Positions 1-64,000 of a DNA stretch of 64,000 bases are shown here, piece by piece (within the stretch, counting starts at the first letter, position 1; every line of letters starts with the position of its first letter). This DNA comes from Desulfosudis oleivorans (GTDB taxonomy: Bacteria > Desulfobacterota > Desulfobacteria > Desulfobacterales > SURF-7): contig DYJD01000007.1 in assembly GCA_020723325.1 (NCBI GenBank), forward strand, positions 124,001 through 188,000, written 5' to 3'. The notes under the pieces are model-generated. The model did not search any database, was not told the DNA's origin, and worked only from the letters and a program-made list of their open reading frames with translations. The position numbers and the translations under genes are program-made.

Positions 1-95
1 TTCTATTTTCATGGGAAGGCAACTGATTGACACGGAATTTTTCTTTTTGATACACGATGAATTCCGGGCCGGCCCAAAAAACAAGTTGTCGGCAG

Positions 96-151
96 CTTGC
101 AAAAGTGGTGAAATGACCAAATATATATGGTTATTTGACCACTTTTGCAAG
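96..151. repeat. 56-bp near-perfect palindrome
   Basis: The outer arms CTTGCAAAAGTGGT (96-109) and ACCACTTTTGCAAG (138-151) are exact inverted repeats. The interior also pairs (ATGACCA against TGGTTAT around an ATATATAT centre), so nearly the whole 56 bp is self-complementary. It could be a hairpin, a REP-type element or a binding site for a dimeric protein. It is not followed by a T-run on either strand, so an intrinsic terminator is less likely. Confidence 0.8.
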
Positions 152-226
152 GACAATATATAAAAAGAGGGGGGATATACCAATCAACCTATTGTTATAG
201 AAGCATATTATTGTCATATGCCCCCG

Positions 227-242
227 TGGCACAATCGTTGCT
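227..242 (+). promoter_or_regulatory. Sigma-54-like -24/-12 promoter
   Basis: TGGCAC (227-232), five bases, then TTGCT (238-242) match the sigma-54 consensus (TGGCAC-N5-TTGCW) with correct GG-to-GC spacing. Transcription would start near 253 and run into the 3' end of the oppositely oriented cytochrome gene. No plus-strand gene follows, so the product would be antisense or non-coding, or the match is chance. Confidence 0.4.
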
Positions 243-285
243 CATTTGCCGGGGATGGCGGACCTGTGAGTTTGCGGTGTACTTT

Positions 286-1230
286 TTAACCGGAGGTAAG
301 CACTTTCATCTGATGGCATTTGATACATAGATTGCCCGGCAGGCGGTGCCTGTATTGCTTACTTGCCCCTTTGGCGCCGGCTCTTTCAGCCGGAATCAAA
401 CCCTCCTCATGGGGATTGTGACAGGTGGCGCAGGTGAGCCTGCCATCCGCACTCAACGGAAGGATGATGTCGAATTCCTGTTCGGTTTCTTTGATTTTGG
501 CCTCCACTGCCGGTGAGGGCAAGCGGCGGACATGATTGTCATGCAAGGTCTGCGTGTTGGAATGCATGTGGCAGCGGATGCACAACAGTTCAAGGTTCAC
601 CAGGAATTTGGTGTCCTTGTAGGTGACAATATTCACATCCGGTAATTCCGAGTGGCAGTACAGACAGGTTTCCGGAAGCATTTCGCCTTTTTCATTCAAC
701 TGCTTGTGGGGATTGTACTTCCGGTATTTGAGCGGATCATGGCAGCGAAAACACATCCGGCTTCTTTCGCTAAAAGGCGTTTCCCGCAGGAACCTTTCTC
801 CCTTATAGTAGGCCTTGGGGTCTTCCTGGCACTGGATGGCGATATCATGGCAGGTATTGCAGGCAAGTTTGCCCTCCTTGAGAGGAAAAACAGCCGGGAT
901 GCGCGGCTTTATTTCCTCGGAAGGCGGGATATCCACCGGATGGGCGTGTTTCTCAGGAAAGGTGTAATGACATTTGCACAACAGTTTGAAATCGCCGTTA
1001 TGCTTTACATTATTTTTCCCGGCCTGGGCCGGCAAGGTATGACATTCACCGCAATAATTGTTGTTAAAATGGATGTTGATCTTCTCTGTTGCTGGTTGTC
1101 CCGCTACCACGGCCTTGCCGGTTTTTTTGGATTCGATCCTGCCGGGAAAAATTCGATTGGCGGGTTTATTGGGATGACAGCTATAGGCACAACCGATGAG
1201 CAAACAGGCAATAATGGCGATTTTTTTCAT
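286..1230 (-). CDS. Multihaem c-type cytochrome lipoprotein (seven CXXCH)
   Basis: A 314-residue exported electron-transfer protein. The N-terminus is a short hydrophobic signal with a lipobox ending at Cys14 (LIGC), so it is probably lipid-anchored on the periplasmic side. Seven CXXCH haem-binding motifs start near residues 60, 124, 160, 189, 217, 267 and 302. An eighth, abnormal CKCH motif lies at 85-88, with only one residue between the cysteines. Many extra His residues could be distal ligands. Spacing resembles the doubled-CXXCH/NapC-NrfH-like cytochrome superfamily, but I cannot name a subfamily. It is divergent from hemC, whose operon makes its cofactor and the machinery that attaches it. 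A Fur-box-like sequence lies just upstream. Confidence 0.85.
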   Translation of the reverse strand: MKKIAIIACLLIGCAYSCHPNKPANRIFPGRIESKKTGKAVVAGQPATEKINIHFNNNYCGECHTLPAQAGKNNVKHNGDFKLLCKCHYTFPEKHAHPVDIPPSEEIKPRIPAVFPLKEGKLACNTCHDIAIQCQEDPKAYYKGERFLRETPFSERSRMCFRCHDPLKYRKYNPHKQLNEKGEMLPETCLYCHSELPDVNIVTYKDTKFLVNLELLCIRCHMHSNTQTLHDNHVRRLPSPAVEAKIKETEQEFDIILPLSADGRLTCATCHNPHEEGLIPAERAGAKGASKQYRHRLPGNLCIKCHQMKVLTSG

Positions 1231-1263
1231 TTACGGCGCTTACGGCGGATAAGTAAAAAGTTA

Positions 1264-1276
1264 TATCATTATCAAT
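1264..1276 (-). promoter_or_regulatory. Possible Fur-type box upstream of the cytochrome gene
   Basis: On the minus strand the sequence reads ATTGATAATGATA, which matches the first ten bases of the Fur box consensus (GATAATGATA...). It lies about 35-45 bp before the cytochrome start and within the divergent region shared with hemC. Only half of the 19-bp box is good, so this is tentative. Confidence 0.3.
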
Positions 1277-1418
1277 CCATTGACTTTGGCCGTGAATTAT
1301 CACAGGGTGGTACCTAAAGTCCATATTTAACTTTCCAAAACAATGATTTTGCGATAAGGTCCATCCTCATAAAAACGTATTGTGAATAGAAGAACGTAAA
1401 GACAATAAAAAAGGTTCC

Positions 1419-2360
1419 ATGAGAAAAAAGATAATCATCGGCTCCCGCTCTAGTGATTTGGCCACCTGGCAGGCCAATCACGTGAAACAGGCGATTGAAA
1501 CGCATCATCCTGAAATGGAAGTGGAAATCAAGTTTGTCAGCACCACCGGTGACATTATCGTTGACGTAGCGCTTTCGAAAATCGGCGACAAGGGGCTGTT
1601 CACCAAGGAACTGGAGATGGAACTGCTCAACGGCGGCATTGATATCGCCGTCCACAGTTTAAAGGATCTGGAAACCACCATGCCGCCGGAATTGAAACTC
1701 GCGGTGGTTACAAAGCGGCATCCGGTGGAAGATGTCTTGATTGCCAGGGTAACGGGAACCACCATCAGCACCTTGCCGAAAAATGGTACGGTGGCCACCG
1801 GGTCTCTGCGCCGCAGGGCCCAATTGAAACACCTGCGACCGGATTTGAAGATCGAGGAGCTGCGCGGCAATGTTCCCACCCGTATCCGGAAATTTGTGGA
1901 TTCGGATTGGGATGCCATCATTCTGGCAAGGGCCGGAATCGAGCGTTTGAATTTGGCGCGGCATATTTCTTCTTTTATCAGCACGGATGAGATGCTGCCG
2001 GCAGTGGGCCAGGGGGCTTTGGGAATCCAGATCCGCAAGGACAATACCTTTGCCGAGGGTGCGGTGGGTTTTCTGCATGATGAGGATACTTTTCATGCCG
2101 TCACGGCCGAGCGCGCCTTGCTGCGTGCCCTGGAAGGCGGCTGCCAGGTTCCCATCGGAGCCCATGCCGCTGTAAACGGAGATACTTTGCATCTGGAGGC
2201 GGCGGTGGCTTCCCTTGACGGCAGGCACCTTTATCGCCAAAAGATATATGGGGAAAAGCATCAACCGGAAGTGCTCGGAAAAAGGTTGGCCTACAAACTG
2301 CTGGAGGCCGGGGCTGATACAGTTTTAAATGAGATTTACCAAATGGTTCGATCCCGATAA
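1419..2360 (+). CDS. hemC: Hydroxymethylbilane synthase
   Basis: Porphobilinogen deaminase: condenses four porphobilinogen molecules into hydroxymethylbilane in the cytoplasm. The 313-residue length is typical. The N-terminal IIIGSRSSDLA, the LKDLE segment (catalytic Asp near 83), the Arg cluster GSLRRRAQL near 128-136 and the dipyrromethane-cofactor Cys242 in EGGCQVPIGA are all present. An AAGG ribosome binding site precedes the ATG. It is the first gene of a tightly packed plus-strand haem operon. hemA, hemB and hemD are not in the window, so precursor supply must be encoded elsewhere. Confidence 0.97.
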   Translation: MRKKIIIGSRSSDLATWQANHVKQAIETHHPEMEVEIKFVSTTGDIIVDVALSKIGDKGLFTKELEMELLNGGIDIAVHSLKDLETTMPPELKLAVVTKRHPVEDVLIARVTGTTISTLPKNGTVATGSLRRRAQLKHLRPDLKIEELRGNVPTRIRKFVDSDWDAIILARAGIERLNLARHISSFISTDEMLPAVGQGALGIQIRKDNTFAEGAVGFLHDEDTFHAVTAERALLRALEGGCQVPIGAHAAVNGDTLHLEAAVASLDGRHLYRQKIYGEKHQPEVLGKRLAYKLLEAGADTVLNEIYQMVRSR

Positions 2361-2396
2361 ACTACAGGCAAGCATAAGGAGTCAAAGTAGAAATTC

Positions 2397-3011
2397 ATGA
2401 CAAAAAACGCAAACACAATGGATGGATATGTTAAAAAACAAACCATGCTGATGGTGATGCTCGTGGCTTTTCTCATCGGTTTCTTCAGTGGTGCTGTTTT
2501 TGCCGTTTATAAAACCCCCAGCCAGATGCCGGTGCAGAAAATGGCTGCGGCCCCGCAACCCCATAACCATCCCACCATGACCGAGGAACAGGCGGCCAAA
2601 ATTCTGGAACTTGAAAGGATCACATCGCAAAACCCGGACAATGCCGAAGCTTGGGCAAACCTGGGCAATATCTATTTTGATACGGATAATAGTGAAAAAG
2701 CCATTGTGGCCTATACCAAATCCTTGGCAATAAAACCGGATGATCCCAATGTCATAACCGATATGGGCGTCATGTATCGCAAGGTCGGGAAGTTTGACGA
2801 GGCCATGAAGACTTTTGACCGGGCCATCCAGGTCGATCCGCGTGCCCAGGCGGCCCGCTTCAATAAGGGGATCGTGCTCATGCATGATCTCAATGATGCG
2901 GAGAGCGCCATCAAGGAATGGGAGGAATTGGTGAAAATCCATCCCAATGCCATGGCTGCCAACGGTCAATCCGTGGCCTCCCTGATTGCCAAAATGAAAA
3001 CCAACCAATAA
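2397..3011 (+). CDS. Membrane-anchored TPR protein in the haem operon
   Basis: A 204-residue protein with a short cytoplasmic N-terminus, one transmembrane helix (about residues 17-39), a linker and three or four TPR units (about 65-180; typical signatures such as AWANLGNIYFDTDN and AIVAYTKSLAIKPDD). The topology, an anchor followed by periplasmic TPRs, resembles NrfG/CcmI-type cytochrome c biogenesis proteins that hold apocytochrome. Its place between hemC and hemE, upstream of resB-ccsA, fits an apocytochrome chaperone or a scaffold role; this is inference. It ends 12 bp before hemE, whose ribosome binding site overlaps its stop codon. Confidence 0.75.
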   Translation: MTKNANTMDGYVKKQTMLMVMLVAFLIGFFSGAVFAVYKTPSQMPVQKMAAAPQPHNHPTMTEEQAAKILELERITSQNPDNAEAWANLGNIYFDTDNSEKAIVAYTKSLAIKPDDPNVITDMGVMYRKVGKFDEAMKTFDRAIQVDPRAQAARFNKGIVLMHDLNDAESAIKEWEELVKIHPNAMAANGQSVASLIAKMKTNQ

Positions 3012-3023
3012 GGAGATGCTTGC

Positions 3024-4085
3024 GTGACTGCCCTAAAAAACGATCTGTTTTTACGCGCTTGTAAACGACTACCAGTGGAGCGGACCCCCATCTGGGTCAT
3101 GCGCCAGGCCGGCCGCTATCTGCCCGAATACCGGGCCGTGCGCAAAAAAGCGGATTTTATGACCATGTGCAAGACTCCGGAACTCGCCGCGGAAGTGACC
3201 CTGCAACCGGTGGATTTGATCGGCGTGGATGCGGCCATCATCTTCTCGGACATCCTGGTAGTGCCGGAAGCCATGGGCATGGAACTGGAGATCACCGAAG
3301 GCAAGGGCCCGGTGTTCCCGCACCCCATCCGCAACGAAGCTGATGCGAAAAAGCTGAAAGAAATTGATCCTGGGCAGGAACTGAAATATGTCCTGGACGC
3401 CGTGGCCCTGACCAAGAAGGAATTGAATCAGCGCGTACCCCTGATCGGATTCTGCGGCTCACCGTGGACCTTGCTCACCTATATGGTGGAAGGCCAGGGG
3501 GCCAAAAACTTTTCCATTATCAAAAACTTCATTTACAACCAGCCGGCCTTGGCCCATGCGTTGTTGGATAAAATCACCCGTGTCACCGCCGATTATCTGA
3601 ACGCCAAGATCCAGGCCGGCGTGGATGCGGTGCAGATCTTCGACACCTGGGGCGGGCTCCTGTCGCCCCATGATTTTGAAACCTTTTCCCTGCCCTACAT
3701 GGAAAAAATCATCCGCCGGATCAGACCCAAGGATATTCCGGTCATCCTGTTCGCCAAAGGCGTGCATTTCAGTTATCCCAAACTTGTGGAAAGCGGTGCA
3801 GATGTGATCGGTCTGGACTGGTCCATGGAGATCGGCGCAGTCCGCAAGCTGACGGGTGACAAAGTGGCCTTGCAAGGGAATATGGACCCCACGGTTTTGT
3901 ATGCCGGCCATGAATACATCCGTGGGGAGGCCCTGCGGATTATGCGCTCTTTCGGCCACGGCTCCGGGCATGTATTCAATCTCGGCCACGGCATCCTGCC
4001 GGATGTGCCGCCGGAAAACCTGAAAGCATTGGTGCGCTGCGTGAAAGAGGAAAGCGCTCAGTTTCATGGCAGCGCATCCAAATAA
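3024..4085 (+). CDS. hemE: Uroporphyrinogen decarboxylase
   Basis: Removes four carboxyl groups from uroporphyrinogen III to give coproporphyrinogen III. At 353 residues it has the usual size. It shows the family signature RTPIWVMRQAGRYLPEYR near residues 20-37 and the second signature GFCGSPWTL near 140. The start is GTG, set by an AGGAG ribosome binding site at 3011-3015 that overlaps the previous stop. It belongs to the hemC-ccsA run and is followed closely by hemN. Confidence 0.97.
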   Translation: MTALKNDLFLRACKRLPVERTPIWVMRQAGRYLPEYRAVRKKADFMTMCKTPELAAEVTLQPVDLIGVDAAIIFSDILVVPEAMGMELEITEGKGPVFPHPIRNEADAKKLKEIDPGQELKYVLDAVALTKKELNQRVPLIGFCGSPWTLLTYMVEGQGAKNFSIIKNFIYNQPALAHALLDKITRVTADYLNAKIQAGVDAVQIFDTWGGLLSPHDFETFSLPYMEKIIRRIRPKDIPVILFAKGVHFSYPKLVESGADVIGLDWSMEIGAVRKLTGDKVALQGNMDPTVLYAGHEYIRGEALRIMRSFGHGSGHVFNLGHGILPDVPPENLKALVRCVKEESAQFHGSASK

Positions 4086-4104
4086 TTTCCATAGGAGAAC
4101 CCCT

Positions 4105-5481
4105 TTGTTTGAGATAGATATCGACCTCATTAAAAAATACGATAAACCCGGACCGCGCTATACCAGTTATCCCACTGCGCCCCATTTCAGCCCAGCCTTT
4201 ACGCCCGAGGATTTCCGCAACGAAATCATCCGGACCAACAGCGGGGCGCAACTGCCGGATCTATCATTATACTACCACCTGCCTTTTTGTGACACCCTCT
4301 GTTATTTTTGCGGCTGCAATATGATCGTGACCCACAATCGCGAACGTATCAAGACCTATATCGCCTATGTCAAACGCGAGATCGATCAGATCAGCGCTTT
4401 GCTGGCCGACAGCCGCAAAGTAGTGCAACTGCACTGGGGCGGCGGCACCCCCACCCACCTGAACCCGGATGAAATTACGGATTTGATCACCCATATCCGC
4501 AAGCGTTTTGAAGTAAAGGCACAGGCCGAGACCGGCTGTGAAATCGATCCCAGGGAACTGACCCAGGAGCATCTTTCAGCCTTGCGGGCTGGCGGGTTCA
4601 ACCGCATCAGCATGGGCATTCAGGATTTCAACGCCCAAGTTCAGCAAGCCGTGAACCGAATCCAGCCCGAGGCCCTGACCCGCAGAGTGGTGGACTGGGT
4701 TCGTGAATTGGGCTTTGACAGCCTGAACTTGGACCTGATTTACGGCCTGCCCCATCAATCGGCTAAAACCTTTGAAGCCACCATTGATGCGGTGATGGAT
4801 ATCGGGCCGGACCGCATTGCCTTGTTCAATTTCGCCTATGTGCCCTGGATGAAGAAGCACCAGACCCTCATCAAGGCCGAGGATCTGCCGCCGGCAGAGG
4901 AAAAACTGGCCATTCTGAAGATGGCCATCGAAAAACTCAGCCGGGCCGGCTATGTATTCATCGGCATGGATCATTTTGCCAAACCCGGGGATGAGCTGGC
5001 CGTGGCCCTCCGGGAAAAAAAGCTCTACCGCAATTTTCAAGGTTACAGCACCCATGCCGGCACGGATCTGTATGCCATGGGCATCACCAGCATCAGTCAG
5101 TTCGGCCGGATTTACGCCCAGAACGTGAAAACGGAAAAGGAATATTACGCCCTGCTGGATGACGGCAAGCTACCCACGGCCATTGGTTGCCGATTGAATG
5201 CAGACGATAAATTGCGTAGGCATGTCATCACCCGGGTCATGTGCGATTTTGAGCTGGATTTTGCCGCGGTAGAAAAAAAATTCAATGTGGATTTTGAGAA
5301 ATATTTTGCCTGGGGGCTCGGCAATTTAAAGGAAATGACGGCCGATAACCTGGTGGTCATCGAAAACAAGAAATTAACCGTAACCCCCATGGGGCGGCTG
5401 TTGATTCGAAACATCGCCATGAATTTCGACGGGTATATCGAACGTAAGGAAGACAGTGCCCGCTATTCAAGAACAGTTTGA
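4105..5481 (+). CDS. hemN: Oxygen-independent coproporphyrinogen III oxidase (radical SAM)
   Basis: Oxidatively decarboxylates two propionates of coproporphyrinogen III using S-adenosylmethionine and a 4Fe-4S cluster. The CX3CX2CXC motif typical of true HemN is at Cys62, Cys66, Cys69 and Cys71 (CDTLCYFCGC), followed by the GGGTP SAM-binding segment. I place the start at TTG 4105, seven bases after AGGAG (4093-4097). This gives 458 residues, matching E. coli HemN (457). An in-frame ATG at 4066 lies inside hemE, has no ribosome binding site, and adds residues unlike the family. Use of the anaerobic enzyme fits a low-oxygen lifestyle. Confidence 0.95.
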   Translation: MFEIDIDLIKKYDKPGPRYTSYPTAPHFSPAFTPEDFRNEIIRTNSGAQLPDLSLYYHLPFCDTLCYFCGCNMIVTHNRERIKTYIAYVKREIDQISALLADSRKVVQLHWGGGTPTHLNPDEITDLITHIRKRFEVKAQAETGCEIDPRELTQEHLSALRAGGFNRISMGIQDFNAQVQQAVNRIQPEALTRRVVDWVRELGFDSLNLDLIYGLPHQSAKTFEATIDAVMDIGPDRIALFNFAYVPWMKKHQTLIKAEDLPPAEEKLAILKMAIEKLSRAGYVFIGMDHFAKPGDELAVALREKKLYRNFQGYSTHAGTDLYAMGITSISQFGRIYAQNVKTEKEYYALLDDGKLPTAIGCRLNADDKLRRHVITRVMCDFELDFAAVEKKFNVDFEKYFAWGLGNLKEMTADNLVVIENKKLTVTPMGRLLIRNIAMNFDGYIERKEDSARYSRTV

Positions 5482-5503
5482 AACAGATTGAGCCGTTGCT
5501 GGA

Positions 5504-6490
5504 ATGTCGAAATACGCAGTCATTTTGTTTAACCTTGGGGGACCGGATTCTTTGGAGGCGGTGGAGCCCTTTCTGTACAACCTGTTTTGTGATCGCGACA
5601 TTTTCCGGATCCCGCTGGGGCAGCAATTGTTCGCCAAAATGATCGCCAAACGCCGGGCGCCCAAGGTGAGAGCAAGATATGCACAAATCGGGGGCAAGTC
5701 GCCCATCAACACGTGGACGGAAATTCAGCGCAATATGCTTCAGGCGGAACTCCGCAAAACAATACCGGACAGCCATGTGATGACGGCCATGCGCTATTGG
5801 CATCCCATGATTCGGGAGGTAGCCAGCGATATCGCTTCCGCCGGTTTTGAAAAAATCGTGCTGCTGCCCCTCTACCCCCACTACTCCGTCACCACCACGG
5901 GCTCGTCCTTTCATGAATGGCAACGCCACTACCAGGGTGATCCGGCACGGCTGGTATATGTTAAGGCCTATCCGGAGCAAAACAATTATATTTCCGCCTT
6001 GAATGAACGCATTGAGGAAGCCTTGGCGGCCTTTCCCCGGGGCGTACGCAACCAGGTTCAACTGGTGTTCAGTGCTCACGGCACCCCCCTCAGTTTGGTG
6101 AAAAAGGGTGATCCCTACAGCCGGCACATCCAACAAACGATTGAGCAGGTCATGGCCTTGCGACGCGGTTCCCACGACTACCATTTGTGCTTTCAAAGCA
6201 AGGTCGGACCGGTGAAATGGCTGGAGCCGGCCACCGATGCCATGATCAAGGAACTGGGCCGCCAAGGCCGGAAGCATATCCTGGTGATTCCCGTCAGCTT
6301 TGTTTCCGATCATTTGGAAACCCTGCATGAGCTCGATATGGAATATCGGGAGATCGCCCGTGATGCCCATATTGAAAACTATGTGGTGATGAAAGGCTTG
6401 AATGACTCGCGGACCTTTTGCCTGGCCCTGAAAGCCCTCGCCCTTGACGCCTTGCAATCTTCGGCATCACCAGGAAGAATGAACGGATAA
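5504..6490 (+). CDS. hemH: Ferrochelatase
   Basis: Inserts ferrous iron into protoporphyrin IX. It has 328 residues, as in bacterial ferrochelatases. The N-terminal LFNLGGPDSLEAVEPFL segment and the metal-binding His near residue 192 in FSAHGTP are conserved. It follows hemN by 22 bases and is separated from the oxidase gene by one base. It makes protohaem, not sirohaem-derived haem, so this organism uses the classical pathway and not the Ahb route of many sulfate reducers. Confidence 0.95.
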   Translation: MSKYAVILFNLGGPDSLEAVEPFLYNLFCDRDIFRIPLGQQLFAKMIAKRRAPKVRARYAQIGGKSPINTWTEIQRNMLQAELRKTIPDSHVMTAMRYWHPMIREVASDIASAGFEKIVLLPLYPHYSVTTTGSSFHEWQRHYQGDPARLVYVKAYPEQNNYISALNERIEEALAAFPRGVRNQVQLVFSAHGTPLSLVKKGDPYSRHIQQTIEQVMALRRGSHDYHLCFQSKVGPVKWLEPATDAMIKELGRQGRKHILVIPVSFVSDHLETLHELDMEYREIARDAHIENYVVMKGLNDSRTFCLALKALALDALQSSASPGRMNG

Positions 6491-6491
6491 T

Positions 6492-7880
6492 ATGGACCCA
6501 GCCGCAAAAAAGATCATCATTTTGGGTGCCGGCATTTCCGGGTTGGCCGCCGCCCACTGGTTGAACAAGGATGGTTTTGACATCACCATCCTGGAATCCA
6601 AAAGCGAACCGGGCGGTTCCATGGAAACCCGACGGGAGGAAGGTTTTTTGGTGGACTATGGTCCCAACAGCGGCCTGGAAACCGTGCCCCTGATCCGGCA
6701 ACTGGTGGATGAGGTCGGCTTGTCACAGGAATTGATCTATGCCGACGCCAAAAGCAACAAGCGTTACATACTAAGAAACAATCAACTGCATGCCTTGCCC
6801 ACCAATCCCATAGCCTTTTTCAGGACCGGCCTGTTTTCCCTGCAAGCCAAGCTGCGTCTGCTGGCGGAACCCTTTATCGGCAAATCCATGGATGGATACT
6901 ACCAGAGCATTTCCACATTTGTCAGAAGACGTCTCGGTGCGGAATTCCTGGACTATGCCATCAACCCGTTTGTTGCCGGAGTCTTTGCCGGCGACCCGGA
7001 TACCTTGAGCGTCAAATCCGCTTTTCCCAAACTGTATCGCCTGGAAGAGGAATACGGCGGTTTGATCAAAGGCATGATCAAAGGCGCCAAAACGCGCAAA
7101 CAACGCTCGGAACAATCCAAGCAAAGCGCCCGCATGTTTTCGTTTAAAAGCGGCATGCAGGCCCTGCCCCTGACCATTGCCGAACGCTTGCGCAACAGGA
7201 TCATGTACAATTGCCATGTTCAAACCATCGCCAAGACAGACGGCGGTTTTCGGGTAACATTCCATCAGGACGGGCAGGAAGGCAGCATGGATACCCCCAT
7301 GCTTTTGACGGCGATTCCCGCTTACCAATTGGCTTTGCTTTGCCCTGATTTAGATAAAGTCATGTGCGCCCATTTGAATGAAATTTACTATCCGCCTGTG
7401 AAAGTATTGTATTTGGGATTTTATAAAAAGGATGTGGGCCAACCGCTGGATGGCTTCGGCTTTTTAATTCCGGAAAAGGAAAAGAAAAAGTTTTTGGGCG
7501 CGATTTGGAGTTCGGTGATTTTCCCGGAAAGGGCAAACCCGGATGTGGCGGCCTTCACCCTGTTTCTCGGCGGCGCCCGTTCACCGGAACTTTTGGAACA
7601 AGCAAATCCAAAACTGGTTGATGCGGTAGTCGGCGAGTTCAAGGCCATCATGAAAGTAGCCGCGGATCCCATCTTTGTGCGCGAGAAGCTTTGGCCCAAG
7701 GCCATTCCCCAGTACACATTGGGTTATATAGAGCATGAGCGTTATTTTACAGAGGTTGAAACCGCCCATCCAGGATTTTTTATAAGTGGTAATTATCGCG
7801 GCGGAATTTCCGTCGGTGATTGTATCAAAAATTCGGAACTGGTGTATCTGCGGATCCGAGATTACGCGGCAAAAAGATGA
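6492..7880 (+). CDS. hemY: Protoporphyrinogen oxidase (FAD type, HemY/HemG-like)
   Basis: Six-electron oxidation of protoporphyrinogen IX to protoporphyrin IX. It has 462 residues and begins with a Rossmann FAD motif (IIILGAGISGLAAAHWL, Gly at 11, 13 and 16) followed by the E...GG motif of flavin amine oxidases (ESKSEPGGSMET). The C-terminal GGISVGDCIKN matches the second FAD contact of the PPO family. The usual electron acceptor of this family is oxygen, an odd partner for the anaerobic HemN; another acceptor is possible. By order, ferrochelatase precedes the oxidase although the oxidase acts earlier in the pathway. Confidence 0.92.
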   Translation: MDPAAKKIIILGAGISGLAAAHWLNKDGFDITILESKSEPGGSMETRREEGFLVDYGPNSGLETVPLIRQLVDEVGLSQELIYADAKSNKRYILRNNQLHALPTNPIAFFRTGLFSLQAKLRLLAEPFIGKSMDGYYQSISTFVRRRLGAEFLDYAINPFVAGVFAGDPDTLSVKSAFPKLYRLEEEYGGLIKGMIKGAKTRKQRSEQSKQSARMFSFKSGMQALPLTIAERLRNRIMYNCHVQTIAKTDGGFRVTFHQDGQEGSMDTPMLLTAIPAYQLALLCPDLDKVMCAHLNEIYYPPVKVLYLGFYKKDVGQPLDGFGFLIPEKEKKKFLGAIWSSVIFPERANPDVAAFTLFLGGARSPELLEQANPKLVDAVVGEFKAIMKVAADPIFVREKLWPKAIPQYTLGYIEHERYFTEVETAHPGFFISGNYRGGISVGDCIKNSELVYLRIRDYAAKR

Positions 7881-7941
7881 TGAAGAACAACTGTCTTGAT
7901 GCAACTACTTTTTCCGTTGGAAAGGAACAATAATAGAGCCA

Positions 7942-9318
7942 ATGAACTTCCTTGAACGCAACCTGAAAGAAGTATGGAAATTTTTTGTATCTGTGAAATT
8001 GACTATTTTTCTGTTGTTTTCCATTGCCGGCACTTCCATTGTGGGAACCCTCATCCCGCAGAATGCCCGTGTGGAAGAATACCTGCAGGCCTTCGGCGAA
8101 TTCAAATATAGGATTTTTGATATATTTGATTTATTCGACATGTATCATTCCTGGTGGTTTCAACTATTGATCCTCATGCTCACGGCGAATATCATCATAT
8201 GTTCCATCGACCGGCTTTCCGCCACCTGGAAGATCATCTTCAACCGCAATCCGTCTATTAAGAAGTCGCAATTCAAAGATCTTAACAAAGAAGAATTTAT
8301 TGAAGAGCGAAGTCCTGAACAACTGCAGACCATCTATGCGCCGATCCTGCACAAAGCGTTTGGATTCACGCAGGTGGAAACCACCGATACCGGGTTTTGC
8401 ATATTTGCCGAAAAATGGCGCTGGACCCGCTTCGGCGTCTATATTGTTCATCTCAGCATCGTTCTGCTGCTGCTCGGCAGTCTGATCGGATCCCTATTCG
8501 GTTTTGACGGCTATGTGAATATTCCGGAAGGCGAAAGCGTCGATCAAGTTCGGATCAACAATGTCGATAAAACCCATGCTCTGGCCTTTCAGATTCGCTG
8601 CGATGATTTTACGGTCAGTTTTTATGACTCCGGCGAACCCAAGGAGTATCGCTCCCGCTTGACCATTTTGGAAAACGGCAAACCGGTTGTCCAAAAGGAC
8701 ATTCTGGTCAATGATCCCCTGCGCTACAAAGGGGTCAATATTTTTCAATCCAGCTATGGGAAAATGCCCTCCAAAGATGTCACCCTGAAATTCACCGTGG
8801 CCGAATCCGGCATGGTTTACGAAAAACAGGCTGAAATCGGCAAGCCCATTGATCTTCCGGAAGGCCTGGGGTCTTTCTTGTTGAAAGAGTACAGACCGTC
8901 CGCGGACCTGCAAGGCACTAGCCTGGGGGAAGCATTTATCGGCGTTTTGAATACAGAACCGGGCAAGGCCCAGGAAATCATTCTGCCGGTAAGGTTTCCC
9001 AATTTTGATAAAATGCGCAAAGACAAAATGTTTATCTCCATCGCCGAGCAGCAGCAACGCGAGAAATACTACACCGGCCTTCAAGTCACCGGTGATCCCG
9101 GTGTCTGGGTAGTGTATACGGGCTTTATCATGATGATCCTGGGCTGCATTATCACCTTTTTCATGTCCCATCAACAGATGATGGTGGAAGTGACCCAGAA
9201 GAACAAAAAATGCATTGTAATCGTGGCCGGCAAGGCCAATAAAAACATTTTTGGCATGCAGCAGGAAGTGGCTAAAATTACCAAACGGCTGACCGGTTCG
9301 CAAAAACATTCAGCATAG
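7942..9318 (+). CDS. resB: System II cytochrome c biogenesis protein ResB
   Basis: Membrane component of the CcsBA haem lyase (ResB is also called Ccs1). The 458-residue protein has the typical start (KEVWKFFVSVKLTIFLL...IVGTLIPQ), transmembrane helices near 15-35, 70-90 and 165-190, a large periplasmic domain from about 190 to 390, and a last helix near 392-412 that includes YTGFIMMILGCII. With CcsA it carries haem across the membrane and attaches it to CXXCH apocytochromes such as the two neighbouring multihaem proteins. It is 53 bp upstream of ccsA. Confidence 0.93.
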   Translation: MNFLERNLKEVWKFFVSVKLTIFLLFSIAGTSIVGTLIPQNARVEEYLQAFGEFKYRIFDIFDLFDMYHSWWFQLLILMLTANIIICSIDRLSATWKIIFNRNPSIKKSQFKDLNKEEFIEERSPEQLQTIYAPILHKAFGFTQVETTDTGFCIFAEKWRWTRFGVYIVHLSIVLLLLGSLIGSLFGFDGYVNIPEGESVDQVRINNVDKTHALAFQIRCDDFTVSFYDSGEPKEYRSRLTILENGKPVVQKDILVNDPLRYKGVNIFQSSYGKMPSKDVTLKFTVAESGMVYEKQAEIGKPIDLPEGLGSFLLKEYRPSADLQGTSLGEAFIGVLNTEPGKAQEIILPVRFPNFDKMRKDKMFISIAEQQQREKYYTGLQVTGDPGVWVVYTGFIMMILGCIITFFMSHQQMMVEVTQKNKKCIVIVAGKANKNIFGMQQEVAKITKRLTGSQKHSA

Positions 9319-9371
9319 TCAATGAGATTATAAAAGAGTAATCAAAATCAATAGGTATACGGGGAAAGAAT

Positions 9372-10211
9372 ATGGACAGTTCACATGTGTTGTCGGTTGT
9401 AACTTTTGTCTATGGATTGGCAGCGGTTTTGTACATTGCTTCTTTGATCTTCAGACAGGATACGGCCGGCAAGGCCGCTTCCATTGTCATATTCATCGGT
9501 GCCGCCGGCAACGCCGCCGGAATCGGATTACGCTGGTGGGAATCCCACCAACAAAATATCGGGCACGCGCCCCTGTCGAATTTATATGAATCCCTTGTTT
9601 TTTTCGCATTGACCATTGCCGTGATTTATTTGGTGGTGGAACGCAAATACAAAAACCGGATCATCGGGGCTTTTGTAACCCCCCTGGCTTTCCTGGCCAT
9701 GGCCTACGCCTCCCTATCACCCAATATCAGCGACCGCATCATGCCGCTGCTCCCGGCCCTGAAAAGCAACTGGCTGATCGCCCATGTGATGACTTGTTTC
9801 ATTGGTTACGCCGCCTTTGCGCTGGCTTTCGGGGTCAGCATCATGTACCTGATCACCTTTGGCAAAGAGCGCAGCGGCGAATCCATTTTGGCCCGGCTGC
9901 CGTCCCCTGCCATGCTGAACGAACTCAACTACCAGTTGATCATGTTCGGTTTTCTGTTTCTCACCGTGGGCATAATCACCGGGGCGGTGTGGGCCAATTC
10001 CGCTTGGGGACGCTATTGGGGCTGGGACCCGAAAGAGACTTGGTCTCTTATCACATGGTTTGTGTATATCGGCTTGCTGCATGCTAAAATGATGAGAGGC
10101 TGGGACGGCAAGCGCATCGCCTATCTATCCATGCTCGGTTTTTTGGCGGTTATGATAACCTATTTTGGCGTGAACTACCTACCGGGGTTGCATAGTTACG
10201 GAAGCCGTTAG
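9372..10211 (+). CDS. ccsA: System II cytochrome c biogenesis protein CcsA/ResC
   Basis: Polytopic haem-handling protein of 279 residues, about eight transmembrane helices. The WWD haem-binding segment is clear (WGRYWGWDPKETWSLITW, about 211-228), with conserved flanking His residues, for example in the H-V-M-T segment near 138 and in GLLHAKMM near 236. It works with ResB. Its stop codon overlaps the stop of the convergent HAMP-domain gene by four bases (10208-10211), so there is no room for a terminator between them. Confidence 0.95.
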   Translation: MDSSHVLSVVTFVYGLAAVLYIASLIFRQDTAGKAASIVIFIGAAGNAAGIGLRWWESHQQNIGHAPLSNLYESLVFFALTIAVIYLVVERKYKNRIIGAFVTPLAFLAMAYASLSPNISDRIMPLLPALKSNWLIAHVMTCFIGYAAFALAFGVSIMYLITFGKERSGESILARLPSPAMLNELNYQLIMFGFLFLTVGIITGAVWANSAWGRYWGWDPKETWSLITWFVYIGLLHAKMMRGWDGKRIAYLSMLGFLAVMITYFGVNYLPGLHSYGSR

Positions 10212-10780
10212 GAATTTCCGAGCTTAAGCGTACTCAATTCCTCCCGAATCCCATGGCATAATTCCTTGAGTTCGGCTTGGATGCCCGCAGGTATTTCAGG
10301 AGATGAACTGATTACGCTTATCCGATCGGTACTTACTTGAATCGCTGTCAATTTACTTTTCAGCATGCTGATCAGTTGATTAATGCTTTCCGCCAACGAT
10401 TGATTTTGATCGCCTTTTCTTAGTTGGATGCGTAGGGATAGATCTCCGGCCGCCATTTGTTTCACATCCTGCTCGATTCTGTAAAGACTTCCCACAAAAT
10501 GTTTCGGGAAAAAAAGAACGGCGACCATGCCGGCCGCCAGACTGATGAAAAAAGCGCCGATCACCATGGGAAGCAGAAAATCCAGAAAATTTTGGGCATG
10601 GATGTGAAACAAGCGGAAAGAATTGGTGATCTTGATATCGGCAAAGTAGTAGTAAACCAGGCTGCTGATCAATAAACTGATGAATAGAATCACCGCCAGC
10701 CTGAGGATCATCTGGATCTGCAATGCGCGCTGAATGGAAAAGTTCAGTCGTTTTCTTTTTACATAAGTTGGTTGGGCCAT
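10208..10780 (-). CDS. Inner-membrane HAMP-domain protein
   Basis: About 190 residues: a basic N-terminus, two transmembrane helices (roughly 22-45 and 65-90), then a HAMP-like helix pair starting at the phenylalanine-proline junction (FFPKHFVGSLYRIEQDVKQMAAGDLSLRI). A short helical tail rich in Ser and Leu follows. No kinase, cyclase or methyl-accepting domain is attached. I chose the ATG at 10780 because GGAGAG lies six bases upstream; two in-frame ATGs further upstream lack a site. It lies 3' of the five-haem cytochrome gene on the same strand and may be co-transcribed. Similar small HAMP proteins accompany NapC/NrfH-type cytochromes in deltaproteobacteria, but I cannot assign a role. Confidence 0.75.
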   Translation of the reverse strand: MAQPTYVKRKRLNFSIQRALQIQMILRLAVILFISLLISSLVYYYFADIKITNSFRLFHIHAQNFLDFLLPMVIGAFFISLAAGMVAVLFFPKHFVGSLYRIEQDVKQMAAGDLSLRIQLRKGDQNQSLAESINQLISMLKSKLTAIQVSTDRISVISSSPEIPAGIQAELKELCHGIREELSTLKLGNS

Positions 10781-10851
10781 TTTCATCTCTCCGATCATCA
10801 TATTCTGCAAAGCCGATTTTTCGGCCGCCTCTCATGGAACCATTGGATTTG

Positions 10852-11454
10852 CTAATTCTCGAATACGGTATGCCTGGATTTCCCCATAAAAGTATAATGG
10901 CATGAAACACACAATTTGGTCGTGATTTTTTTGCGGACAAAATATTTCACCGCGCCGCCATGGGGATGATGGCAGGTGGCGCAGGTCATCATCCCGCCCT
11001 TGACCGTGGGCAGGTCGTCGGGTATTTTGGCATCCGGACCGGAATAGACCCTGATGCTGTGGGTGGTTCCCAACTTTTCAGGAGTATGGCAGGAGTAGCA
11101 AGCATCAATGGATGCCGCCTCGGGCTCCCGCAATTGCGGATGGGGTTTTTCCGCCGGCCCTGCCTGGGGTTTTTCCATGCGCGGTTCCCCTTGGATTCCA
11201 ATCCAACCTGTTTGAGACTCGCCTGAATCCTCAGGAATATGGCATTTGTCGCATTCCCGGTTGAAAAACGGCTCATGCTGAAATTGATTGGACATGGACT
11301 GGTTGATGGTTTTCACATGGCAGGCCACGCATTTTTCGTTTTGCTTCCTTAGGTTTATATCAACAGAATTGGATGCATAAAGATAGTATAGAATAAAAAG
11401 ATTGGTTAAAACCGGAAGCAACAGCCATTGAATCAATCTTTTTTTAACCTGCAT
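10852..11454 (-). CDS. Membrane-anchored five-haem c-type cytochrome
   Basis: 200 residues with an uncleaved-looking N-terminal helix (about 8-27) and five CXXCH motifs: CVACH, CDKCH, CYSCH, CATCH and CVSCH. Between the second and third lies a Pro/Glu/Lys-rich linker. The end CATCHHPHG...LCVSCH resembles the doubled-CXXCH family seen in the first cytochrome of the window. It likely passes electrons between the quinone pool and periplasmic partners; partner and substrate are unknown. The HAMP gene downstream starts 72 bases after its stop. Confidence 0.85.
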   Translation of the reverse strand: MQVKKRLIQWLLLPVLTNLFILYYLYASNSVDINLRKQNEKCVACHVKTINQSMSNQFQHEPFFNRECDKCHIPEDSGESQTGWIGIQGEPRMEKPQAGPAEKPHPQLREPEAASIDACYSCHTPEKLGTTHSIRVYSGPDAKIPDDLPTVKGGMMTCATCHHPHGGAVKYFVRKKITTKLCVSCHYTFMGKSRHTVFEN

Positions 11455-11743
11455 AGGGAATTACTTCTGCCATAAATCAGGCTAAGGGTTACTGCCGACA
11501 GTTGACTTCCTTTTTGTCTTTGGTCCGGTTTACCAGCAAATAACTTGGCGGTACGAAAAATTCGCGTGGGAGTGGGAATGAATTCGGTACAGTTTCAACA
11601 CCAATATAATCACTGATTCATATAACCATGTCAACGAAATAATGCGCTCTGTGAATTTTCTTTGGATGATGCTTGCTTATTAATGCTACATTGTGTTAGA
11701 GAATAACGAATATTCTCGGACTTTTTTATCAAAAGGGTTTTTC
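11455..11743. other. Divergent intergenic region with a palindrome
   Basis: This 289-bp stretch separates the five-haem cytochrome (minus) from the HTH/two-CW gene (plus). I see no gene in it. The only clear structure is the GAGAATA-N5-TATTCTC palindrome at 11699-11717. Confidence 0.5.
11699..11717. promoter_or_regulatory. Palindromic operator candidate before the HTH gene
   Basis: GAGAATA, a five-base spacer (ACGAA), then TATTCTC forms a perfect 7-bp inverted repeat ending 26 bases before the ATG of the HTH protein. Its size and position suit an autoregulatory operator. Confidence 0.5.
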
Positions 11744-12136
11744 ATGACCAAAGATGAATTTCACGCTTGTCGTAAACTTCTCGCTCGAACCCAGGTGCAA
11801 CTGGCTCAACTCCTAGGCACCTCCCTCAAGGCGGTTCACAGCTACGAACAGGGTTGGCGCAATGTGCCGTCCCATGTGGAGCGCCAGCTTTATTTTCTGA
11901 TCAGCAGGTTGCGCGGCAGCAAGAATCCGCAAAAGCCTTGCTGGGTTGTGAAAAACTGTCCGCCGGAGCAAAGAAAACAATGCCCGGCCTGGGAATTCAG
12001 GGCCGGCAAGCTCTGCTGGTTCATCAACGGCACCATTTGCGGCGGTATGGTTCAGGAAAACTGGGACAAAAAAATGCGTATTTGCCGGGAATGCGAAGTG
12101 CTGTCCATTTTGCGGAATCGATTCATGTCCATTTAG
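11744..12136 (+). CDS. HTH regulator with a C-terminal two-CW Cys-rich domain
   Basis: 130 residues. The N-terminal part is an XRE-like helix-turn-helix (about 3-55: LLARTQVQLAQLLGTSLKAV followed by SYEQGWR). The C-terminal part has paired Cys-Trp motifs and further Cys residues (CWVVKNC at about 72-78, a Cys-Pro-Ala-Trp, CWFINGTIC near 100, then CRECEVL), a pattern I know as the two-CW domain of deltaproteobacteria. The Cys set could bind zinc or an Fe-S cluster, making it a redox- or metal-responsive regulator; that is inference. The ATG at 11744 follows AAAAGGG; a GTG 17 codons upstream overlaps the palindrome. Confidence 0.75.
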   Translation: MTKDEFHACRKLLARTQVQLAQLLGTSLKAVHSYEQGWRNVPSHVERQLYFLISRLRGSKNPQKPCWVVKNCPPEQRKQCPAWEFRAGKLCWFINGTICGGMVQENWDKKMRICRECEVLSILRNRFMSI

Positions 12137-12163
12137 AGTATACTTTCCTTCCTTTTCACCCAA

Positions 12164-12203
12164 AAATAACATATCCCTAACCAAACCCTAACAATACCCG
12201 CCT
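12164..12203 (+). promoter_or_regulatory. Pho-box-like 11-bp direct repeats upstream of pstS
   Basis: CCCTAAC occurs at 12175-12181 and again at 12186-12192, exactly 11 bp apart. Weaker copies lie in the same register at 12164-12170 (ends in TAAC) and 12197-12203. Seven-base units repeated every 11 bp are how OmpR/PhoB-family regulators bind, and cyanobacterial Pho boxes use a similar YTTAACY unit. A -10-like TAGCAT at 12210-12215 follows at suitable distance for an activator-dependent promoter. PhoB is encoded by the operon that follows. Confidence 0.6.
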
Positions 12204-12260
12204 ACCTTTGTAGCATGAATGGTGGAATACAAATTTTCAATCTCTAAAAGGAAGGCAAAA

Positions 12261-13076
12261 ATGAAATCATTGCGAACCATCGTCATTCTGAACATGATCT
12301 TGCTCATCAGTGCCGGCCAGGCCGGGGCCGGCAACATTGCCATCAAGGGCTCCACCACGGTGCTGCCCGTTGCCCAGAAAATCGCCGAGGAATTCATGAA
12401 GGAAAATCCCGACATCAAGATTTCCATTTCCGGCGGCGGTTCCGGCGAGGGTATCAAGGCTATTATCGACAGCACCACCGACATTGCCGACAGCTCGCGT
12501 TTCCTCGCCCAGAAGGAAGTGGATCTGGCCGTGTCCAAGGGCGTCTACCCGGTGCCTTTTGCCGTGGCCTATGACTGCATCGTACCGGTGGTGCATCCCG
12601 GCAATCCGGTGAAAAGCCTGACCCTGGACCAATTAAAGGCAATTTATAAAGGGGAAATCAAGAACTGGAAGGAAGTGGGCGGAGGGGATCAGAAAATCGT
12701 CGTGATCTCCCGGGACACCTCATCAGGGACCTTTGAAGTCTGGGAGGAAAAAGTCATGAAAAAGGAGCGGGTGTATCCCGGCGCCATGATGCAGGCTTCC
12801 AGCGGAGCAATTGTTCAGGCCGTTTCCAACAACAAAAACGCTTTGAGTTATATCGGCATCGGTTATCTGACCGCCAATGTCAAAGCCCTGACCGTGAACA
12901 ATGTCAAGGGTTCGGAAGAGACCACGCTGAACGGGACATATCCCATCAGCCGGGCATTATACATGTTCACCAAGGGCTGGCCGGCTGGTGATGTGGGCAA
13001 ATTCATTAATTATGCTGTGCATCCTACCAAGGGGCAAAAGCTGGTGAAGGCGGCCGGATTTGTGCCGCTTTATTAA
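12261..13076 (+). CDS. pstS: Phosphate-binding protein PstS (first system)
   Basis: Periplasmic receptor that delivers phosphate to PstCAB. 271 residues with a Sec signal peptide (about 1-23, ending AGAGN). The mature start IAIKGSTTVLPVAQKIAEEF and the SGGGSGEGIKAI segment, then DIADSSR and SRDTSSGTFE, supply the classic phosphate contacts. Translation starts at ATG 12261, ten bases after AAGGAAGG; an in-frame GTG at 12219 would spoil the signal peptide. It is the first gene of a pstSCAB-phoU-phoB-phoR operon behind a Pho-box-like sequence. Confidence 0.95.
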   Translation: MKSLRTIVILNMILLISAGQAGAGNIAIKGSTTVLPVAQKIAEEFMKENPDIKISISGGGSGEGIKAIIDSTTDIADSSRFLAQKEVDLAVSKGVYPVPFAVAYDCIVPVVHPGNPVKSLTLDQLKAIYKGEIKNWKEVGGGDQKIVVISRDTSSGTFEVWEEKVMKKERVYPGAMMQASSGAIVQAVSNNKNALSYIGIGYLTANVKALTVNNVKGSEETTLNGTYPISRALYMFTKGWPAGDVGKFINYAVHPTKGQKLVKAAGFVPLY

Positions 13077-13104
13077 GATAGCATATGAGTAGTCGAGTAC
13101 GATT

Positions 13105-13149
13105 ATGAGCAAGAGCAAGAGTAAGAGCAAGAGCAAGAAAAAAGGGTGA
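13105..13149 (+). CDS. Possible leader micro-ORF of Ser-Lys repeats
   Basis: ATG 13105 opens a 14-codon frame reading Met, five Ser-Lys pairs, Lys-Lys-Gly, stop. The stop (13147-13149) lies five bases before the pstC ATG, and the end of this frame contains the pstC ribosome binding sequence. The underlying DNA is a GAGCAA hexamer repeat, so the frame may be accidental. No clear ribosome binding site precedes it. Confidence 0.25.
   Translation: MSKSKSKSKSKKKG
13107..13139 (+). repeat. Hexamer tandem repeat (GAGCAA)n between pstS and pstC
   Basis: Five consecutive hexamers GAGCAA, GAGCAA, GAGTAA, GAGCAA, GAGCAA are followed by an A-rich end that runs into the pstC ribosome binding site. Repeat-number change by slippage would alter the pstS-pstC spacing by six bases per unit. 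Confidence 0.85.
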
Positions 13150-13154
13150 ATCCC

Positions 13155-14048
13155 ATGAACCTCAACCGCCGCTGGATTGAAAAAGGCATGCAATGGGGTT
13201 TATTTCTCACGGCCTTTGCATCCATATCCGTCCTGGTCATGATCGCCTTTTTTTTATTTACAGAAGGCTTGCCGATCTTTAAGAAAGTGTCGCTCAAGGC
13301 CTTTCTGTTTGGCCAATATTGGTATCCCACGGCGGACCCGACCGACTTCGGGATTTTCCCTTTGATCGTTGCTTCCCTGGCCGTTACCCTGCTCTCTGCT
13401 TTGATAGCCGTCCCCTTGGGGGTCATGACCGCGATCTATCTCGCGGAAGTGGCCTCCTTCCGTGTACGGGAAATCGTCAAGCCCGTAGTGGAAATGCTGG
13501 CGGCCCTGCCCTCCGTGGTTATCGGCTTTTTCGGCATGGTGGTGATGGCTCCCTTGCTGCAAAACACCTTTGAACTTGCCACCGGGCTGAATCTGTTCAA
13601 CGCCGCCCTGATGCTGGCCTTCATGGCCGTGCCCACCATCTGCAGCATTTCCGAGGACGCCATTTACAGCGTGCCCAACAATCTAAGGGAAGCATCCCTG
13701 GCCCTGGGCGCCACCCATTGGGAAACCATCATCCGGGTGGTACTGCCGGCTTCCATTTCCGGAATCAGTACCGCCGTTATTCTGGGAATGTCCCGTTCCA
13801 TCGGCGAAACCATGGTGGTGCTCATGGTGGCCGGCGGTTCGGCCATGGTGCCGGCAGCGCTTTTTGATCCAGTGCGGCCCATGCCGGCCAGCATTGCCGC
13901 GGAAATGGCTGAGGCCCCTTTCCGGGGGGACCATTATCACGCCCTGTTCGCCACGGGCATGGTCTTGTTCGGCTTCACCCTGCTCTTCAACATCATTGCG
14001 GATATCATCGCCAACAAATACCGCCAGGTGGGGGAGGCCACCCTATGA
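13155..14048 (+). CDS. pstC: Phosphate ABC transporter permease PstC (first system)
   Basis: One of two membrane subunits of the phosphate importer. About 297 residues and six transmembrane helices. The cytoplasmic EAA loop that docks on PstB is visible (LREASLALGATHWETIIRVV, about 175-195). The ATG at 13155 is eight bases after a GGG ribosome-binding core; GTG 13146 is an alternative. It overlaps pstA by four bases (ATGA). Confidence 0.95.
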   Translation: MNLNRRWIEKGMQWGLFLTAFASISVLVMIAFFLFTEGLPIFKKVSLKAFLFGQYWYPTADPTDFGIFPLIVASLAVTLLSALIAVPLGVMTAIYLAEVASFRVREIVKPVVEMLAALPSVVIGFFGMVVMAPLLQNTFELATGLNLFNAALMLAFMAVPTICSISEDAIYSVPNNLREASLALGATHWETIIRVVLPASISGISTAVILGMSRSIGETMVVLMVAGGSAMVPAALFDPVRPMPASIAAEMAEAPFRGDHYHALFATGMVLFGFTLLFNIIADIIANKYRQVGEATL

Positions 14049-14893
14049 TCCGAAAGCTGCAACAACATGTTTTCTTCAACTTGTTCCGCGCGGCGGCGAC
14101 GGTGAACGCCGCGGCCCTGATTCTATTGACCGGCTTCATTCTTCTCAAGGGCTGGCGCGCTGTCACTTGGACCTTCCTGACCCAGCCGCCCCTGGATTCA
14201 ATGACCCGGGGCGGAATCCTGCCCTGCATTGTGGGCACCCTGGTGCTGAGTCTCGGCGCCATGGGGGTGGCCATGCCCGTCGGCGTGGCCTCGGCCGTCT
14301 ACCTGAATGAATACGCTTGCGGCGGCCGCCTGCTGCGTATAATCCGCCTGGGGATCAATAATCTGGCCGGGGTGCCCTCCATTGTTTTCGGCTTGTTCGG
14401 CTTGTCTTTTTTCGTGATTTATCTGAAAATAGGGGTGAGCATTCTGGCCGGGGCCTTGACCCTGGGGGTCATGACCCTGCCGGTGATGATCGGTGCCACC
14501 GAGGAGGCCCTCAAAGCCGTGCCAGACACCTATCGGGAAGCCTCCCTGGCCCTGGGGGCCACCAAATTTCAAACCATCTTCCGGGTGGTCCTGCCCGCGG
14601 CTATGCCGGGAATCCTGACCGGCGGCATTCTGGGCCTCAGCCGGGCCGCCGGGGAAACAGCGCCCATTATGTTCACCGCCGCCGTCTTTTTCCGGCCGGA
14701 TCTGCCGGAATCTATCTTTGATGAAATCATGGCCCTGCCCTATCACATTTATGTGCTGGCCACGGCCGGAACGGAAATTGAGAAAACCCGGCCCCTGCAA
14801 TACGGCACTTCCCTGGTACTGATCGCCCTGGTGCTGGGCATGACCCTTGCCGCGATTCTGTATCGCACCCGCTTGCGACGGCGCATGCGCTGA
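14045..14893 (+). CDS. pstA: Phosphate ABC transporter permease PstA (first system)
   Basis: Second membrane subunit, 282 residues, about six helices. The EAA loop YREASLALGATKFQTIFRVV lies near 160-180, and the typical SRAAGETAPIMFTAAVFF follows. Start overlaps the pstC stop (ATGA), a mark of translational coupling. It pairs with PstC and the PstB dimer encoded next. Confidence 0.95.
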   Translation: MIRKLQQHVFFNLFRAAATVNAAALILLTGFILLKGWRAVTWTFLTQPPLDSMTRGGILPCIVGTLVLSLGAMGVAMPVGVASAVYLNEYACGGRLLRIIRLGINNLAGVPSIVFGLFGLSFFVIYLKIGVSILAGALTLGVMTLPVMIGATEEALKAVPDTYREASLALGATKFQTIFRVVLPAAMPGILTGGILGLSRAAGETAPIMFTAAVFFRPDLPESIFDEIMALPYHIYVLATAGTEIEKTRPLQYGTSLVLIALVLGMTLAAILYRTRLRRRMR

Positions 14894-14908
14894 AAAAGAG
14901 GAATAGGC

Positions 14909-15712
14909 ATGAATATTCGCAATCAATCGACCACCATAATGGCACCCGAATCGGAAGTTCTGTATAAAATGCAGGCCAAGGACTTAAGCTTCTTTTATAA
15001 TGGTTCTCAAGCCCTGCACACAATTCATCTAGCGTTTCTACCCCGTCAGGTCGTGGCCCTCATCGGCCCTTCCGGGTGCGGAAAAAGCACTTTCCTGCGT
15101 TGTCTGAACCGCATGAACGACTTGATACCCAATACCCGGGCCACAGGTGAATTGTTGCTGGACGGCCGCAACATTTATTCGCCGCAAGTGGATGTGGTGA
15201 ACTTGCGCAGCCGCATCGGCATGGTTTTTCAAAAACCCAATCCCTTTCCCAAAAGCATTTTCGAGAATGTGGCCTATGGCTTACGGGTCAAAGGGATCAA
15301 GGACAAAGGCCGCATTGTCGAACGGGTGGAAAAAACCCTGCAACAGGCCGCCCTCTGGGAGGAGGTCAAGGACCGCCTGCATGATTCGGCCCTGGGACTG
15401 TCCGGCGGCCAGCAGCAGCGCCTCTGCATCGCCAGGGCCCTGGCGGTGGAGCCCGAGGTGCTGCTCATGGATGAGCCCTGTTCGGCCCTGGATCCCATCG
15501 CCACCCAGAAAATCGAAGAATTGATCCATGAATTGAAGGACCAATACACCATCATCATAGTCACCCACAACATGCAACAGGCGGCCCGGGTGTCGGCTAT
15601 GACTGCCTTTTTTTACATGGGCCGTCTCATCGAAGTGGAAGAAACCGACACCTTGTTTACGCGCCCCCGGTTGAAACAGACCGAGGACTACATCACCGGA
15701 CGGTTTGGCTGA
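14909..15712 (+). CDS. pstB: Phosphate ABC transporter ATPase PstB (first system)
   Basis: Cytosolic ATPase, 267 residues, expected to work as a homodimer. All motifs are canonical: Walker A GPSGCGKS (about 51-58), Q-loop MVFQKPN, signature LSGGQQQR, Walker [13 protein letters not shown] and H-loop VTHNMQQA. It is the reference for judging the two altered PstB-like proteins of the second system. It follows pstA by 15 bases and is followed by phoU. Confidence 0.96.
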
Positions 15713-15728
15713 AAAGGAGAACCGGGCA

Positions 15729-16391
15729 ATGGCAAAACATTTGCAAAGAGAACTGGACAAATTGAAAAAAACCATCCTTACCCTGGGAGCCATGGTGGAG
15801 GAACGGGTGCGCATGGCGGTCCAGGCCGTGGAAAACCGGGATGAGGCCCTGGCCCAGCGGGTGGTGCAGGCGGATCACGACATCGATGTGATGGAAGTGG
15901 AAGTGGAGGAGGAATGCCTGAAGCTGTTGGCCCTGTATCAGCCGGTGGCCGTGGATCTGCGTTTCATCGTGGCGGTGATCAAGATCAACAATGAGCTGGA
16001 AAGCATCGCGGACCAGGCCGTAAACATCGCTGAGCGGGTCATCACCATCGCAAGGCGGCCGCCCTTTGACCAGGCGGTTTTCGACTTCTCCCGCATGGCG
16101 GAAAAAGCCCAGGCCATGCTCAAGAAAAGCCTGGATGCCCTGGTGAACCTGGATGTTGATCTGGCTTTCAAGGTCATGTTATTGGATGACGAAGTGGATG
16201 AACTGCGCAACGAAGCCTATGACCGGATCAAACAGGTCATGGCGGCCAACCCGGATCGGCTGGGTCTGCTGATCAACATGCTGTTGATCTCGCGTCACCT
16301 GGAACGCCTGGCGGACTATACCACCAATATCGCCGAAGAGGTCATCTACCTGATCGAAGGGGAGATCGTTCGACATGGGGAGATCTGCTGA
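15729..16391 (+). CDS. phoU: Phosphate signalling protein PhoU (first copy)
   Basis: 220 residues forming two PhoU three-helix domains (about 10-100 and 115-210), with the conserved E...D-D-E-V acidic patches that bind metal (DHDIDVMEVEVEEE and LLDDEVDELRNEAYD). PhoU links Pst transport to PhoR and prevents kinase activity when phosphate is ample. ATG 15729 follows AAGGAG (15714-15719) at nine bases; an earlier GTG-type frame start overlaps pstB. Its stop TGA shares one base with the phoB ATG. Confidence 0.94.
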   Translation: MAKHLQRELDKLKKTILTLGAMVEERVRMAVQAVENRDEALAQRVVQADHDIDVMEVEVEEECLKLLALYQPVAVDLRFIVAVIKINNELESIADQAVNIAERVITIARRPPFDQAVFDFSRMAEKAQAMLKKSLDALVNLDVDLAFKVMLLDDEVDELRNEAYDRIKQVMAANPDRLGLLINMLLISRHLERLADYTTNIAEEVIYLIEGEIVRHGEIC

Positions 16392-17083
16392 TGAAATCCA
16401 AAAATATTCTAGTAGTGGATGATGAGGAAGACATTCTGGAACTGATCCGTTTCAATCTGGCCCGGGAAGGGTACCGGGTGGTCTGCGCCGCCAGCGGCGA
16501 AGAGGCTGTGAAGCTTACCCAGAGCGCCGGCCTGGATCTCATGGTGCTGGATCTGATGCTGCCGGGCATGGACGGGCTGGAAGTGGCCCGCCGTCTGAAA
16601 AGCACAAATCAAACCCGCAATCTGCCCATCATCATGCTCACCGCCAAGGGCGAAGAGGCGGATGTGGTGGCCGGTCTGGAACTGGGGGCCGATGACTACA
16701 TCACCAAACCCTTTTCCCCCCGTGTGCTCCTGGCCAGGATCAAGGCGGTCCTGCGGCGCCGGGAGGAAGGTGCGGACGAACCGGAAGAAGTTATTCGCCT
16801 GGATGAGCTGCGCATTCATCCGGGCCGCCATGAAGTCAGCATCGACAATCAAAGCCTGGCGCTGACCCTCACGGAATTCCAGATCCTGCACTACCTGGCC
16901 AAGCGGCCGGGCTGGGTGGCCACCCGCTCCCAGATCGTGGATGCCGTGCGCGGGGTGGGCTATGCCGTAACCGACCGCAGCGTGGATGTCCAGATCGTGG
17001 GGCTGCGTAAAAAAATGGGATCTTACGGCCATCTCATCCAAACCGTGCGCGGGGTGGGGTATAAATTCAAGGAAAAGACATGA
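16391..17083 (+). CDS. phoB: Phosphate regulon response regulator PhoB
   Basis: 230 residues. Receiver domain 1-120 with the acidic pocket DDEED (10-14), phosphoacceptor Asp54 (LDLMLPGMDG) and Lys in MLTAKG near 104. The C-terminal OmpR-type winged helix (about 135-230) ends with RKKMGS...IQTVRGVGYKF. It should bind the 11-bp repeats upstream of pstS. It overlaps both neighbours (one base with phoU, four with phoR). Confidence 0.95.
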   Translation: MKSKNILVVDDEEDILELIRFNLAREGYRVVCAASGEEAVKLTQSAGLDLMVLDLMLPGMDGLEVARRLKSTNQTRNLPIIMLTAKGEEADVVAGLELGADDYITKPFSPRVLLARIKAVLRRREEGADEPEEVIRLDELRIHPGRHEVSIDNQSLALTLTEFQILHYLAKRPGWVATRSQIVDAVRGVGYAVTDRSVDVQIVGLRKKMGSYGHLIQTVRGVGYKFKEKT

Positions 17084-18876
17084 AAAAAAAACGCAGACTC
17101 ATTTGGCAGCTCTATCCATCCTATCTGCTGATCACCCTGTTCTCCCTGCTGGCAACGGCTTGGTACACTTCGGCATCGGTGCACCGCTTTTTCCTGGAAA
17201 ACACGGAAGCCGACCTCCTGACCCAGGGCCAACTCTTAAAAAAAATGTTCCACGACTATGTGGAGCCCCTGGACGAAGCCCGCATTGATGAGGCCTGCAA
17301 ACAGGCCGCGGCCGCCACCCTCACCCGCCTCACGGTGATCCTCCCCAGCGGCGAGGTTGTGGGCGACTCGGAATCCGACCCGGCCCAAATGGAAAACCAC
17401 CGGGACCGGCCGGAAGTGCAAAAAGCCTTTGCCGATGAAAATTCCGCCTCCATCCGCTACAGCGCCACCCTGAAAAAAAACCTGATGTATGTGGCCCTTC
17501 CCATCCATGCCCAGGGCAAGGTGGCGGCGGTGCTGCGGGCTGCCAGGCCGGTTTCGGCCATTGAAGAAAAACTGGACTCCATCCGCCTGAAGATCGCCGT
17601 GGGAGGCCTGCTCATGGCCGCCCTGGCAGCGGGAATTTCCTTTTTCGTCTCCCGCCGCATCGTCCGACCCATTGAATATATCAAACAAGGGGTGGAGCAA
17701 TTCGCCCGGGGCAATCTGAAACAGCCCCTTTTGCCGCCCGCCACCCTGGAACTGGCCGCACTGGCCGAAGCCATGAATGCCGTGGCCCTCCAGTTGCAGA
17801 CCCGCATTGAGACCGTGATCTCTCAGAAAAACGAGTATGAATCGGTTTTGGCCGGCATGGTGGAAGGCGTGGTGGCCTTGGACAGGAACGAGAACATCAT
17901 CACCATCAACCGGGCGGCCATGAACATCCTCGGGCAGAAGCTTTCGGATTTCCGCGGGCGCAGCCTGTATGAATTGACCCGCAACAGCGCCCTGTATCAA
18001 GTCGTGGCCGACTCCATCACCACCGGCAAGATCACAGAGGGAGACATGGTTTTTCATGGGGATGAAAAGCGCATCGTGCATACCCAAAGCATCCCCTTGC
18101 GCGATCCGGCTGAAAAATGCATTGGAACCCTGCTGGTTCTCAACGACGTCAGCCAGCTCCGGCAGTTGGAAACCATCCGGCGGGATTTTGCGGCCAATGT
18201 TTCCCATGAAATCAAGACCCCCCTCACCGCCATCAAGGGCTTTGTGGAAACCCTGCTGCAAGGCGCCGCGCAAAACCCGGAAGATTCACGCCGTTTTCTG
18301 GAAATCATCAACAAACATGTGGATCGCCTTGATGCCATCGTGGGCGACCTGCTCGCCCTTGCGCGTCTCGAACAGCAGGAGGGGCTGCCTACCCTGACCC
18401 TTGAACGCAAACGTCTCCTGGACATCCTCCAGGCTGCCGTCCAGATTGTTCAACCCAAGGCCGAAGCCAAAAAAATGCGGCTTGAGGTTTCCTGCGCCGA
18501 CGACCTTTTCCTGGAAGTCGATCAAGCCCTGCTGGACCAGGCCCTGGTGAACCTCCTTGACAATGCCGTCCAATACAGCCCGGAAAACAGCCTTGTTCAA
18601 GTGAACGTGCAACTCAACGCCATGGCTGTGAACATCACCGTGGCCGACAACGGCCCGGGCATTTCAGCCAAACACCTTCCGCGCTTGTTTGAACGCTTTT
18701 ACCGGGTGGACAAAGCCAGAAGCCGCAAACTGGGCGGAACCGGCCTGGGGCTGGCCATCGTCAAACATGCCGTGCAGGCCCATGGCGGCCAGGTCGGCGT
18801 GGAAAGCACCGTGGGCCAAGGCAGTATTTTTGAAATCCGCCTGCCCCGGACCTTGATGAGTGCAAGCGTTGTTTGA
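17080..18876 (+). CDS. phoR: Phosphate regulon sensor kinase PhoR
   Basis: 598 residues: TM1 (about 9-29), an extracytoplasmic region to about 165, TM2 (about 166-188), HAMP (about 190-240), a PAS domain (about 250-360), HisKA with His376 in NVSHEIKTPLTAIKGF, and a HATPase domain with the N, G1 and G2 boxes (LDNAVQYS, DNGPGIS, GGTGLGLAIVKH). The long periplasmic loop is larger than in E. coli PhoR and resembles Bacillus PhoR. Phosphate status probably reaches it through PstSCAB and one of the two PhoU proteins. Confidence 0.93.
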   Translation: MKKKRRLIWQLYPSYLLITLFSLLATAWYTSASVHRFFLENTEADLLTQGQLLKKMFHDYVEPLDEARIDEACKQAAAATLTRLTVILPSGEVVGDSESDPAQMENHRDRPEVQKAFADENSASIRYSATLKKNLMYVALPIHAQGKVAAVLRAARPVSAIEEKLDSIRLKIAVGGLLMAALAAGISFFVSRRIVRPIEYIKQGVEQFARGNLKQPLLPPATLELAALAEAMNAVALQLQTRIETVISQKNEYESVLAGMVEGVVALDRNENIITINRAAMNILGQKLSDFRGRSLYELTRNSALYQVVADSITTGKITEGDMVFHGDEKRIVHTQSIPLRDPAEKCIGTLLVLNDVSQLRQLETIRRDFAANVSHEIKTPLTAIKGFVETLLQGAAQNPEDSRRFLEIINKHVDRLDAIVGDLLALARLEQQEGLPTLTLERKRLLDILQAAVQIVQPKAEAKKMRLEVSCADDLFLEVDQALLDQALVNLLDNAVQYSPENSLVQVNVQLNAMAVNITVADNGPGISAKHLPRLFERFYRVDKARSRKLGGTGLGLAIVKHAVQAHGGQVGVESTVGQGSIFEIRLPRTLMSASVV

Positions 18877-18975
18877 TACATTTGAATCAAAATAAATTTG
18901 CGTCAAAGATTGCAAGCTGATAAAGTATGTTGGATTTACAACCGGTATTACTTTAATTCAAGGAAGCCGAAAGAA

Positions 18976-20076
18976 ATGCAATCCTATCTGAATGAGCTGC
19001 TGACAAGAGATATCGATCGAATTCGCAAGAATGTTCAGGAGATGTCCGGGCTGGCGGAAAAGGCCCTGCAAGATTGCGTGCGGGCCCTGGCCGAAAATAA
19101 CCGGAAACTGGCTTACGCCGTGATCCTGCGCGATTATTACATCGATGAAAAGGAGAAGGAAGTCGACCGGCTTTGCCTGGAATTCATCGTGCGCCAGCAG
19201 CCCGTGGGTTTGCCCTTGCGTTTTGCCTACAATACCATCCGGATCAACCTGCAGATCGAGCGGGTGGGCGACTATGCCGTAAGCATCGCCCGTTCACTAC
19301 TTAAAATGAAGCAGGCCGTGCCTGAAGCCATCAAAGACGAGCTCCTGGACATGGCTAAAATTTCCATTCTCATGCTGCAGGAGGCGAGCCGGGCTTTTCT
19401 GGAACAGGACATCGAGCTGGCCAAAAAAAACATCGCCGTGGATGATACGGTTGATGAGCTGCGGATCAAATGCAGCTCCAAGTTGAACAGCCTTTTTTTG
19501 AACCAGGACATTCCTTTCGACTTGCTGGAGCCCATGACCACCATCGTGCGGCGCTTTGAAAGGGCCTCTGATCAGGCACGCAACATCTGCCTGGAAGTCC
19601 TGCACATGTGCACCGGTGAAAATCCCAAGCATCCGGGGGCCGCCGCTTTTCGGATTTTGTTTCTGGACAATCATAATTCCTGCCGCGGGCAAATGGCCGA
19701 GGTCATTGCCGAAGCCATGAATCAACCCCGGTTCATCTTCACCAGCGCCGGGCTCGAGCCCCGACCGGTTTCCGCAGCCACCATAAAATTCATGAAAACC
19801 AAAGGCTTTGATTTGTCCAGGATCGCCCCGCGGTCGTTGCATAATATCCCCAACTTGGAATACTACGACGTGATCATTGCCTTTTCCCCCAAAGCCATGA
19901 AAGCTTTTCCGCCGGATGTCAGGCGCGTAATCATGCTGGATTGGAGTATGGATGATCCGTCCCAAGTGCGGGGCCCGGAAGAAGTCGTTACCGCGGCCTA
20001 TGAGGAAGCCTACCAGATTATCAAAGTCCAATTGAATGATTTGATCAGCGCCATCATCGGCAATGAGATCCCATAG
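18976..20076 (+). CDS. PhoU fused to a catalytically altered ArsC/LMW-phosphatase domain
   Basis: 366 residues. Residues 1-215 form a two-domain PhoU (acidic patches DYYIDEKEKEVDRL and AVDDTVDELRI). Residues about 225-366 match low-molecular-weight phosphatase/arsenate reductase folds: strand, P-loop, helix (FRILFLDNHNSCRGQMAEV) then SAG and the D-P segment near 323 (MDDPSQ). In active ArsC the P-loop starts with a nucleophilic Cys (CX5R); here that position is Asp231, while Cys236-Arg237 remain. The second redox Cys pair of ArsC is missing. The domain therefore probably binds an oxyanion without turning it over. ATG 18976 follows AAGGAAG; a TTG 26 codons earlier is unlikely. It stands between phoR and the second pst set. 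Confidence 0.85.
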   Translation: MQSYLNELLTRDIDRIRKNVQEMSGLAEKALQDCVRALAENNRKLAYAVILRDYYIDEKEKEVDRLCLEFIVRQQPVGLPLRFAYNTIRINLQIERVGDYAVSIARSLLKMKQAVPEAIKDELLDMAKISILMLQEASRAFLEQDIELAKKNIAVDDTVDELRIKCSSKLNSLFLNQDIPFDLLEPMTTIVRRFERASDQARNICLEVLHMCTGENPKHPGAAAFRILFLDNHNSCRGQMAEVIAEAMNQPRFIFTSAGLEPRPVSAATIKFMKTKGFDLSRIAPRSLHNIPNLEYYDVIIAFSPKAMKAFPPDVRRVIMLDWSMDDPSQVRGPEEVVTAAYEEAYQIIKVQLNDLISAIIGNEIP

Positions 20077-20088
20077 AGGAGGAATTGC

Positions 20089-21018
20089 ATGCGGATAGTC
20101 AATACAACCCAGGTTCCACGTTCACTCTTGCATTACACCTTGAAGGTCGCAATGATCGGCTGCCTCATTTTCAGCGGCTGCCAAAGCAAAAACGAGCCGC
20201 AAGAAAAAAAGACCAAGGTCGTCACCATCCAGGTGAAAGGTTCCGACACCCTGGTGAATGTGGCCCAAGCCTGGGCTGAGGAATATAAGAAGATCGCTCC
20301 TTCCGTGGATGTGGAGGTTTCCGGCGGAGGGTCGGGGGTGGGCATCGCCGCCCTGGTCAAGGGCACCATCGATATCGCCACCGCCAGTCGCAACATGAGG
20401 CCGGAAGAAGTGGAAGCGGCCAAACGCAATACCGGCAAGGACGCCAAGGAGTTCACGTTGGGATATGACGGACTGGCAATTTATGTCCATAAGGATAATC
20501 CCATGAAGGAAATTTCCATGGATCAATTGGCGGCTGTTTTTACCGAAGACGGCACCTTTACCAAATGGTCGCAACTGGGTGTGACCATTCCCAATGTCGA
20601 TGATGACGCCATCGTGCGTGTCAGCCGCCAGTCCAGTTCCGGCACCTACGAATTTTTCCGGGAACACGTTTTGAATAAAAAGGATTTCAAACTCGGCTCC
20701 CGGGACATGAACGGCTCCAAGGAAGTTGTGGAATTGATCAGCAACACCAAAACCGCCATCGGCTACAGCGGCATGGGCTATGCCACACCCGCTGTGAAAA
20801 TGCTCCATATTTCTCCCAAAACCGGTGAACCGGCGGTTCCGCCGACCATAGAGAATACCATAACCCAAAAATATCCTTTGGCCCGCTCCCTCCATCTCTA
20901 TACATTGGGCCAGTCCCAAGGTGCGGTCCAACAATTCATCGATTGGATTCTTTCGGCTGCCGGACAAAACATATTGAAAGAAAACGGGTATGTTCCGGTA
21001 CAATCAACCGGCAACTAA
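20089..21018 (+). CDS. pstS: Phosphate-binding lipoprotein PstS (second system)
   Basis: 309 residues with a lipoprotein signal (lipobox LIFSGC, Cys near 27) unlike the soluble PstS of the first system. Phosphate-site segments KGSDTLVNVAQ, SGGGSGVGIAAL, ATASRNM and RQSSSGTYEF are present. An AGGAGG ribosome binding site precedes ATG 20089. Lipid anchoring holds the receptor at a membrane. The substrate could be phosphate at a different affinity or a related oxyanion; sequence alone does not decide. Confidence 0.9.
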   Translation: MRIVNTTQVPRSLLHYTLKVAMIGCLIFSGCQSKNEPQEKKTKVVTIQVKGSDTLVNVAQAWAEEYKKIAPSVDVEVSGGGSGVGIAALVKGTIDIATASRNMRPEEVEAAKRNTGKDAKEFTLGYDGLAIYVHKDNPMKEISMDQLAAVFTEDGTFTKWSQLGVTIPNVDDDAIVRVSRQSSSGTYEFFREHVLNKKDFKLGSRDMNGSKEVVELISNTKTAIGYSGMGYATPAVKMLHISPKTGEPAVPPTIENTITQKYPLARSLHLYTLGQSQGAVQQFIDWILSAAGQNILKENGYVPVQSTGN

Positions 21019-21090
21019 TTGCGCTGCCCGGCTGTGACCGCCGGCCCGCAAAACCGCCGGTTTCCAAAAGGTTTATAAAGCATACAACAT

Positions 21091-22023
21091 ATGAACGACA
21101 TGTCCGAATCAGACCGCCTGCCGACTCTGCCCAAACGTTCAGTGGTATCCATGGCCGGGGAGAAACTGCTGGAATTCATCATCCGTTTGAGCGGGATCAG
21201 CGCCATTGTTTTTGTTTTGGCCATTTTTTTCTTTATTTTCCGTGAGGCGGCGCCCATTTTTTTCAGTGAAAATTTTAATCTTGTCAAATTTTTATTCAAT
21301 GCCGAGTGGTACCCGACCTCTGTAACGAATGTCCGATACGGCACCCTGGCCTTGACCGTGGGTAGCATCAGTGTGACGCTTTTGGCCATGTCCATCGCAG
21401 TGCCCTTTGGTCTGGGCAGCGCCGTCTATATTTCCGAATTTTGCAGCCCCAGGCTGAAGGAAGCGCTCAAGATCATCATTGAATTGCTGGCGGCGATTCC
21501 CAGCGTGGTCTGGGGTTTCATCGGTCTGACGGTAATGAGCCGCACGATCATCTCCCTTACCGGAGCACCGGTGGGGGTCAATCTGCTCAACGGCGGATTG
21601 ATACTGGCCTTGATGAGTGTGCCGATCATTGTATCCATTGCCGAAGACGCCTTGAAGGCGGTGCCGGATTCCTATCGGGAAGCTGCTTTGGCCCTTGGCG
21701 CCACCAACTGGCAGGTGGTCTATCGCGTGCTCTTGCCCTCGGCCAAAAACGGACTGCTGGCCGCGGTCCTTTTGGGCATCGGCCGCTCCGTGGGCGAAAC
21801 CATGGCCGTGCTGATGGCCACCGGCCATGCCGTGCAGATCCCCCATGGCCTGCTCGATTCCGTGCGTACGCTGACAGCCAATATCGCCGCCGAACTGGGG
21901 GAGGCCTCTGCCAGTTCCGACCATTACCATGTTTTGTTTCTGACCGGGGTCCTGCTGTTCATCCTCACCTTCGCGGTCAATCTGACCGCCGATTTTGTGA
22001 TCCGCGGGATCAGAAGGAAATAA
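21091..22023 (+). CDS. pstC: Phosphate ABC transporter permease PstC (second system)
   Basis: 310 residues, six predicted transmembrane helices after a 25-residue cytoplasmic start. The EAA loop is YREAALALGATNWQVVYRVL (about 190-209). It is clearly a paralogue, not a recent duplicate, of the first PstC: the sequences differ throughout. Its stop overlaps the next ATG by one base. Confidence 0.93.
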   Translation: MNDMSESDRLPTLPKRSVVSMAGEKLLEFIIRLSGISAIVFVLAIFFFIFREAAPIFFSENFNLVKFLFNAEWYPTSVTNVRYGTLALTVGSISVTLLAMSIAVPFGLGSAVYISEFCSPRLKEALKIIIELLAAIPSVVWGFIGLTVMSRTIISLTGAPVGVNLLNGGLILALMSVPIIVSIAEDALKAVPDSYREAALALGATNWQVVYRVLLPSAKNGLLAAVLLGIGRSVGETMAVLMATGHAVQIPHGLLDSVRTLTANIAAELGEASASSDHYHVLFLTGVLLFILTFAVNLTADFVIRGIRRK

Positions 22024-22940
22024 TGCCGATGACCAACAACCTTGATCCTGCCCAACGCTTTACAAAAACCGAATTTGTGGTCCGCAAGGAGCGCATCCAG
22101 TCCATCACCAAGGTTTTGTTTGCCGTTATGGCGATCAGCATGATCATTCCCCTGCTGTTGATTATTGGGTATTTGTTTTATCATGCCCTGCCCTCGCTGA
22201 GCTGGGAATTTCTAGTGGAAGTACCCAAGAAAGGCATGCGTGACGGCGGCATTTGGCCGGCCTTTGTGGGCACCTTGTACCTTGTGGTCATTTCCCTGGC
22301 CATTGCCGCCCCCGTAGGTGTTTTTGCCGCTGTTTACCTGAACGAATACGCCAAGGACAACTGGTTCAACCGCATCATCCATCTGGCGGTGATCAATCTG
22401 GCCGGCGTGCCCAGCATCGTGCATGCCCTTTTCGGGCTGGGCGCCTTTGTGTATGCGGCCGAATTCGGATATTCCATTCTATCCGCCGCCCTTACCCTGG
22501 CCATTATGACACTGCCGGTGATCATCGCCAGCACCCGTGAGGCCTTGGCATCTGTTCCCATGCCCTTTCGGGAAGCCTGCTGGAATGTGGGTGCCAGCCG
22601 CTGGCAAACCATCCGGGCCGTTGTAGTGCCCAATTCCATCAGCGGTATTCTCACCGGGATTATCTTGCAGGTGAGCCGGGCCGCGGGCGAAACCGCGCCC
22701 GTCATGTTCACCGGCGCCGTCTTTTATAAAGCTGTTGAACGCGGGGAGCTTTTCCCGTACCAGTTGAATGAGCAATGCATGGCCCTGTCCATGCACCTCT
22801 ACACCGTGGCCACCCAGGTACCTAATGTGAAGGAATCGATCCCTTACGCCACAGCGGTAGTACTGCTCTGCTCGGTGCTGCTGGTCAATGCCGGCGCCAT
22901 CGCCCTGCGTGTTTGGCTGCGCAATCACAAAAAATGGTAA
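22023..22940 (+). CDS. pstA: Phosphate ABC transporter permease PstA (second system)
   Basis: 305 residues, six predicted helices. Its EAA loop (FREACWNVGASRWQTIRAVV, about 179-198) departs from the usual REA-ALALGA pattern found in the other three permeases of the window, with Cys-Trp-Asn-Val in place of Ala-Leu-Ala-Leu. This loop contacts the ATPase, so the change may match the unusual PstB-like partners. Start at 22023 or the second ATG at 22029. Confidence 0.93.
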   Translation: MPMTNNLDPAQRFTKTEFVVRKERIQSITKVLFAVMAISMIIPLLLIIGYLFYHALPSLSWEFLVEVPKKGMRDGGIWPAFVGTLYLVVISLAIAAPVGVFAAVYLNEYAKDNWFNRIIHLAVINLAGVPSIVHALFGLGAFVYAAEFGYSILSAALTLAIMTLPVIIASTREALASVPMPFREACWNVGASRWQTIRAVVVPNSISGILTGIILQVSRAAGETAPVMFTGAVFYKAVERGELFPYQLNEQCMALSMHLYTVATQVPNVKESIPYATAVVLLCSVLLVNAGAIALRVWLRNHKKW

Positions 22941-22944
22941 CCGT

Positions 22945-23709
22945 ATGGAACATTCTGAAAAAGCCATCGAAATTATAGATCTGCGCCTGAGCTACGGTGT
23001 GAAGGAAGTCATCCACGGCCTAACCTTTGATATATACCGCCATGAAATTTTCGGCATCATCGGCCCGGCCCAATCCGGCAAAACCTCGCTCCTGCGCTGT
23101 CTGAATCGCACCATCGATTTTGAGAGCAGCGCCACCGTTTCCGGCACCATCCGGGTGGATGGGAGCGATATCCGCCGCACCAAGGATATTTATGCCCTGC
23201 GCCGTAAAATTGGAATGGTGGCGCCGCTGCCGGTGGGTTTGCCGCTGAGCATTTACGACAACGTGGCCTTTGCGCCCCGCAGTTCCGGGCTTACAAAAAA
23301 GGCCGACCTGGACTCCATCGTGGAGCGCTGTCTGAAGCAGGCGGCCCTTTGGGAAGAGGTGAAGGACCGTCTACATACCTTGGGGACCGCCTTATCCGGC
23401 GGACAGCAGCAACGGTTGACCATTGCCCGGGCGCTTTCGCACCAGCCGAGAATTCTTTGCCTGGATGAATTTTCCATCGCCATCGATCCGGTGACCACCA
23501 TGCGGATAGAAGATGTATTGAAAGAGCTGCGCAAGGAGATCACCATCATTCTGGTCACCAACCTGACCCAGCAGGCTCGCCGTTTGGCCGACCGCACCAT
23601 GTTTCTCTGGAATGGGGATTGCGTCGAGCTGGACAGCACGGAAATCATTTTTTCCGACCGCCCGGCCAATTCGAAAACATATGAGTATGTTAATGGAATA
23701 TTTGGTTGA
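22945..23709 (+). CDS. PstB-like ATPase with altered Q-loop and H-loop (second system, A)
   Basis: 254 residues. Walker A is present but atypical (GPAQSGKT, 40-47), the signature LSGGQQQR (150-157) is perfect, and Asp174-Glu175 of Walker B are kept (LCLDEFSIAIDP, Phe in place of the usual Pro). The Q-loop Gln is replaced by Pro94 (MVAPLPV, canonical MVFQKPN) and the H-loop His by Asn206 (VTNLTQQA, canonical VTHNMQQA). It should bind ATP at its own Walker site poorly or without efficient turnover, yet it offers a normal signature to a partner. ATG 22945 is five bases after the pstA stop; an upstream in-frame start lies inside pstA. Confidence 0.88.
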   Translation: MEHSEKAIEIIDLRLSYGVKEVIHGLTFDIYRHEIFGIIGPAQSGKTSLLRCLNRTIDFESSATVSGTIRVDGSDIRRTKDIYALRRKIGMVAPLPVGLPLSIYDNVAFAPRSSGLTKKADLDSIVERCLKQAALWEEVKDRLHTLGTALSGGQQQRLTIARALSHQPRILCLDEFSIAIDPVTTMRIEDVLKELRKEITIILVTNLTQQARRLADRTMFLWNGDCVELDSTEIIFSDRPANSKTYEYVNGIFG

Positions 23710-23714
23710 AGCAT

Positions 23715-24494
23715 ATGGCTGCTGAACAAAAGCAAAACAGTATTCAAACCCGGAATCTGAACCTCTGGTACGGCGAATTTCAGGCCCTCAAATCCGTGTC
23801 CGTTGACGTAAAGAACGGCCTGATCACTGCGCTGATCGGCCCCAGCGGTTGCGGCAAGACCACCCTGTTGCGGTGCTTCAACCGCATCAATGAGCGTTTC
23901 CCCTATGTCCGCACCCAGGGGGAGATCGTGATTCTCGGTAAAAACATTTATGATCCGGATGTTTCCCTGATCGAATTGCGCAAATCCGTGGGTATGGTTT
24001 TTCAGCGCCCCAACCCCATTCCGATATCCGTTTATGAAAATGTCCTTTTCGGCTTGCGCATCCACCATCGCTTGGGCCATTTTAAAAAAGCCTATTTGGA
24101 GGAAATCGTGGAAAAATCCTTAACGGAAGTCGGCCTGTGGAAAGATCTCAGGGACCGCCTGAAAGTTAAAGCAACCACCTTGCAGTTGGAGCAGCAGCAG
24201 AAGCTTTGCATTGCCCGTCTGCTACCCCTGAAACCGGAAATCATTTTAATGGATGAACCCTGCTCCGCCCTGGATGTTGAAGGTACCCGCTCCATCGAGG
24301 ATCTGATGTACAAACTGCGGGGACGTTACACCATCGTTATCGTCACCCATAACATGGCCCAGGCCCGGCGGGTCAGCGATGAATGCATTTTCATGCTGCT
24401 GGGTGAAAAAATCGAGCATTCCCGCACCGAGGATTTGTTCCTGAAACCCCAAAACCCCAAGACCGGCGAATACATCGAAGGCCGCTATGGATGA
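23715..24494 (+). CDS. PstB-like ATPase with degenerate signature motif (second system, B)
   Basis: 259 residues from ATG 23715 (a TTG at 23706 overlapping the previous stop is possible). Walker A GPSGCGKT (42-49), Q-loop MVFQRPN (Gln97), Walker [11 protein letters not shown] (Asp180, Glu181) and H-loop VTHNMAQA (His212) are all canonical. The signature that should read LSGGQQQR reads LQLEQQQK (156-163), so it cannot complete the ATP site of a partner in the normal way. This is the mirror image of the preceding protein; together they could form a heterodimer with one competent and one degenerate site. Confidence 0.88.
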   Translation: MAAEQKQNSIQTRNLNLWYGEFQALKSVSVDVKNGLITALIGPSGCGKTTLLRCFNRINERFPYVRTQGEIVILGKNIYDPDVSLIELRKSVGMVFQRPNPIPISVYENVLFGLRIHHRLGHFKKAYLEEIVEKSLTEVGLWKDLRDRLKVKATTLQLEQQQKLCIARLLPLKPEIILMDEPCSALDVEGTRSIEDLMYKLRGRYTIVIVTHNMAQARRVSDECIFMLLGEKIEHSRTEDLFLKPQNPKTGEYIEGRYG

Positions 24495-24507
24495 TCGTCC
24501 TGCATTT

Positions 24508-24563
24508 AATCCCTAATCCCGCATCCCGAAACCCGCATCCCGTATCCTATATCCCCCATCCCA
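24508..24563. repeat. Tandem 7-bp repeats, consensus ATCCCGN
   Basis: Eight uninterrupted heptamers, for example AATCCCT, AATCCCG, CATCCCG, AAACCCG, CATCCCG, TATCCTA. The phase is exact although the bases vary. It begins 14 bases after the stop of the last pst gene. The same register and related consensus occur at 26025, 34776 and 35048. Confidence 0.85.
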
Positions 24564-24575
24564 TCAATTTGTTCC

Positions 24576-24604
24576 TTGACAGAAGCATTCATATCCGTTA
24601 CATA
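24576..24604 (+). promoter_or_regulatory. Sigma-70-type promoter of the TetR-motAB operon
   Basis: TTGACA (24576-24581), a 17-bp spacer, then TACATA (24599-24604). The -10 element overlaps the inverted repeat ATAAC-GCAT-GTTAT, so a bound repressor would block RNA polymerase. Confidence 0.55.
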
Positions 24605-24621
24605 ACGCATGTTATATAACA
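24598..24621. promoter_or_regulatory. Operator candidate for the TetR regulator
   Basis: A perfect ATAAC-N4-GTTAT inverted repeat (24602-24615), widened by flanking GTTA and TAAC, spans the -10 element about 40 bases before the TetR ATG. Size and place fit TetR autoregulation. Confidence 0.55.
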
Positions 24622-24655
24622 ATTTCATCAAGCCAGAATAAGGTTGAGAAATTCC

Positions 24656-25273
24656 ATGCCACCAAAGACACGCTTTTCAAATGAAGACATTATCTCAGCC
24701 GCATTTGCTGTACTTAGAAAAAAGGGTTGGGAGGAAGTGTCGGCCCGCTCCATTGCTAAAACCCTTAAATCTTCCACTACACCCATCTACACCTATCTGA
24801 AATCCATGAAAAACCTGGAAAGCGAGTTGGTCAAGGAAGCCTTGCAGTTGCTGCGGCGCTATCAGGAGGAAGTGAATACCGGGGACAAGTTTTTAAACTT
24901 AGGGGTGGGGTATATCCTGTTCGCCATGAAAGAAAAATTCCTCTTTCGCTTTCTGCACGATGAAAAACGGATGGGGCTGTATTTCCGCCATGGTGAAAAA
25001 ATCTGGAACGCCGATCTGAATATGCTGAACGAATACGCACTGATGCAATCCTTTTCCCAAGAGCAAAAGGAGCGTTTTCATTTTTCAAGTTGGATCTTCT
25101 CCCATGGTTTGGCCAGTTTGATCAACAACTCGCTGTACCAGCATGTTCCTGAAATGAAAAGCGAAAAACAAATCATCGCCTTTCTGGCCGAAGCGCTGCT
25201 TATCCATTGGGAGGGTATGAAAGCATTTTATCTTGCACAACAGAATACGCCGAAGAGTGAACCGGGCACATGA
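24656..25273 (+). CDS. TetR-family regulator leading the motAB operon
   Basis: 205 residues. An N-terminal TetR helix-turn-helix (about 5-50: FSNEDIISAAFAVLRKKGWE, then SARSIAKTLKSSTTPIYTYL) and an all-helical ligand domain. ATG 24656 follows AAGGTTGAGA. Its stop overlaps the motA start by four bases (ATGA), so it is co-translated with a stator gene, an unusual pairing. An inverted repeat over its promoter suggests self-repression. Ligand unknown. Confidence 0.85.
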   Translation: MPPKTRFSNEDIISAAFAVLRKKGWEEVSARSIAKTLKSSTTPIYTYLKSMKNLESELVKEALQLLRRYQEEVNTGDKFLNLGVGYILFAMKEKFLFRFLHDEKRMGLYFRHGEKIWNADLNMLNEYALMQSFSQEQKERFHFSSWIFSHGLASLINNSLYQHVPEMKSEKQIIAFLAEALLIHWEGMKAFYLAQQNTPKSEPGT

Positions 25274-26025
25274 AACGCGGCAAAATTGATTTGATCAGTT
25301 TTATGGGCCTGACGTTGGCCCTTTCCGCCATCCTGGGTGGCCAAATCCTTGAAGGCGGCAGGGCCCAATCCCTGATGCAGGTGACGGCCTTTTTCATCGT
25401 CATCGGCGGCACCATGGGCGCCATCATGCTGCAGACTACCTTGCCGGCCTTTTTCCAAGGGTTACGCTTGATTAAATGGGTCTTTATTACGCCGGTGCTT
25501 GATCCCGATGGACTTATCAGGGAACTGGTGGGCTGGAGTCAGATTTCCCGCCGGGATGGTATCCTGGGTCTGGAACCTTCAATTGACGGATTAAAAGACC
25601 CATTTCATCGCAAAGGCTTGCAGTTGCTGGTGGACGGCTTTGAACCCCAAAGAATTCGTGAAGAGTTGACCATTGAAATCAATGCCTATGAAGAGTACCA
25701 GCGCCTGGCAGCCAAGGTCTGGGAAGGGGCCGGCGGCTATGCTCCCACCATCGGCATCCTGGGGGCCGTCATGGGGCTGATCCATGTCATGGAAAACTTG
25801 TCTGATCCGTCCAAATTGGGCAGCGGCATTGCCGTGGCCTTTGTTGCCACGATTTACGGGGTGGGCTCAGCCAACTTGATTTTCCTTCCCATGGCCAATA
25901 AACTGAAAACCCTCATAGCCCATCAGGTGATGGTCCGTGAAATGCTGGTGGAGGGGCTGTGCGCCATTGCCAACGGTGAAAACCCGAGGAATATCGAGAC
26001 CAAATTGCAAGCCTACATTGCATGA
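25270..26025 (+). CDS. motA: MotA/PomA-type stator protein
   Basis: 251 residues, four transmembrane helices (about 10-30, 35-55, 150-170, 185-205), similar in length and N-terminus to PomA-type stators (IDLISFMGLTLALSAILGGQ). The segment GGYAPTIGILGAVMGLIHVM, with Pro and Thr, forms the ion-channel helix. The large cytoplasmic loop between helices 2 and 3 contacts the rotor. With MotB it forms an ion-driven torque unit. No other flagellar genes are in the window, so either a remote flagellum or another motility or envelope machine may use it. Confidence 0.9.
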   Translation: MKRGKIDLISFMGLTLALSAILGGQILEGGRAQSLMQVTAFFIVIGGTMGAIMLQTTLPAFFQGLRLIKWVFITPVLDPDGLIRELVGWSQISRRDGILGLEPSIDGLKDPFHRKGLQLLVDGFEPQRIREELTIEINAYEEYQRLAAKVWEGAGGYAPTIGILGAVMGLIHVMENLSDPSKLGSGIAVAFVATIYGVGSANLIFLPMANKLKTLIAHQVMVREMLVEGLCAIANGENPRNIETKLQAYIA

Positions 26026-26087
26026 TTTGAAATTTGAAATTTGAGATTTGAAATCTGAAATCTCAAATCTGAAATCTCAAATCCCAA
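26025..26087. repeat. Tandem 7-bp repeats, consensus ATYTSAA, between motA and motB
   Basis: Nine exact-phase heptamers begin on the last base of the motA stop codon: ATTTGAA, ATTTGAA, ATTTGAG, ATTTGAA, ATCTGAA, ATCTCAA, ATCTGAA, ATCTCAA, ATCCCAA. The last unit runs into AAAGGAG, the motB ribosome binding site. The first and last halves are partly complementary and may fold. Confidence 0.9.
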
Positions 26088-26096
26088 AGGAGCCCT

Positions 26097-26840
26097 ATGC
26101 GTGCCAAAAAACAGGAAGACCATGAAAACCATGAACGCTGGCTGGTTTCCTATGCCGACTTCATTACCCTGTTGTTTGCCTTTTTTGTGGTGATGTACGC
26201 CATTTCTTCGGTGAATGAGGGCAAATACAAAACATTAAGCGCTGCTTTGGTCAAAGCCTTTCACAACAATCCGGACCAAATTCCGGCCATGGGTTCCGGT
26301 GTGCAAACCGGTCTTGATCCCATTCCGGTGCCTACGGCGGAAATCACCACCGAAGAAGGTGATGCGGTGCAGAATGAAAAAATGCGGGAAATCGCCGACG
26401 ACATCCTCAAAGTGATGGAGCCGTTGGTAAAGGAAGGCCAGGTAAGGGTGGCCCAAAGCCGCGCCGGGGTTTCCGTTGAAATCAATGCCGGCGTCTTGTT
26501 CGAAGCCGGCCAAGCCCTGTTGGAAAAAAAACCGGTGGAAGTGCTGAAAGCCGTGGCGGAAGTGGTGGCTAAAGTACCGGAAATGATCATGGTGGAAGGT
26601 CATACGGACAATACACCCATCAACTCACCGGTCTATCCTTCCAATTGGGAACTTTCCTCGGCCCGGGCCAGTAGCGTGGTAAGACTTTTTATTGAAAACG
26701 GGGTGGCTCCCAGGCGTTTGACGGCCATGGGCTATGCCGACCAGCGACCGGTGGCATCCAATGACACCAATGAAGAACGAGCCAAAAACCGGCGCGTAAC
26801 CATCCGAATCGAGCCGGATGAAAACAAAAGAACGGACTAG
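26097..26840 (+). CDS. motB: MotB-type stator protein with OmpA domain
   Basis: 247 residues. One transmembrane helix (about 17-38, SYADFITLLFAFFVVMYA) carries the ion-binding Asp in YAD. The C-terminal OmpA-like peptidoglycan-binding domain (about 125-240) shows VEGHTDNTPI, NWELSSARA and RRVTIRI. The AAAGGAG ribosome binding site at 26086-26092 grows out of the 7-bp repeat array. MotB anchors MotA to the wall. Confidence 0.92.
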   Translation: MRAKKQEDHENHERWLVSYADFITLLFAFFVVMYAISSVNEGKYKTLSAALVKAFHNNPDQIPAMGSGVQTGLDPIPVPTAEITTEEGDAVQNEKMREIADDILKVMEPLVKEGQVRVAQSRAGVSVEINAGVLFEAGQALLEKKPVEVLKAVAEVVAKVPEMIMVEGHTDNTPINSPVYPSNWELSSARASSVVRLFIENGVAPRRLTAMGYADQRPVASNDTNEERAKNRRVTIRIEPDENKRTD

Positions 26841-26844
26841 ACCT

Positions 26845-29133
26845 ATGAAGTACATGCAACACGCCGCCATCGGCGGCATTTTTTTCATTCTGCTGTGGGG
26901 GTGCACATCGGATGAAAAAAAGGCGGCGGCATATTTTGAAAAGGGCTCAATCCTCCTGGAAAAAGGCGAATATACCAAGGCGGAAAGTCAGTTTAGGCAA
27001 GCCCTGAAATTGAACGCCGGCAATATAGCCGTCCATGAAAAACTGGCTGAGGTGTATCTTAAACTGGGCAATTCCAAAGAAGCGCTAAATGCTTATAATA
27101 AAGCCCTGGATTTGAATCCGGGCAACATTGCAGTGCGCTTAAAATTGGCCAGATTCGAACTCCTGGGAGGCAACAACAAAAAGGCCCATGAAGGCATAAA
27201 TACGGTTTTATCCCAACGGCCGGACGACCTGGAAGCCTTGAAGCTAAAGGCCGACCTGCTGGAACAGGAAAACCGTTTCGAGGAGTCGGCCGCGGTTTTC
27301 CAGAAAATCGCTGATCTTGCTGCGGACCAAGGGGAAAAAACCGAGGCTTATCTGGGCCGCGCAAGAAACCTGGCGCGGCTTGGGCAGCCTGATAACGCTG
27401 AAAAAGTTCTGTTGGAGGCGGTGGATACCGATACCCACAACATCAAAACCCGCTTGGTTCTCTACAATTTTTATGCAAACACGGGTAAACCGGAAAAGGC
27501 CGAGCAGGTGCTGCTGCAATCCATCCAGACAAATCCGAATAATTCCGATTTGTATATTCTTCTCGGGATCTTTTATTTCAACCGCAAAGCCCTGGATCAG
27601 GCTGAACAAACCCTTCATCAAGCCATTGAAATCGATCCCAACAACATCAAGCCTTACCTGGTGGCGGCGGAACTCCAAGTCGCCGCAGGCCAAACCGACA
27701 AAGCCTTGGCCATCTATGAACAGGCCTTGGCCATCCAGCCCAAAAACCTGCGCCTGCGCTTGATCATTGCCCGCTTCTATCTCAAAAACAACCAATTGAC
27801 CCAAGCCGAAGAATGCATCCAAAATATCCTGAAGGAGCAGCCCGCCTATTTGCCGGCCCTGACCCTGAAAGGTGAACTGCTTTTCATCAAGCAGGAATAT
27901 GACGCTGCCATCCGGCTTTTTGATCAGCTTATCCAAAAGGAACCCGGCTCGGATCGGATTCACTTATTGATGGCCCAGGCCCACCATCTCAAGGGCGATA
28001 ATACCGCCGCCATTGACGCCGTGCACAAGGCCCTTGCCATTCAGCCCAACAATATCAATGCCAAGCTTTTGCTGTCCGATATCTATCTCAAGGAAGGTCA
28101 ATTCGACAAAGCCCAGAAGATCAACATGGAAATCTTTTCCATGCTGCATCAAGACCCGGCCGTGCGCATCATTCTTGGAAATACCGCCGATGTTCAACAG
28201 CGCGGCAACGAAATCAGCGTGGACTCCTTCGACACCCTTTTTAAACTGGCTTCGGAAAATCCGGTTGGTCATCTCCGCATCGGCCAGGTGGAATTTTTCA
28301 GAAAAAAATACGACCAGCTCATGCAAAACTTCGAGGCAGCCTTCAACGCCAACCCCAAATTGATCGGAGTATTCACCAGCATCATTCTGCTGCATGCGGT
28401 CAAAGACGAATATGACATCGCCATCCAGAAATGTGACAATGAGATTCAGTTGCTCAAGGATGAGCCCGCCCTCCAGGCCATTGTCTACAATTTGAAAGGC
28501 GGACTTTATCTGGCCCGGAATCTGGCGGAACCGGCCGAGAGCTCTTTCCGGGCCGCCATTGCCGCAAGTCCCAATTTTTTGCCGCCCTACTACGGCCTGG
28601 CGCGGCTCTATTTGATGAACAAGGATGTGGACAAAGCCGTGGAGCAATACCAGGCCCTGCTGGAAAAGAATCCCAATCAAACCGGCCCCCATATGGTGCT
28701 GGGCACCCTTTACAGCAACCTGAAACGCTTTGACCTTGCCGAGAAGCATTATCGCACGGCCCTATCCATCAATCCCGACTTTACTCCGGCTGCCAATAAT
28801 CTGGCCTACCTGCTTTCAGAGCACGGCAACGACCTGGAGGAAGCCCTGCGCTTTGCTGTTTCAGCCAAGGCCAAAAAGCCGGATGACCCGTTCATCAAAG
28901 ACACCTTGGGATGGATTTATTATAAAATGGGCCTGTTCCCGGACGCCATCCGCGAGCTTTCGGAAAGCGTCGAAAAACTGCCGGATAATGCCATGGTGAA
29001 TTATCATTTGGGCATGGCCTACTATAAAAGTGGGGCGAACCAGACGGCCAAGATGCGGCTTGAGAGGGCCCTGAAGTTGAACAGCAAGTTCGCCTATGCG
29101 GAACAAGCCAAAAAAATATTGGGCAAATTGTAA
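26845..29133 (+). CDS. Large TPR-repeat lipoprotein
   Basis: About 762 residues from ATG 26845. The signal peptide ends in a lipobox (LLWGC, Cys near 20) and the +2 residue is Thr, so an outer-membrane fate is likely. Around 20 TPR units fill nearly the whole protein (for example AYNKALDLNPGNIAVRLKLA, and similar blocks every 34 residues), with a less regular stretch near 440-540. Such proteins scaffold envelope complexes or exopolysaccharide export (PrsT/PilF-like). It directly follows motB; a start at 26818 would overlap motB and lengthen the signal peptide. Confidence 0.85.
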   Translation: MKYMQHAAIGGIFFILLWGCTSDEKKAAAYFEKGSILLEKGEYTKAESQFRQALKLNAGNIAVHEKLAEVYLKLGNSKEALNAYNKALDLNPGNIAVRLKLARFELLGGNNKKAHEGINTVLSQRPDDLEALKLKADLLEQENRFEESAAVFQKIADLAADQGEKTEAYLGRARNLARLGQPDNAEKVLLEAVDTDTHNIKTRLVLYNFYANTGKPEKAEQVLLQSIQTNPNNSDLYILLGIFYFNRKALDQAEQTLHQAIEIDPNNIKPYLVAAELQVAAGQTDKALAIYEQALAIQPKNLRLRLIIARFYLKNNQLTQAEECIQNILKEQPAYLPALTLKGELLFIKQEYDAAIRLFDQLIQKEPGSDRIHLLMAQAHHLKGDNTAAIDAVHKALAIQPNNINAKLLLSDIYLKEGQFDKAQKINMEIFSMLHQDPAVRIILGNTADVQQRGNEISVDSFDTLFKLASENPVGHLRIGQVEFFRKKYDQLMQNFEAAFNANPKLIGVFTSIILLHAVKDEYDIAIQKCDNEIQLLKDEPALQAIVYNLKGGLYLARNLAEPAESSFRAAIAASPNFLPPYYGLARLYLMNKDVDKAVEQYQALLEKNPNQTGPHMVLGTLYSNLKRFDLAEKHYRTALSINPDFTPAANNLAYLLSEHGNDLEEALRFAVSAKAKKPDDPFIKDTLGWIYYKMGLFPDAIRELSESVEKLPDNAMVNYHLGMAYYKSGANQTAKMRLERALKLNSKFAYAEQAKKILGKL

Positions 29134-29183
29134 CAGTTGCATGGATCGCTCCCAAACCAAAAAGTACGGGGCAATTTATTGAA

Positions 29184-30341
29184 ATGAAATATTTCCCCTT
29201 TAGAATTTTAATTCTCTGCATTGTATTGCCGCCCATTATCCATCTGACGACAATCCAATCCATGGAGAAGTATCTCAAAGAAAAATACCGGGAAGATATC
29301 GAAAACAGCTACCTGGGTGAAACCGGGCCCTTGTTCAATGGCGATATCCGCCTGCGGGACACTGTCAACAACAACATCGATGGCTATTTACAAAAGCAGA
29401 AAATGATCGGCTGGGGCGCCAAAGCCGATGTATGGGTCACCACCAAACAGAATTCCATTATTTACCCCAATATCTCCACGGATGACGAGGATTCGCTGAT
29501 CACCGGGGACCGCCGCCAGGTGGCGGGCGAGAATTTCCGTTTGATGAACGAGGGTCTGGTAATAAAGGTCAATGTGGTTCTCCAGCGGAGTTCTTTTCTG
29601 GTGATTGCCATGTTCAGCTCTTTTTATCTGATTTCCCTGTTTATACTGTACCGCTACTACCGTGTCAGCGCCCGCAAAGCGGTTTTGGAAGAAATGAATC
29701 GTGAAAAGGAAATCGCCCGGCTCCTGGAGATTGAAAAAAAACATGCCGAGCGTCTGGAAGCCCTGCGGGAGGACAAGCATTTTCTGGCCGGGGAATTCCA
29801 GAGAATCAAAAAGAAATTGGAATTGGACAAGCTTCAGGCCACCCGCAATGAAGATGACATGATCGAGGAAATGGCGGCCCTTGAAAAAAAATTCCAGGAT
29901 TCCCTGAAACTTTATGACGAGCAGCAAAAAGAAAATGAATCCCTAAAGGAAATCATCCGCCAGTATGAAAAAATGCTGCAAAAAACCGATAAACAAAAAG
30001 ACAAAGCCACCTCCGCCGTGGCCAAACGCTTCAAGATGCTCTATAAAAATCTGTTGTTTCAACAACGCGCCCACCAGGGGGTGGCTGACTTGCCGGATGA
30101 AATGAAAATCAAGGCCGAAGAGGTGATTCAACACTTGAACACGGATCCGGCCCTGGTGGCGGTCAAGCGCAAAGTAATGATGAAACGCAATCCCAAGGCG
30201 ATTTTCGAGGTTGTCTTCTCCTATAATGGGCGCCTGTATTTCCGGAAAACAAAAGACAACCGCATCGAAGTGCTGGCCGTGGGCACGAAAAACACGCAGA
30301 ATAAAGACTTGGCCTATTTGGATGGTTTGGATTTGGACTAA
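29184..30341 (+). CDS. Membrane coiled-coil protein with a possible RelE-like tail
   Basis: 385 residues. TM1 about 4-22, an extracytoplasmic region to about 130, TM2 about 135-158, then a long charged coiled coil (about 165-280). The last 100 residues resemble the RelE/ParE fold: a helix pair (FKMLYKNLLFQQRA, then DLPDEMKIKAEEVIQHL), PALVAVKRKV, then strands FEVVFSYNGRLYFRKT and IEVLAVGTKN. There is no antitoxin gene nearby and the catalytic residues of mRNases are not evident, so a structural or binding role is more likely. I do not recognise a named family. Its stop overlaps that of the convergent gene by four bases. Confidence 0.75.
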   Translation: MKYFPFRILILCIVLPPIIHLTTIQSMEKYLKEKYREDIENSYLGETGPLFNGDIRLRDTVNNNIDGYLQKQKMIGWGAKADVWVTTKQNSIIYPNISTDDEDSLITGDRRQVAGENFRLMNEGLVIKVNVVLQRSSFLVIAMFSSFYLISLFILYRYYRVSARKAVLEEMNREKEIARLLEIEKKHAERLEALREDKHFLAGEFQRIKKKLELDKLQATRNEDDMIEEMAALEKKFQDSLKLYDEQQKENESLKEIIRQYEKMLQKTDKQKDKATSAVAKRFKMLYKNLLFQQRAHQGVADLPDEMKIKAEEVIQHLNTDPALVAVKRKVMMKRNPKAIFEVVFSYNGRLYFRKTKDNRIEVLAVGTKNTQNKDLAYLDGLDLD

Positions 30342-30796
30342 CGTTTGGTATTGCGATACAACATGGTGGTGCTTCTGATTTTACGGGTCAGCAGCCAGGC
30401 GAAATTATGCATGATGGTCAATGCCACGGACGGTTTTCGCAGACTGAACTGATCAAAATCGGAGCGGGTCAGCACCAGGGCTGTGGATTCCTCCATGGTC
30501 CAGGCTGAGGCCGATCTTTTGGCACCGTCGATAAAGGAAAATTCACCAAAAATTTCCCCCGGATGGATGACATTGATCCATTCCTCCTCTTCCTTGCGCC
30601 ACATGGTCCGCAAGGTAATTTTAACACTGCCTTCGTAAAGCAGATACATGTTGTCGCCGATATCATCCTCGGAAAAAATTTGAGAATTCCTTGGAAAGCT
30701 TGTATCGGTCAACAAGGCGTCGATTTCCGCAAGATCAGCGGGCGAAATATTGGTGAACAATTCAGACAGGGCCAAAAAGCGGATACGTTTATTCAT
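30338..30796 (-). CDS. Cyclic-nucleotide-binding-domain protein
   Basis: 152 residues, essentially one cNMP-binding beta-roll (about 20-135). The phosphate-binding cassette appears as FGEFSFIDGAKRSASAW (the Gly-Glu and Arg-Ser contacts are present). It has no DNA-binding, kinase or channel domain, so it may bind a partner on sensing a nucleotide. It lies 26 bases downstream of the alpha/beta-hydrolase gene on the same strand. Confidence 0.85.
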   Translation of the reverse strand: MNKRIRFLALSELFTNISPADLAEIDALLTDTSFPRNSQIFSEDDIGDNMYLLYEGSVKITLRTMWRKEEEEWINVIHPGEIFGEFSFIDGAKRSASAWTMEESTALVLTRSDFDQFSLRKPSVALTIMHNFAWLLTRKIRSTTMLYRNTKR

Positions 30797-30822
30797 TTTT
30801 TCAGTTCCTCCCCTGGGGCCAG

Positions 30823-31713
30823 TCAGCCGCCGGTTTGAACACTTGGGCCGGCCGCGCTTTCATCTCCCATCCGAGTGATTTCGTTTGCAATGAAAAGGCC
30901 GACTTTTTCACTGTGGGTTTCCTTATTGCTCTGCATCAATTCCAGCCGGGCCGCTGGCATTGATGCGATCATTCTATTGAGCGTTTCAATACCGTGGAGT
31001 GTATCGCTTTTGGCGCCGATGATCAAGACCGGGGAATTAACGGCAGGCAGTTTGTCCCACAGGGAATAATCCTTGATGGCGTAAGCATTGGCTTTCAGGC
31101 GTATGGGTTCGGCCGCATCAATGGTGCCTTCGTATTTCTTGACCTGCTCCGGTTCCTTATCTTTGTCCAAGCGGAAGTATTTCAGATAGGTTTTTAAAAT
31201 GGGCCGCACCATGGTGTAAAGACCGGCCGGAACAAAGCGGATGATGAAAAGCAGCCAAACGGGAAAAGGAAAGTCGCAGATGGGAGAAATCAGGAAGGCG
31301 GACCTGGGCCGGCGCGGAAACTGGGCCATATAATCCAGAATAACCGTGGCGCCCAAGGAACTGCCGGCCAAATAAAAGTGCTGGCGGTCACCGATTTTTT
31401 GTTGGATCATTTCCGCCAGATCCTGGCTCATGCGGGGAATGGAAAAACTGAGACCGGTTTTTTCAGGCAAACAGGCACTGCGCTTTTCACGGCTTTCAAA
31501 ATAGATGGTCCGATATTGTTTGCCGAGCAGGTTCAATACTTCTTTCCAGCCGCTGATCAAGGATACCCAGCCGGCCACGAAAATAATGACAGGACTTTCA
31601 TCCGGATTGTGCTTTGGTCCGAGGTCAATCAGTTTTAAGGAAACACCATCCGATACCTGGATATATTCTTCCTGTACGGTAATATCCGCTTCAAAAAAAA
31701 TGCTGTCTGACAT
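30823..31713 (-). CDS. Alpha/beta-hydrolase
   Basis: 296 residues with an alpha/beta-hydrolase core: oxyanion strand (VIIFVAGWVSLISGW), nucleophile elbow Gly-Ser-Ser-Leu-Gly near residue 118, an Asp in VLIIGAKSDTLHG near 235 and His near 269 (KETHSEKVG). A hydrophobic cap lies around 150-175. It could be an esterase, lipase or thioesterase. Its neighbours (kinases, GlpD, FadR-like regulator) suggest ester or lipid breakdown, but the substrate is unknown. Confidence 0.8.
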   Translation of the reverse strand: MSDSIFFEADITVQEEYIQVSDGVSLKLIDLGPKHNPDESPVIIFVAGWVSLISGWKEVLNLLGKQYRTIYFESREKRSACLPEKTGLSFSIPRMSQDLAEMIQQKIGDRQHFYLAGSSLGATVILDYMAQFPRRPRSAFLISPICDFPFPVWLLFIIRFVPAGLYTMVRPILKTYLKYFRLDKDKEPEQVKKYEGTIDAAEPIRLKANAYAIKDYSLWDKLPAVNSPVLIIGAKSDTLHGIETLNRMIASMPAARLELMQSNKETHSEKVGLFIANEITRMGDESAAGPSVQTGG

Positions 31714-31858
31714 TGAGTCCTTCCCATATGCAAAACCATTTTTCCCCTAATCCTGTTCCAGCATTCTTGATGAAAAATCATTTCCCTGTCAATCCCAAAA
31801 TTGGCCTGGAATTATCCCTGCACCCCGAAAAGGGCCATACCGCCGACAAAGCCTTGGG

Positions 31859-33436
31859 TTATGCGCTTTTTCGATTCAAACGCCGGAACATGCCGCGGTT
31901 GGCATGGTAGATATTGAGGAATTCGCCATACAATTCATCATAGATGGCGCGGTGGGCTGGATCAGGCTGGAAGACCCGGCGGATTTGCGTAAGCCCCGGA
32001 ATATCCGCGAAAGCTATCCGGCCGAGGGCCACGGCAGCAATCAGGGCCGCCCCCCGGGCATTGGCCTGCATGGGATTTTCAACCTGACGGATTTCCCGCT
32101 GGAGCACATCGGCAAAGATCTGGCACCAGGCATCGGATTTGGCGCCGCCGCCGATCATATTCAAATGCCCGAACTTTCTCCTGATGAAGCGCTCCACATA
32201 TTTCAGGCTCCAGCGGGTATTGTAGGCCACGCCCTCCATGACGGCCCGCACGATTTGATCCTGGTTGGTGGTTTTGGAAATATTGTACAAGCCGCCCCGC
32301 AGGGCCGTATCATCCACCGGGGTTCTTTCCCCATTGAGCCAAGGGGTGAAAATGAGCTTATAACTACCGGCCGGAACCCGCCCGACGATGGCATCCAGAT
32401 CCGCATATATATCCATTGAGGGGTCCCTGCCGTGTCCGGGCCGGGCCTGCAGCACTTTTTCCAGTATGAAATCCAGGCATTCTCCAGCCATGTCCTGCTC
32501 ATTGACCGACTGGTATTTTCCGGGAATGGCGGATGGAAAAGCGGCGATGGAGCGGAACACATCCGTCTTTTTAAACGGCACAATTGCCTGTACCCAGGAG
32601 GAGGTGCCGATATAAAGATGCCCTTCAAAATCCCGGACAGCGCCGGAACCGACCAAGGCCGACTGGTGATCCGGGGAGCCCATGACCACCTTTACATCCC
32701 CGGTCAGGCCGATTTCCTCAGCCACCGCCTTTTTCAAAGGACCGAGTATCTCCGTGGCTTTTTTTAATGGCGGCAGTTTTTGCCTTTCTATGCCCAGGCA
32801 GCGAATCAAGTTATCATCATAGCGGATGTGATCCACATCGCGGATATCCGTCACCCAAAACAATTGAATCGAGTCAAAGGAGGCGGCGAATTCTCCGGTC
32901 AATCGCAGGTTCAGATAGTCTTTGCTGGGCAGAAACATATGGGTACGGGCATAAATTTCCGGGAAGCGGTGTTTGATCAGGAGCACATGGGCGATATCAT
33001 CCTTGCCGGACAGGGTGGGTCCCCCGCCGGTTTTGGGCAGCCAGCGCAGGATTTTAAACAGGTTGTAGCCGCAAACACTTGGAAAGCCCTTCATAAACCG
33101 CTCCACGTACTCGGCCCCCCGGTAGTCCATCCAGGTCACGGCGTTCATGAGCGGAACCCCCGCAGCATCCACCGCCACGGTGGTGGAAAAGGTGCTGGAC
33201 ACGCAAACCGCCGTGATGGCTTCCGGCGCCACCGCGCTTTTGCCCACCAGCTTTTTGGAAGTATTGATCAAGGCCCGCCACCAATCATGGGGGTCCTGCT
33301 CGGCGCCGCCGCCGGGCAGAAAAAGGATGGGGGTTTCCTCAAATTCGAAATCCATCACTTTCCCCCGGCTGGAAACAATGGCCGCCTTGATTCCCGAAGT
33401 GCCGTGGTCAATGGCTAAAATATATTGATCCTGCAT
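31859..33436 (-). CDS. FGGY-family carbohydrate kinase (xylulokinase-like)
   Basis: 525 residues. ATP-dependent sugar or polyol kinase. The N-terminal actin-fold phosphate loop is clear (ILAIDHGTSGIKAAIVSSRG, 5-24), as are the ADP-binding segment GGGAKSDAWCQIFADV near 430 and the signature NAGMQANARGAA-like region (NPMQANARGAALIAAV). Substrate specificity within FGGY cannot be read directly. It starts 14 bases after the end of the saccharopine-dehydrogenase-like gene, so the two are probably one transcript. Confidence 0.88.
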   Translation of the reverse strand: MQDQYILAIDHGTSGIKAAIVSSRGKVMDFEFEETPILFLPGGGAEQDPHDWWRALINTSKKLVGKSAVAPEAITAVCVSSTFSTTVAVDAAGVPLMNAVTWMDYRGAEYVERFMKGFPSVCGYNLFKILRWLPKTGGGPTLSGKDDIAHVLLIKHRFPEIYARTHMFLPSKDYLNLRLTGEFAASFDSIQLFWVTDIRDVDHIRYDDNLIRCLGIERQKLPPLKKATEILGPLKKAVAEEIGLTGDVKVVMGSPDHQSALVGSGAVRDFEGHLYIGTSSWVQAIVPFKKTDVFRSIAAFPSAIPGKYQSVNEQDMAGECLDFILEKVLQARPGHGRDPSMDIYADLDAIVGRVPAGSYKLIFTPWLNGERTPVDDTALRGGLYNISKTTNQDQIVRAVMEGVAYNTRWSLKYVERFIRRKFGHLNMIGGGAKSDAWCQIFADVLQREIRQVENPMQANARGAALIAAVALGRIAFADIPGLTQIRRVFQPDPAHRAIYDELYGEFLNIYHANRGMFRRLNRKSA

Positions 33437-33450
33437 ATACCCTGCCTGCT

Positions 33451-34680
33451 TTAACCAATATCCAGCTTTGTAATCCGGCCGTTGCCATCCACCCGCTCAA
33501 CAATCACCCCGCCAAAGGAATCGTCGTCCTCCTTTTTGGCAGGAAGGGCCATGACCTGGGATATAAGACTGATAAATTCCGCTGGTTTAATGCAGCCCTC
33601 CGGCGGCAGCACACCTTTTTCAGAGATTTTTCCCTGGAGCATGAGCAAGGCGCCGATGGCGGCCGGTATGCCGGTCCCTTCCCCCAGGGCCTGGGTGCGA
33701 GAGGCCATGTGGAAACGGTACTCTTCATAACTGTTGTTTTTCTTCCCTTTCACAACCACTGAACAGCAGCCCCGCTGACTGCCGAAGCCCGTCGCCTTCA
33801 AAATCCGTTCCCGCTCCCGCAAAATATAGGCAATGGCAAAATCCCGTGGGCGCAGGACCAGATCCGATACGGTGATGGGCTCCGTATCCGTTAAACCCAG
33901 GCGGCAGATCTCCCGAATCAAATCGTAATACGGTTCAGGCAGGACAGTGCCCTTGTTGGTCACTTGTTTAAGGGGAATATAGTTGGGCAGGGTGATCTGC
34001 TCCGGATGGGGATAGGGATACAGCCTGATTCCCTTTCCCAATATAGGAAAATCAAAGGTCTGCCTCAGGGCCACGCCTTCCGGCGCGAAATATTTCACGT
34101 GGGTCAACCGGCCGTCCAAAAACATGGGGATATCAATGGTCATGCAATGAAAGCGATGTTCGATGACGCCGGTGCCCTCCACGGGCTCGCCGCCGTGGGC
34201 GTGGAAAATATCCACGGACTCGGTTTCATCCAGCAACGAATCTGCGGCGAATTTGGCCAAAAGATTGGTGGCGCCCGGGGAACTGCCCATTCCAATCAGG
34301 GCAGTAATACCGGCTTGCTTTGCCTTGGCATGCATGGCCAGGATGGCTATGGTGGCGTCCACGTCGTCGCAGATATCCACGTAATTGATCCGGGATGCGA
34401 TCACCGCATCCAGAATCAGCGCAACCGATTGATAAAAGGGTCCCACGCAATTCACCACCAGATCGCTGCCGGCTATTGCCGTGAGGATGCTTTTCCTGGA
34501 CATGGCATCCAGAGCTGCCACCTCTACTTTTGCCGGTTCCAGGCTGCGGGCAAGCTCTTCTGCCCGGGTTTTATTGCGGTCGGCAATCACAACCCGATCC
34601 ACCTCTTTTTGCTTTACCAGCGTGCTCACCACAACGCTGCCCACAGCCCCACAGCCCCCTAGTACGACGATTTTCCCCAT
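33451..34680 (-). CDS. Saccharopine dehydrogenase-like NAD(P)-dependent enzyme
   Basis: 409 residues. The N-terminal Rossmann fold begins at once (MGKIVVLGGCGAVGSVVVST) and is followed by the D-R-N-K cofactor-selecting segment (VIADRNKTRAEELARSL) and the VVNCVGPFYQS segment typical of the saccharopine dehydrogenase superfamily. GMGSSPGATNLLAKFA near 130 is a further family mark. It may act on an amino acid or keto acid; the pairing with an FGGY kinase may mean an unusual polyol or sugar acid. Function not assignable more closely. Confidence 0.82.
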   Translation of the reverse strand: MGKIVVLGGCGAVGSVVVSTLVKQKEVDRVVIADRNKTRAEELARSLEPAKVEVAALDAMSRKSILTAIAGSDLVVNCVGPFYQSVALILDAVIASRINYVDICDDVDATIAILAMHAKAKQAGITALIGMGSSPGATNLLAKFAADSLLDETESVDIFHAHGGEPVEGTGVIEHRFHCMTIDIPMFLDGRLTHVKYFAPEGVALRQTFDFPILGKGIRLYPYPHPEQITLPNYIPLKQVTNKGTVLPEPYYDLIREICRLGLTDTEPITVSDLVLRPRDFAIAYILRERERILKATGFGSQRGCCSVVVKGKKNNSYEEYRFHMASRTQALGEGTGIPAAIGALLMLQGKISEKGVLPPEGCIKPAEFISLISQVMALPAKKEDDDSFGGVIVERVDGNGRITKLDIG

Positions 34681-34775
34681 CTTTCGAATTCCTTTATAAA
34701 TTTTGGTTAAATATAAAAATTAACTTTGTTAAGTTTAACTATGTTAATTTTTAAAAGCTGTCAAGCAATAATTTT

Positions 34776-34822
34776 GGATGCGGGATTTGAGATTTGTGAT
34801 GTGTGAAATGAGATATGGGATG
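34776..34822. repeat. 7-bp repeats, inverted orientation
   Basis: Read on the minus strand the units are ATCCCAT, ATCTCAT, TTCACAC, ATCACAA, ATCTCAA, ATCCCGC. These match the ATCYCAN register seen at 24508, 26025 and 35048. It lies head to head with the array at 35048. Confidence 0.8.
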
Positions 34823-34875
34823 ACCAAAACCCAAAGGCAAAAAACTACTGGTGGTGAAGGTGGCATTTGTTTTCC

Positions 34876-34905
34876 GGGGTCGGGGTCGCTATCGGGATCG
34901 GGGTC
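34876..34905. repeat. 6-bp repeats, GGGGTC unit
   Basis: Five hexamers GGGGTC, GGGGTC, GCTATC, GGGATC, GGGGTC. A degenerate array of the complementary type (CGATAC, CGACAC, CGAAGA) lies at 34991-35008. Confidence 0.8.
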
Positions 34906-35047
34906 GAAAGGCTCATCGAATAAACAAGTCAAAGCAATTATCGGAATTAACCGTTTGCTTTATCGGCGTATTGAGAAAGGGAATTAATTTCGATACCGAC
35001 ACCGAAGATAAGCATATTTCATATGCAATTGCCCCGCCCTCCGGCAG

Positions 35048-35082
35048 ATCTCAAATCTCAAATTTGAAATCTCAAATCCTAA
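35048..35082. repeat. 7-bp repeats, consensus ATCTCAA
   Basis: Units ATCTCAA, ATCTCAA, ATTTGAA, ATCTCAA, ATCCTAA end eight bases before the stop of the TetR gene. Near identity with the motA-motB array is evident. Confidence 0.85.
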
Positions 35083-35090
35083 TTCTCCCT

Positions 35091-35723
35091 TCATCGCACT
35101 GGCTTCAGACTATCCAAAAACTCCTGAATCAGCCGGTCATAGACTTCCTGGGCATCATCCGTGATGTAGGAGACGATGTGACTGTTGTACAGACTGACCA
35201 TGCCATGCAACAGGCTCCAGATATGAATCAGCCTGAGTCTGATGAGTTCATCGCCTTCCGGTACATTCATGGCCTGGGCCGCGCATTTCATGGCCAGTTC
35301 GGCGATCTGCATGGAAATACGATATTCCTGGGCGGAAAGCTGTTCGTATGGGGTGCCGATATAGTCATTGTATTTCGGGGTCGGACGGGAAAACATGACA
35401 TCATAATAACTGGGTTTTTCCATCCCGAAACGCAGATAGGCCTGGATCATGGCCTTGATTTGCCCCCGAATGCCGCCGGCCCCTGCTATGGCTGCCGACA
35501 TGTCGGCGTAAAGCATTTCAAATCCGCGGATGACAATGGAAATATAGATCTCATGCTTGTTGGAAAAATAATTATAGATATTGGGCGCGGTCATTCCGAT
35601 GCGGGAGGCCAGATGCCGCATGGTAAGGGCATCAAATCCCTCCTGAATGATGATTGCAAGGGCGCCGTCCAGGATCCTTTCGCGCACCTGGGCGATTTCA
35701 TGGTCTTCACGAGCGGTCTTCAT
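35091..35723 (-). CDS. TetR-family regulator
   Basis: 210 residues. An N-terminal TetR helix-turn-helix (about 12-60: ILDGALAIIIQEGFDALTMR, then HLASRIGMTAPNIYNYFSNK) and a helical ligand domain with a C-terminal WHG-like helix. It lies between the two FGGY kinase genes on the same strand and may control one or both. No operator is evident because both flanks are filled with repeats. Confidence 0.88.
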   Translation of the reverse strand: MKTAREDHEIAQVRERILDGALAIIIQEGFDALTMRHLASRIGMTAPNIYNYFSNKHEIYISIVIRGFEMLYADMSAAIAGAGGIRGQIKAMIQAYLRFGMEKPSYYDVMFSRPTPKYNDYIGTPYEQLSAQEYRISMQIAELAMKCAAQAMNVPEGDELIRLRLIHIWSLLHGMVSLYNSHIVSYITDDAQEVYDRLIQEFLDSLKPVR

Positions 35724-35804
35724 GAAAGGGTTAAATATCGCCCTTACCCTTCATAGTCAATAGACCGCTGTAAAAAATCCGGGGCAATCGCATGTAGTTT
35801 TTTT

Positions 35805-35834
35805 CAGGGTCGGGGTCGGGGTCGGTATCGAATT
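35805..35834. repeat. 6-bp repeats, CGGGGT unit (left arm)
   Basis: Units CAGGGT, CGGGGT, CGGGGT, CGGTAT, CGAATT followed by a T-rich end. Its reverse complement closely matches 36038-36067, including the position of the variant GGTATC unit. Confidence 0.8.
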
Positions 35835-36037
35835 GAATTTTTCTTTTGCCTTGATCATAGTTTCCGTCATCCTCCATCGTGGGAGCGGCTTCCAGCCGCG
35901 ATTCGGCGGAAGGTGTGACCAAGGTCATTTTTTAAAAACTTCTAACCACATTCCCGAAGACCAACACAGTTGGTGTTGGATGGCTGAGAAGCATTGCATT
36001 TTTTGGAGGGGGTGGGGTCGAAAAAATGAAAAAAACT

Positions 36038-36067
36038 CGATCCCGATACCGACCCCGACCCCGAAAA
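36038..36067. repeat. 6-bp repeats, CGACCC unit (right arm)
   Basis: Units CGATCC, CGATAC, CGACCC, CGACCC, CGAAAA, the inverse of the array at 35805. The shared order of variant units argues that the two arms are related by inversion, not independent slippage. Confidence 0.8.
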
Positions 36068-36134
36068 AACTGGACGCGTTTCCCCATTCAGACGCCTTTC
36101 CCCATTCAAAAGATCTTGCTGCCACTTTCCACCC

Positions 36135-36170
36135 TTCTTACTTCTTACTTCTTACTTCTCACTTCACCTA
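36135..36170. repeat. 7-bp repeats, TTCTTAC unit, touching the kinase stop codon
   Basis: Units TTCTTAC, TTCTTAC, TTCTTAC, TTCTCAC and a decayed end that includes the minus-strand stop codon of the FGGY kinase (36168-36170). Confidence 0.8.
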
Positions 36171-37730
36171 CTTCTCCGGATACCCCGTGATGTCACGAAT
36201 CTCCCGGTAAATACCCTCCAGCGCCCCGTACATTTTTTGGTAAACCCGCTCAAACAACTCCTGATAAACGGCCGCATGGCGCTTGTCCGGCTCAAACACA
36301 CGTTCATAGGCCACCATGGCCTTGATGCCGTCTGCAAAGGATCCATGCAGACCCAATCCCACTGCCGTGACAATGGCCGCCCCCAGTCCGGAAGTTTCAA
36401 AGGTCCGCCCACGCACCAGGGGCAGGTTGATGATGTCGGCTGAAATCTGGCAGATCTCCTCACTCTGGGAAGCGCCGCCGGACACCCCCAGGCGCTGGAA
36501 TTTGGATTTGCCGCGTTTTTCCATTTTATGAATCCCGTCCAGCAGCCCGAAAGCCAGTCCTTCGATCACTGCCCGATACACATGGGCTTTGGTATGCACA
36601 TCCCCGAAGCCGATCATGGCACCTTTGGCGCAAGGTTCTTTCAGGCCCGGGCTCCAATAAGGCTGAACCACCAGACCCATGGACCCGGCCGGCGCCTGGG
36701 TGAGCAAACGATTCATGGCCACTTCCGCCGGGATCCCTTTTTCCCTGGCTTCCAGAACCTCTTGATGGGCAAATTCGTTCTTAAACCAGGTTACCATCCA
36801 ATATCCGCGGAAAATCTCCACTTCCGGATTGTAAAAACCCGGAATGGGCGCCGGATAAGGCGGCATGAACGGCAGGGTCTCAAAATATTTTTTGGCCATG
36901 GTCTGGACCGTGGCTGTGGTGCCGAAGCTGAGGGAAGCCATATCCTGGGAAAGCACCCCCATGCCGATGGTCTCGCAACCCTTGTCGGAACCACAGGCGA
37001 TCACCGGCGTGCCGGCTGGAATACCGGTCAGCCCGGCGGCCCTGGAAGTGATGGCGCCGATGGGCTGACCTGGTTGCACCAATTCCGGTAATTTTTCCGG
37101 TTCAATGGGGAAGCAACGATTGGCGAAATTCAGGAGCTCGCCGGGCTTGCCCCATTGCATGGTGCGATAATTAAAAGGGATATGGCCGATCTGGGAAGCC
37201 ACCGAGTCCCGGAATTCACCGGTCAGACGACTGTTCAAAAAACCGGAAACTTGAAGATATTTATGGGTCTTTTGCCAAATTTCCGGTTCATTCTGACGAA
37301 TCCAGTTGCACTTGCCGTCTTTCTGGGTCTTTTCCAGGGCCTCTTCCATGCCCACCAGTTTCAAGGCCAGCTTGATCAGGCCGCCGGGATGATACACAGG
37401 CTGGGCCTTGCGCTGATCCAACCAGACCATCAGGGGCCGCAGGGGCTTTCCATCCTTGTCCACATTCACCATGCTGGCCCGCAAGGTGCTGACTCCCACG
37501 CCGGCTATGCGTTGAAAAAGGCTGCCGTGTTTTTCGCGCAGTTCCTGACAGGCCTTGCAAAGGCTGTTCCAGTATACTTCCGGGTCCTGCTCGGCCCAGC
37601 CGGGCCGCACACTGCGGTAAGGGGCATAGAATTGCTGGGACTTGTCGATCAATTCACCACCCAGGGAAAAAAGCAGCACGCGCAGACTCTGGGTTCCGCA
37701 ATCAACGGATAACAGAACTTTTTCCATCAT
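36168..37730 (-). CDS. FGGY-family carbohydrate kinase (second copy)
   Basis: 520 residues. N-terminal phosphate loop VLLSVDCGTQSLRVLLFSLG (about 5-24), the substrate-side segment RPGWAEQDPEVYW, and the C-terminal ADP-binding LGVSGGASQSEEICQISADI are present. Only about as similar to the other FGGY protein as family members in general, so not a recent duplicate. A good ribosome binding site (AGGAGGT) lies just before the tandem ATG codons. It precedes no enzyme immediately but follows glpD across a palindromic element; glycerol or a related polyol is a guess for substrate. Confidence 0.88.
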   Translation of the reverse strand: MMEKVLLSVDCGTQSLRVLLFSLGGELIDKSQQFYAPYRSVRPGWAEQDPEVYWNSLCKACQELREKHGSLFQRIAGVGVSTLRASMVNVDKDGKPLRPLMVWLDQRKAQPVYHPGGLIKLALKLVGMEEALEKTQKDGKCNWIRQNEPEIWQKTHKYLQVSGFLNSRLTGEFRDSVASQIGHIPFNYRTMQWGKPGELLNFANRCFPIEPEKLPELVQPGQPIGAITSRAAGLTGIPAGTPVIACGSDKGCETIGMGVLSQDMASLSFGTTATVQTMAKKYFETLPFMPPYPAPIPGFYNPEVEIFRGYWMVTWFKNEFAHQEVLEAREKGIPAEVAMNRLLTQAPAGSMGLVVQPYWSPGLKEPCAKGAMIGFGDVHTKAHVYRAVIEGLAFGLLDGIHKMEKRGKSKFQRLGVSGGASQSEEICQISADIINLPLVRGRTFETSGLGAAIVTAVGLGLHGSFADGIKAMVAYERVFEPDKRHAAVYQELFERVYQKMYGALEGIYREIRDITGYPEK

Positions 37731-37792
37731 GCATACCTCCTGATTATCAAATGTTCCGGTACTCTCAATTCCTTGTTTCGTTATTCAATCTT

Positions 37793-37925
37793 GATGGCCC
37801 TGTAAAAAGTCCCAACTGATGTCACTCCCGCGTAGGCGGGAGTCCAGAACTACTCGAAAAAAACTGGATTCCCGCCTGCGCGGGAATGACAGGAAAAGTT
37901 GTTTTGCGACTTTACGAATGCATCA
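37793..37925. mobile_element. MITE/REP-like palindromic element
   Basis: Two nested inverted repeats. Inner arms of 27 bp lie at 37821-37847 and 37864-37890 (GTCACTCCCGCG... against ...CGCGGGAATGAC), each itself a hairpin with a GGCGGG or CGCGGG loop arm. Outer arms continue to about 37793 and 37925 (GTAAAAAGTC against GACTTTAC). There is no coding capacity. The right end coincides with the glpD stop codon. Non-autonomous elements of this look recur in Desulfobacterales. Confidence 0.75.
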
Positions 37926-39509
37926 ATCTTTGCCCGCAGACCCCTTTGAGTAAAATCCATGGGCTGTGCGGTGCAATTCAAAATAAGCCTTAATCTCCGC
38001 TTCCCAGCGCCGGTCATCCCAGGCCAACACCGGAGCGCACATGTTGTGGATGCGCTCCATATGCGCTCGCCCGCCTTCGGGAGTAAGTATTCCCACCCGC
38101 ACCCGCCGCAGCAAAAGATCGGCAAGATGCCGGATTTTTTCCCGGCCGGCCGTAAAGGGGATTTCCGCCCAGAGTGTTTCGGTGCCGGGAATGATTTCCA
38201 GATCAGCGGAAGGGGCGCCGGTAATGAGCTCACCGGCGGCATGCCCGTAGCGCCCGCACAACCTGCGCCACACAAAGGGCGACAGACTCTCCGGCAGCAC
38301 CTTGATTTCCGGGATGGGCTCAAAAACAGGTTGGTCTTCTTCAATGGTCTCAGCCAGATTCGGAATATACGGACGGGCCGCCTTCAAGGTATCCACCGCC
38401 ATTTTGCGAAAAGTGGTCAGCTTGCCGCCGGTGACGGTGATCAAACCTTCCTGCACCCACACCACGTTTTCCCGTGATTCCTTGGAAGGCGAAAGTTTAC
38501 CGGCACTTAAAACCGGCCGGACACCGGCCAGGCCGGCCATGCAATCCCCAAGGCCCACCCGCATTGAAGGGAAAAAAGCATGCAGACCTTCCAGCAAATA
38601 TTCCGCTTCGGTTTCAGAAGTGGAAGGTTCCTGATCCAGGTCCTGTTTATGATCAATGTCCGTGGTCCCCAGCAAGATCACGCCTTCCCAGGGCGAAATA
38701 AAGATCGGGCGTTTATCCGTTGGATGAAAAAAACTGACGGTGTGGGGAATCGGCAGGGCGGAAAAAGGGAAAATCAAATGACTGCCCCGCAAAGGCCGCA
38801 GGTGGTAGTTTTGCTTGGGGGATGGGTGCAATTTTTCAGCCCAAACACCGGTGGCGTTCACCACCGCACTGGTTTGAACCTCCTTGGCAGCATGGGTCTC
38901 CGTATCCTTGAGGGCCACCCCGGCCACCAGGCCGGCGGCATTCCGCAGAATCCCTTCTACCTCGGTGTAATTCAAGGCGGCCCCGCCGGCCGCGCAAGCC
39001 TCCTCGATCAAGCGCAATACCAGCCTGGCGTCATCCACCTTGGCATCCCAGAAACGGAAACCGCCCACCAGATTTTCCGTGCGGATATCCGGCAAAACGG
39101 ATTGAAATAATTTTGAATTCAAATAACTGTGCTGTTTTTCATGGGCCATGAGCCCGTATATGGACAAGCCGATTTCCAGGGCGCGTTTGCCAGGGCCATG
39201 ATCAGAATACACCGGCACAAGAATTTCCAAGGGCTCGATCAGGCCCGGAGCATCGTTGAGCAAACGCTCCCGTTCCTTGACCGACGTGCGGGTCAGCAGG
39301 AATTTGCCCTCTTTCAGATAGCGCAGTCCGCCATGCACCATCTTGGAGGAACGGCTGGAGGTTCCCCAGGCAAAATCCTTTTTTTCCACCAGCAGGGTTT
39401 TCAAGCCGCTGCGCACCGCTTCCCGGAAAACCCCGGCGCCGGTCACCCCCCCGCCGATGACCACCAAGTCATAATTGTTATCCAAATCCTTCAGTTCCAT
39501 GGCCTTCAT
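37923..39509 (-). CDS. glpD: FAD-dependent glycerol-3-phosphate dehydrogenase
   Basis: 528 residues. Oxidises glycerol-3-phosphate to dihydroxyacetone phosphate and passes electrons to quinone. The FAD Rossmann motif (LVVIGGGVTGAGV, about 15-27), the GTSSRSSKMVHGGLRYL signature (about 49-65), GTTDIDHKQD and the C-terminal helical domain with RRVRVGILTPEGG are typical. The ATG at 39509 overlaps the stop of the FadR-like gene by four bases (ATGA); ATG 39500 is an alternative. The stop codon lies inside a palindromic mobile element. Confidence 0.93.
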   Translation of the reverse strand: MKAMELKDLDNNYDLVVIGGGVTGAGVFREAVRSGLKTLLVEKKDFAWGTSSRSSKMVHGGLRYLKEGKFLLTRTSVKERERLLNDAPGLIEPLEILVPVYSDHGPGKRALEIGLSIYGLMAHEKQHSYLNSKLFQSVLPDIRTENLVGGFRFWDAKVDDARLVLRLIEEACAAGGAALNYTEVEGILRNAAGLVAGVALKDTETHAAKEVQTSAVVNATGVWAEKLHPSPKQNYHLRPLRGSHLIFPFSALPIPHTVSFFHPTDKRPIFISPWEGVILLGTTDIDHKQDLDQEPSTSETEAEYLLEGLHAFFPSMRVGLGDCMAGLAGVRPVLSAGKLSPSKESRENVVWVQEGLITVTGGKLTTFRKMAVDTLKAARPYIPNLAETIEEDQPVFEPIPEIKVLPESLSPFVWRRLCGRYGHAAGELITGAPSADLEIIPGTETLWAEIPFTAGREKIRHLADLLLRRVRVGILTPEGGRAHMERIHNMCAPVLAWDDRRWEAEIKAYFELHRTAHGFYSKGSAGKD

Positions 39510-40219
39510 CCTTTTGATGCCTGCTGCATCCCTGTAATTTCATGCCAGATCTCGATGCTGCGCTTCATTACGGCGCGCACCACCCGCTCCACCTTGTCCG
39601 CATCCCCGGGCAAGGCCGCCAGCAAATCCTGATAATAGGCGCTGGAGCTTCGCCGGGCCATATCCAGGCTGAAATATCCGGCGGCCAGGCGCTTGTAGAT
39701 CTGCCTAAAGTCGTTTAATATCAACGGATAAATACTGTTGCGGCAATTGCGCACAAATAGTTCCTGCAAGTGCCAGTCAAATCCCACAAAGATTTCGACA
39801 CTTGCTTCCATTGCCGGTGCATGGCCCAGGTGTTCCAGCAGGACTTGCGGCGCATGGTGGGCAGCAGCCTTGGCGCAGGCCGGCAAAATGTTCAAACGCA
39901 CTTCCAACAGATTGGTGATAAAATCGTTGGGCAAGTAATCGGCATAGCGTGCCATGGTACCCAACATACCCAGCCCGCCTTCGATCCAGTATTCGTTAAC
40001 CACCGTGGGTTTGCCGTGGCGGATGGTAATCCAGCCTTCCCGGGATAGACGCTGTAAGGTTTCCCGCAGGGTCGGCCGGGTAACCCCCAATTGTTGGGCC
40101 AAATCCCTTTCATTGGGCAAAGAGGATTTCACCGGATAAGTGCTGTTCAGGATGGCCGTGATCAGGCGATTCTCGGCAAATTGCGTGGGCCGCAGAGGTT
40201 GTTCTTCGTTTTGATTCAT
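39506..40219 (-). CDS. FadR-like GntR-family regulator
   Basis: 237 residues, close to E. coli FadR (239). The winged helix is strongly FadR-like (SLPNERDLAQQLGVTRPTLR, then ETLQRLSREGWITIRHGKPTVVNEYW), and GMLGTMARYADYLPNDFITN matches the FadR hinge. The C-terminal FCD-like helical bundle could bind an acyl-CoA. ATG 40219 with AGGAAA upstream is preferred; an 18-codon longer frame passes through the probable operator. It is translationally coupled to glpD, which suggests joint control of glycerol and fatty-acid use. Confidence 0.85.
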   Translation of the reverse strand: MNQNEEQPLRPTQFAENRLITAILNSTYPVKSSLPNERDLAQQLGVTRPTLRETLQRLSREGWITIRHGKPTVVNEYWIEGGLGMLGTMARYADYLPNDFITNLLEVRLNILPACAKAAAHHAPQVLLEHLGHAPAMEASVEIFVGFDWHLQELFVRNCRNSIYPLILNDFRQIYKRLAAGYFSLDMARRSSSAYYQDLLAALPGDADKVERVVRAVMKRSIEIWHEITGMQQASKG

Positions 40220-40233
40220 GTGATTTTTTCCTA

Positions 40234-40255
40234 TCTGGTATGAGGTCTTACCAGT
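40234..40255. promoter_or_regulatory. FadR-type operator candidate
   Basis: TCTGGTATGAGGTCT resembles the FadR site (TGGTNCGACCA type), and CTGGT (40235-40239) with ACCAG (40250-40254) forms an inverted repeat with ten bases between. It lies 15-35 bases upstream of the FadR-like start, consistent with self-regulation. Confidence 0.45.
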
Positions 40256-40361
40256 TGGTTTTTTCTTTGTCAATTGAAAATCAATCCACTAGTTGAAAAA
40301 TCCGATAAAGAGTTGTAAGTTATTTTAAAAAAGAATTCAGATAGAAAAAATGGGGGGGCTC

Positions 40362-41366
40362 ATGCATCGTTACACTACTTCGCTCCGATTCATCCTGCTT
40401 CTTTCGGCGGTTCTGGTTTTATCGCACTTGCTGCTGACCCGGCCGGCGCCGGCGGCCGATCCGGTTCAAAACCAGGAAAAACGCTCTTGCATCCAGGCCG
40501 TGGACGGCTTTGCCTATCTTTCAGAGAACATGACCCTGGCTGAAACCCGTTCGGCCGCCTTTGCCAATGCCAAACGCCAGGCCCTGGAATCCGCCAGGAC
40601 CTATATTCATGCCAAAACCCAGGTCACCAATGCAGTGGTTGACTATGATACGGTTTTTGCCGACAGCCAGGGCTCGGTCACGGTTCTGGAACAAAAAGAT
40701 CACGGGATTGAGGACAACAACCGCTACCATGTCTGGGTCAAGGCCGAGGTTGAATATTCCCTGAAACCCAAAACCGGTAAAGCGGAACCAGCCGCTGCGC
40801 CGGGCAACAAGGAACAAAAAGCCACCCCGGCTGCAATGCAATTCAAGGGGCCCAATGCGCCCCTCAGCGTGAAAGTCTGGACTCCCAAGCAAACCTACCG
40901 GCAGGGGGAGAAAATCGAAGTTTTCATCCAGGGAAATCGGGATTTTTATGCCAAAATCGTGGATGTCACCTCCAGCGGCGATATTATTCAACTGCTGCCC
41001 AACAGTTTTCGCAAAACCAATTTCTTCAAAGCCAATGAGATCTATAAAATCCCCAACAAAGAAGATCAGTTTGATCTGACTGTGGCTCCCCCTTTCGGAG
41101 AAGACAAGATCATTGCCTATGTCAGCGAACTTCCTTTGGGGGAAGCCCCCTTGGAGCCAGTGGGCAAAGGTTTGAACCAGTATCGGGGAACGGAAAAGGA
41201 TCTGGGCATCCAGACCAGAGGGATCCAATTGACCGCCAAAAAAGCACCTGCGGCTGATCGCCAAAGCACCCCGGAAAAGGAAAAACGCGTTGAGGCCAAA
41301 CAATCGCCTCAGACTGACAGCGCCGAGTTCTTGGAAACAAGCTGGGTGGTGCGCACCCAACCATAA
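40362..41366 (+). CDS. Exported DUF4384-domain protein
   Basis: 334 residues with a signal peptide (about 1-31, ending APAAD). Residues about 45-130 look like the FlgT/LPP20 N-terminal fold (AVDGFAYLSENMTLAETRSA and HVWVKAEVEYSL). A DUF4384 domain follows (about 165-275: VKVWTPKQTYRQGEKIEVFI, DFYAKIVDVTSSGDIIQLLP, VAPPFGEDKIIAYVS). The tail is low-complexity Lys/Ala/Gln. ATG 40362 follows a run of seven G; ATG 40350 lies in that run. DUF4384 is often joined to or near caspase-like proteases, as here. Confidence 0.8.
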   Translation: MHRYTTSLRFILLLSAVLVLSHLLLTRPAPAADPVQNQEKRSCIQAVDGFAYLSENMTLAETRSAAFANAKRQALESARTYIHAKTQVTNAVVDYDTVFADSQGSVTVLEQKDHGIEDNNRYHVWVKAEVEYSLKPKTGKAEPAAAPGNKEQKATPAAMQFKGPNAPLSVKVWTPKQTYRQGEKIEVFIQGNRDFYAKIVDVTSSGDIIQLLPNSFRKTNFFKANEIYKIPNKEDQFDLTVAPPFGEDKIIAYVSELPLGEAPLEPVGKGLNQYRGTEKDLGIQTRGIQLTAKKAPAADRQSTPEKEKRVEAKQSPQTDSAEFLETSWVVRTQP

Positions 41367-41397
41367 AAATGGCCTTGAAAAAGCCGATCCAAACAAC

Positions 41398-43401
41398 ATG
41401 AAAAAGACCATCCGCTATTTACTTTTACTTTTGCTTCCATGGCTGGCCGGCTGCCACCGCTACAATGTTAAAATGCTGCCGCCGGAGGACATCAATATTA
41501 AATTTCAGGGCAGCCCCTTTGCGGCCCATATGAGCCTTTACCTGGCGCCGGATCTGAAATCCCATGTCTGGTATGGCCGGGCTACGAACATCGAGTCTAA
41601 AGGCAATCGTTTTGAAATTCCTATCGGCCCAACCCTTGCCGCAGCTTCCCAAAAAACCTTCGAAAGCCTGTTCACCCGCATCAACATGGCGGATCAACCG
41701 GAAATCCTGCCCGGTACGGTGGGGCTCATTGTGCCCAGCCTGTACCGCTATTATTTCGGTCACTACGACCGTGTTTTCAGCTCGGGAACCTTGCGGGCCT
41801 TTGTCGAAATGCGTTTTAAGATCGTGGACGGCCAAGGCAAGACCGTATTTGATGAGTATATCCTCGGCTCCGGCGAAAAAAAAATGGAAGCCTATACCGG
41901 CCGGGGTGAACAATGGAATGAGGCCCTTCCCGGCATCACTCAGGCCGCGGTGGAGGACACCTTTCAACAACTGATCAACCGCCTGGCCGAATCCCAATCC
42001 TTCATAGAATATGTTGCCAATCCCCCGCCGGTGAAAAAAATTGAAGATATTGCGGTTGCGCCGTCGCCACCGCCTCCTCCCCCGCCGGAACCGGAGAAGC
42101 AGAAGATTTGCAAACTGTATATCAATGCCGACCCCCAGGACGCCAAGATTCGAATCCGCAACATCAAGCCGCTGTATACCCCCGGCATTCAACTGGGCAG
42201 TGGTCGCTATAAAGTGGAAGTTTCCAAAACCGGTTATAAAACACGAACCGAATGGGTCCACATCGGTGAAGAGGAAGAATTGCGCGTCGACATGGCTTTG
42301 ACCAAGCTGGAAGAACCTCCGCCGGTGAAAAAAGAGGAGTTGCTCACTGCCAAAAAAGAAGAGGTGGTCCCTGTCCAAAAAGAGCCGGTAGCTACTCCCA
42401 AAAAAGAAGAAGCCCCCCTTGCAAAAAGAGAAAAATCATCGGTCATCAAAAGTGCAGAAGCGGCCCCATTGAAACGCGAGGAACCAACCCCCGCCAAACA
42501 AGCGACCGCGGCGGCCCCGCCTCCCAAGGAAGAAGCGGATGTGTTTGATAAAATCAAAGAAACCTTCGGGGCTTCCTCCACAGCGGACAAGGAGGAACCG
42601 CCGGCCGGGCCCATGACTTCTCGGCAATACTGGGCGGTCATCATCGGCATTTCCGCTTATGCCGACAGTCGCATTCCTTCGCTGCGCTATGCCACCTCGG
42701 ACGCCAAAGGCTTGTATGATTGGCTGGTCTCCACCAGCGGCGGCAAATATCCTCCCAAAAACGTCACCCTGTTGCTGGATAAAAAGGCCACCAACAGCAA
42801 CATTAAAACCGCCTTGTTCTCCTGGCTGCGCCAGGCCCTTGAGGAGGATGTGGTCATCATTTATTTTGCCGGCCACGGCTCCCCGGATTCGCCGGATACC
42901 CCGGACAACCTGTATCTGTTGCCCTATGACACCCAATACGACAATATCGCCTCCACCGGCTTCCCCATGTGGGACATTGAAACCGCCCTGAAACGCTTCA
43001 TCCGCGCCAAAAGCGTGGTGGTAATCGCGGATGCCTGTCACAGCGGCGGCGTGGGCCAGGGCTTTGACGTGGCCCGGCGGGCCGTCCGGGCCGTGGACGT
43101 GAATCCCATCAGTTCAAGATTGGAACAATTGGCTCAGATTTCCGGCGGTGTGGCAGTCATCAGCGCTTCAGGGGACCGGCAGACCTCCCAGGAAGGCAAA
43201 CAATGGGGCGGCGGCCACGGTGTCTTCACCCATTTTCTGTTGGAAGGTGTCAGGGGAGAAGCGGACTACAACAAAGATCAGCGCGTCACCCTGGGCGAAC
43301 TGATTCCCTTTTTATCCGAACAAGTCCGCCGGGCCACCAAAAGCGCTCAAAGTCCCACCGTGGCCGGCAAATTCGATCCGGCCTTGTCCATGGGAAGATG
43401 A
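41398..43401 (+). CDS. Exported caspase-like (peptidase C14) lipoprotein
   Basis: About 667 residues. Lipoprotein signal (LPWLAGC, Cys near 18). Residues 20-215 form an unassigned beta-rich domain; a PEGA domain is at about 238-300 (LYINADPQDAKIRI, GRYKVEVSKTGYKTR); a Lys/Glu/Pro-rich repetitive linker follows to about 385. The caspase domain (about 405-650) has both dyad residues, His493 (YFAGHGSP) and Cys547 (IADACHSGG). Most bacterial caspase-like proteases are cytoplasmic; the lipid anchor puts this one in the periplasm. An ATG 36 codons upstream overlaps the previous gene and is rejected. Confidence 0.88.
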   Translation: MKKTIRYLLLLLLPWLAGCHRYNVKMLPPEDINIKFQGSPFAAHMSLYLAPDLKSHVWYGRATNIESKGNRFEIPIGPTLAAASQKTFESLFTRINMADQPEILPGTVGLIVPSLYRYYFGHYDRVFSSGTLRAFVEMRFKIVDGQGKTVFDEYILGSGEKKMEAYTGRGEQWNEALPGITQAAVEDTFQQLINRLAESQSFIEYVANPPPVKKIEDIAVAPSPPPPPPPEPEKQKICKLYINADPQDAKIRIRNIKPLYTPGIQLGSGRYKVEVSKTGYKTRTEWVHIGEEEELRVDMALTKLEEPPPVKKEELLTAKKEEVVPVQKEPVATPKKEEAPLAKREKSSVIKSAEAAPLKREEPTPAKQATAAAPPPKEEADVFDKIKETFGASSTADKEEPPAGPMTSRQYWAVIIGISAYADSRIPSLRYATSDAKGLYDWLVSTSGGKYPPKNVTLLLDKKATNSNIKTALFSWLRQALEEDVVIIYFAGHGSPDSPDTPDNLYLLPYDTQYDNIASTGFPMWDIETALKRFIRAKSVVVIADACHSGGVGQGFDVARRAVRAVDVNPISSRLEQLAQISGGVAVISASGDRQTSQEGKQWGGGHGVFTHFLLEGVRGEADYNKDQRVTLGELIPFLSEQVRRATKSAQSPTVAGKFDPALSMGR

Positions 43402-43442
43402 TCCGGATTTGATTCACCAAGGCCCCTGCTTTTAATGCTGTT

Positions 43443-43946
43443 TCAGCTTATTTTCGTCAGGGCCTTGCGCATCAGCTTCTCGGCGGCTTCTTTCTGAACA
43501 GGTTCGGCAGCCCCCGGCACCAGCATGGTGATGATCAGGTACCTTGCGCCTTTAAAAGTGTTGAGCTGGATCATGCCGTAGCCCGGGCTGGAATAAAACG
43601 AGCGATCGCCGACAGAAGGACCATCGGAAACCGCGATTTTCCTCTTTTTCAGTTCCGCCATCACCTTGTCCGCCGTTTCCCCGGCGCCCGCCGTCTTGAT
43701 TAAAATACTGAACACCCCATAGGAGCCGACCTTATACTCGCAGGGAACACCGCCGGCAGGATTGGCGTTGGCATTTGGTTTACCGTCGTCCACGCTTTGG
43801 CCGACAGCAGCTTGAATCTCTGCTTTGGTGAGCAGGGAGCATGGATCTATTTTGGAGGACTCCTCAGCGCCGACAACTCCGCTTAAACCGGTGACAACAA
43901 TGATTGCAATCAATAAGCTGTACTGCGGGAACATCCATCGATTCAT
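43443..43946 (-). CDS. Secreted protein of unknown function
   Basis: 167 residues with a signal peptide (about 1-27, GVVGAEE). The mature part has PCSLLTKAEIQAAVG followed by a Cys in PCEY, a pattern like DUF3558-type lipoproteins, but no firm family can be named. It lies convergent to the caspase gene and alone on its strand. Confidence 0.65.
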   Translation of the reverse strand: MNRWMFPQYSLLIAIIVVTGLSGVVGAEESSKIDPCSLLTKAEIQAAVGQSVDDGKPNANANPAGGVPCEYKVGSYGVFSILIKTAGAGETADKVMAELKKRKIAVSDGPSVGDRSFYSSPGYGMIQLNTFKGARYLIITMLVPGAAEPVQKEAAEKLMRKALTKIS

Positions 43947-44377
43947 TTTGCTTCCTTTCTAAGATTTGAAGGCACGATTTCTGTTAGTATCGGAAATACA
44001 TCTCTGCATTTATAGACAATTCTTTCCAGCATGTACATTCCTTTTTATGGCGATACTTGAAAAAACATACCTTCCGGACACCAGGGGGGCAATTCCTTTT
44101 CATCATCTTTTCACCTTTAAGCCACCGGCCTGAACAAATACGATTTTTTACTAGGTTACCCTCCTGAACATATACAACCGCTCAATGAGCATCGCAGTTA
44201 CGGTAGAGCTTCTATGTCCCTAACAATTGTTGAATCAAAGCCCCTTCGCGTTCTTCGCGCCTTTGCGAGAGAATATTTTTTCCAGACATAACAACTGCTG
44301 CCATAGCCGTTCTTTTCCTCTCGCCAAGCCGCCAAGCACGCCAAGAAAGCTCTTTTATTGCCAATATCAAAAAACCT
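43947..44377. other. 431-bp intergenic region with 9-bp and 7-bp repeats
   Basis: No gene is seen. A direct repeat CCTGAACAAATAC (44129) / CCTGAACATATAC (44163) lies 34 bp apart. Two 9-bp repeat arrays of opposite type occur at 44243-44270 and 44322-44347. A heptamer array at 44375-44395 overlaps the end of the next gene. Confidence 0.6.
44243..44347. repeat. Pair of 9-bp repeat arrays
   Basis: Left array: CTTCGCGTT, CTTCGCGCC, TTTGCGAGA (44243-44269). Right array: GCCAAGC-type units (CGCCAAG repeated at 9-8 bp) at 44322-44347. They are roughly complementary in sense and have about 50 bp between them. Confidence 0.65.
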
Positions 44378-44395
44378 TCAGCCTTCAGCCTTCAG
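44375..44395. repeat. 7-bp repeats encoding the end of the sigma-54 regulator
   Basis: CCTTCAG occurs three times without a gap. On the minus strand it supplies the codons for the final Leu-Lys-Ala-Glu-Gly and the stop codon of the regulator gene. Confidence 0.85.
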
Positions 44396-45958
44396 TCTAT
44401 TTACCTTAGCAGTTCCAATATACACTTCCCGAGCCTTCCGCCCAAAAGGAATCCCAAGTTTCCGCATCTTTTGCCGCAAAGTGGCTGGATGGATGTTCAG
44501 CAGGCCGGCGGCCCCCTGGGGGCCTTCGATGCGCCCGCCGGTTTTTTTCAAGGTCGCGCGGATGTGTGCGGCGATCATCTCATCCAAAGGCGCAACCGCA
44601 GCCGGACCATGCCCTCCTGATGGGGGTGCATCCATGACGCATGCATACTGCAGGTCATTGAAAGTCAACGGATTCTGCCCGCAAATGATCAGTGCCCGCT
44701 CCACCGCGTTTTCCAGCTCGCGCACATTGCCGGGCCAGTCATAAATCGTCAAGGTGCTGAGGGCCCCCGGCGCCAGGGTCGGCAAGTTCGGTACAGCCAG
44801 CTCCCGGGCTTTTTTCTGCAGAAAATGCTGGACCAGGGCCGGTATATCCATCTTGCGCCGCCGCAGGGGGGGGATTTCAATGGGAAAGACTTTCAGTCGG
44901 AAATAGAGATCCTCCCGGAAATTACCCTCACGAATCATCTTTTCCAGATCGCGATGGGTGGCGGCAATGATCCGGCAATCCACCTGCATGGGACCCTCCG
45001 CCCCCACCCTTTCGATTTCCTTGTCCTGCAACACCCGCAGGAGTCTGACCTGGGCTTCCAGGGGCAGTTCGCCGATTTCATCCAGGAAAATCGTGCCGCC
45101 GTCGGCCCGCTCAAAGCGTCCGCGTTTGGCGGCCAAGGCTCCGGTGAAAGCGCCTTTTTCATGGCCGAACAGCTCGCTGTCGATGAGGGAGTCGGTAATG
45201 GCGCCGCAATTCACCTTGATGAACGGCCCGTCCCGCCTGGATGAGCTGTTGTGAATGGATTTGGCAATGACCTCCTTGCCCACGCCGGTTTCACCCAGCA
45301 GCAGCACCGGGCTGTTGGAGCCGGCCACCTGACGGACCGCTTCCATGACTGCTTTCAGGCCGTAATCCGCACCGATGATCTGCTGATCACTTATCCGGAA
45401 AAGTTCGTCCTGGAGATAGCGCTTATCGTCCGCCAGACGATTTTTAAGCTCACGGACCTTGCGATAGCGCAGACTGTTGGTCAGGGCGATCCCCAGGGGC
45501 TCATTCAGCAGCTTCAGCAAATGTACATGCCCGGGAGTATACGGAATGAATTTCTCATTGATGATGATCAGGGCGCCCATGCGCTTGCCGGTCAAAACCA
45601 TTTCCACGGTGATGGAGGCCCCGTCCGGCCAGTTCAGAAGTTTGACAATGGAGTGGGCCGCGTCATCTTTACTGATCCTGCTGGTTATGGTAATGCGCGG
45701 TTCGGAAATGTTCGTGCGAAGCTGCCGCCGGTGCTGCAAGGGCACCGGGAATTTGATGGAAAGGGTGTTGCTGCCTTTCAGATCGGCCGTGGCAATGGTT
45801 TCATAGCTTTCCTCATCCGGCAGATAAACAACATACCCCATGAAATCCGCCGGAATATATTCCCGGATGTAGAGCAGGCAGGCCCGCAAGGCCTTGTCAA
45901 TTTCAAGATTGCCGCAGATCCGCAGGGTGGCTTCCCGAAAAAAAATGTTTTCATCCAT
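44378..45958 (-). CDS. Sigma-54-dependent transcriptional activator (GAF-AAA-Fis)
   Basis: About 527 residues. An N-terminal GAF-type sensor (about 15-165), a short coiled linker, then the AAA+ domain (about 200-430) with Walker A GETGVGKE, the sigma-54 contact GAFTGA (in GHEKGAFTGALAAKRGRFE), Walker B and the Arg finger RLKVFPIEIPPLR. A Fis-type HTH ends the protein. Lack of a receiver domain suggests direct signal binding by the GAF. ATG 45958 is preferred; the longer frame starts in the divergent promoter region. A sigma-54 promoter faces the other way at 46144, upstream of the flavoenzyme. Confidence 0.9.
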   Translation of the reverse strand: MDENIFFREATLRICGNLEIDKALRACLLYIREYIPADFMGYVVYLPDEESYETIATADLKGSNTLSIKFPVPLQHRRQLRTNISEPRITITSRISKDDAAHSIVKLLNWPDGASITVEMVLTGKRMGALIIINEKFIPYTPGHVHLLKLLNEPLGIALTNSLRYRKVRELKNRLADDKRYLQDELFRISDQQIIGADYGLKAVMEAVRQVAGSNSPVLLLGETGVGKEVIAKSIHNSSSRRDGPFIKVNCGAITDSLIDSELFGHEKGAFTGALAAKRGRFERADGGTIFLDEIGELPLEAQVRLLRVLQDKEIERVGAEGPMQVDCRIIAATHRDLEKMIREGNFREDLYFRLKVFPIEIPPLRRRKMDIPALVQHFLQKKARELAVPNLPTLAPGALSTLTIYDWPGNVRELENAVERALIICGQNPLTFNDLQYACVMDAPPSGGHGPAAVAPLDEMIAAHIRATLKKTGGRIEGPQGAAGLLNIHPATLRQKMRKLGIPFGRKAREVYIGTAKVNRLKAEG

Positions 45959-46143
45959 GGTTTTGCACGATTCCTCAAGAGCAACTGTATTATCACACAG
46001 TTTATCAGGATACCATGCTATTTGCCAGAAGTATCTGTGCAATGGTACAGAAAAAGCTATAAAATGAATCAGCATCTTTCAGGATCAGGGCTGCATTGAC
46101 AAAACCATTTAACTTATCAGGAGATATTTTCACACAGGCAAAA

Positions 46144-46159
46144 TGGCATCAAAACTGCA
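46144..46159 (+). promoter_or_regulatory. Sigma-54 promoter of the flavoenzyme operon
   Basis: TGGCATCAAAACTGCA matches the TGGCAC-G-N4-TTGCA consensus at 13 of 16 possible positions counted with N, keeping both invariant GG and GC doublets at correct spacing. It ends 29 bases before the ATG at 46189. The activator gene is divergent, so the operon is very likely its target. Confidence 0.75.
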
Positions 46160-46188
46160 GGACCCTTTTTAAAATTAAAGGAGATGCC

Positions 46189-48189
46189 ATGTACCGTCAT
46201 TTATTCAGCCCCATTCGTATCAACCGTCTTGAACTGAAAAACCGCATTGCCTACCCGGCCCTGGGCCTCTTGTTTTCCCATGACCGCAAATTGAATGACA
46301 AGTATTTCCATTATTTTGTGGAGCGGGCCAAGGGCGGCGTCGGGCTCTTGACCATTGGGCCGGTGGGTGTGGATTTTCTTGGTTCCGGACATTTGGTCCT
46401 TGCCCTTGATCAGGATGAAGCCATTCCGGCCTTTCAAAAACTGACTTCCGCCATCAAAAAAGCCGGGGCCAGCCCCTGGATACAATTGTTCCATGCCGGC
46501 GGCTATTCCCATCCCATCCTCATCGACGGTCGGCAGCCCATGGCGCCATCCGCCGTGTTCTCCGCCTATTCCAAGACCACTCCCAGGGAAATGACCATTG
46601 AAGATATCGAAACCGTCAAGGAAGCCTTTGCCCGGGCCGCTGCACGGGCACAGGCAGCCGGTTTTGACGGTGTGGAACTCATCGCCTCGGGCGGCTACCT
46701 TATCACCCAATTCCTTTCGCCCCTTAGAAATACACGGACCGACGCTTACGGCGGCAGTTTTGAAAACCGCATGCGCTTCCCTGCTGAACTGATCCAACTG
46801 GTACGCAAACGCCTCGGACCGGATTTTCCCCTGACCGTGCGCATGGCCGGCAATGATTTTGTTATCGGCAGCAACACCGACTCTGAAACCCCGCAAATCG
46901 CCGCCGTCTATGAAAGTAACGGGGTGGATGCCATCAATGTCACCGGCGGCTGGCATGAAGCCCGCATCCCCCAGTTGCCCATGGAACTGCCCAGATCCGC
47001 CTTTGCCTTTCTGGCCCTGAACATTAAAAAGGCGGTATCCATCCCGGTGATGGCTTCCAACCGCATCGCTACCCCGGATGAGGCCGAGGCCATCCTCCGG
47101 GACGGCTATGCCGATATGGTGAATCTGGGTCGCGTGCTTATCGCCGACCCCCAATGGCCCAACAAAGCCTTTGAGGGCCGCAAGGAGGAGATCCGGCCCT
47201 GCACCGCCTGCTCCCAGGGGTGCACGGATCAGGTGTTCCAGGGCAAACCGGTCTTTTGCGTGGGCAATCCCCTGGCCGGTTTTGAAGCCGAACGACAAGT
47301 ATTAAAAAGCGAACTGCCCAAGAAAGTGATGGTCATCGGCGCCGGGGCTGCCGGTTTGGAAGCGGCCGTGACCGCGGCCATGGCCGGTCACCAGGTCACG
47401 CTGTATGACAAGGATAAGGATATCGGCGGTCAATTGTGGGCTGCCGGGGCCCCGCCCCATAAAAAGGAGCTTTGGGAGTATATTCGCTACTACCGGGCCA
47501 TGTTGCGCAAATATCCCATCGGGTTGCATCTGGGCACGGAAGTCACACCGGAATTGATCCGGGAACAGGGGCCAGATCATGTCATCGTGGCGGAAGGCGC
47601 CCGGCCCCTGCTGCCGCCCATTCCAGGCATAGACGGCCCGCGGGTATTGAATGCCTGGGAAGTATTGCAGAACAATCCCTTGCTGGGCAAGAACGTGGCC
47701 GTGATCGGCGGCGGCGCCGTGGGACTCGAAACCGCCTTATTCGTGGCTGCCAAGGGTACGCTGACCCCGGAGATCCTGCACTTCCTCTTGGCCTATGATG
47801 CAGTCAGTCCCGAACGTCTGCGCCGCCTCATGTTTCAAGGCAGCGCAAAGGTGACGGTTTTTGAAATGCTGCCCACTGCCGGCAAGGATGTGGGCAAGTC
47901 CACCAAATGGGTGCTGTTCGATAACTTGAAACGCTATGGCGTGACTATTATAACCAATGCCAGGGTCACCAAAATGGACCATGGCCGCATATTCTATGAG
48001 CAGGATGGGGCAATCCAGGAGCAGTCCTTTGACAATGTGATCATTGCCTCAGGTTCCAAGCCCCGGCAAACCCTTTCCAGGCAGCTCCAGGAAAAAGGCA
48101 TACCCTATACTACGGTGGGAGATTGCATCCGGCCGGGAAAAATCAATGACGCCATCCATGGCGGTTTCATGGCAGCGCGAAATCTATAA
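46189..48189 (+). CDS. NADH:flavin oxidoreductase (2,4-dienoyl-CoA reductase-like)
   Basis: 667 residues. FMN TIM-barrel (about 1-330) in the Old-Yellow-Enzyme family, an Fe-S cysteine set CTACSQGCTDQ with a further Cys (about 338, 341, 345 and 357), then FAD/NAD Rossmann domains (VMVIGAGAAGLEAAVTAAMAG near 380 and NVAVIGGGAVGLETALFVAA). This is the FadH/trimethylamine-dehydrogenase architecture. ATG 46189 with AAAGGAG is supported by a sigma-54 promoter placed within the longer frame. It and the next gene are likely one transcript, for an inducible reductive step on an unsaturated acyl or similar compound. Confidence 0.9.
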   Translation: MYRHLFSPIRINRLELKNRIAYPALGLLFSHDRKLNDKYFHYFVERAKGGVGLLTIGPVGVDFLGSGHLVLALDQDEAIPAFQKLTSAIKKAGASPWIQLFHAGGYSHPILIDGRQPMAPSAVFSAYSKTTPREMTIEDIETVKEAFARAAARAQAAGFDGVELIASGGYLITQFLSPLRNTRTDAYGGSFENRMRFPAELIQLVRKRLGPDFPLTVRMAGNDFVIGSNTDSETPQIAAVYESNGVDAINVTGGWHEARIPQLPMELPRSAFAFLALNIKKAVSIPVMASNRIATPDEAEAILRDGYADMVNLGRVLIADPQWPNKAFEGRKEEIRPCTACSQGCTDQVFQGKPVFCVGNPLAGFEAERQVLKSELPKKVMVIGAGAAGLEAAVTAAMAGHQVTLYDKDKDIGGQLWAAGAPPHKKELWEYIRYYRAMLRKYPIGLHLGTEVTPELIREQGPDHVIVAEGARPLLPPIPGIDGPRVLNAWEVLQNNPLLGKNVAVIGGGAVGLETALFVAAKGTLTPEILHFLLAYDAVSPERLRRLMFQGSAKVTVFEMLPTAGKDVGKSTKWVLFDNLKRYGVTIITNARVTKMDHGRIFYEQDGAIQEQSFDNVIIASGSKPRQTLSRQLQEKGIPYTTVGDCIRPGKINDAIHGGFMAARNL

Positions 48190-48204
48190 GGGAGAGGAAA
48201 AGAT

Positions 48205-49305
48205 ATGAATAATACCGTATATCAACGTTTGAGAGCCCAGTTGGATCAATATTCCGTCGGATTTCCAGCGACCTCCTCCGGGATAGAGTACCGTATCCTC
48301 AAGCGCCTGTTCAGTGAGGAAGAGGCTGCCATGTATCTGGATCTGAGCCTGATGTTGGAAGAGCCCGGCTCCATTGCCCAGCGCACCGGCCGCGATGCTG
48401 CGGACACCCGCAAAATTCTTGAGCAGATGGTGGAGAAAGGGTTGATTTTCAGACTGCAAAAAAACCAAACCGCGCGCTATGCGGCGGTCCCCTTCGTGAT
48501 CGGCTCCTACGAGTTTCAGTTGAACCGCATGGATCGTGAATTGGCGGAGCTGACCGAAGCCTATTTTGTGGAAGCCTTTCTGCCGAACCTTGCCGGCAAG
48601 ATGCCGCCCTTGCGGACCATTCCGGTTCAGCGCTCGGTGGATGTGAAGCATAAGGTCGCGTCCTATGCCGATGCCCGGGATATCATCGCCGGCAAGCAGA
48701 AAATCGCCGTGGCCGATTGCATCTGCCGCAAGCAGCAGGGGCTGCTGAACAAGGGCTGCGACAAGCCCCTGGAAGTCTGCCTGGTATTCGGCTCCCATGC
48801 CGACTATTATGTCGAAAAGAAAATGGCGCGTTTCATCGACCAGGCCCAAGCACTGGCCATCCTGGACCAATGCGAAAAAGCCGGCCTGGTGAATCAGCCT
48901 GCCAACATGCTCAATCCGGGCGGCATGTGCAACTGCTGTAAGGATTGCTGCGGCGTGCTGCGCAGTTTGAATCAAATGCCCAAACCAGCGGAAATGGTGT
49001 GCAACAACTATACGGCGGTGGTGGATGCCGAGACATGCAGCGCTTGCGAAGTCTGCCTGGACCGCTGCCAAATGGCGGCCGTTTTCATGAATGCGGCTTC
49101 AAGCGCCGAAGTCGATCCGAACCGGTGCATCGGCTGCGGCCTGTGTGTCACCACTTGCCCAACAGAAGCCATTCACCTGGAAACGAAGCCGGCCGATCAA
49201 CAGCGCACTCCCCCAGCCGGCGGCCGGGAACTGATGGATGTAACCGCCAAAATTCGCGGAACATCCTTGATGCCTTTGTCCATTTCACACAATCGGGATT
49301 CTTGA
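48205..49305 (+). CDS. Winged-helix/4Fe-4S ferredoxin-type protein
   Basis: 366 residues. The N-terminal part has a helix-turn-helix-like stretch (about 50-95, SIAQRTGRDAADTRKILEQM). A Cys-rich middle (ADCICRKQQGLLNKGC..., then MCNCCKDCCGVL) and two ferredoxin clusters (CSACEVCLDRC and CIGCGLCVTTCP) follow at about 277-330. This pattern is found in 4Fe-4S proteins near FMN oxidoreductases and in sigma-54-controlled operons. It probably gives electrons to the flavoenzyme encoded 16 bases upstream, or receives them. Confidence 0.8.
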   Translation: MNNTVYQRLRAQLDQYSVGFPATSSGIEYRILKRLFSEEEAAMYLDLSLMLEEPGSIAQRTGRDAADTRKILEQMVEKGLIFRLQKNQTARYAAVPFVIGSYEFQLNRMDRELAELTEAYFVEAFLPNLAGKMPPLRTIPVQRSVDVKHKVASYADARDIIAGKQKIAVADCICRKQQGLLNKGCDKPLEVCLVFGSHADYYVEKKMARFIDQAQALAILDQCEKAGLVNQPANMLNPGGMCNCCKDCCGVLRSLNQMPKPAEMVCNNYTAVVDAETCSACEVCLDRCQMAAVFMNAASSAEVDPNRCIGCGLCVTTCPTEAIHLETKPADQQRTPPAGGRELMDVTAKIRGTSLMPLSISHNRDS

Positions 49306-49321
49306 AAATATGGAATGAAAA

Positions 49322-49792
49322 TTATTTTTCGAGTTTTCGCTGGATGCTCTTCACAGACGGTTTCTGCATGAGCTGTATAAATTTCGGATTATTCATAAGT
49401 GCGGCCACATCATTGGAATTGACGGCCTTCATGATCTCCGGGTCTTCCATGATTTTTTTAAAGTCCGGATCATTGCTGAGGACCTGGAGCATGTCCAACA
49501 TCTCCTGGTCGGTCATCATCTGCTGCTGAAGGTTTGTGATTTCACTGCTTTGCCGGGATGAACCAGCCGCAGCCGATGAACCCCGCGGTCGGATGGCCCG
49601 GACCTTGGAATCTTCAATGGCCAGGTTTCCCATGGCAGCCGTCTTGATGGTATAAACACCATTGTTCAGGGCGATGATCTCCCCGGTGATGACGCTGCCG
49701 TCGCTCAGCTCGATTTCCTTGATCTCACCGGCAAAGGCTGTTGCTGCTATCACAGTGATGCAACAGAATAGAAAAAGGAATATTCGTTTCAT
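49322..49792 (-). CDS. Secreted protein with SH3-like and Asp-Pro repeat segments
   Basis: About 156 residues with a signal peptide (1-20, AFAGE). Residues 22-65 (IELSDGSVITGEIIAL, VYTIKTAAMGNLAIEDSKV) look like a small beta barrel of the kind that binds nucleic acid or peptide. Residues 90-150 have repeated short helices ending in Asp-Pro or Asn-Pro (SNDPDFKKIMEDPEIM, MNNPKFIQLMQKP), reminiscent of STI1 motifs. Start ATG 49792; GTG 49798 is possible. Function not known. Confidence 0.6.
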   Translation of the reverse strand: MKRIFLFLFCCITVIAATAFAGEIKEIELSDGSVITGEIIALNNGVYTIKTAAMGNLAIEDSKVRAIRPRGSSAAAGSSRQSSEITNLQQQMMTDQEMLDMLQVLSNDPDFKKIMEDPEIMKAVNSNDVAALMNNPKFIQLMQKPSVKSIQRKLEK

Positions 49793-49828
49793 GCTCACTT
49801 AATAGCGTAAATCATCTAAAATGGCAAC

Positions 49829-49856
49829 GTAGGGGCGAAAAATTTTTCGCCCCTAC
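49829..49856. repeat. 28-bp perfect palindrome (REP type)
   Basis: GTAGGGGCGAAAAA (49829-49842) meets its exact reverse complement (49843-49856). Non-coding, between the small secreted protein and the ATP-grasp gene. This type of GGGGCGAAAAA palindrome is dispersed in many deltaproteobacteria. A hairpin of this strength could end transcription in either direction. Confidence 0.85.
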
Positions 49857-49969
49857 GGATCCGTGCCCGCCTGGTTTCATTCCGATGCACATCTTTCTTT
49901 TTAATGATAAAATTGCTATTATGAACTTTCACAGTTAATTTCAATGATCCTTTGTTCAACAGGAGCCCC

Positions 49970-51139
49970 ATGGAATTTTTATATCTTTCTCCTGAATTTC
50001 CTCCCAATTACGCCAATTTCATCATCCAGCTCGACCGGATGGGGGTCAATGTCTGGGCCATCGGCGAAGCGGATTTTTATGCCATGCCCAAGCACCTGCA
50101 ATCCGCCCTCAAATGGTATATCCGGACCGATCTGAGTTCGCACCAGACCATCGCTCAGGTGGTGGACGAACTGATCAAAGCCAAACAAAATATGGGGATG
50201 CCGGGCCATTTTGATCTGGTGGAATCCCATAACGAGCAGTGGCTTTCCCTGGAAGCTTTCATCAATCAGAAATTGGACATTGAAGGCGTCCGGCCCGACC
50301 AACTCCCCCAATGGAAAAAAAAGTCGGTCATGAAACAGCATTTTCAGGCCTGCGGACTGAAAGTGGCCCGGGGCGGTCTTATTCCAAGCCCGGATTATGC
50401 CCTGCAACTGGCGGACGAGCTCGGCTACCCGTTGATACTCAAGCCGGATGAGGGCGTAGGCGCCGCCGGCATCCATAAGGTGGCAGACAAAGCCGCCCTG
50501 GAACAACTCCTGACCGGCCTCCAAGGCGATTTCGTTCTCGAAGAATTCATCCATGGACGCATCATCAGCTATGACGGACTCGTGGACTACGAAGGACGCG
50601 TGATTTTTGAAAACTCGCTGATTTACGGTGACGGTGTGCTGGAATACTTGTTGGGCAAGGACACTTTTTTCTATGTCAGCCGCAAGATCCCATGGCGCCT
50701 GGCCGAAATCGGGAAACGCCTCGTCAAGCATTTCAATATCCGCCGCAAATTTTTCCATTTTGAGTTTTTCGACCTGGAAGGCGAATACCTGCCCATTGAA
50801 ATCAATTGCCGTCCCCCGGGCGGCGCCATTCTGGATATGATGAACTACAGCGTGGATGACGATCTTTATGCCGCCTATGCCCGCATGGTCATCGGCGAGG
50901 AAGTCAAAATCACACCGCAGAAGAAATATTTTTGCGCCTATATCGGACGTCGCAACCGCAATTATGCCCTGAACCATGAAGGCATCATGGCCCGTTGCGG
51001 CACCTGCCTGGTTGAACACGGCGAAAATCCGCCCATTTTCCGGCAGGCCATGAGCGATTACCGTTATATCATCCGCTCCCCTTCCGAAGACGAACTCTTA
51101 AAAATGACTCTAGATATGCGGCGGCTGGTAACTGCTTAG
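49970..51139 (+). CDS. ATP-grasp family enzyme
   Basis: About 389 residues from ATG 49970 (AGGAG upstream). The N-terminus is a small pre-ATP-grasp fold; the ATP-grasp core (about 110-310) shows the ATP-lid segment PLILKPDEGVGAAGIHKV, EEFIHGRIISYDG and the metal-binding EINCRPPGGAILD. Such enzymes make an amide or ester bond via an acyl-phosphate. The substrate is not apparent. No partner gene is near; the next is a transposase remnant. Confidence 0.82.
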   Translation: MEFLYLSPEFPPNYANFIIQLDRMGVNVWAIGEADFYAMPKHLQSALKWYIRTDLSSHQTIAQVVDELIKAKQNMGMPGHFDLVESHNEQWLSLEAFINQKLDIEGVRPDQLPQWKKKSVMKQHFQACGLKVARGGLIPSPDYALQLADELGYPLILKPDEGVGAAGIHKVADKAALEQLLTGLQGDFVLEEFIHGRIISYDGLVDYEGRVIFENSLIYGDGVLEYLLGKDTFFYVSRKIPWRLAEIGKRLVKHFNIRRKFFHFEFFDLEGEYLPIEINCRPPGGAILDMMNYSVDDDLYAAYARMVIGEEVKITPQKKYFCAYIGRRNRNYALNHEGIMARCGTCLVEHGENPPIFRQAMSDYRYIIRSPSEDELLKMTLDMRRLVTA

Positions 51140-51310
51140 GGCGTATGGTCAAAATATTATTCAGCTCATTTACGCCGCCAAATCAGTTGGTTGTGGTGAA
51201 AAATAAGGCAAAAATCCGTCCGTTTCGGGTATTTTGCTGCGATAATAGTACTTTAGCAGACCGTTAACCCAACTTCCGCATCTCCCGACTTGATATCCAA
51301 TAATTTCAAC
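51140..51310. other. Intergenic region between ATP-grasp gene and IS remnant
   Basis: A weak hairpin (GCAAAA...ATTTTGC, about 51209-51240) may end ATP-grasp transcription. Nothing else is clear; no terminal inverted repeat for the IS is recognisable. Confidence 0.35.
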
Positions 51311-52140
51311 CTATGGTGATTTTTTTCCGTCACTATACACAGCCCTCTCCAGCCACTTCTTCCGGGGCTTGATGATAGTGTAGGGGACATTCAAGAGATC
51401 ATAGAGTTGCTTGTGATGGGGTTCGGGCGTTGAGCATTCCCTGATATGTAGTTCCCGACCATCGGTGGTCGGCAGTACCGTGGTCGCTATTTGATGAGTG
51501 CCAAGGACTTCCCGTATTGTAGCCCACGAGGTGTGTACCTCCTTGTCCAGCAAGGTCTTCTCTATGGCTATCAAAAAGGTGGTAGGCCAGGATGCACAAA
51601 AAAATATGGGTCTCCACGCGTCGTTCAAGATGGTGAAAAATCGGCCGTTCCATCAGCGGGCTTTTCATGTCGCGAAACGCTTTTTCCGCTCGTGTCAGCA
51701 GGCTGTAAGTCCGCCAAGTCTCTTCCGCGCTGAGGTCCCGTCGATTGGTCTTGAGCAGATAAGAGCCGTCGAGGCACTCGGCCTTCGCCACCTTCTCCTC
51801 GTCCCGTTCCATGCTGAAGCTCTGCGTGGCGCTGTCATACTCAATGCGGTAATACCGTGCCACCCGGGGATAACGCTCCTTGATCCGGCCAATGGCCTCG
51901 CCGATCTTTGTCTCCTTCTTGAGCTTGCCGCTTGTAATACGTTTCTCCAGTTTTTCCAGATCCGCCGCCAGCTTCTTTTCCAGGGTCTGCCGGATGGCGC
52001 GATCTTTTTCCCGGCGACCGTCACTCAAGCACAAGACATAGTTTTCACAGTCCAGCCGGAGCATCTTCACCTGCACCGGGGTCTTGGCTCCCAGGGTGGT
52101 CCTAAACAGCTTTCGTGAGAAAATCGTTGCTGTCATAAAA
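51311..52140 (-). pseudogene. IS1634-type (IS4 superfamily) transposase remnant
   Basis: The C-terminal half of a transposase in two frames. The larger frame has LSDGRREKDRAIRQTLEKK, then SYLLKTNRRDLSAEETWRTY, with the third catalytic residue (Glu in TRAEKAFRDM). The frame is lost in a run of five A (51573-51577) and picks up in the neighbouring frame (LIAIEKTLLDKEV to the end). The N-terminal half with the first two catalytic Asp residues is missing, so the copy is dead. No family terminal repeats are seen. Confidence 0.8.
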
Positions 52141-52154
52141 AAAAAGTCAGCCAA

Positions 52155-52467
52155 TGCTATCAGCGTAAAATTCCATGGCCCGTCGCCTTCCGTTCGGCAG
52201 CTTCGGTTTAAAAGACCAAACTACTTCTGTTATTTTTTTTATTTTATTTCAATATATTATATCGACAAATCCCAGAAACACAGACAGGCTCTACAACCGT
52301 TTGGACCCCTGTTTTAGCTACGCTGGCTATGGGTCTTTTTCGAAAAATCTTCGTAGAATCACAGAACACGTACATTTTCATATTGACATTCCCCAAAACC
52401 TTCTTTAATTATGACAAATCATGGACCGAGTTTCTCTAACCATCAAGTTTTAAAGGGAGGTGACGGT
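52155..52467. other. Upstream region of the HU gene
   Basis: A 313-bp non-coding stretch between the truncated transposase and HU. The only function I can assign is the sigma-70 promoter at 52383-52411. Confidence 0.6.
52383..52411 (+). promoter_or_regulatory. Sigma-70 promoter of the HU gene
   Basis: TTGACA (52383-52388), 17-bp spacer, TAATTA (52406-52411). Start of transcription would be near 52418, giving a leader of about 50 bases before the ATG at 52468. This excludes the ATG at 52411, which lies inside the -10 element. Confidence 0.7.
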
Positions 52468-52740
52468 ATGACCAAAGCGGAATTGATCGAAATGATGGCC
52501 AACGATGCCGGTATTTCCAAGACGGCGGCAGACGCAGCGTTGAAATCCTTCATCGACGGCGTCACAAAAGCTCTGAAGAAAAAAGACGGGAAAGTCACCC
52601 TGGTGGGGTTCGGCACTTTCTCAAAAAGCCGCCGCAATGCCCGCAAAGGCCGCAATCCTCAAACCGGCGAGGAAATCAAGATCAAGGCCACCAACGTGGT
52701 TAAATTCAAACCCGGCAAAAAATTAAAAGAAGCTATCTAA
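52468..52740 (+). CDS. hup: HU-family DNA-binding protein
   Basis: 90 residues, the normal size. N-terminal MTKAELIEMMANDAGISKTA, then GTFSKSRRNARKGRNPQTGE and the C-terminal FKPGKKLKEAI are HU signatures; the RNPQTG Pro arm intercalates in DNA. The ribosome binding site AAAGGGAGGTGA is extended and well placed, consistent with strong expression. A perfect convergent terminator separates it from uvrA. Confidence 0.95.
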   Translation: MTKAELIEMMANDAGISKTAADAALKSFIDGVTKALKKKDGKVTLVGFGTFSKSRRNARKGRNPQTGEEIKIKATNVVKFKPGKKLKEAI

Positions 52741-52747
52741 CGGCTCT

Positions 52748-52800
52748 GGGCGGTTTGTTACGGAGCAATCCCAGAACAAACCGCCCTATCCCCGCCTTTT
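52748..52800. terminator. Bidirectional terminator between HU and uvrA
   Basis: A 12-bp perfect stem, GGGCGGTTTGTT (52748-52759) with AACAAACCGCCC (52775-52786), followed by a T-run on the plus strand (52798-52802) after a short GC stretch. An alternative TCTGGG/CCCAGA stem overlaps it. It serves HU on the plus strand and may serve uvrA on the minus. Confidence 0.75.
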
Positions 52801-52811
52801 TTCAATCCCCA

Positions 52812-55745
<2,934 letters not shown>

Positions 55746-55840
55746 TCATCCATTCAGCCGGCTTCCGTCTTTACGGCTGAGCGCGAGTCTTGCTTTTGCA
55801 TGGATCTCCATCGGATGTCAAAAGAAAAAGCAGCTCTCCA

Positions 55841-57169
55841 TCATAGTTTGGGAAGATAGCGATCGATCTCGAATTTGCTCACATGGGTGCGGTAGCGGTC
55901 CCATTCGATTTTCTTGTTTTCAATGAATTTGGAATGCACATGGGGCCCCAATATCCTGCGCACCAACTCGCTTTTCTCCGTAAGCAGGATGGCGGCATAC
56001 AGATTGTCCGGCAGGGCTTCAATGCCGCGACGTCTTCGTTCCGCCGGTTTCATCTCAAAGATGTCTTCCTCAATGGGCTCGCGCAGCTCGTATTGCTGCT
56101 CAATCCCTTCCATGCCGGCCCCCAGCATGACCGCATAGGCCAGATAGGGATTGCAGGCCGGATCAGGGGAACGGAATTCAATGCGCGTGGCTTTTTCCTT
56201 GCCCGGCTTATACATGGGCACCCGGATCATGGTGGAGCGATTACGCCTGGCCCAGGACACATACACCGGCGCCTCGTAGCCGGGGACAAGGCGTTTGTAG
56301 GAATTCACCCACTGGTTGGTGATGGCGGTGATTTCCGGCGCGTGTCGCATCAGGCCAGCGATGTAGTGCTTGGCCAGTTTGGATAAATGATAGGTGTCGC
56401 TGGTATCATGAAAGGCGTTGCGCTCCCCGCTGAAAAGGGATTGATGCACATGCATGCCGCTGCCGTTTTCGCTGCCGATGGGTTTGGGCATAAATGAGGC
56501 GAAACAACCGTTCTGCCTGGCGATCTCCTTGACGATGATCCGATAGGTCATGGTCTTGTCCGCCATACGCAGGCATTCGTCGTAGCGCAGGTCGATTTCG
56601 TGCTGGCTGGGGGCCACTTCATGATGGCTGTATTCCACCTGGATCCCCATGGACTGCAAGGCGAAAATGGTATCCCGCCTGAGGTTGCCGCCCATATCCA
56701 TGGGCCTTGCATCAAAATAGCCGCCCTGATCCAGGATATCGGGCGTCGTGTCATCCTTGAAGTAAAAATATTCCAGTTCAGGACCGATGTAAAAGGTGTA
56801 GCCCTTGTCCGCCACCTTGCGCAGCAGCTTTTTCAATACATAGCGCGGATCACCCTCATAGGGCGAACCGTCCGGATTGAGAATGTCGCAAAACACCCGG
56901 GCAACGGGCTTGTCGTCGTTGCGCCAGGGAATCAGTTGAAAGGTGGTGGGATCGGGCTTGGCGATCATATCGCTTTCCTCGATACGGGCAAAACCCTCGA
57001 TGGAGCTGCCGTCAAAGCCCATGCCTTCGGTCAACCCCTCTTCCAATTCAGAGGCGGTCACCGCAAAACTCTTTAAAAAGCCCAGGACATCCGCAAACCA
57101 GAATTGAATGAAGCTGATATTTTTTTCCTTGACCAAACGTTTCACATCTTCGGCGGTTCGGCAAATCAT
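55841..57169 (-). CDS. glnA: Glutamine synthetase type I (GlnA)
   Basis: 442 residues. Makes glutamine from glutamate, ammonia and ATP. The catalytic segments MGFDGSSIEGFARI, GPELEYFYFKDD, HEVAPSQHEIDL, the C-terminal-side RVPMYKPGKEKATRIEFRSPDPACNPYLA are standard. The end has LPDNLYAAILLTEKSELVRR, without the DLPPE that follows the adenylylated Tyr in GSI-beta, so regulation by adenylylation is unlikely (GSI-alpha-like). ATG 57169 follows AAAGGAGG, which overlaps the stop of the PurF-like gene, so the two are coupled. Confidence 0.95.
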   Translation of the reverse strand: MICRTAEDVKRLVKEKNISFIQFWFADVLGFLKSFAVTASELEEGLTEGMGFDGSSIEGFARIEESDMIAKPDPTTFQLIPWRNDDKPVARVFCDILNPDGSPYEGDPRYVLKKLLRKVADKGYTFYIGPELEYFYFKDDTTPDILDQGGYFDARPMDMGGNLRRDTIFALQSMGIQVEYSHHEVAPSQHEIDLRYDECLRMADKTMTYRIIVKEIARQNGCFASFMPKPIGSENGSGMHVHQSLFSGERNAFHDTSDTYHLSKLAKHYIAGLMRHAPEITAITNQWVNSYKRLVPGYEAPVYVSWARRNRSTMIRVPMYKPGKEKATRIEFRSPDPACNPYLAYAVMLGAGMEGIEQQYELREPIEEDIFEMKPAERRRRGIEALPDNLYAAILLTEKSELVRRILGPHVHSKFIENKKIEWDRYRTHVSKFEIDRYLPKL

Positions 57170-57182
57170 CGGACTTCCTCCT

Positions 57183-58586
57183 TTAAAAATAGCCAGTGCC
57201 ATCCCAGCAATGGGTGCACAGTTTTTCTTTGGGCAAGCCGATGGCGGCCACCAGGTCTTCCATGCGCTGGTAGACCAGGGTGGTCAACTTTAATCGGCGG
57301 CGGATATGCTCGATCATGGCAAGGTTCTGTTCGCTTCCGGCTTGGGCGTATTCCACCAGGTTAAGATCTTCCCGGCCCTCAATGGCTTGAATGGCCTGGC
57401 GGCCGGCCAGATCCAGGGTGGATCGCGAGGTCGAAAAATTTAGGAATTCGCATGGAAAAATCAGGGTGGGACAGGCCGGTCGCATATGCACTTCCTTGGC
57501 GCCGTAGTCAAAAAGAATGTGAATATTGTCCTGCAATTGGGTACCGCGCACAATGGAGTCCTCGCAAAACAGTATTCGCCGGTTCTGGATCAGGGAACGC
57601 AGCGGGATCAATTTCATGCGCGCCACCAGATCCCGCACGGCCTGGCTCTGGGGCATAAAGCTGCGCGGCCAGGTGGGGGTGTATTTAACAAAGGCCCGGC
57701 GGTAGGGGAGCTTGCGTTCATTGGCATAGCCCAGGGCATGCCCGATGCCGGAATCGGGAATGCCGGAAACAAAGTCCACCGCCACCGTGTCACGGACGGC
57801 CAAAGCCCGGCCGCAGCTATAGCGCACTTCTTCCACATTGATATTTTCGTATATAGAAGCCGGATAACCATAGTACACCCACAGAAAGGAGCAGATCTGC
57901 ATCTTTTCGCCCGGGGCTTTTATTTGCTCATGCCCTTCCGGCGTGATCAAAACCACTTCCCCCGGACCTAGAAAATGATCGATCTCAAAACCGATGTTGG
58001 GAAAAGCGCAGGTTTCAGAGGAGACGGCATACCCATCCGTCTTTTTACCGATGATAAGGGGCGTCCGGCCCAGTTTATCCCGGGCTGCGTAAAGCCCCTT
58101 TTCCGTCATCAGCAGCATGGAGCAAGAGCCTTGAATAGAGGCCTGGGCCCGGGCAATGCCGCTCTCAAAGGAATTTTCCTGACAAATGATGTTGGCCGTA
58201 AGCTCGGTGGGATTGATCCCCTGGCGGCTCATCTCGGAAAAATGACGCCTGTTTTCAAAAGCGGCCCTGGCCAGGGCATCTATATTGTGGATCTTGCCCA
58301 CGGTAACCAAGGCAAAGGTCCCCAGATGGGAACTGATCACCAGGGGCTGGGCATCCGTGTCGCTGATCACCCCGATACCGCAATTCCCCTTGAACTTGGG
58401 CAGATCTCCCTGGAATTTGGTCCGGAAATAATCGCTCTCGATATTGTGGATGGCCCTTTCAAACCCATTGGGTCCCTTGACGCTCATGCCCCCCCGCCGG
58501 GTCCCCAAATGGGAAAGATAATCCGTCCCGTAAAACAAGTCATTAATGCAATCCGTCTTCAGTGTGCAACCGAATATTCCACCCAT
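57183..58586 (-). CDS. PurF-like protein lacking the glutaminase nucleophile
   Basis: 467 residues, collinear with amidophosphoribosyltransferase. In true PurF, Cys right after Met is the glutaminase nucleophile (MCGI...); here the start is MGGIFGC, with Gly2 in its place and an AAGGAG ribosome binding site fixing the start. The PRPP loop (CEDSIVRGTQ, about 341-350) is intact. Four Cys positions that hold the 4Fe-4S cluster in Bacillus-type PurF are matched (Cys232, Cys379, Cys457, Cys460). It may use free ammonia, or have another role as a regulatory paralogue. Very similar MGGIFG proteins exist in Bacteroidetes and Clostridia as I recall, so this is a family and not a sequencing error. It lies between carB and glnA. 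Confidence 0.82.
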   Translation of the reverse strand: MGGIFGCTLKTDCINDLFYGTDYLSHLGTRRGGMSVKGPNGFERAIHNIESDYFRTKFQGDLPKFKGNCGIGVISDTDAQPLVISSHLGTFALVTVGKIHNIDALARAAFENRRHFSEMSRQGINPTELTANIICQENSFESGIARAQASIQGSCSMLLMTEKGLYAARDKLGRTPLIIGKKTDGYAVSSETCAFPNIGFEIDHFLGPGEVVLITPEGHEQIKAPGEKMQICSFLWVYYGYPASIYENINVEEVRYSCGRALAVRDTVAVDFVSGIPDSGIGHALGYANERKLPYRRAFVKYTPTWPRSFMPQSQAVRDLVARMKLIPLRSLIQNRRILFCEDSIVRGTQLQDNIHILFDYGAKEVHMRPACPTLIFPCEFLNFSTSRSTLDLAGRQAIQAIEGREDLNLVEYAQAGSEQNLAMIEHIRRRLKLTTLVYQRMEDLVAAIGLPKEKLCTHCWDGTGYF

Positions 58587-58598
58587 GCCTACTCCTTG

Positions 58599-61500
58599 TT
58601 ACTTGCATGCATTTGCATGATAATCTTGCAATGAACGCACATCCGTATCCTGCTTGCGACGTGCGGCAATGCCCCGGGCGGCGGCCACGGCCGCAGCCGC
58701 CGTGGTGATATAGGGACTTTTAAAACGGATGGCGGTCTTGCGGATGTAGGAGTCATCCTCCTTGCTGGCCTTGCCGCTGGGGGTATTGATGATCAACTGG
58801 ATGTCGCCGTTTTTGATGGCATCCACTATATCCGGCCGACCGTGGCCGATTTTACGGATGGCTTCGGTCTGAATGCCGTGCTGGGACAGGAAATCCCGGG
58901 TGCCGGCAGTTGCAAACAGTTTGAAGCCCAGATCCCGGAACAACCTGGCCGGCTCGATGATGCTGGGTTTGTCCATATCGGCAATGGTGATCAAAACACC
59001 ACCCTCCAGGGGAAGTGAAGCCTGGGTGGCTTCCTGGGCCTTGAAAAACGCCAGGCCGAATGAATCCGCCAGACCCAGAACTTCACCGGTGGAGCGCATT
59101 TCCGGTCCCAACACCGGATCCACTTCCGGAAACATATTAAAAGGGAAGACCGATTCTTTGACCCCGAAGTAATTGGGGCTTGTTGCCGGCAGGGTGATGT
59201 CGGCCATGGATTTTCCCAGGATGACCTGGGTGGCCAGGCGGGCCATGGGTATATTGCATACCTTGGAAACCAGGGGCACGGTCCGCGAAGCGCGCGGGTT
59301 GGCCTCCAGAATATAAACCGTATCATTGGCAATGGCATACTGAATGTTCATCAACCCTTTGACATTGAGCTCGATGGCGATCTTGCGGGTATATTCGCGG
59401 ATGGTTTCAATGTGCTTCTGGGGGATGCTGATGGGCGGGATGACACAAGCCGAATCCCCGGAATGCACCCCGGCCAGTTCAATGTGCTCCATCACCGCCG
59501 GCACCATGGCGTCCTTGCCGTCGGCAATGGCGTCGGCCTCGGCTTCCACGGCATTTTCCAGAAATTTGTCGATCAGAATGGGGCGTTCCGGCGATACTTC
59601 CACGGCCGCCGCCATGTAATACTTCAACATCTCCTCATCCCGCACCACTTCCATGGCCCGCCCGCCCAAAACAAAGGAGGGTCGCACCATCAGGGGATAA
59701 CCGATTTCCCGGGCGATCTCAATGGCTTCCGCCGTGTTTCGCGCCATACCCGAGTCCGGCTGAGGAATCCCGAGCTTGCGGATGATCTTCCGGAACCGAT
59801 CCCGGTCTTCCGCAAGGTCGATGGTCTGGGGGGATGTACCGATGATATTCACACCGGCTTCAGCCAGATCCGCCGCCAGATTCAAAGGCGTTTGGCCCCC
59901 GAATTGCACGATGACCCCTTCCGGTTTTTCCTTTTCATATATGCTGAGCACATCCTCCACGGTCAAGGGTTCAAAATACAGCTTGTCCGAAGTATCGTAG
60001 TCCGTGGACACGGTCTCCGGATTGCAATTGATCATGATGGACTCATAGCCGGCATCCCGAATGGCAAAGGCCGCATGCACACAGCAGTAGTCGAATTCAA
60101 TGCCCTGACCGATGCGATTAGGGCCGCCGCCCAGTACCATGATCTTTTTGCGATCGCTCACCGGCACCTTATCGGCGGCGCAGTAAGTGGAAAAATAGTA
60201 GGCCGCGTTTTCCACACCGCTGACCGGCACGGGTTCCCAACCTTGCTTGATTCCCAGGGCCAGGCGTTTCTCGCGGATCTCCTTTTCCGTGATGCCCAAC
60301 AATTGGGCCAGATAGCGGTCCGCAAAGCCGTTCTTTTTGGCCTGGGCCAGCAGGTCATCCGGCGGCAGGCTGCCTTTATAACGCAATATCTTCTCTTCCA
60401 GGTCCACGAGTTCCCGCATCTGTTCGATGAACCAGGGTTTGATATGGGTCATCTGGTATAAAACATCAGTATCTGCACCCTTGCGCAAAGCTTCATACAT
60501 GATGAACTGGCGCTCGCTGGTAGCCTTGCCCAGCATGGCCAACAGTTGATTCAGGGATTTGGTGTTGAAATCCTTTGCAAAGCCCAGCCCGTAACGCCCG
60601 ATTTCCAGGGAACGGATGGCTTTCTGAAGGGCCTCTTTGTAATTCTTGCCGATGCTCATCACCTCGCCCACGGCGCGCATCTGGGTGCCGAGGACATCCT
60701 CCACCCCTTTGAATTTTTCAAAAGCCCAACGGGCAAATTTCACCACCACATAATCCCCGGAAGGCGTATATTTTTCAAGGGTCCCATCCCGCCAGTAAGG
60801 AATCTCATCCATATGCAAACCGCCGGCCAGGTAGGAAGACACCAGGGCAATGGGGAAACCGGTGGCTTTGGAAGCCAGGGCCGAAGACCGCGAAGTGCGC
60901 GGGTTGATCTCGATGACCACCACCCGGCCGGTTTTGGGATCATGGGCAAACTGAACATTGGTGCCGCCGATCACCTCAATGGCCTCCACAATGGCATAGG
61001 CATAGCGCTGGAGGCGGTCTTGCAGTTCCTTGCTGATGGTGAGCATGGGCGCCGTGCAATAGGAGTCCCCGGTGTGAACCCCCATGGCATCCACATTTTC
61101 GATAAAGCATACGGTGATGATCTGGTTCTTGGCATCCCGGACCACTTCCAATTCAAGTTCTTCCCAGCCCAGAACCGACTCCTCGATGAGCACTTGATGA
61201 ACGAGACTGGCCGCCAGCCCCCGGGCGGCGATGATGCGCAGGTCCTCCACATTGTAAACCAGCCCGCCGCCGGTGCCGCCCATGGTATAGGCCGGCCGGA
61301 TGACCACAGGATAGCCGAGGCTTTCCGCCACCTTTTCCGCATCCTCAATGGTATTGACGGTCTGGCTGCGGGGCATTTCGATTCCCAGCCGTGCCATGGT
61401 GTTTTTAAAGGCGGTACGGTCTTCGCCGCGCTCAATGGCGTCGATGTTCACACCGATCACCTGCACCCCATATTGGGCCAGCACGCCGGTCCTGGCCAGC

Positions 61501-61802
61501 TCTGAGGAGAGATTCAGCCCGGTTTGCCCCCCTAGGTTCGGCAGCAATGCATCCGGGCGCTCCACGGCGATGATCTTGGTCAAAACCTCTATGTTAAGTG
61601 GCTCAATATAGGTCTTGTCCGCCATGCCCGGATCAGTCATGATGGTGGCCGGGTTGGAATTAACCAGAACTATCTCATATCCGAGACTCCGCAAGGCCTT
61701 GCAGGCCTGGGTGCCGGAATAATCAAATTCACAGGCCTGACCGATGATGATGGGTCCGGAGCCGATGATCAGTACTTTCTTAATATCGTTGCGTTTGGGC
61801 AT
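58599..61802 (-). CDS. carB: Carbamoyl-phosphate synthase large subunit
   Basis: 1067 residues from ATG 61802 (AGGAGA upstream), as expected. Two ATP-grasp halves: N-terminal IGSGPIIIGQACEFDYSG and a second copy LGGGPNRIGQGIEFDYCCVH near 550. The C-terminal MGS-like allosteric domain (about 930-1067) contains GFKLFATAGTRDFLSQHG. Makes carbamoyl phosphate from bicarbonate, ATP and ammonia for pyrimidine and arginine synthesis. A longer frame reaches 62186 but has no ribosome binding site. carA is not in the window. First gene of the carB-purF-like-glnA run. Confidence 0.96.
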   Translation of the reverse strand: MPKRNDIKKVLIIGSGPIIIGQACEFDYSGTQACKALRSLGYEIVLVNSNPATIMTDPGMADKTYIEPLNIEVLTKIIAVERPDALLPNLGGQTGLNLSSELARTGVLAQYGVQVIGVNIDAIERGEDRTAFKNTMARLGIEMPRSQTVNTIEDAEKVAESLGYPVVIRPAYTMGGTGGGLVYNVEDLRIIAARGLAASLVHQVLIEESVLGWEELELEVVRDAKNQIITVCFIENVDAMGVHTGDSYCTAPMLTISKELQDRLQRYAYAIVEAIEVIGGTNVQFAHDPKTGRVVVIEINPRTSRSSALASKATGFPIALVSSYLAGGLHMDEIPYWRDGTLEKYTPSGDYVVVKFARWAFEKFKGVEDVLGTQMRAVGEVMSIGKNYKEALQKAIRSLEIGRYGLGFAKDFNTKSLNQLLAMLGKATSERQFIMYEALRKGADTDVLYQMTHIKPWFIEQMRELVDLEEKILRYKGSLPPDDLLAQAKKNGFADRYLAQLLGITEKEIREKRLALGIKQGWEPVPVSGVENAAYYFSTYCAADKVPVSDRKKIMVLGGGPNRIGQGIEFDYCCVHAAFAIRDAGYESIMINCNPETVSTDYDTSDKLYFEPLTVEDVLSIYEKEKPEGVIVQFGGQTPLNLAADLAEAGVNIIGTSPQTIDLAEDRDRFRKIIRKLGIPQPDSGMARNTAEAIEIAREIGYPLMVRPSFVLGGRAMEVVRDEEMLKYYMAAAVEVSPERPILIDKFLENAVEAEADAIADGKDAMVPAVMEHIELAGVHSGDSACVIPPISIPQKHIETIREYTRKIAIELNVKGLMNIQYAIANDTVYILEANPRASRTVPLVSKVCNIPMARLATQVILGKSMADITLPATSPNYFGVKESVFPFNMFPEVDPVLGPEMRSTGEVLGLADSFGLAFFKAQEATQASLPLEGGVLITIADMDKPSIIEPARLFRDLGFKLFATAGTRDFLSQHGIQTEAIRKIGHGRPDIVDAIKNGDIQLIINTPSGKASKEDDSYIRKTAIRFKSPYITTAAAAVAAARGIAARRKQDTDVRSLQDYHANACK

Positions 61803-62004
61803 TATAGCTCTCCTTGCTGAATCCGATAAAAGTATGGGAACAAATCGGTCAGTAAAAATTGAGTAACAATAATTTTTTTTGAAAAACTTTATCCCAATAC
61901 TGCGAACCTGACTGAAAATCAAGGTAAAATAAGCTATGCGCAAGTCCGGCAGGTTTGATTTCTTGGCGTTTGAGTCAAGAGCGCACAGGGAAAGGGTAAG
62001 GACT

Positions 62005-64000
62005 TCAATTGCTGATGATGTTGAACGCGCTGCTGGAAACTCCGCCCCAGTCGGATGAATGGGTTTCCCGGAGATAGACGTTATGATAGGTCTCGCGCAA
62101 AACCAAGGTCGCATCAGAGCCGGCAACAACGGTGCCCTCATATATTGCGCCGAATGCTTTAACGATGGCCTCAGCCGGTTCTGCATCGGCCCAGGCGCGG
62201 ATTCCTTCCATCTCCGCCTTTACAGCCGTCATTTCCGCATCCAGGGTGCGCCTGGTGGCTTGAATGGCCGCTGTTTTTGCCTGGATTTCTTCCTGCTCCT
62301 TGAAAAGCCCACTGATGGTTTCATCGGTTGCGGCAATTTTTTGATCGAATTCCTGTATCCGGCCCTCAGCATGATCCAATTTGCGGCCGGCCTTTTTCTT
62401 GGCAAATCTGTCCAGAGTTAATTCCAGGGCTTGTTTTTCTTTAATGGTGCGCTCTTGTACATGGGCCATCTCCGCCACCATGTTCTGGAGGGTGGCCAAC
62501 TGCTCGGCCAAGGCCTGCTCCGCTTCCCCCAGTTTAATGCTGATTTTTTCCTTTTCCGCCAGCAGTTGCTGCCAATTTTTGATTTCTCCATCCAGATGCT
62601 CTTCCACGCCGACTTTCAGCCGGCTGGCCTTGGCAATACCATTCCCGATATTGTAGGAATAAACTCCCTTTTTCGCGGTAATGGAGGAGGTCAGAATGAA
62701 ACCCACCTTTACCTGGCAAATACCGCTGGTAAAAACCTCGCTGTCCATGATCTCTTTTTTAACGAAAACATTGCCGTATGCCCGCAGGCTGGAGTTTTTA
62801 ATGAATGTTGCGGTTATATTGCCCCGGCAATCCATCACGGCATCTATAATTCCAGCCGCAACCGTCACATCACCCTTGGCTTGAATGATACCGCCGGCGA
62901 TTTCCGCGGCGCTTAAATTAATGCAGTTGATCTTGAAGCCGGCCTGAACCGTTCCCGTTACTTCCACGTTTCCATCAAAAATGATATGTCCGGTTTTAAA
63001 ATCCACGTCTCCGGGAATCACCAGGTTTTTATATACGTCGATTTGGCCGCCTTGGGTTAATAAAGGTTTGCCGTCGATTTTGGAAATAACGGTTGATCCA
63101 TCCGGACTGATTTCAGCGCCGCTGCCGCATCGCAATATCAGATCCCGGACCGGTTCCACGGGAAGGGTGTTGCCGAAAACATCCCGGCCCTCCTGCCCTT
63201 CCACTGCCAGCGTTTTTTGGGCCAACAACTCGCCGGTTTTGACCTGGGGTATTTTGCCCCTGTCCTTGAAATCCATCTGGCCGTCTGCATCAACCCGGCC
63301 GGCACGCAGATAATCCGTATCAAAAAAATAGCGGATTTCGGCATTTGTTCCCGGCTGGGCTGGCCGGCCCTGGGCAATGACGAAATCTGTCTTCTTTTCG
63401 CCTGTCTGGAGCCATTCAGTGATACCTTCATCTGGAACCACACCATAATGTACGCCTCTTTCAGACAGGAGTAGCTTGATTTTTTCCAGGGCAAGATCTT
63501 TTGGATCAGAGGGAAGGCGCAATCTGGCCGTCAATTTATCTTCTGAGATAATAAGACCCAGCTCCTGGTCGGCTGCTTCAGCAATTTCCGGCGCAATAGA
63601 TGTCTCGTTTGCAGCCAGGCGGCCCTGCATCACCCAAATTGCGTCACGCTGGCTGACTGCCAATAAGCGTTTTTCAACCAGGATATCGCCGATAGATAAA
63701 ATGATGTTGGCTGTTTTAAATGCATCAGCTTGTTGGGTCAGGGCCGCGTTTACGGCTTCCAGTCGCACCCATTGTTTTTGAACAGCAATTTGCCCGAACA
63801 GTTTATCCTGTCTTCTGGTTTCCAAAAAGGTCTTGACCTTGTGCAATACCGCCATTTTTGGGGGTGAAATCAAATCAAGGCGCGCCAACACCTCTTCCAG
63901 GCTGGTCTTCAGCCCTTTCTGCGCATCATTTTTTTGGAGTTGCAGCGCTTTTTTAAGTTGTTCTTCATTGATGAATTTGTAGGTCACCGCCAGTTTTCCC
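62005..64000 (-). CDS. FapA/DUF342-family protein, partial
   Basis: At least 660 residues; the frame remains open to the window edge and the N-terminus is not seen (the sequence before the GTG at 63987 still reads as protein, with GKLAVTYKF resembling an internal domain start). Its N-terminal part has repeated short segments of the type LFGQIAVQ...WVRLEAVNAAL and SIGDILVEKRLLAVSQRDAIW, like the GspE-N (MshE-N) domain. The DUF342/FapA region (about 190-480) has the right-handed beta-helix pattern (GDVDFKTGHIIFDGNVEVTG and similar). A coiled coil and a C-terminal tail follow. FapA proteins act in surface-polymer or cell-shape control; the role here is unknown. Confidence 0.75.
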   Translation of the reverse strand, partial: GKLAVTYKFINEEQLKKALQLQKNDAQKGLKTSLEEVLARLDLISPPKMAVLHKVKTFLETRRQDKLFGQIAVQKQWVRLEAVNAALTQQADAFKTANIILSIGDILVEKRLLAVSQRDAIWVMQGRLAANETSIAPEIAEAADQELGLIISEDKLTARLRLPSDPKDLALEKIKLLLSERGVHYGVVPDEGITEWLQTGEKKTDFVIAQGRPAQPGTNAEIRYFFDTDYLRAGRVDADGQMDFKDRGKIPQVKTGELLAQKTLAVEGQEGRDVFGNTLPVEPVRDLILRCGSGAEISPDGSTVISKIDGKPLLTQGGQIDVYKNLVIPGDVDFKTGHIIFDGNVEVTGTVQAGFKINCINLSAAEIAGGIIQAKGDVTVAAGIIDAVMDCRGNITATFIKNSSLRAYGNVFVKKEIMDSEVFTSGICQVKVGFILTSSITAKKGVYSYNIGNGIAKASRLKVGVEEHLDGEIKNWQQLLAEKEKISIKLGEAEQALAEQLATLQNMVAEMAHVQERTIKEKQALELTLDRFAKKKAGRKLDHAEGRIQEFDQKIAATDETISGLFKEQEEIQAKTAAIQATRRTLDAEMTAVKAEMEGIRAWADAEPAEAIVKAFGAIYEGTVVAGSDATLVLRETYHNVYLRETHSSDWGGVSSSAFNIISN

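Follow-up and report, generated by a model that had tools for sequence, protein, structure and literature searches.

The window, a 64,000-nucleotide stretch of a Desulfosudis oleivorans contig, contains two sets of genes for phosphate import (Table 1). The second set starts directly downstream of a gene in which PhoU is fused to an arsenate reductase (ArsC)-like domain, and in this cassette the intergenic gaps are short or overlapping. At each locus with sufficient flanking sequence, the fusion gene is followed by PstS, PstC, PstA, PstB-a and PstB-b in that order; the exception is locus L075, where PstS lies on the opposite side of the fusion. The PstS, PstC and PstA genes are in the order of a Pst importer and encode the residues used in transport, but no single PstB with all motifs intact is present; there are instead two PstB-like subunits. 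Both PstC R237 and PstA R220 (E. coli numbering) were kept in 17 of 17 cassettes. In E. coli, mutating PstC R237 or PstA R220 abolishes transport while signalling is spared (PMC5775613). Retention of these two residues makes transport by the cassette plausible. A search of the 64-kb window for Pho-box sequences gave 11 matches, versus 11.2 expected, and none was close to the fusion gene.

Table 1. Features of the fusion gene, its cassette and the preceding Pst set in the window
Feature	Coordinates	Strand	Evidence
Ordinary first set PstS1, PstC1, PstA1, PstB1 (motifs all intact), PhoU1, PhoB, PhoR; outside the cassette	12219..18876	+	
PhoU-pseudoArsC fusion, 366 aa	18976..20076	+	ORF, Pfam/NCBIfam domain matches, AlphaFold2, structure match
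PhoU domain, residues 1-220; E(D)xxxD motifs E95/D99 and E195/D199 both present	18976..19635	+	
ArsC/LMW-phosphatase-fold domain, residues 225-366, catalytically degenerate	19648..20073	+	
P-loop D231-N-H-N-S-C-R237; Asp codon GAC replacing the nucleophilic Cys	19666..19686	+	
PstS2, substrate-binding protein of the cassette	20089..21018	+	
PstC2 permease; R237 and E241 (E. coli numbering) retained 17/17	21091..22023	+	
PstA2 permease; R220 retained; E173 to Arg/Lys 17/17	22023..22940	+	
PstB-a; Walker A and LSGGQ intact; Q-loop APL without Gln, Walker B DEF, H-loop VTN	22945..23709	+	
PstB-b; Walker A/B, Q-loop and H-loop intact; LSGGQQQR to LQLEQQQK	23706..24494	+	

The fusion ORF opens with the ATG at 18976, encodes 366 residues and stops at 20076; the earliest listed start, a TTG at 18898, merely extends the protein. 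In Pfam searches the PhoU domain matched PF01895 at 4e-33 (114 bits), and residues 227-356 matched the LMWPc domain at 8e-10 (39.5 bits against a cut-off of 23.2). The protein passed the full-length PhoU model TIGR02135 of NCBIfam (137 bits, cut-off 130); the NCBIfam ArsC models scored about 52 bits, far under their cut-offs of 158-174 (for TIGR02691, 52.5 versus 174.3). The AlphaFold2 model, made with an alignment of 23 fusions, had a mean pLDDT of 90. Both folds are sure in this model, but the mutual orientation of the PhoU and ArsC-like domains is uncertain because the linker (219-222) and the C-terminus were predicted with low confidence (pTM 0.60).

The N-terminal part of the model resembles the solved PhoU structures of P. 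aeruginosa (4q25) and A. aeolicus (1t72) at Z 28-30: residues 1-220 form the same helical bundle, with both E(D)xxxD motifs, and like phoU the fusion gene sits in a pst gene cluster. It differs from PhoU in having an added C-terminal domain and in heading its pst set instead of ending it. Residues 222-363 were matched best by B. subtilis ArsC (1jl3; Z 19.9, rmsd 2.1, 136 residues), with the LMW tyrosine phosphatases lower at Z of about 16-17, and the nearest solved relative by sequence was the glutaredoxin-type ArsC of Synechocystis (2l17; 7e-12). By these scores and the sequence match to 2l17, arsenate reductases are closer relatives of the C-domain than tyrosine phosphatases are. It shares with the thioredoxin- and glutaredoxin-type ArsC proteins (B. 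subtilis 1jl3, S. aureus pI258, Synechocystis 2l17) the fold, the position of the P-loop, the HNSCR sequence and a DW...DP segment; unlike them, it has Asp in place of the nucleophilic Cys, lacks both redox Cys residues and is fused to PhoU. The first-pass annotation was therefore correct in its description of a PhoU fused to an ArsC-like domain, in the extent of the gene, in its reading of Asp231, in anticipating an ArsC/LMW-phosphatase fold and in placing the gene at the head of a second Pst set. The C-domain model (residues 221-365) was also matched, at Z 17.4, by chain FW of a Trypanosoma brucei mitoribosome assembly intermediate (7pua), a case of the same fold employed elsewhere than in a free-standing enzyme.

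The P-loop of the window protein is FLDNHNSCRGQMAE, i.e. F-L-D231-N-H-N-S-C-R237, with Asp231 at the nucleophile position. The Cys of the LMW-phosphatase triad is thus absent, and the other two residues, Arg237 and Asp327, are present. Further fusions were sought in related genomes, in a genome collection, in 395 genomes of the phylum, in 194 genomes of the window's order and in 168 genomes of Fibrobacterota (NCBI phylum), to which the Chitinivibrionales MAG L038 belongs. These searches brought the family to 24 fusions, 23 full-length and one partial (L117), from Desulfobacterota-type and Fibrobacterota genomes; two genomes, G449 and G451, have two copies each (L112/L121 and L114/L122). A plasmid search for the fusion returned ordinary PhoU matches only. 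The nucleophile position is Asp in 17 of the 24 (the window, L038-L041, L046, L110-L117, L121, L122 and L126), Ser in five (L035 and L042-L045), Gly in L036 and Cys in L037. The loss of the nucleophile first seen in the window protein thus extends over nearly the whole fusion family. As a control, all 30 ordinary LMWPc domains read from a search of 59 related genomes kept the Cys.

The redox Cys pair of thioredoxin-type ArsC, already reported as missing from the window protein, is replaced there by residues other than Cys and is likewise absent from all fusion members (23 full-length sequences aligned). Judged by these residues, the C-domain is a pseudo-arsenate-reductase, an ArsC fold with neither the nucleophilic Cys nor the redox pair. 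It is improbable that catalysis has been retained or regained, be it as a phosphatase or arsenate reductase employing another nucleophile or with Asp as a phospho-acceptor. Phosphate acceptance by Asp is possible in principle, and L037, a close homologue (76% identity to the window protein), combines Cys, Arg and the DP aspartate; but none of the 23 full-length members has the redox pair, 22 of them lack the nucleophilic Cys, and Asp327, the general acid of the DP motif, is lost in eight. The PhoU motif E95/D99 was found in 23 of 23 full-length fusions and E195/D199 in 22; Asn234 of the P-loop was kept in 20 of 23. Arg237 was kept in 18 of 24 fusions, including the window (18 of 23 full-length), and was lost in six, representing about four lineages (L043, L045, L046, L112, L121 and L117).

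In the tree, the window protein clusters with L035, L036 and L037 (support 1.00), a group in which D, S, G and C all occur at position 231; the remaining clades carry Asp, bar a single Ser clade. Since the distant clades have Asp and the mixture is confined to the window's group, the simplest reading is that Asp is ancestral in the part of the family that contains the window protein and that L037 acquired its Cys later, a polarity taken from the tree and the distribution of residues, with an uncertain root. The idea that Asp might be fixed in such fusions thus holds in part: it is dominant and looks ancestral, but it varies within the clade of the window protein, where the closest relatives have Gly, Ser and Cys, and the one other clade has Ser. 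According to the first-pass annotation, a catalytic Cys in close homologues would mark the Asp of the window as a recent mutation. Such a homologue does exist in L037, at 76% identity, but the conclusion does not follow from it because more distant members have Asp. A single recent mutation or sequencing error affecting the window only is hardly credible, and was ruled out by 16 other fusions, drawn from two phyla, that also have Asp.

The pN/pS ratio of the C-domain was 0.07-0.41, mostly a little above that of the PhoU half. As these values are well below 1, the domain is maintained by purifying selection. The mixed residues at the catalytic position within the window's clade might be taken to mean that the C-domain is a functionless, decaying remnant. 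This is very improbable, as the domain is intact and open in all members, with a confidently predicted fold; decay was rejected on the pN/pS values and on the persistence of the domain across two phyla.

The main companion feature of the fusion, missed by the first-pass annotation, is a pair of PstB subunits with complementary lesions. PstB-a retains Walker A and LSGGQ, but all 17 copies compared lack the Gln of the Q-loop (APL or FPL instead of FQK), the Pro of Walker B (DEF) and the His of the H-loop (VTN). PstB-b retains Walker A and these three motifs; the Gly-Gly of its signature is missing from 16 of 16 copies, where LSGGQQQR has become LQLEQQQK or a close variant. Both fall under the cut-off of the NCBIfam PstB equivalog model TIGR00972. 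The ATP sites of an ABC dimer are composite: for each, one subunit supplies Walker A and B, the Q-loop and the H-loop, and its partner supplies the signature. Given this composition, the defects of PstB-a and PstB-b would coincide in one composite site and the other site would be intact, so the two proteins are expected to pair as a heterodimer in which one ATP site is degenerate. ABC transporters with one degenerate site are marked by complementary losses of motifs in their two NBDs, and by its motifs the PstB pair displays this pattern.

The occurrence of PstB-a closely follows that of the fusion. In the 395-genome sample, separate searches for PstB-a and for the fusion picked out exactly the same nine genomes; PstB-a scored 434-493 bits in these, and its next match 293. 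In the Fibrobacterota sample PstB-a was present in 8 of 168 genomes, each of which also has the fusion; in a ninth, G451, the fusion is located on short contigs and PstB-a was not found. Both genes were present in G000 and G715 of the order sample (194 genomes); the fusion contig of G002 in that sample terminates in PstC. None of the sampled genomes had PstB-a without the fusion. Tandem pstB genes are known from Enterococcus faecalis, where pstB1 and pstB2 are adjacent in the pst-phoU locus and non-redundant (PMC12096839), but there the four ATPase motifs are intact in both proteins, whereas each of the window PstBs has a distinct lesion. The heterodimeric ABC exporters PatAB and BmrCD resemble the PstB pair in having two different NBDs and one degenerate site; they are exporters, however, and the window pair belongs to a type I phosphate importer.

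PhoU is linked to ArsC in other pst operons as well. Two independent, active PhoU-ArsC fusions (L129:1486-2595 and L130:817-1962), found in the same taxonomic order as the window and sharing just 25-27% identity with its fusion protein, have intact catalytic and redox Cys residues; each is followed by a further free arsC gene and lies beside an ordinary pst set with a single PstB. At L025, L127 and L128, also of this taxonomic order, phoU is directly followed by a free, intact arsC in an ordinary pst operon. All five loci resemble the window in that PhoU precedes ArsC, as a domain or as a gene, within a pst operon, but in the window's family the chemistry is gone, whereas these have intact Cys and an ordinary single PstB. 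Such fusions and gene pairs indicate that the link between PhoU and an active ArsC arose more than once. Its rationale may be the coupling of arsenate reduction to a phosphate importer that admits arsenate, and the fused domain was presumably derived from a neighboring arsC gene. No open literature was found on PhoU-ArsC or PhoU-LMWP fusions or PhoU with pseudoenzymes, nor on PstB1/PstB2 in Desulfo- bacteria. The PhoU/Pst system and tandem pstB genes are known; what is new are two coupled oddities, the PhoU-pseudoArsC fusion and the lesion-bearing PstB pair.

The fused dead ArsC domain and the lesion-bearing PstB pair suggest an undescribed version of the phosphate importer that is asymmetric and self-sensing. 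Our preferred reading, to which we give slightly less than an even chance, is that a PhoU with a pseudo-arsenate-reductase domain regulates an asymmetric Pst importer, probably by sensing a cytosolic oxyanion. PstB-a and PstB-b would form a heterodimer in which the competent site is built from the Walker A and B motifs, Q-loop and H-loop of PstB-b and the LSGGQ of PstB-a, and the second ATP site would be degenerate. The PhoU half would dock onto this pair as PhoU does elsewhere; PhoU is known to bind PstB and PhoR (PMC5775613, PMC12096839). The pseudo-ArsC half would be the input module. In members that keep N234, S235 and R237, as do the window protein and most others, the P-loop would bind a cytosolic oxyanion, most likely phosphate, and the protonated anion would donate a hydrogen bond to Asp231, which occupies the place of the Cys thiolate; an aspartate beside protonated phosphate is the arrangement in periplasmic phosphate-binding proteins (PMC4755225). 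An occupied pocket would then alter how PhoU holds the ATPases or PhoR, and so throttle import or the Pho response. In members without the Arg, the domain would serve purely as a partner-binding adaptor.

Anion sensing is thus plausible but would not be universal in the family, because loss of the P-loop Arg in 6 of 24 fusions rules out oxyanion binding as a function conserved in all of them. The P-loop is also hardly more conserved than the domain average (mean entropy of 1.49 versus 1.66 bits for the rest of the C-domain), which argues against a sensor, as do the repeated loss of Arg237 and the lability of Asp near the window; an ionized Asp beside a bound anion could, moreover, repel it. 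The main rival, a serious possibility though a doubtful one, is that the pseudo-ArsC domain is a ligand-free structural or protein-binding adaptor, which, in the manner of a partner-binding eukaryotic pseudophosphatase, would bring PhoU to the asymmetric PstB pair or direct it to a partner kinase. The best-conserved sites of the C-domain are core and helix residues (L228, F229, F255, F272, W323 and L356) rather than the P-loop, as an adaptor would have it, and the fold persists under purifying selection while the Arg has been lost. There is precedent in EGG-4 and EGG-5 of C. elegans, pseudophosphatases with Cys replaced by Asp in the active-site motif that regulate a DYRK-type kinase (PMC8622459), although these are eukaryotic, kinase-acting proteins of another phosphatase superfamily. 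A pure scaffold would, however, have no need of N234, S235 and R237. In its fullest form, sensing by the fusion would define an undescribed importer class: a Pst system in which the heterodimeric ATPase has a single active site and import is gated by a PhoU; the dead ArsC domain of this PhoU would be a cytosolic receptor for phosphate or arsenate, with the Asp selecting the protonated anion. This complete version we consider rather unlikely.

It is unsettled in what way PhoU and Pst inform the cell about phosphate, and whether there is direct sensing of the cytosolic pool. If sensing by the fusion is true, the internal phosphate sensor of the Pst/PhoU system would be contained within one polypeptide. 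A PhoU with its own oxyanion-pocket fold offers a natural and separable test case, since one can produce the pocket by itself, titrate it and mutate it. Similarly, the PstB pair would provide a phosphate importer with a naturally degenerate ATP site, a design familiar from exporters, in which the two sites are genetically distinguishable.

Two of the other cassette proteins also depart from E. coli at particular positions. Where E. coli PstA has Glu173, PstA2 has Arg or Lys in all 17 cassettes, and R170 is replaced by Ala or Val. The anion site of PstS2 begins with GSDT rather than GSTT, which puts Asp at the position of T35 of the E. coli precursor in 16 of 16 cassettes.
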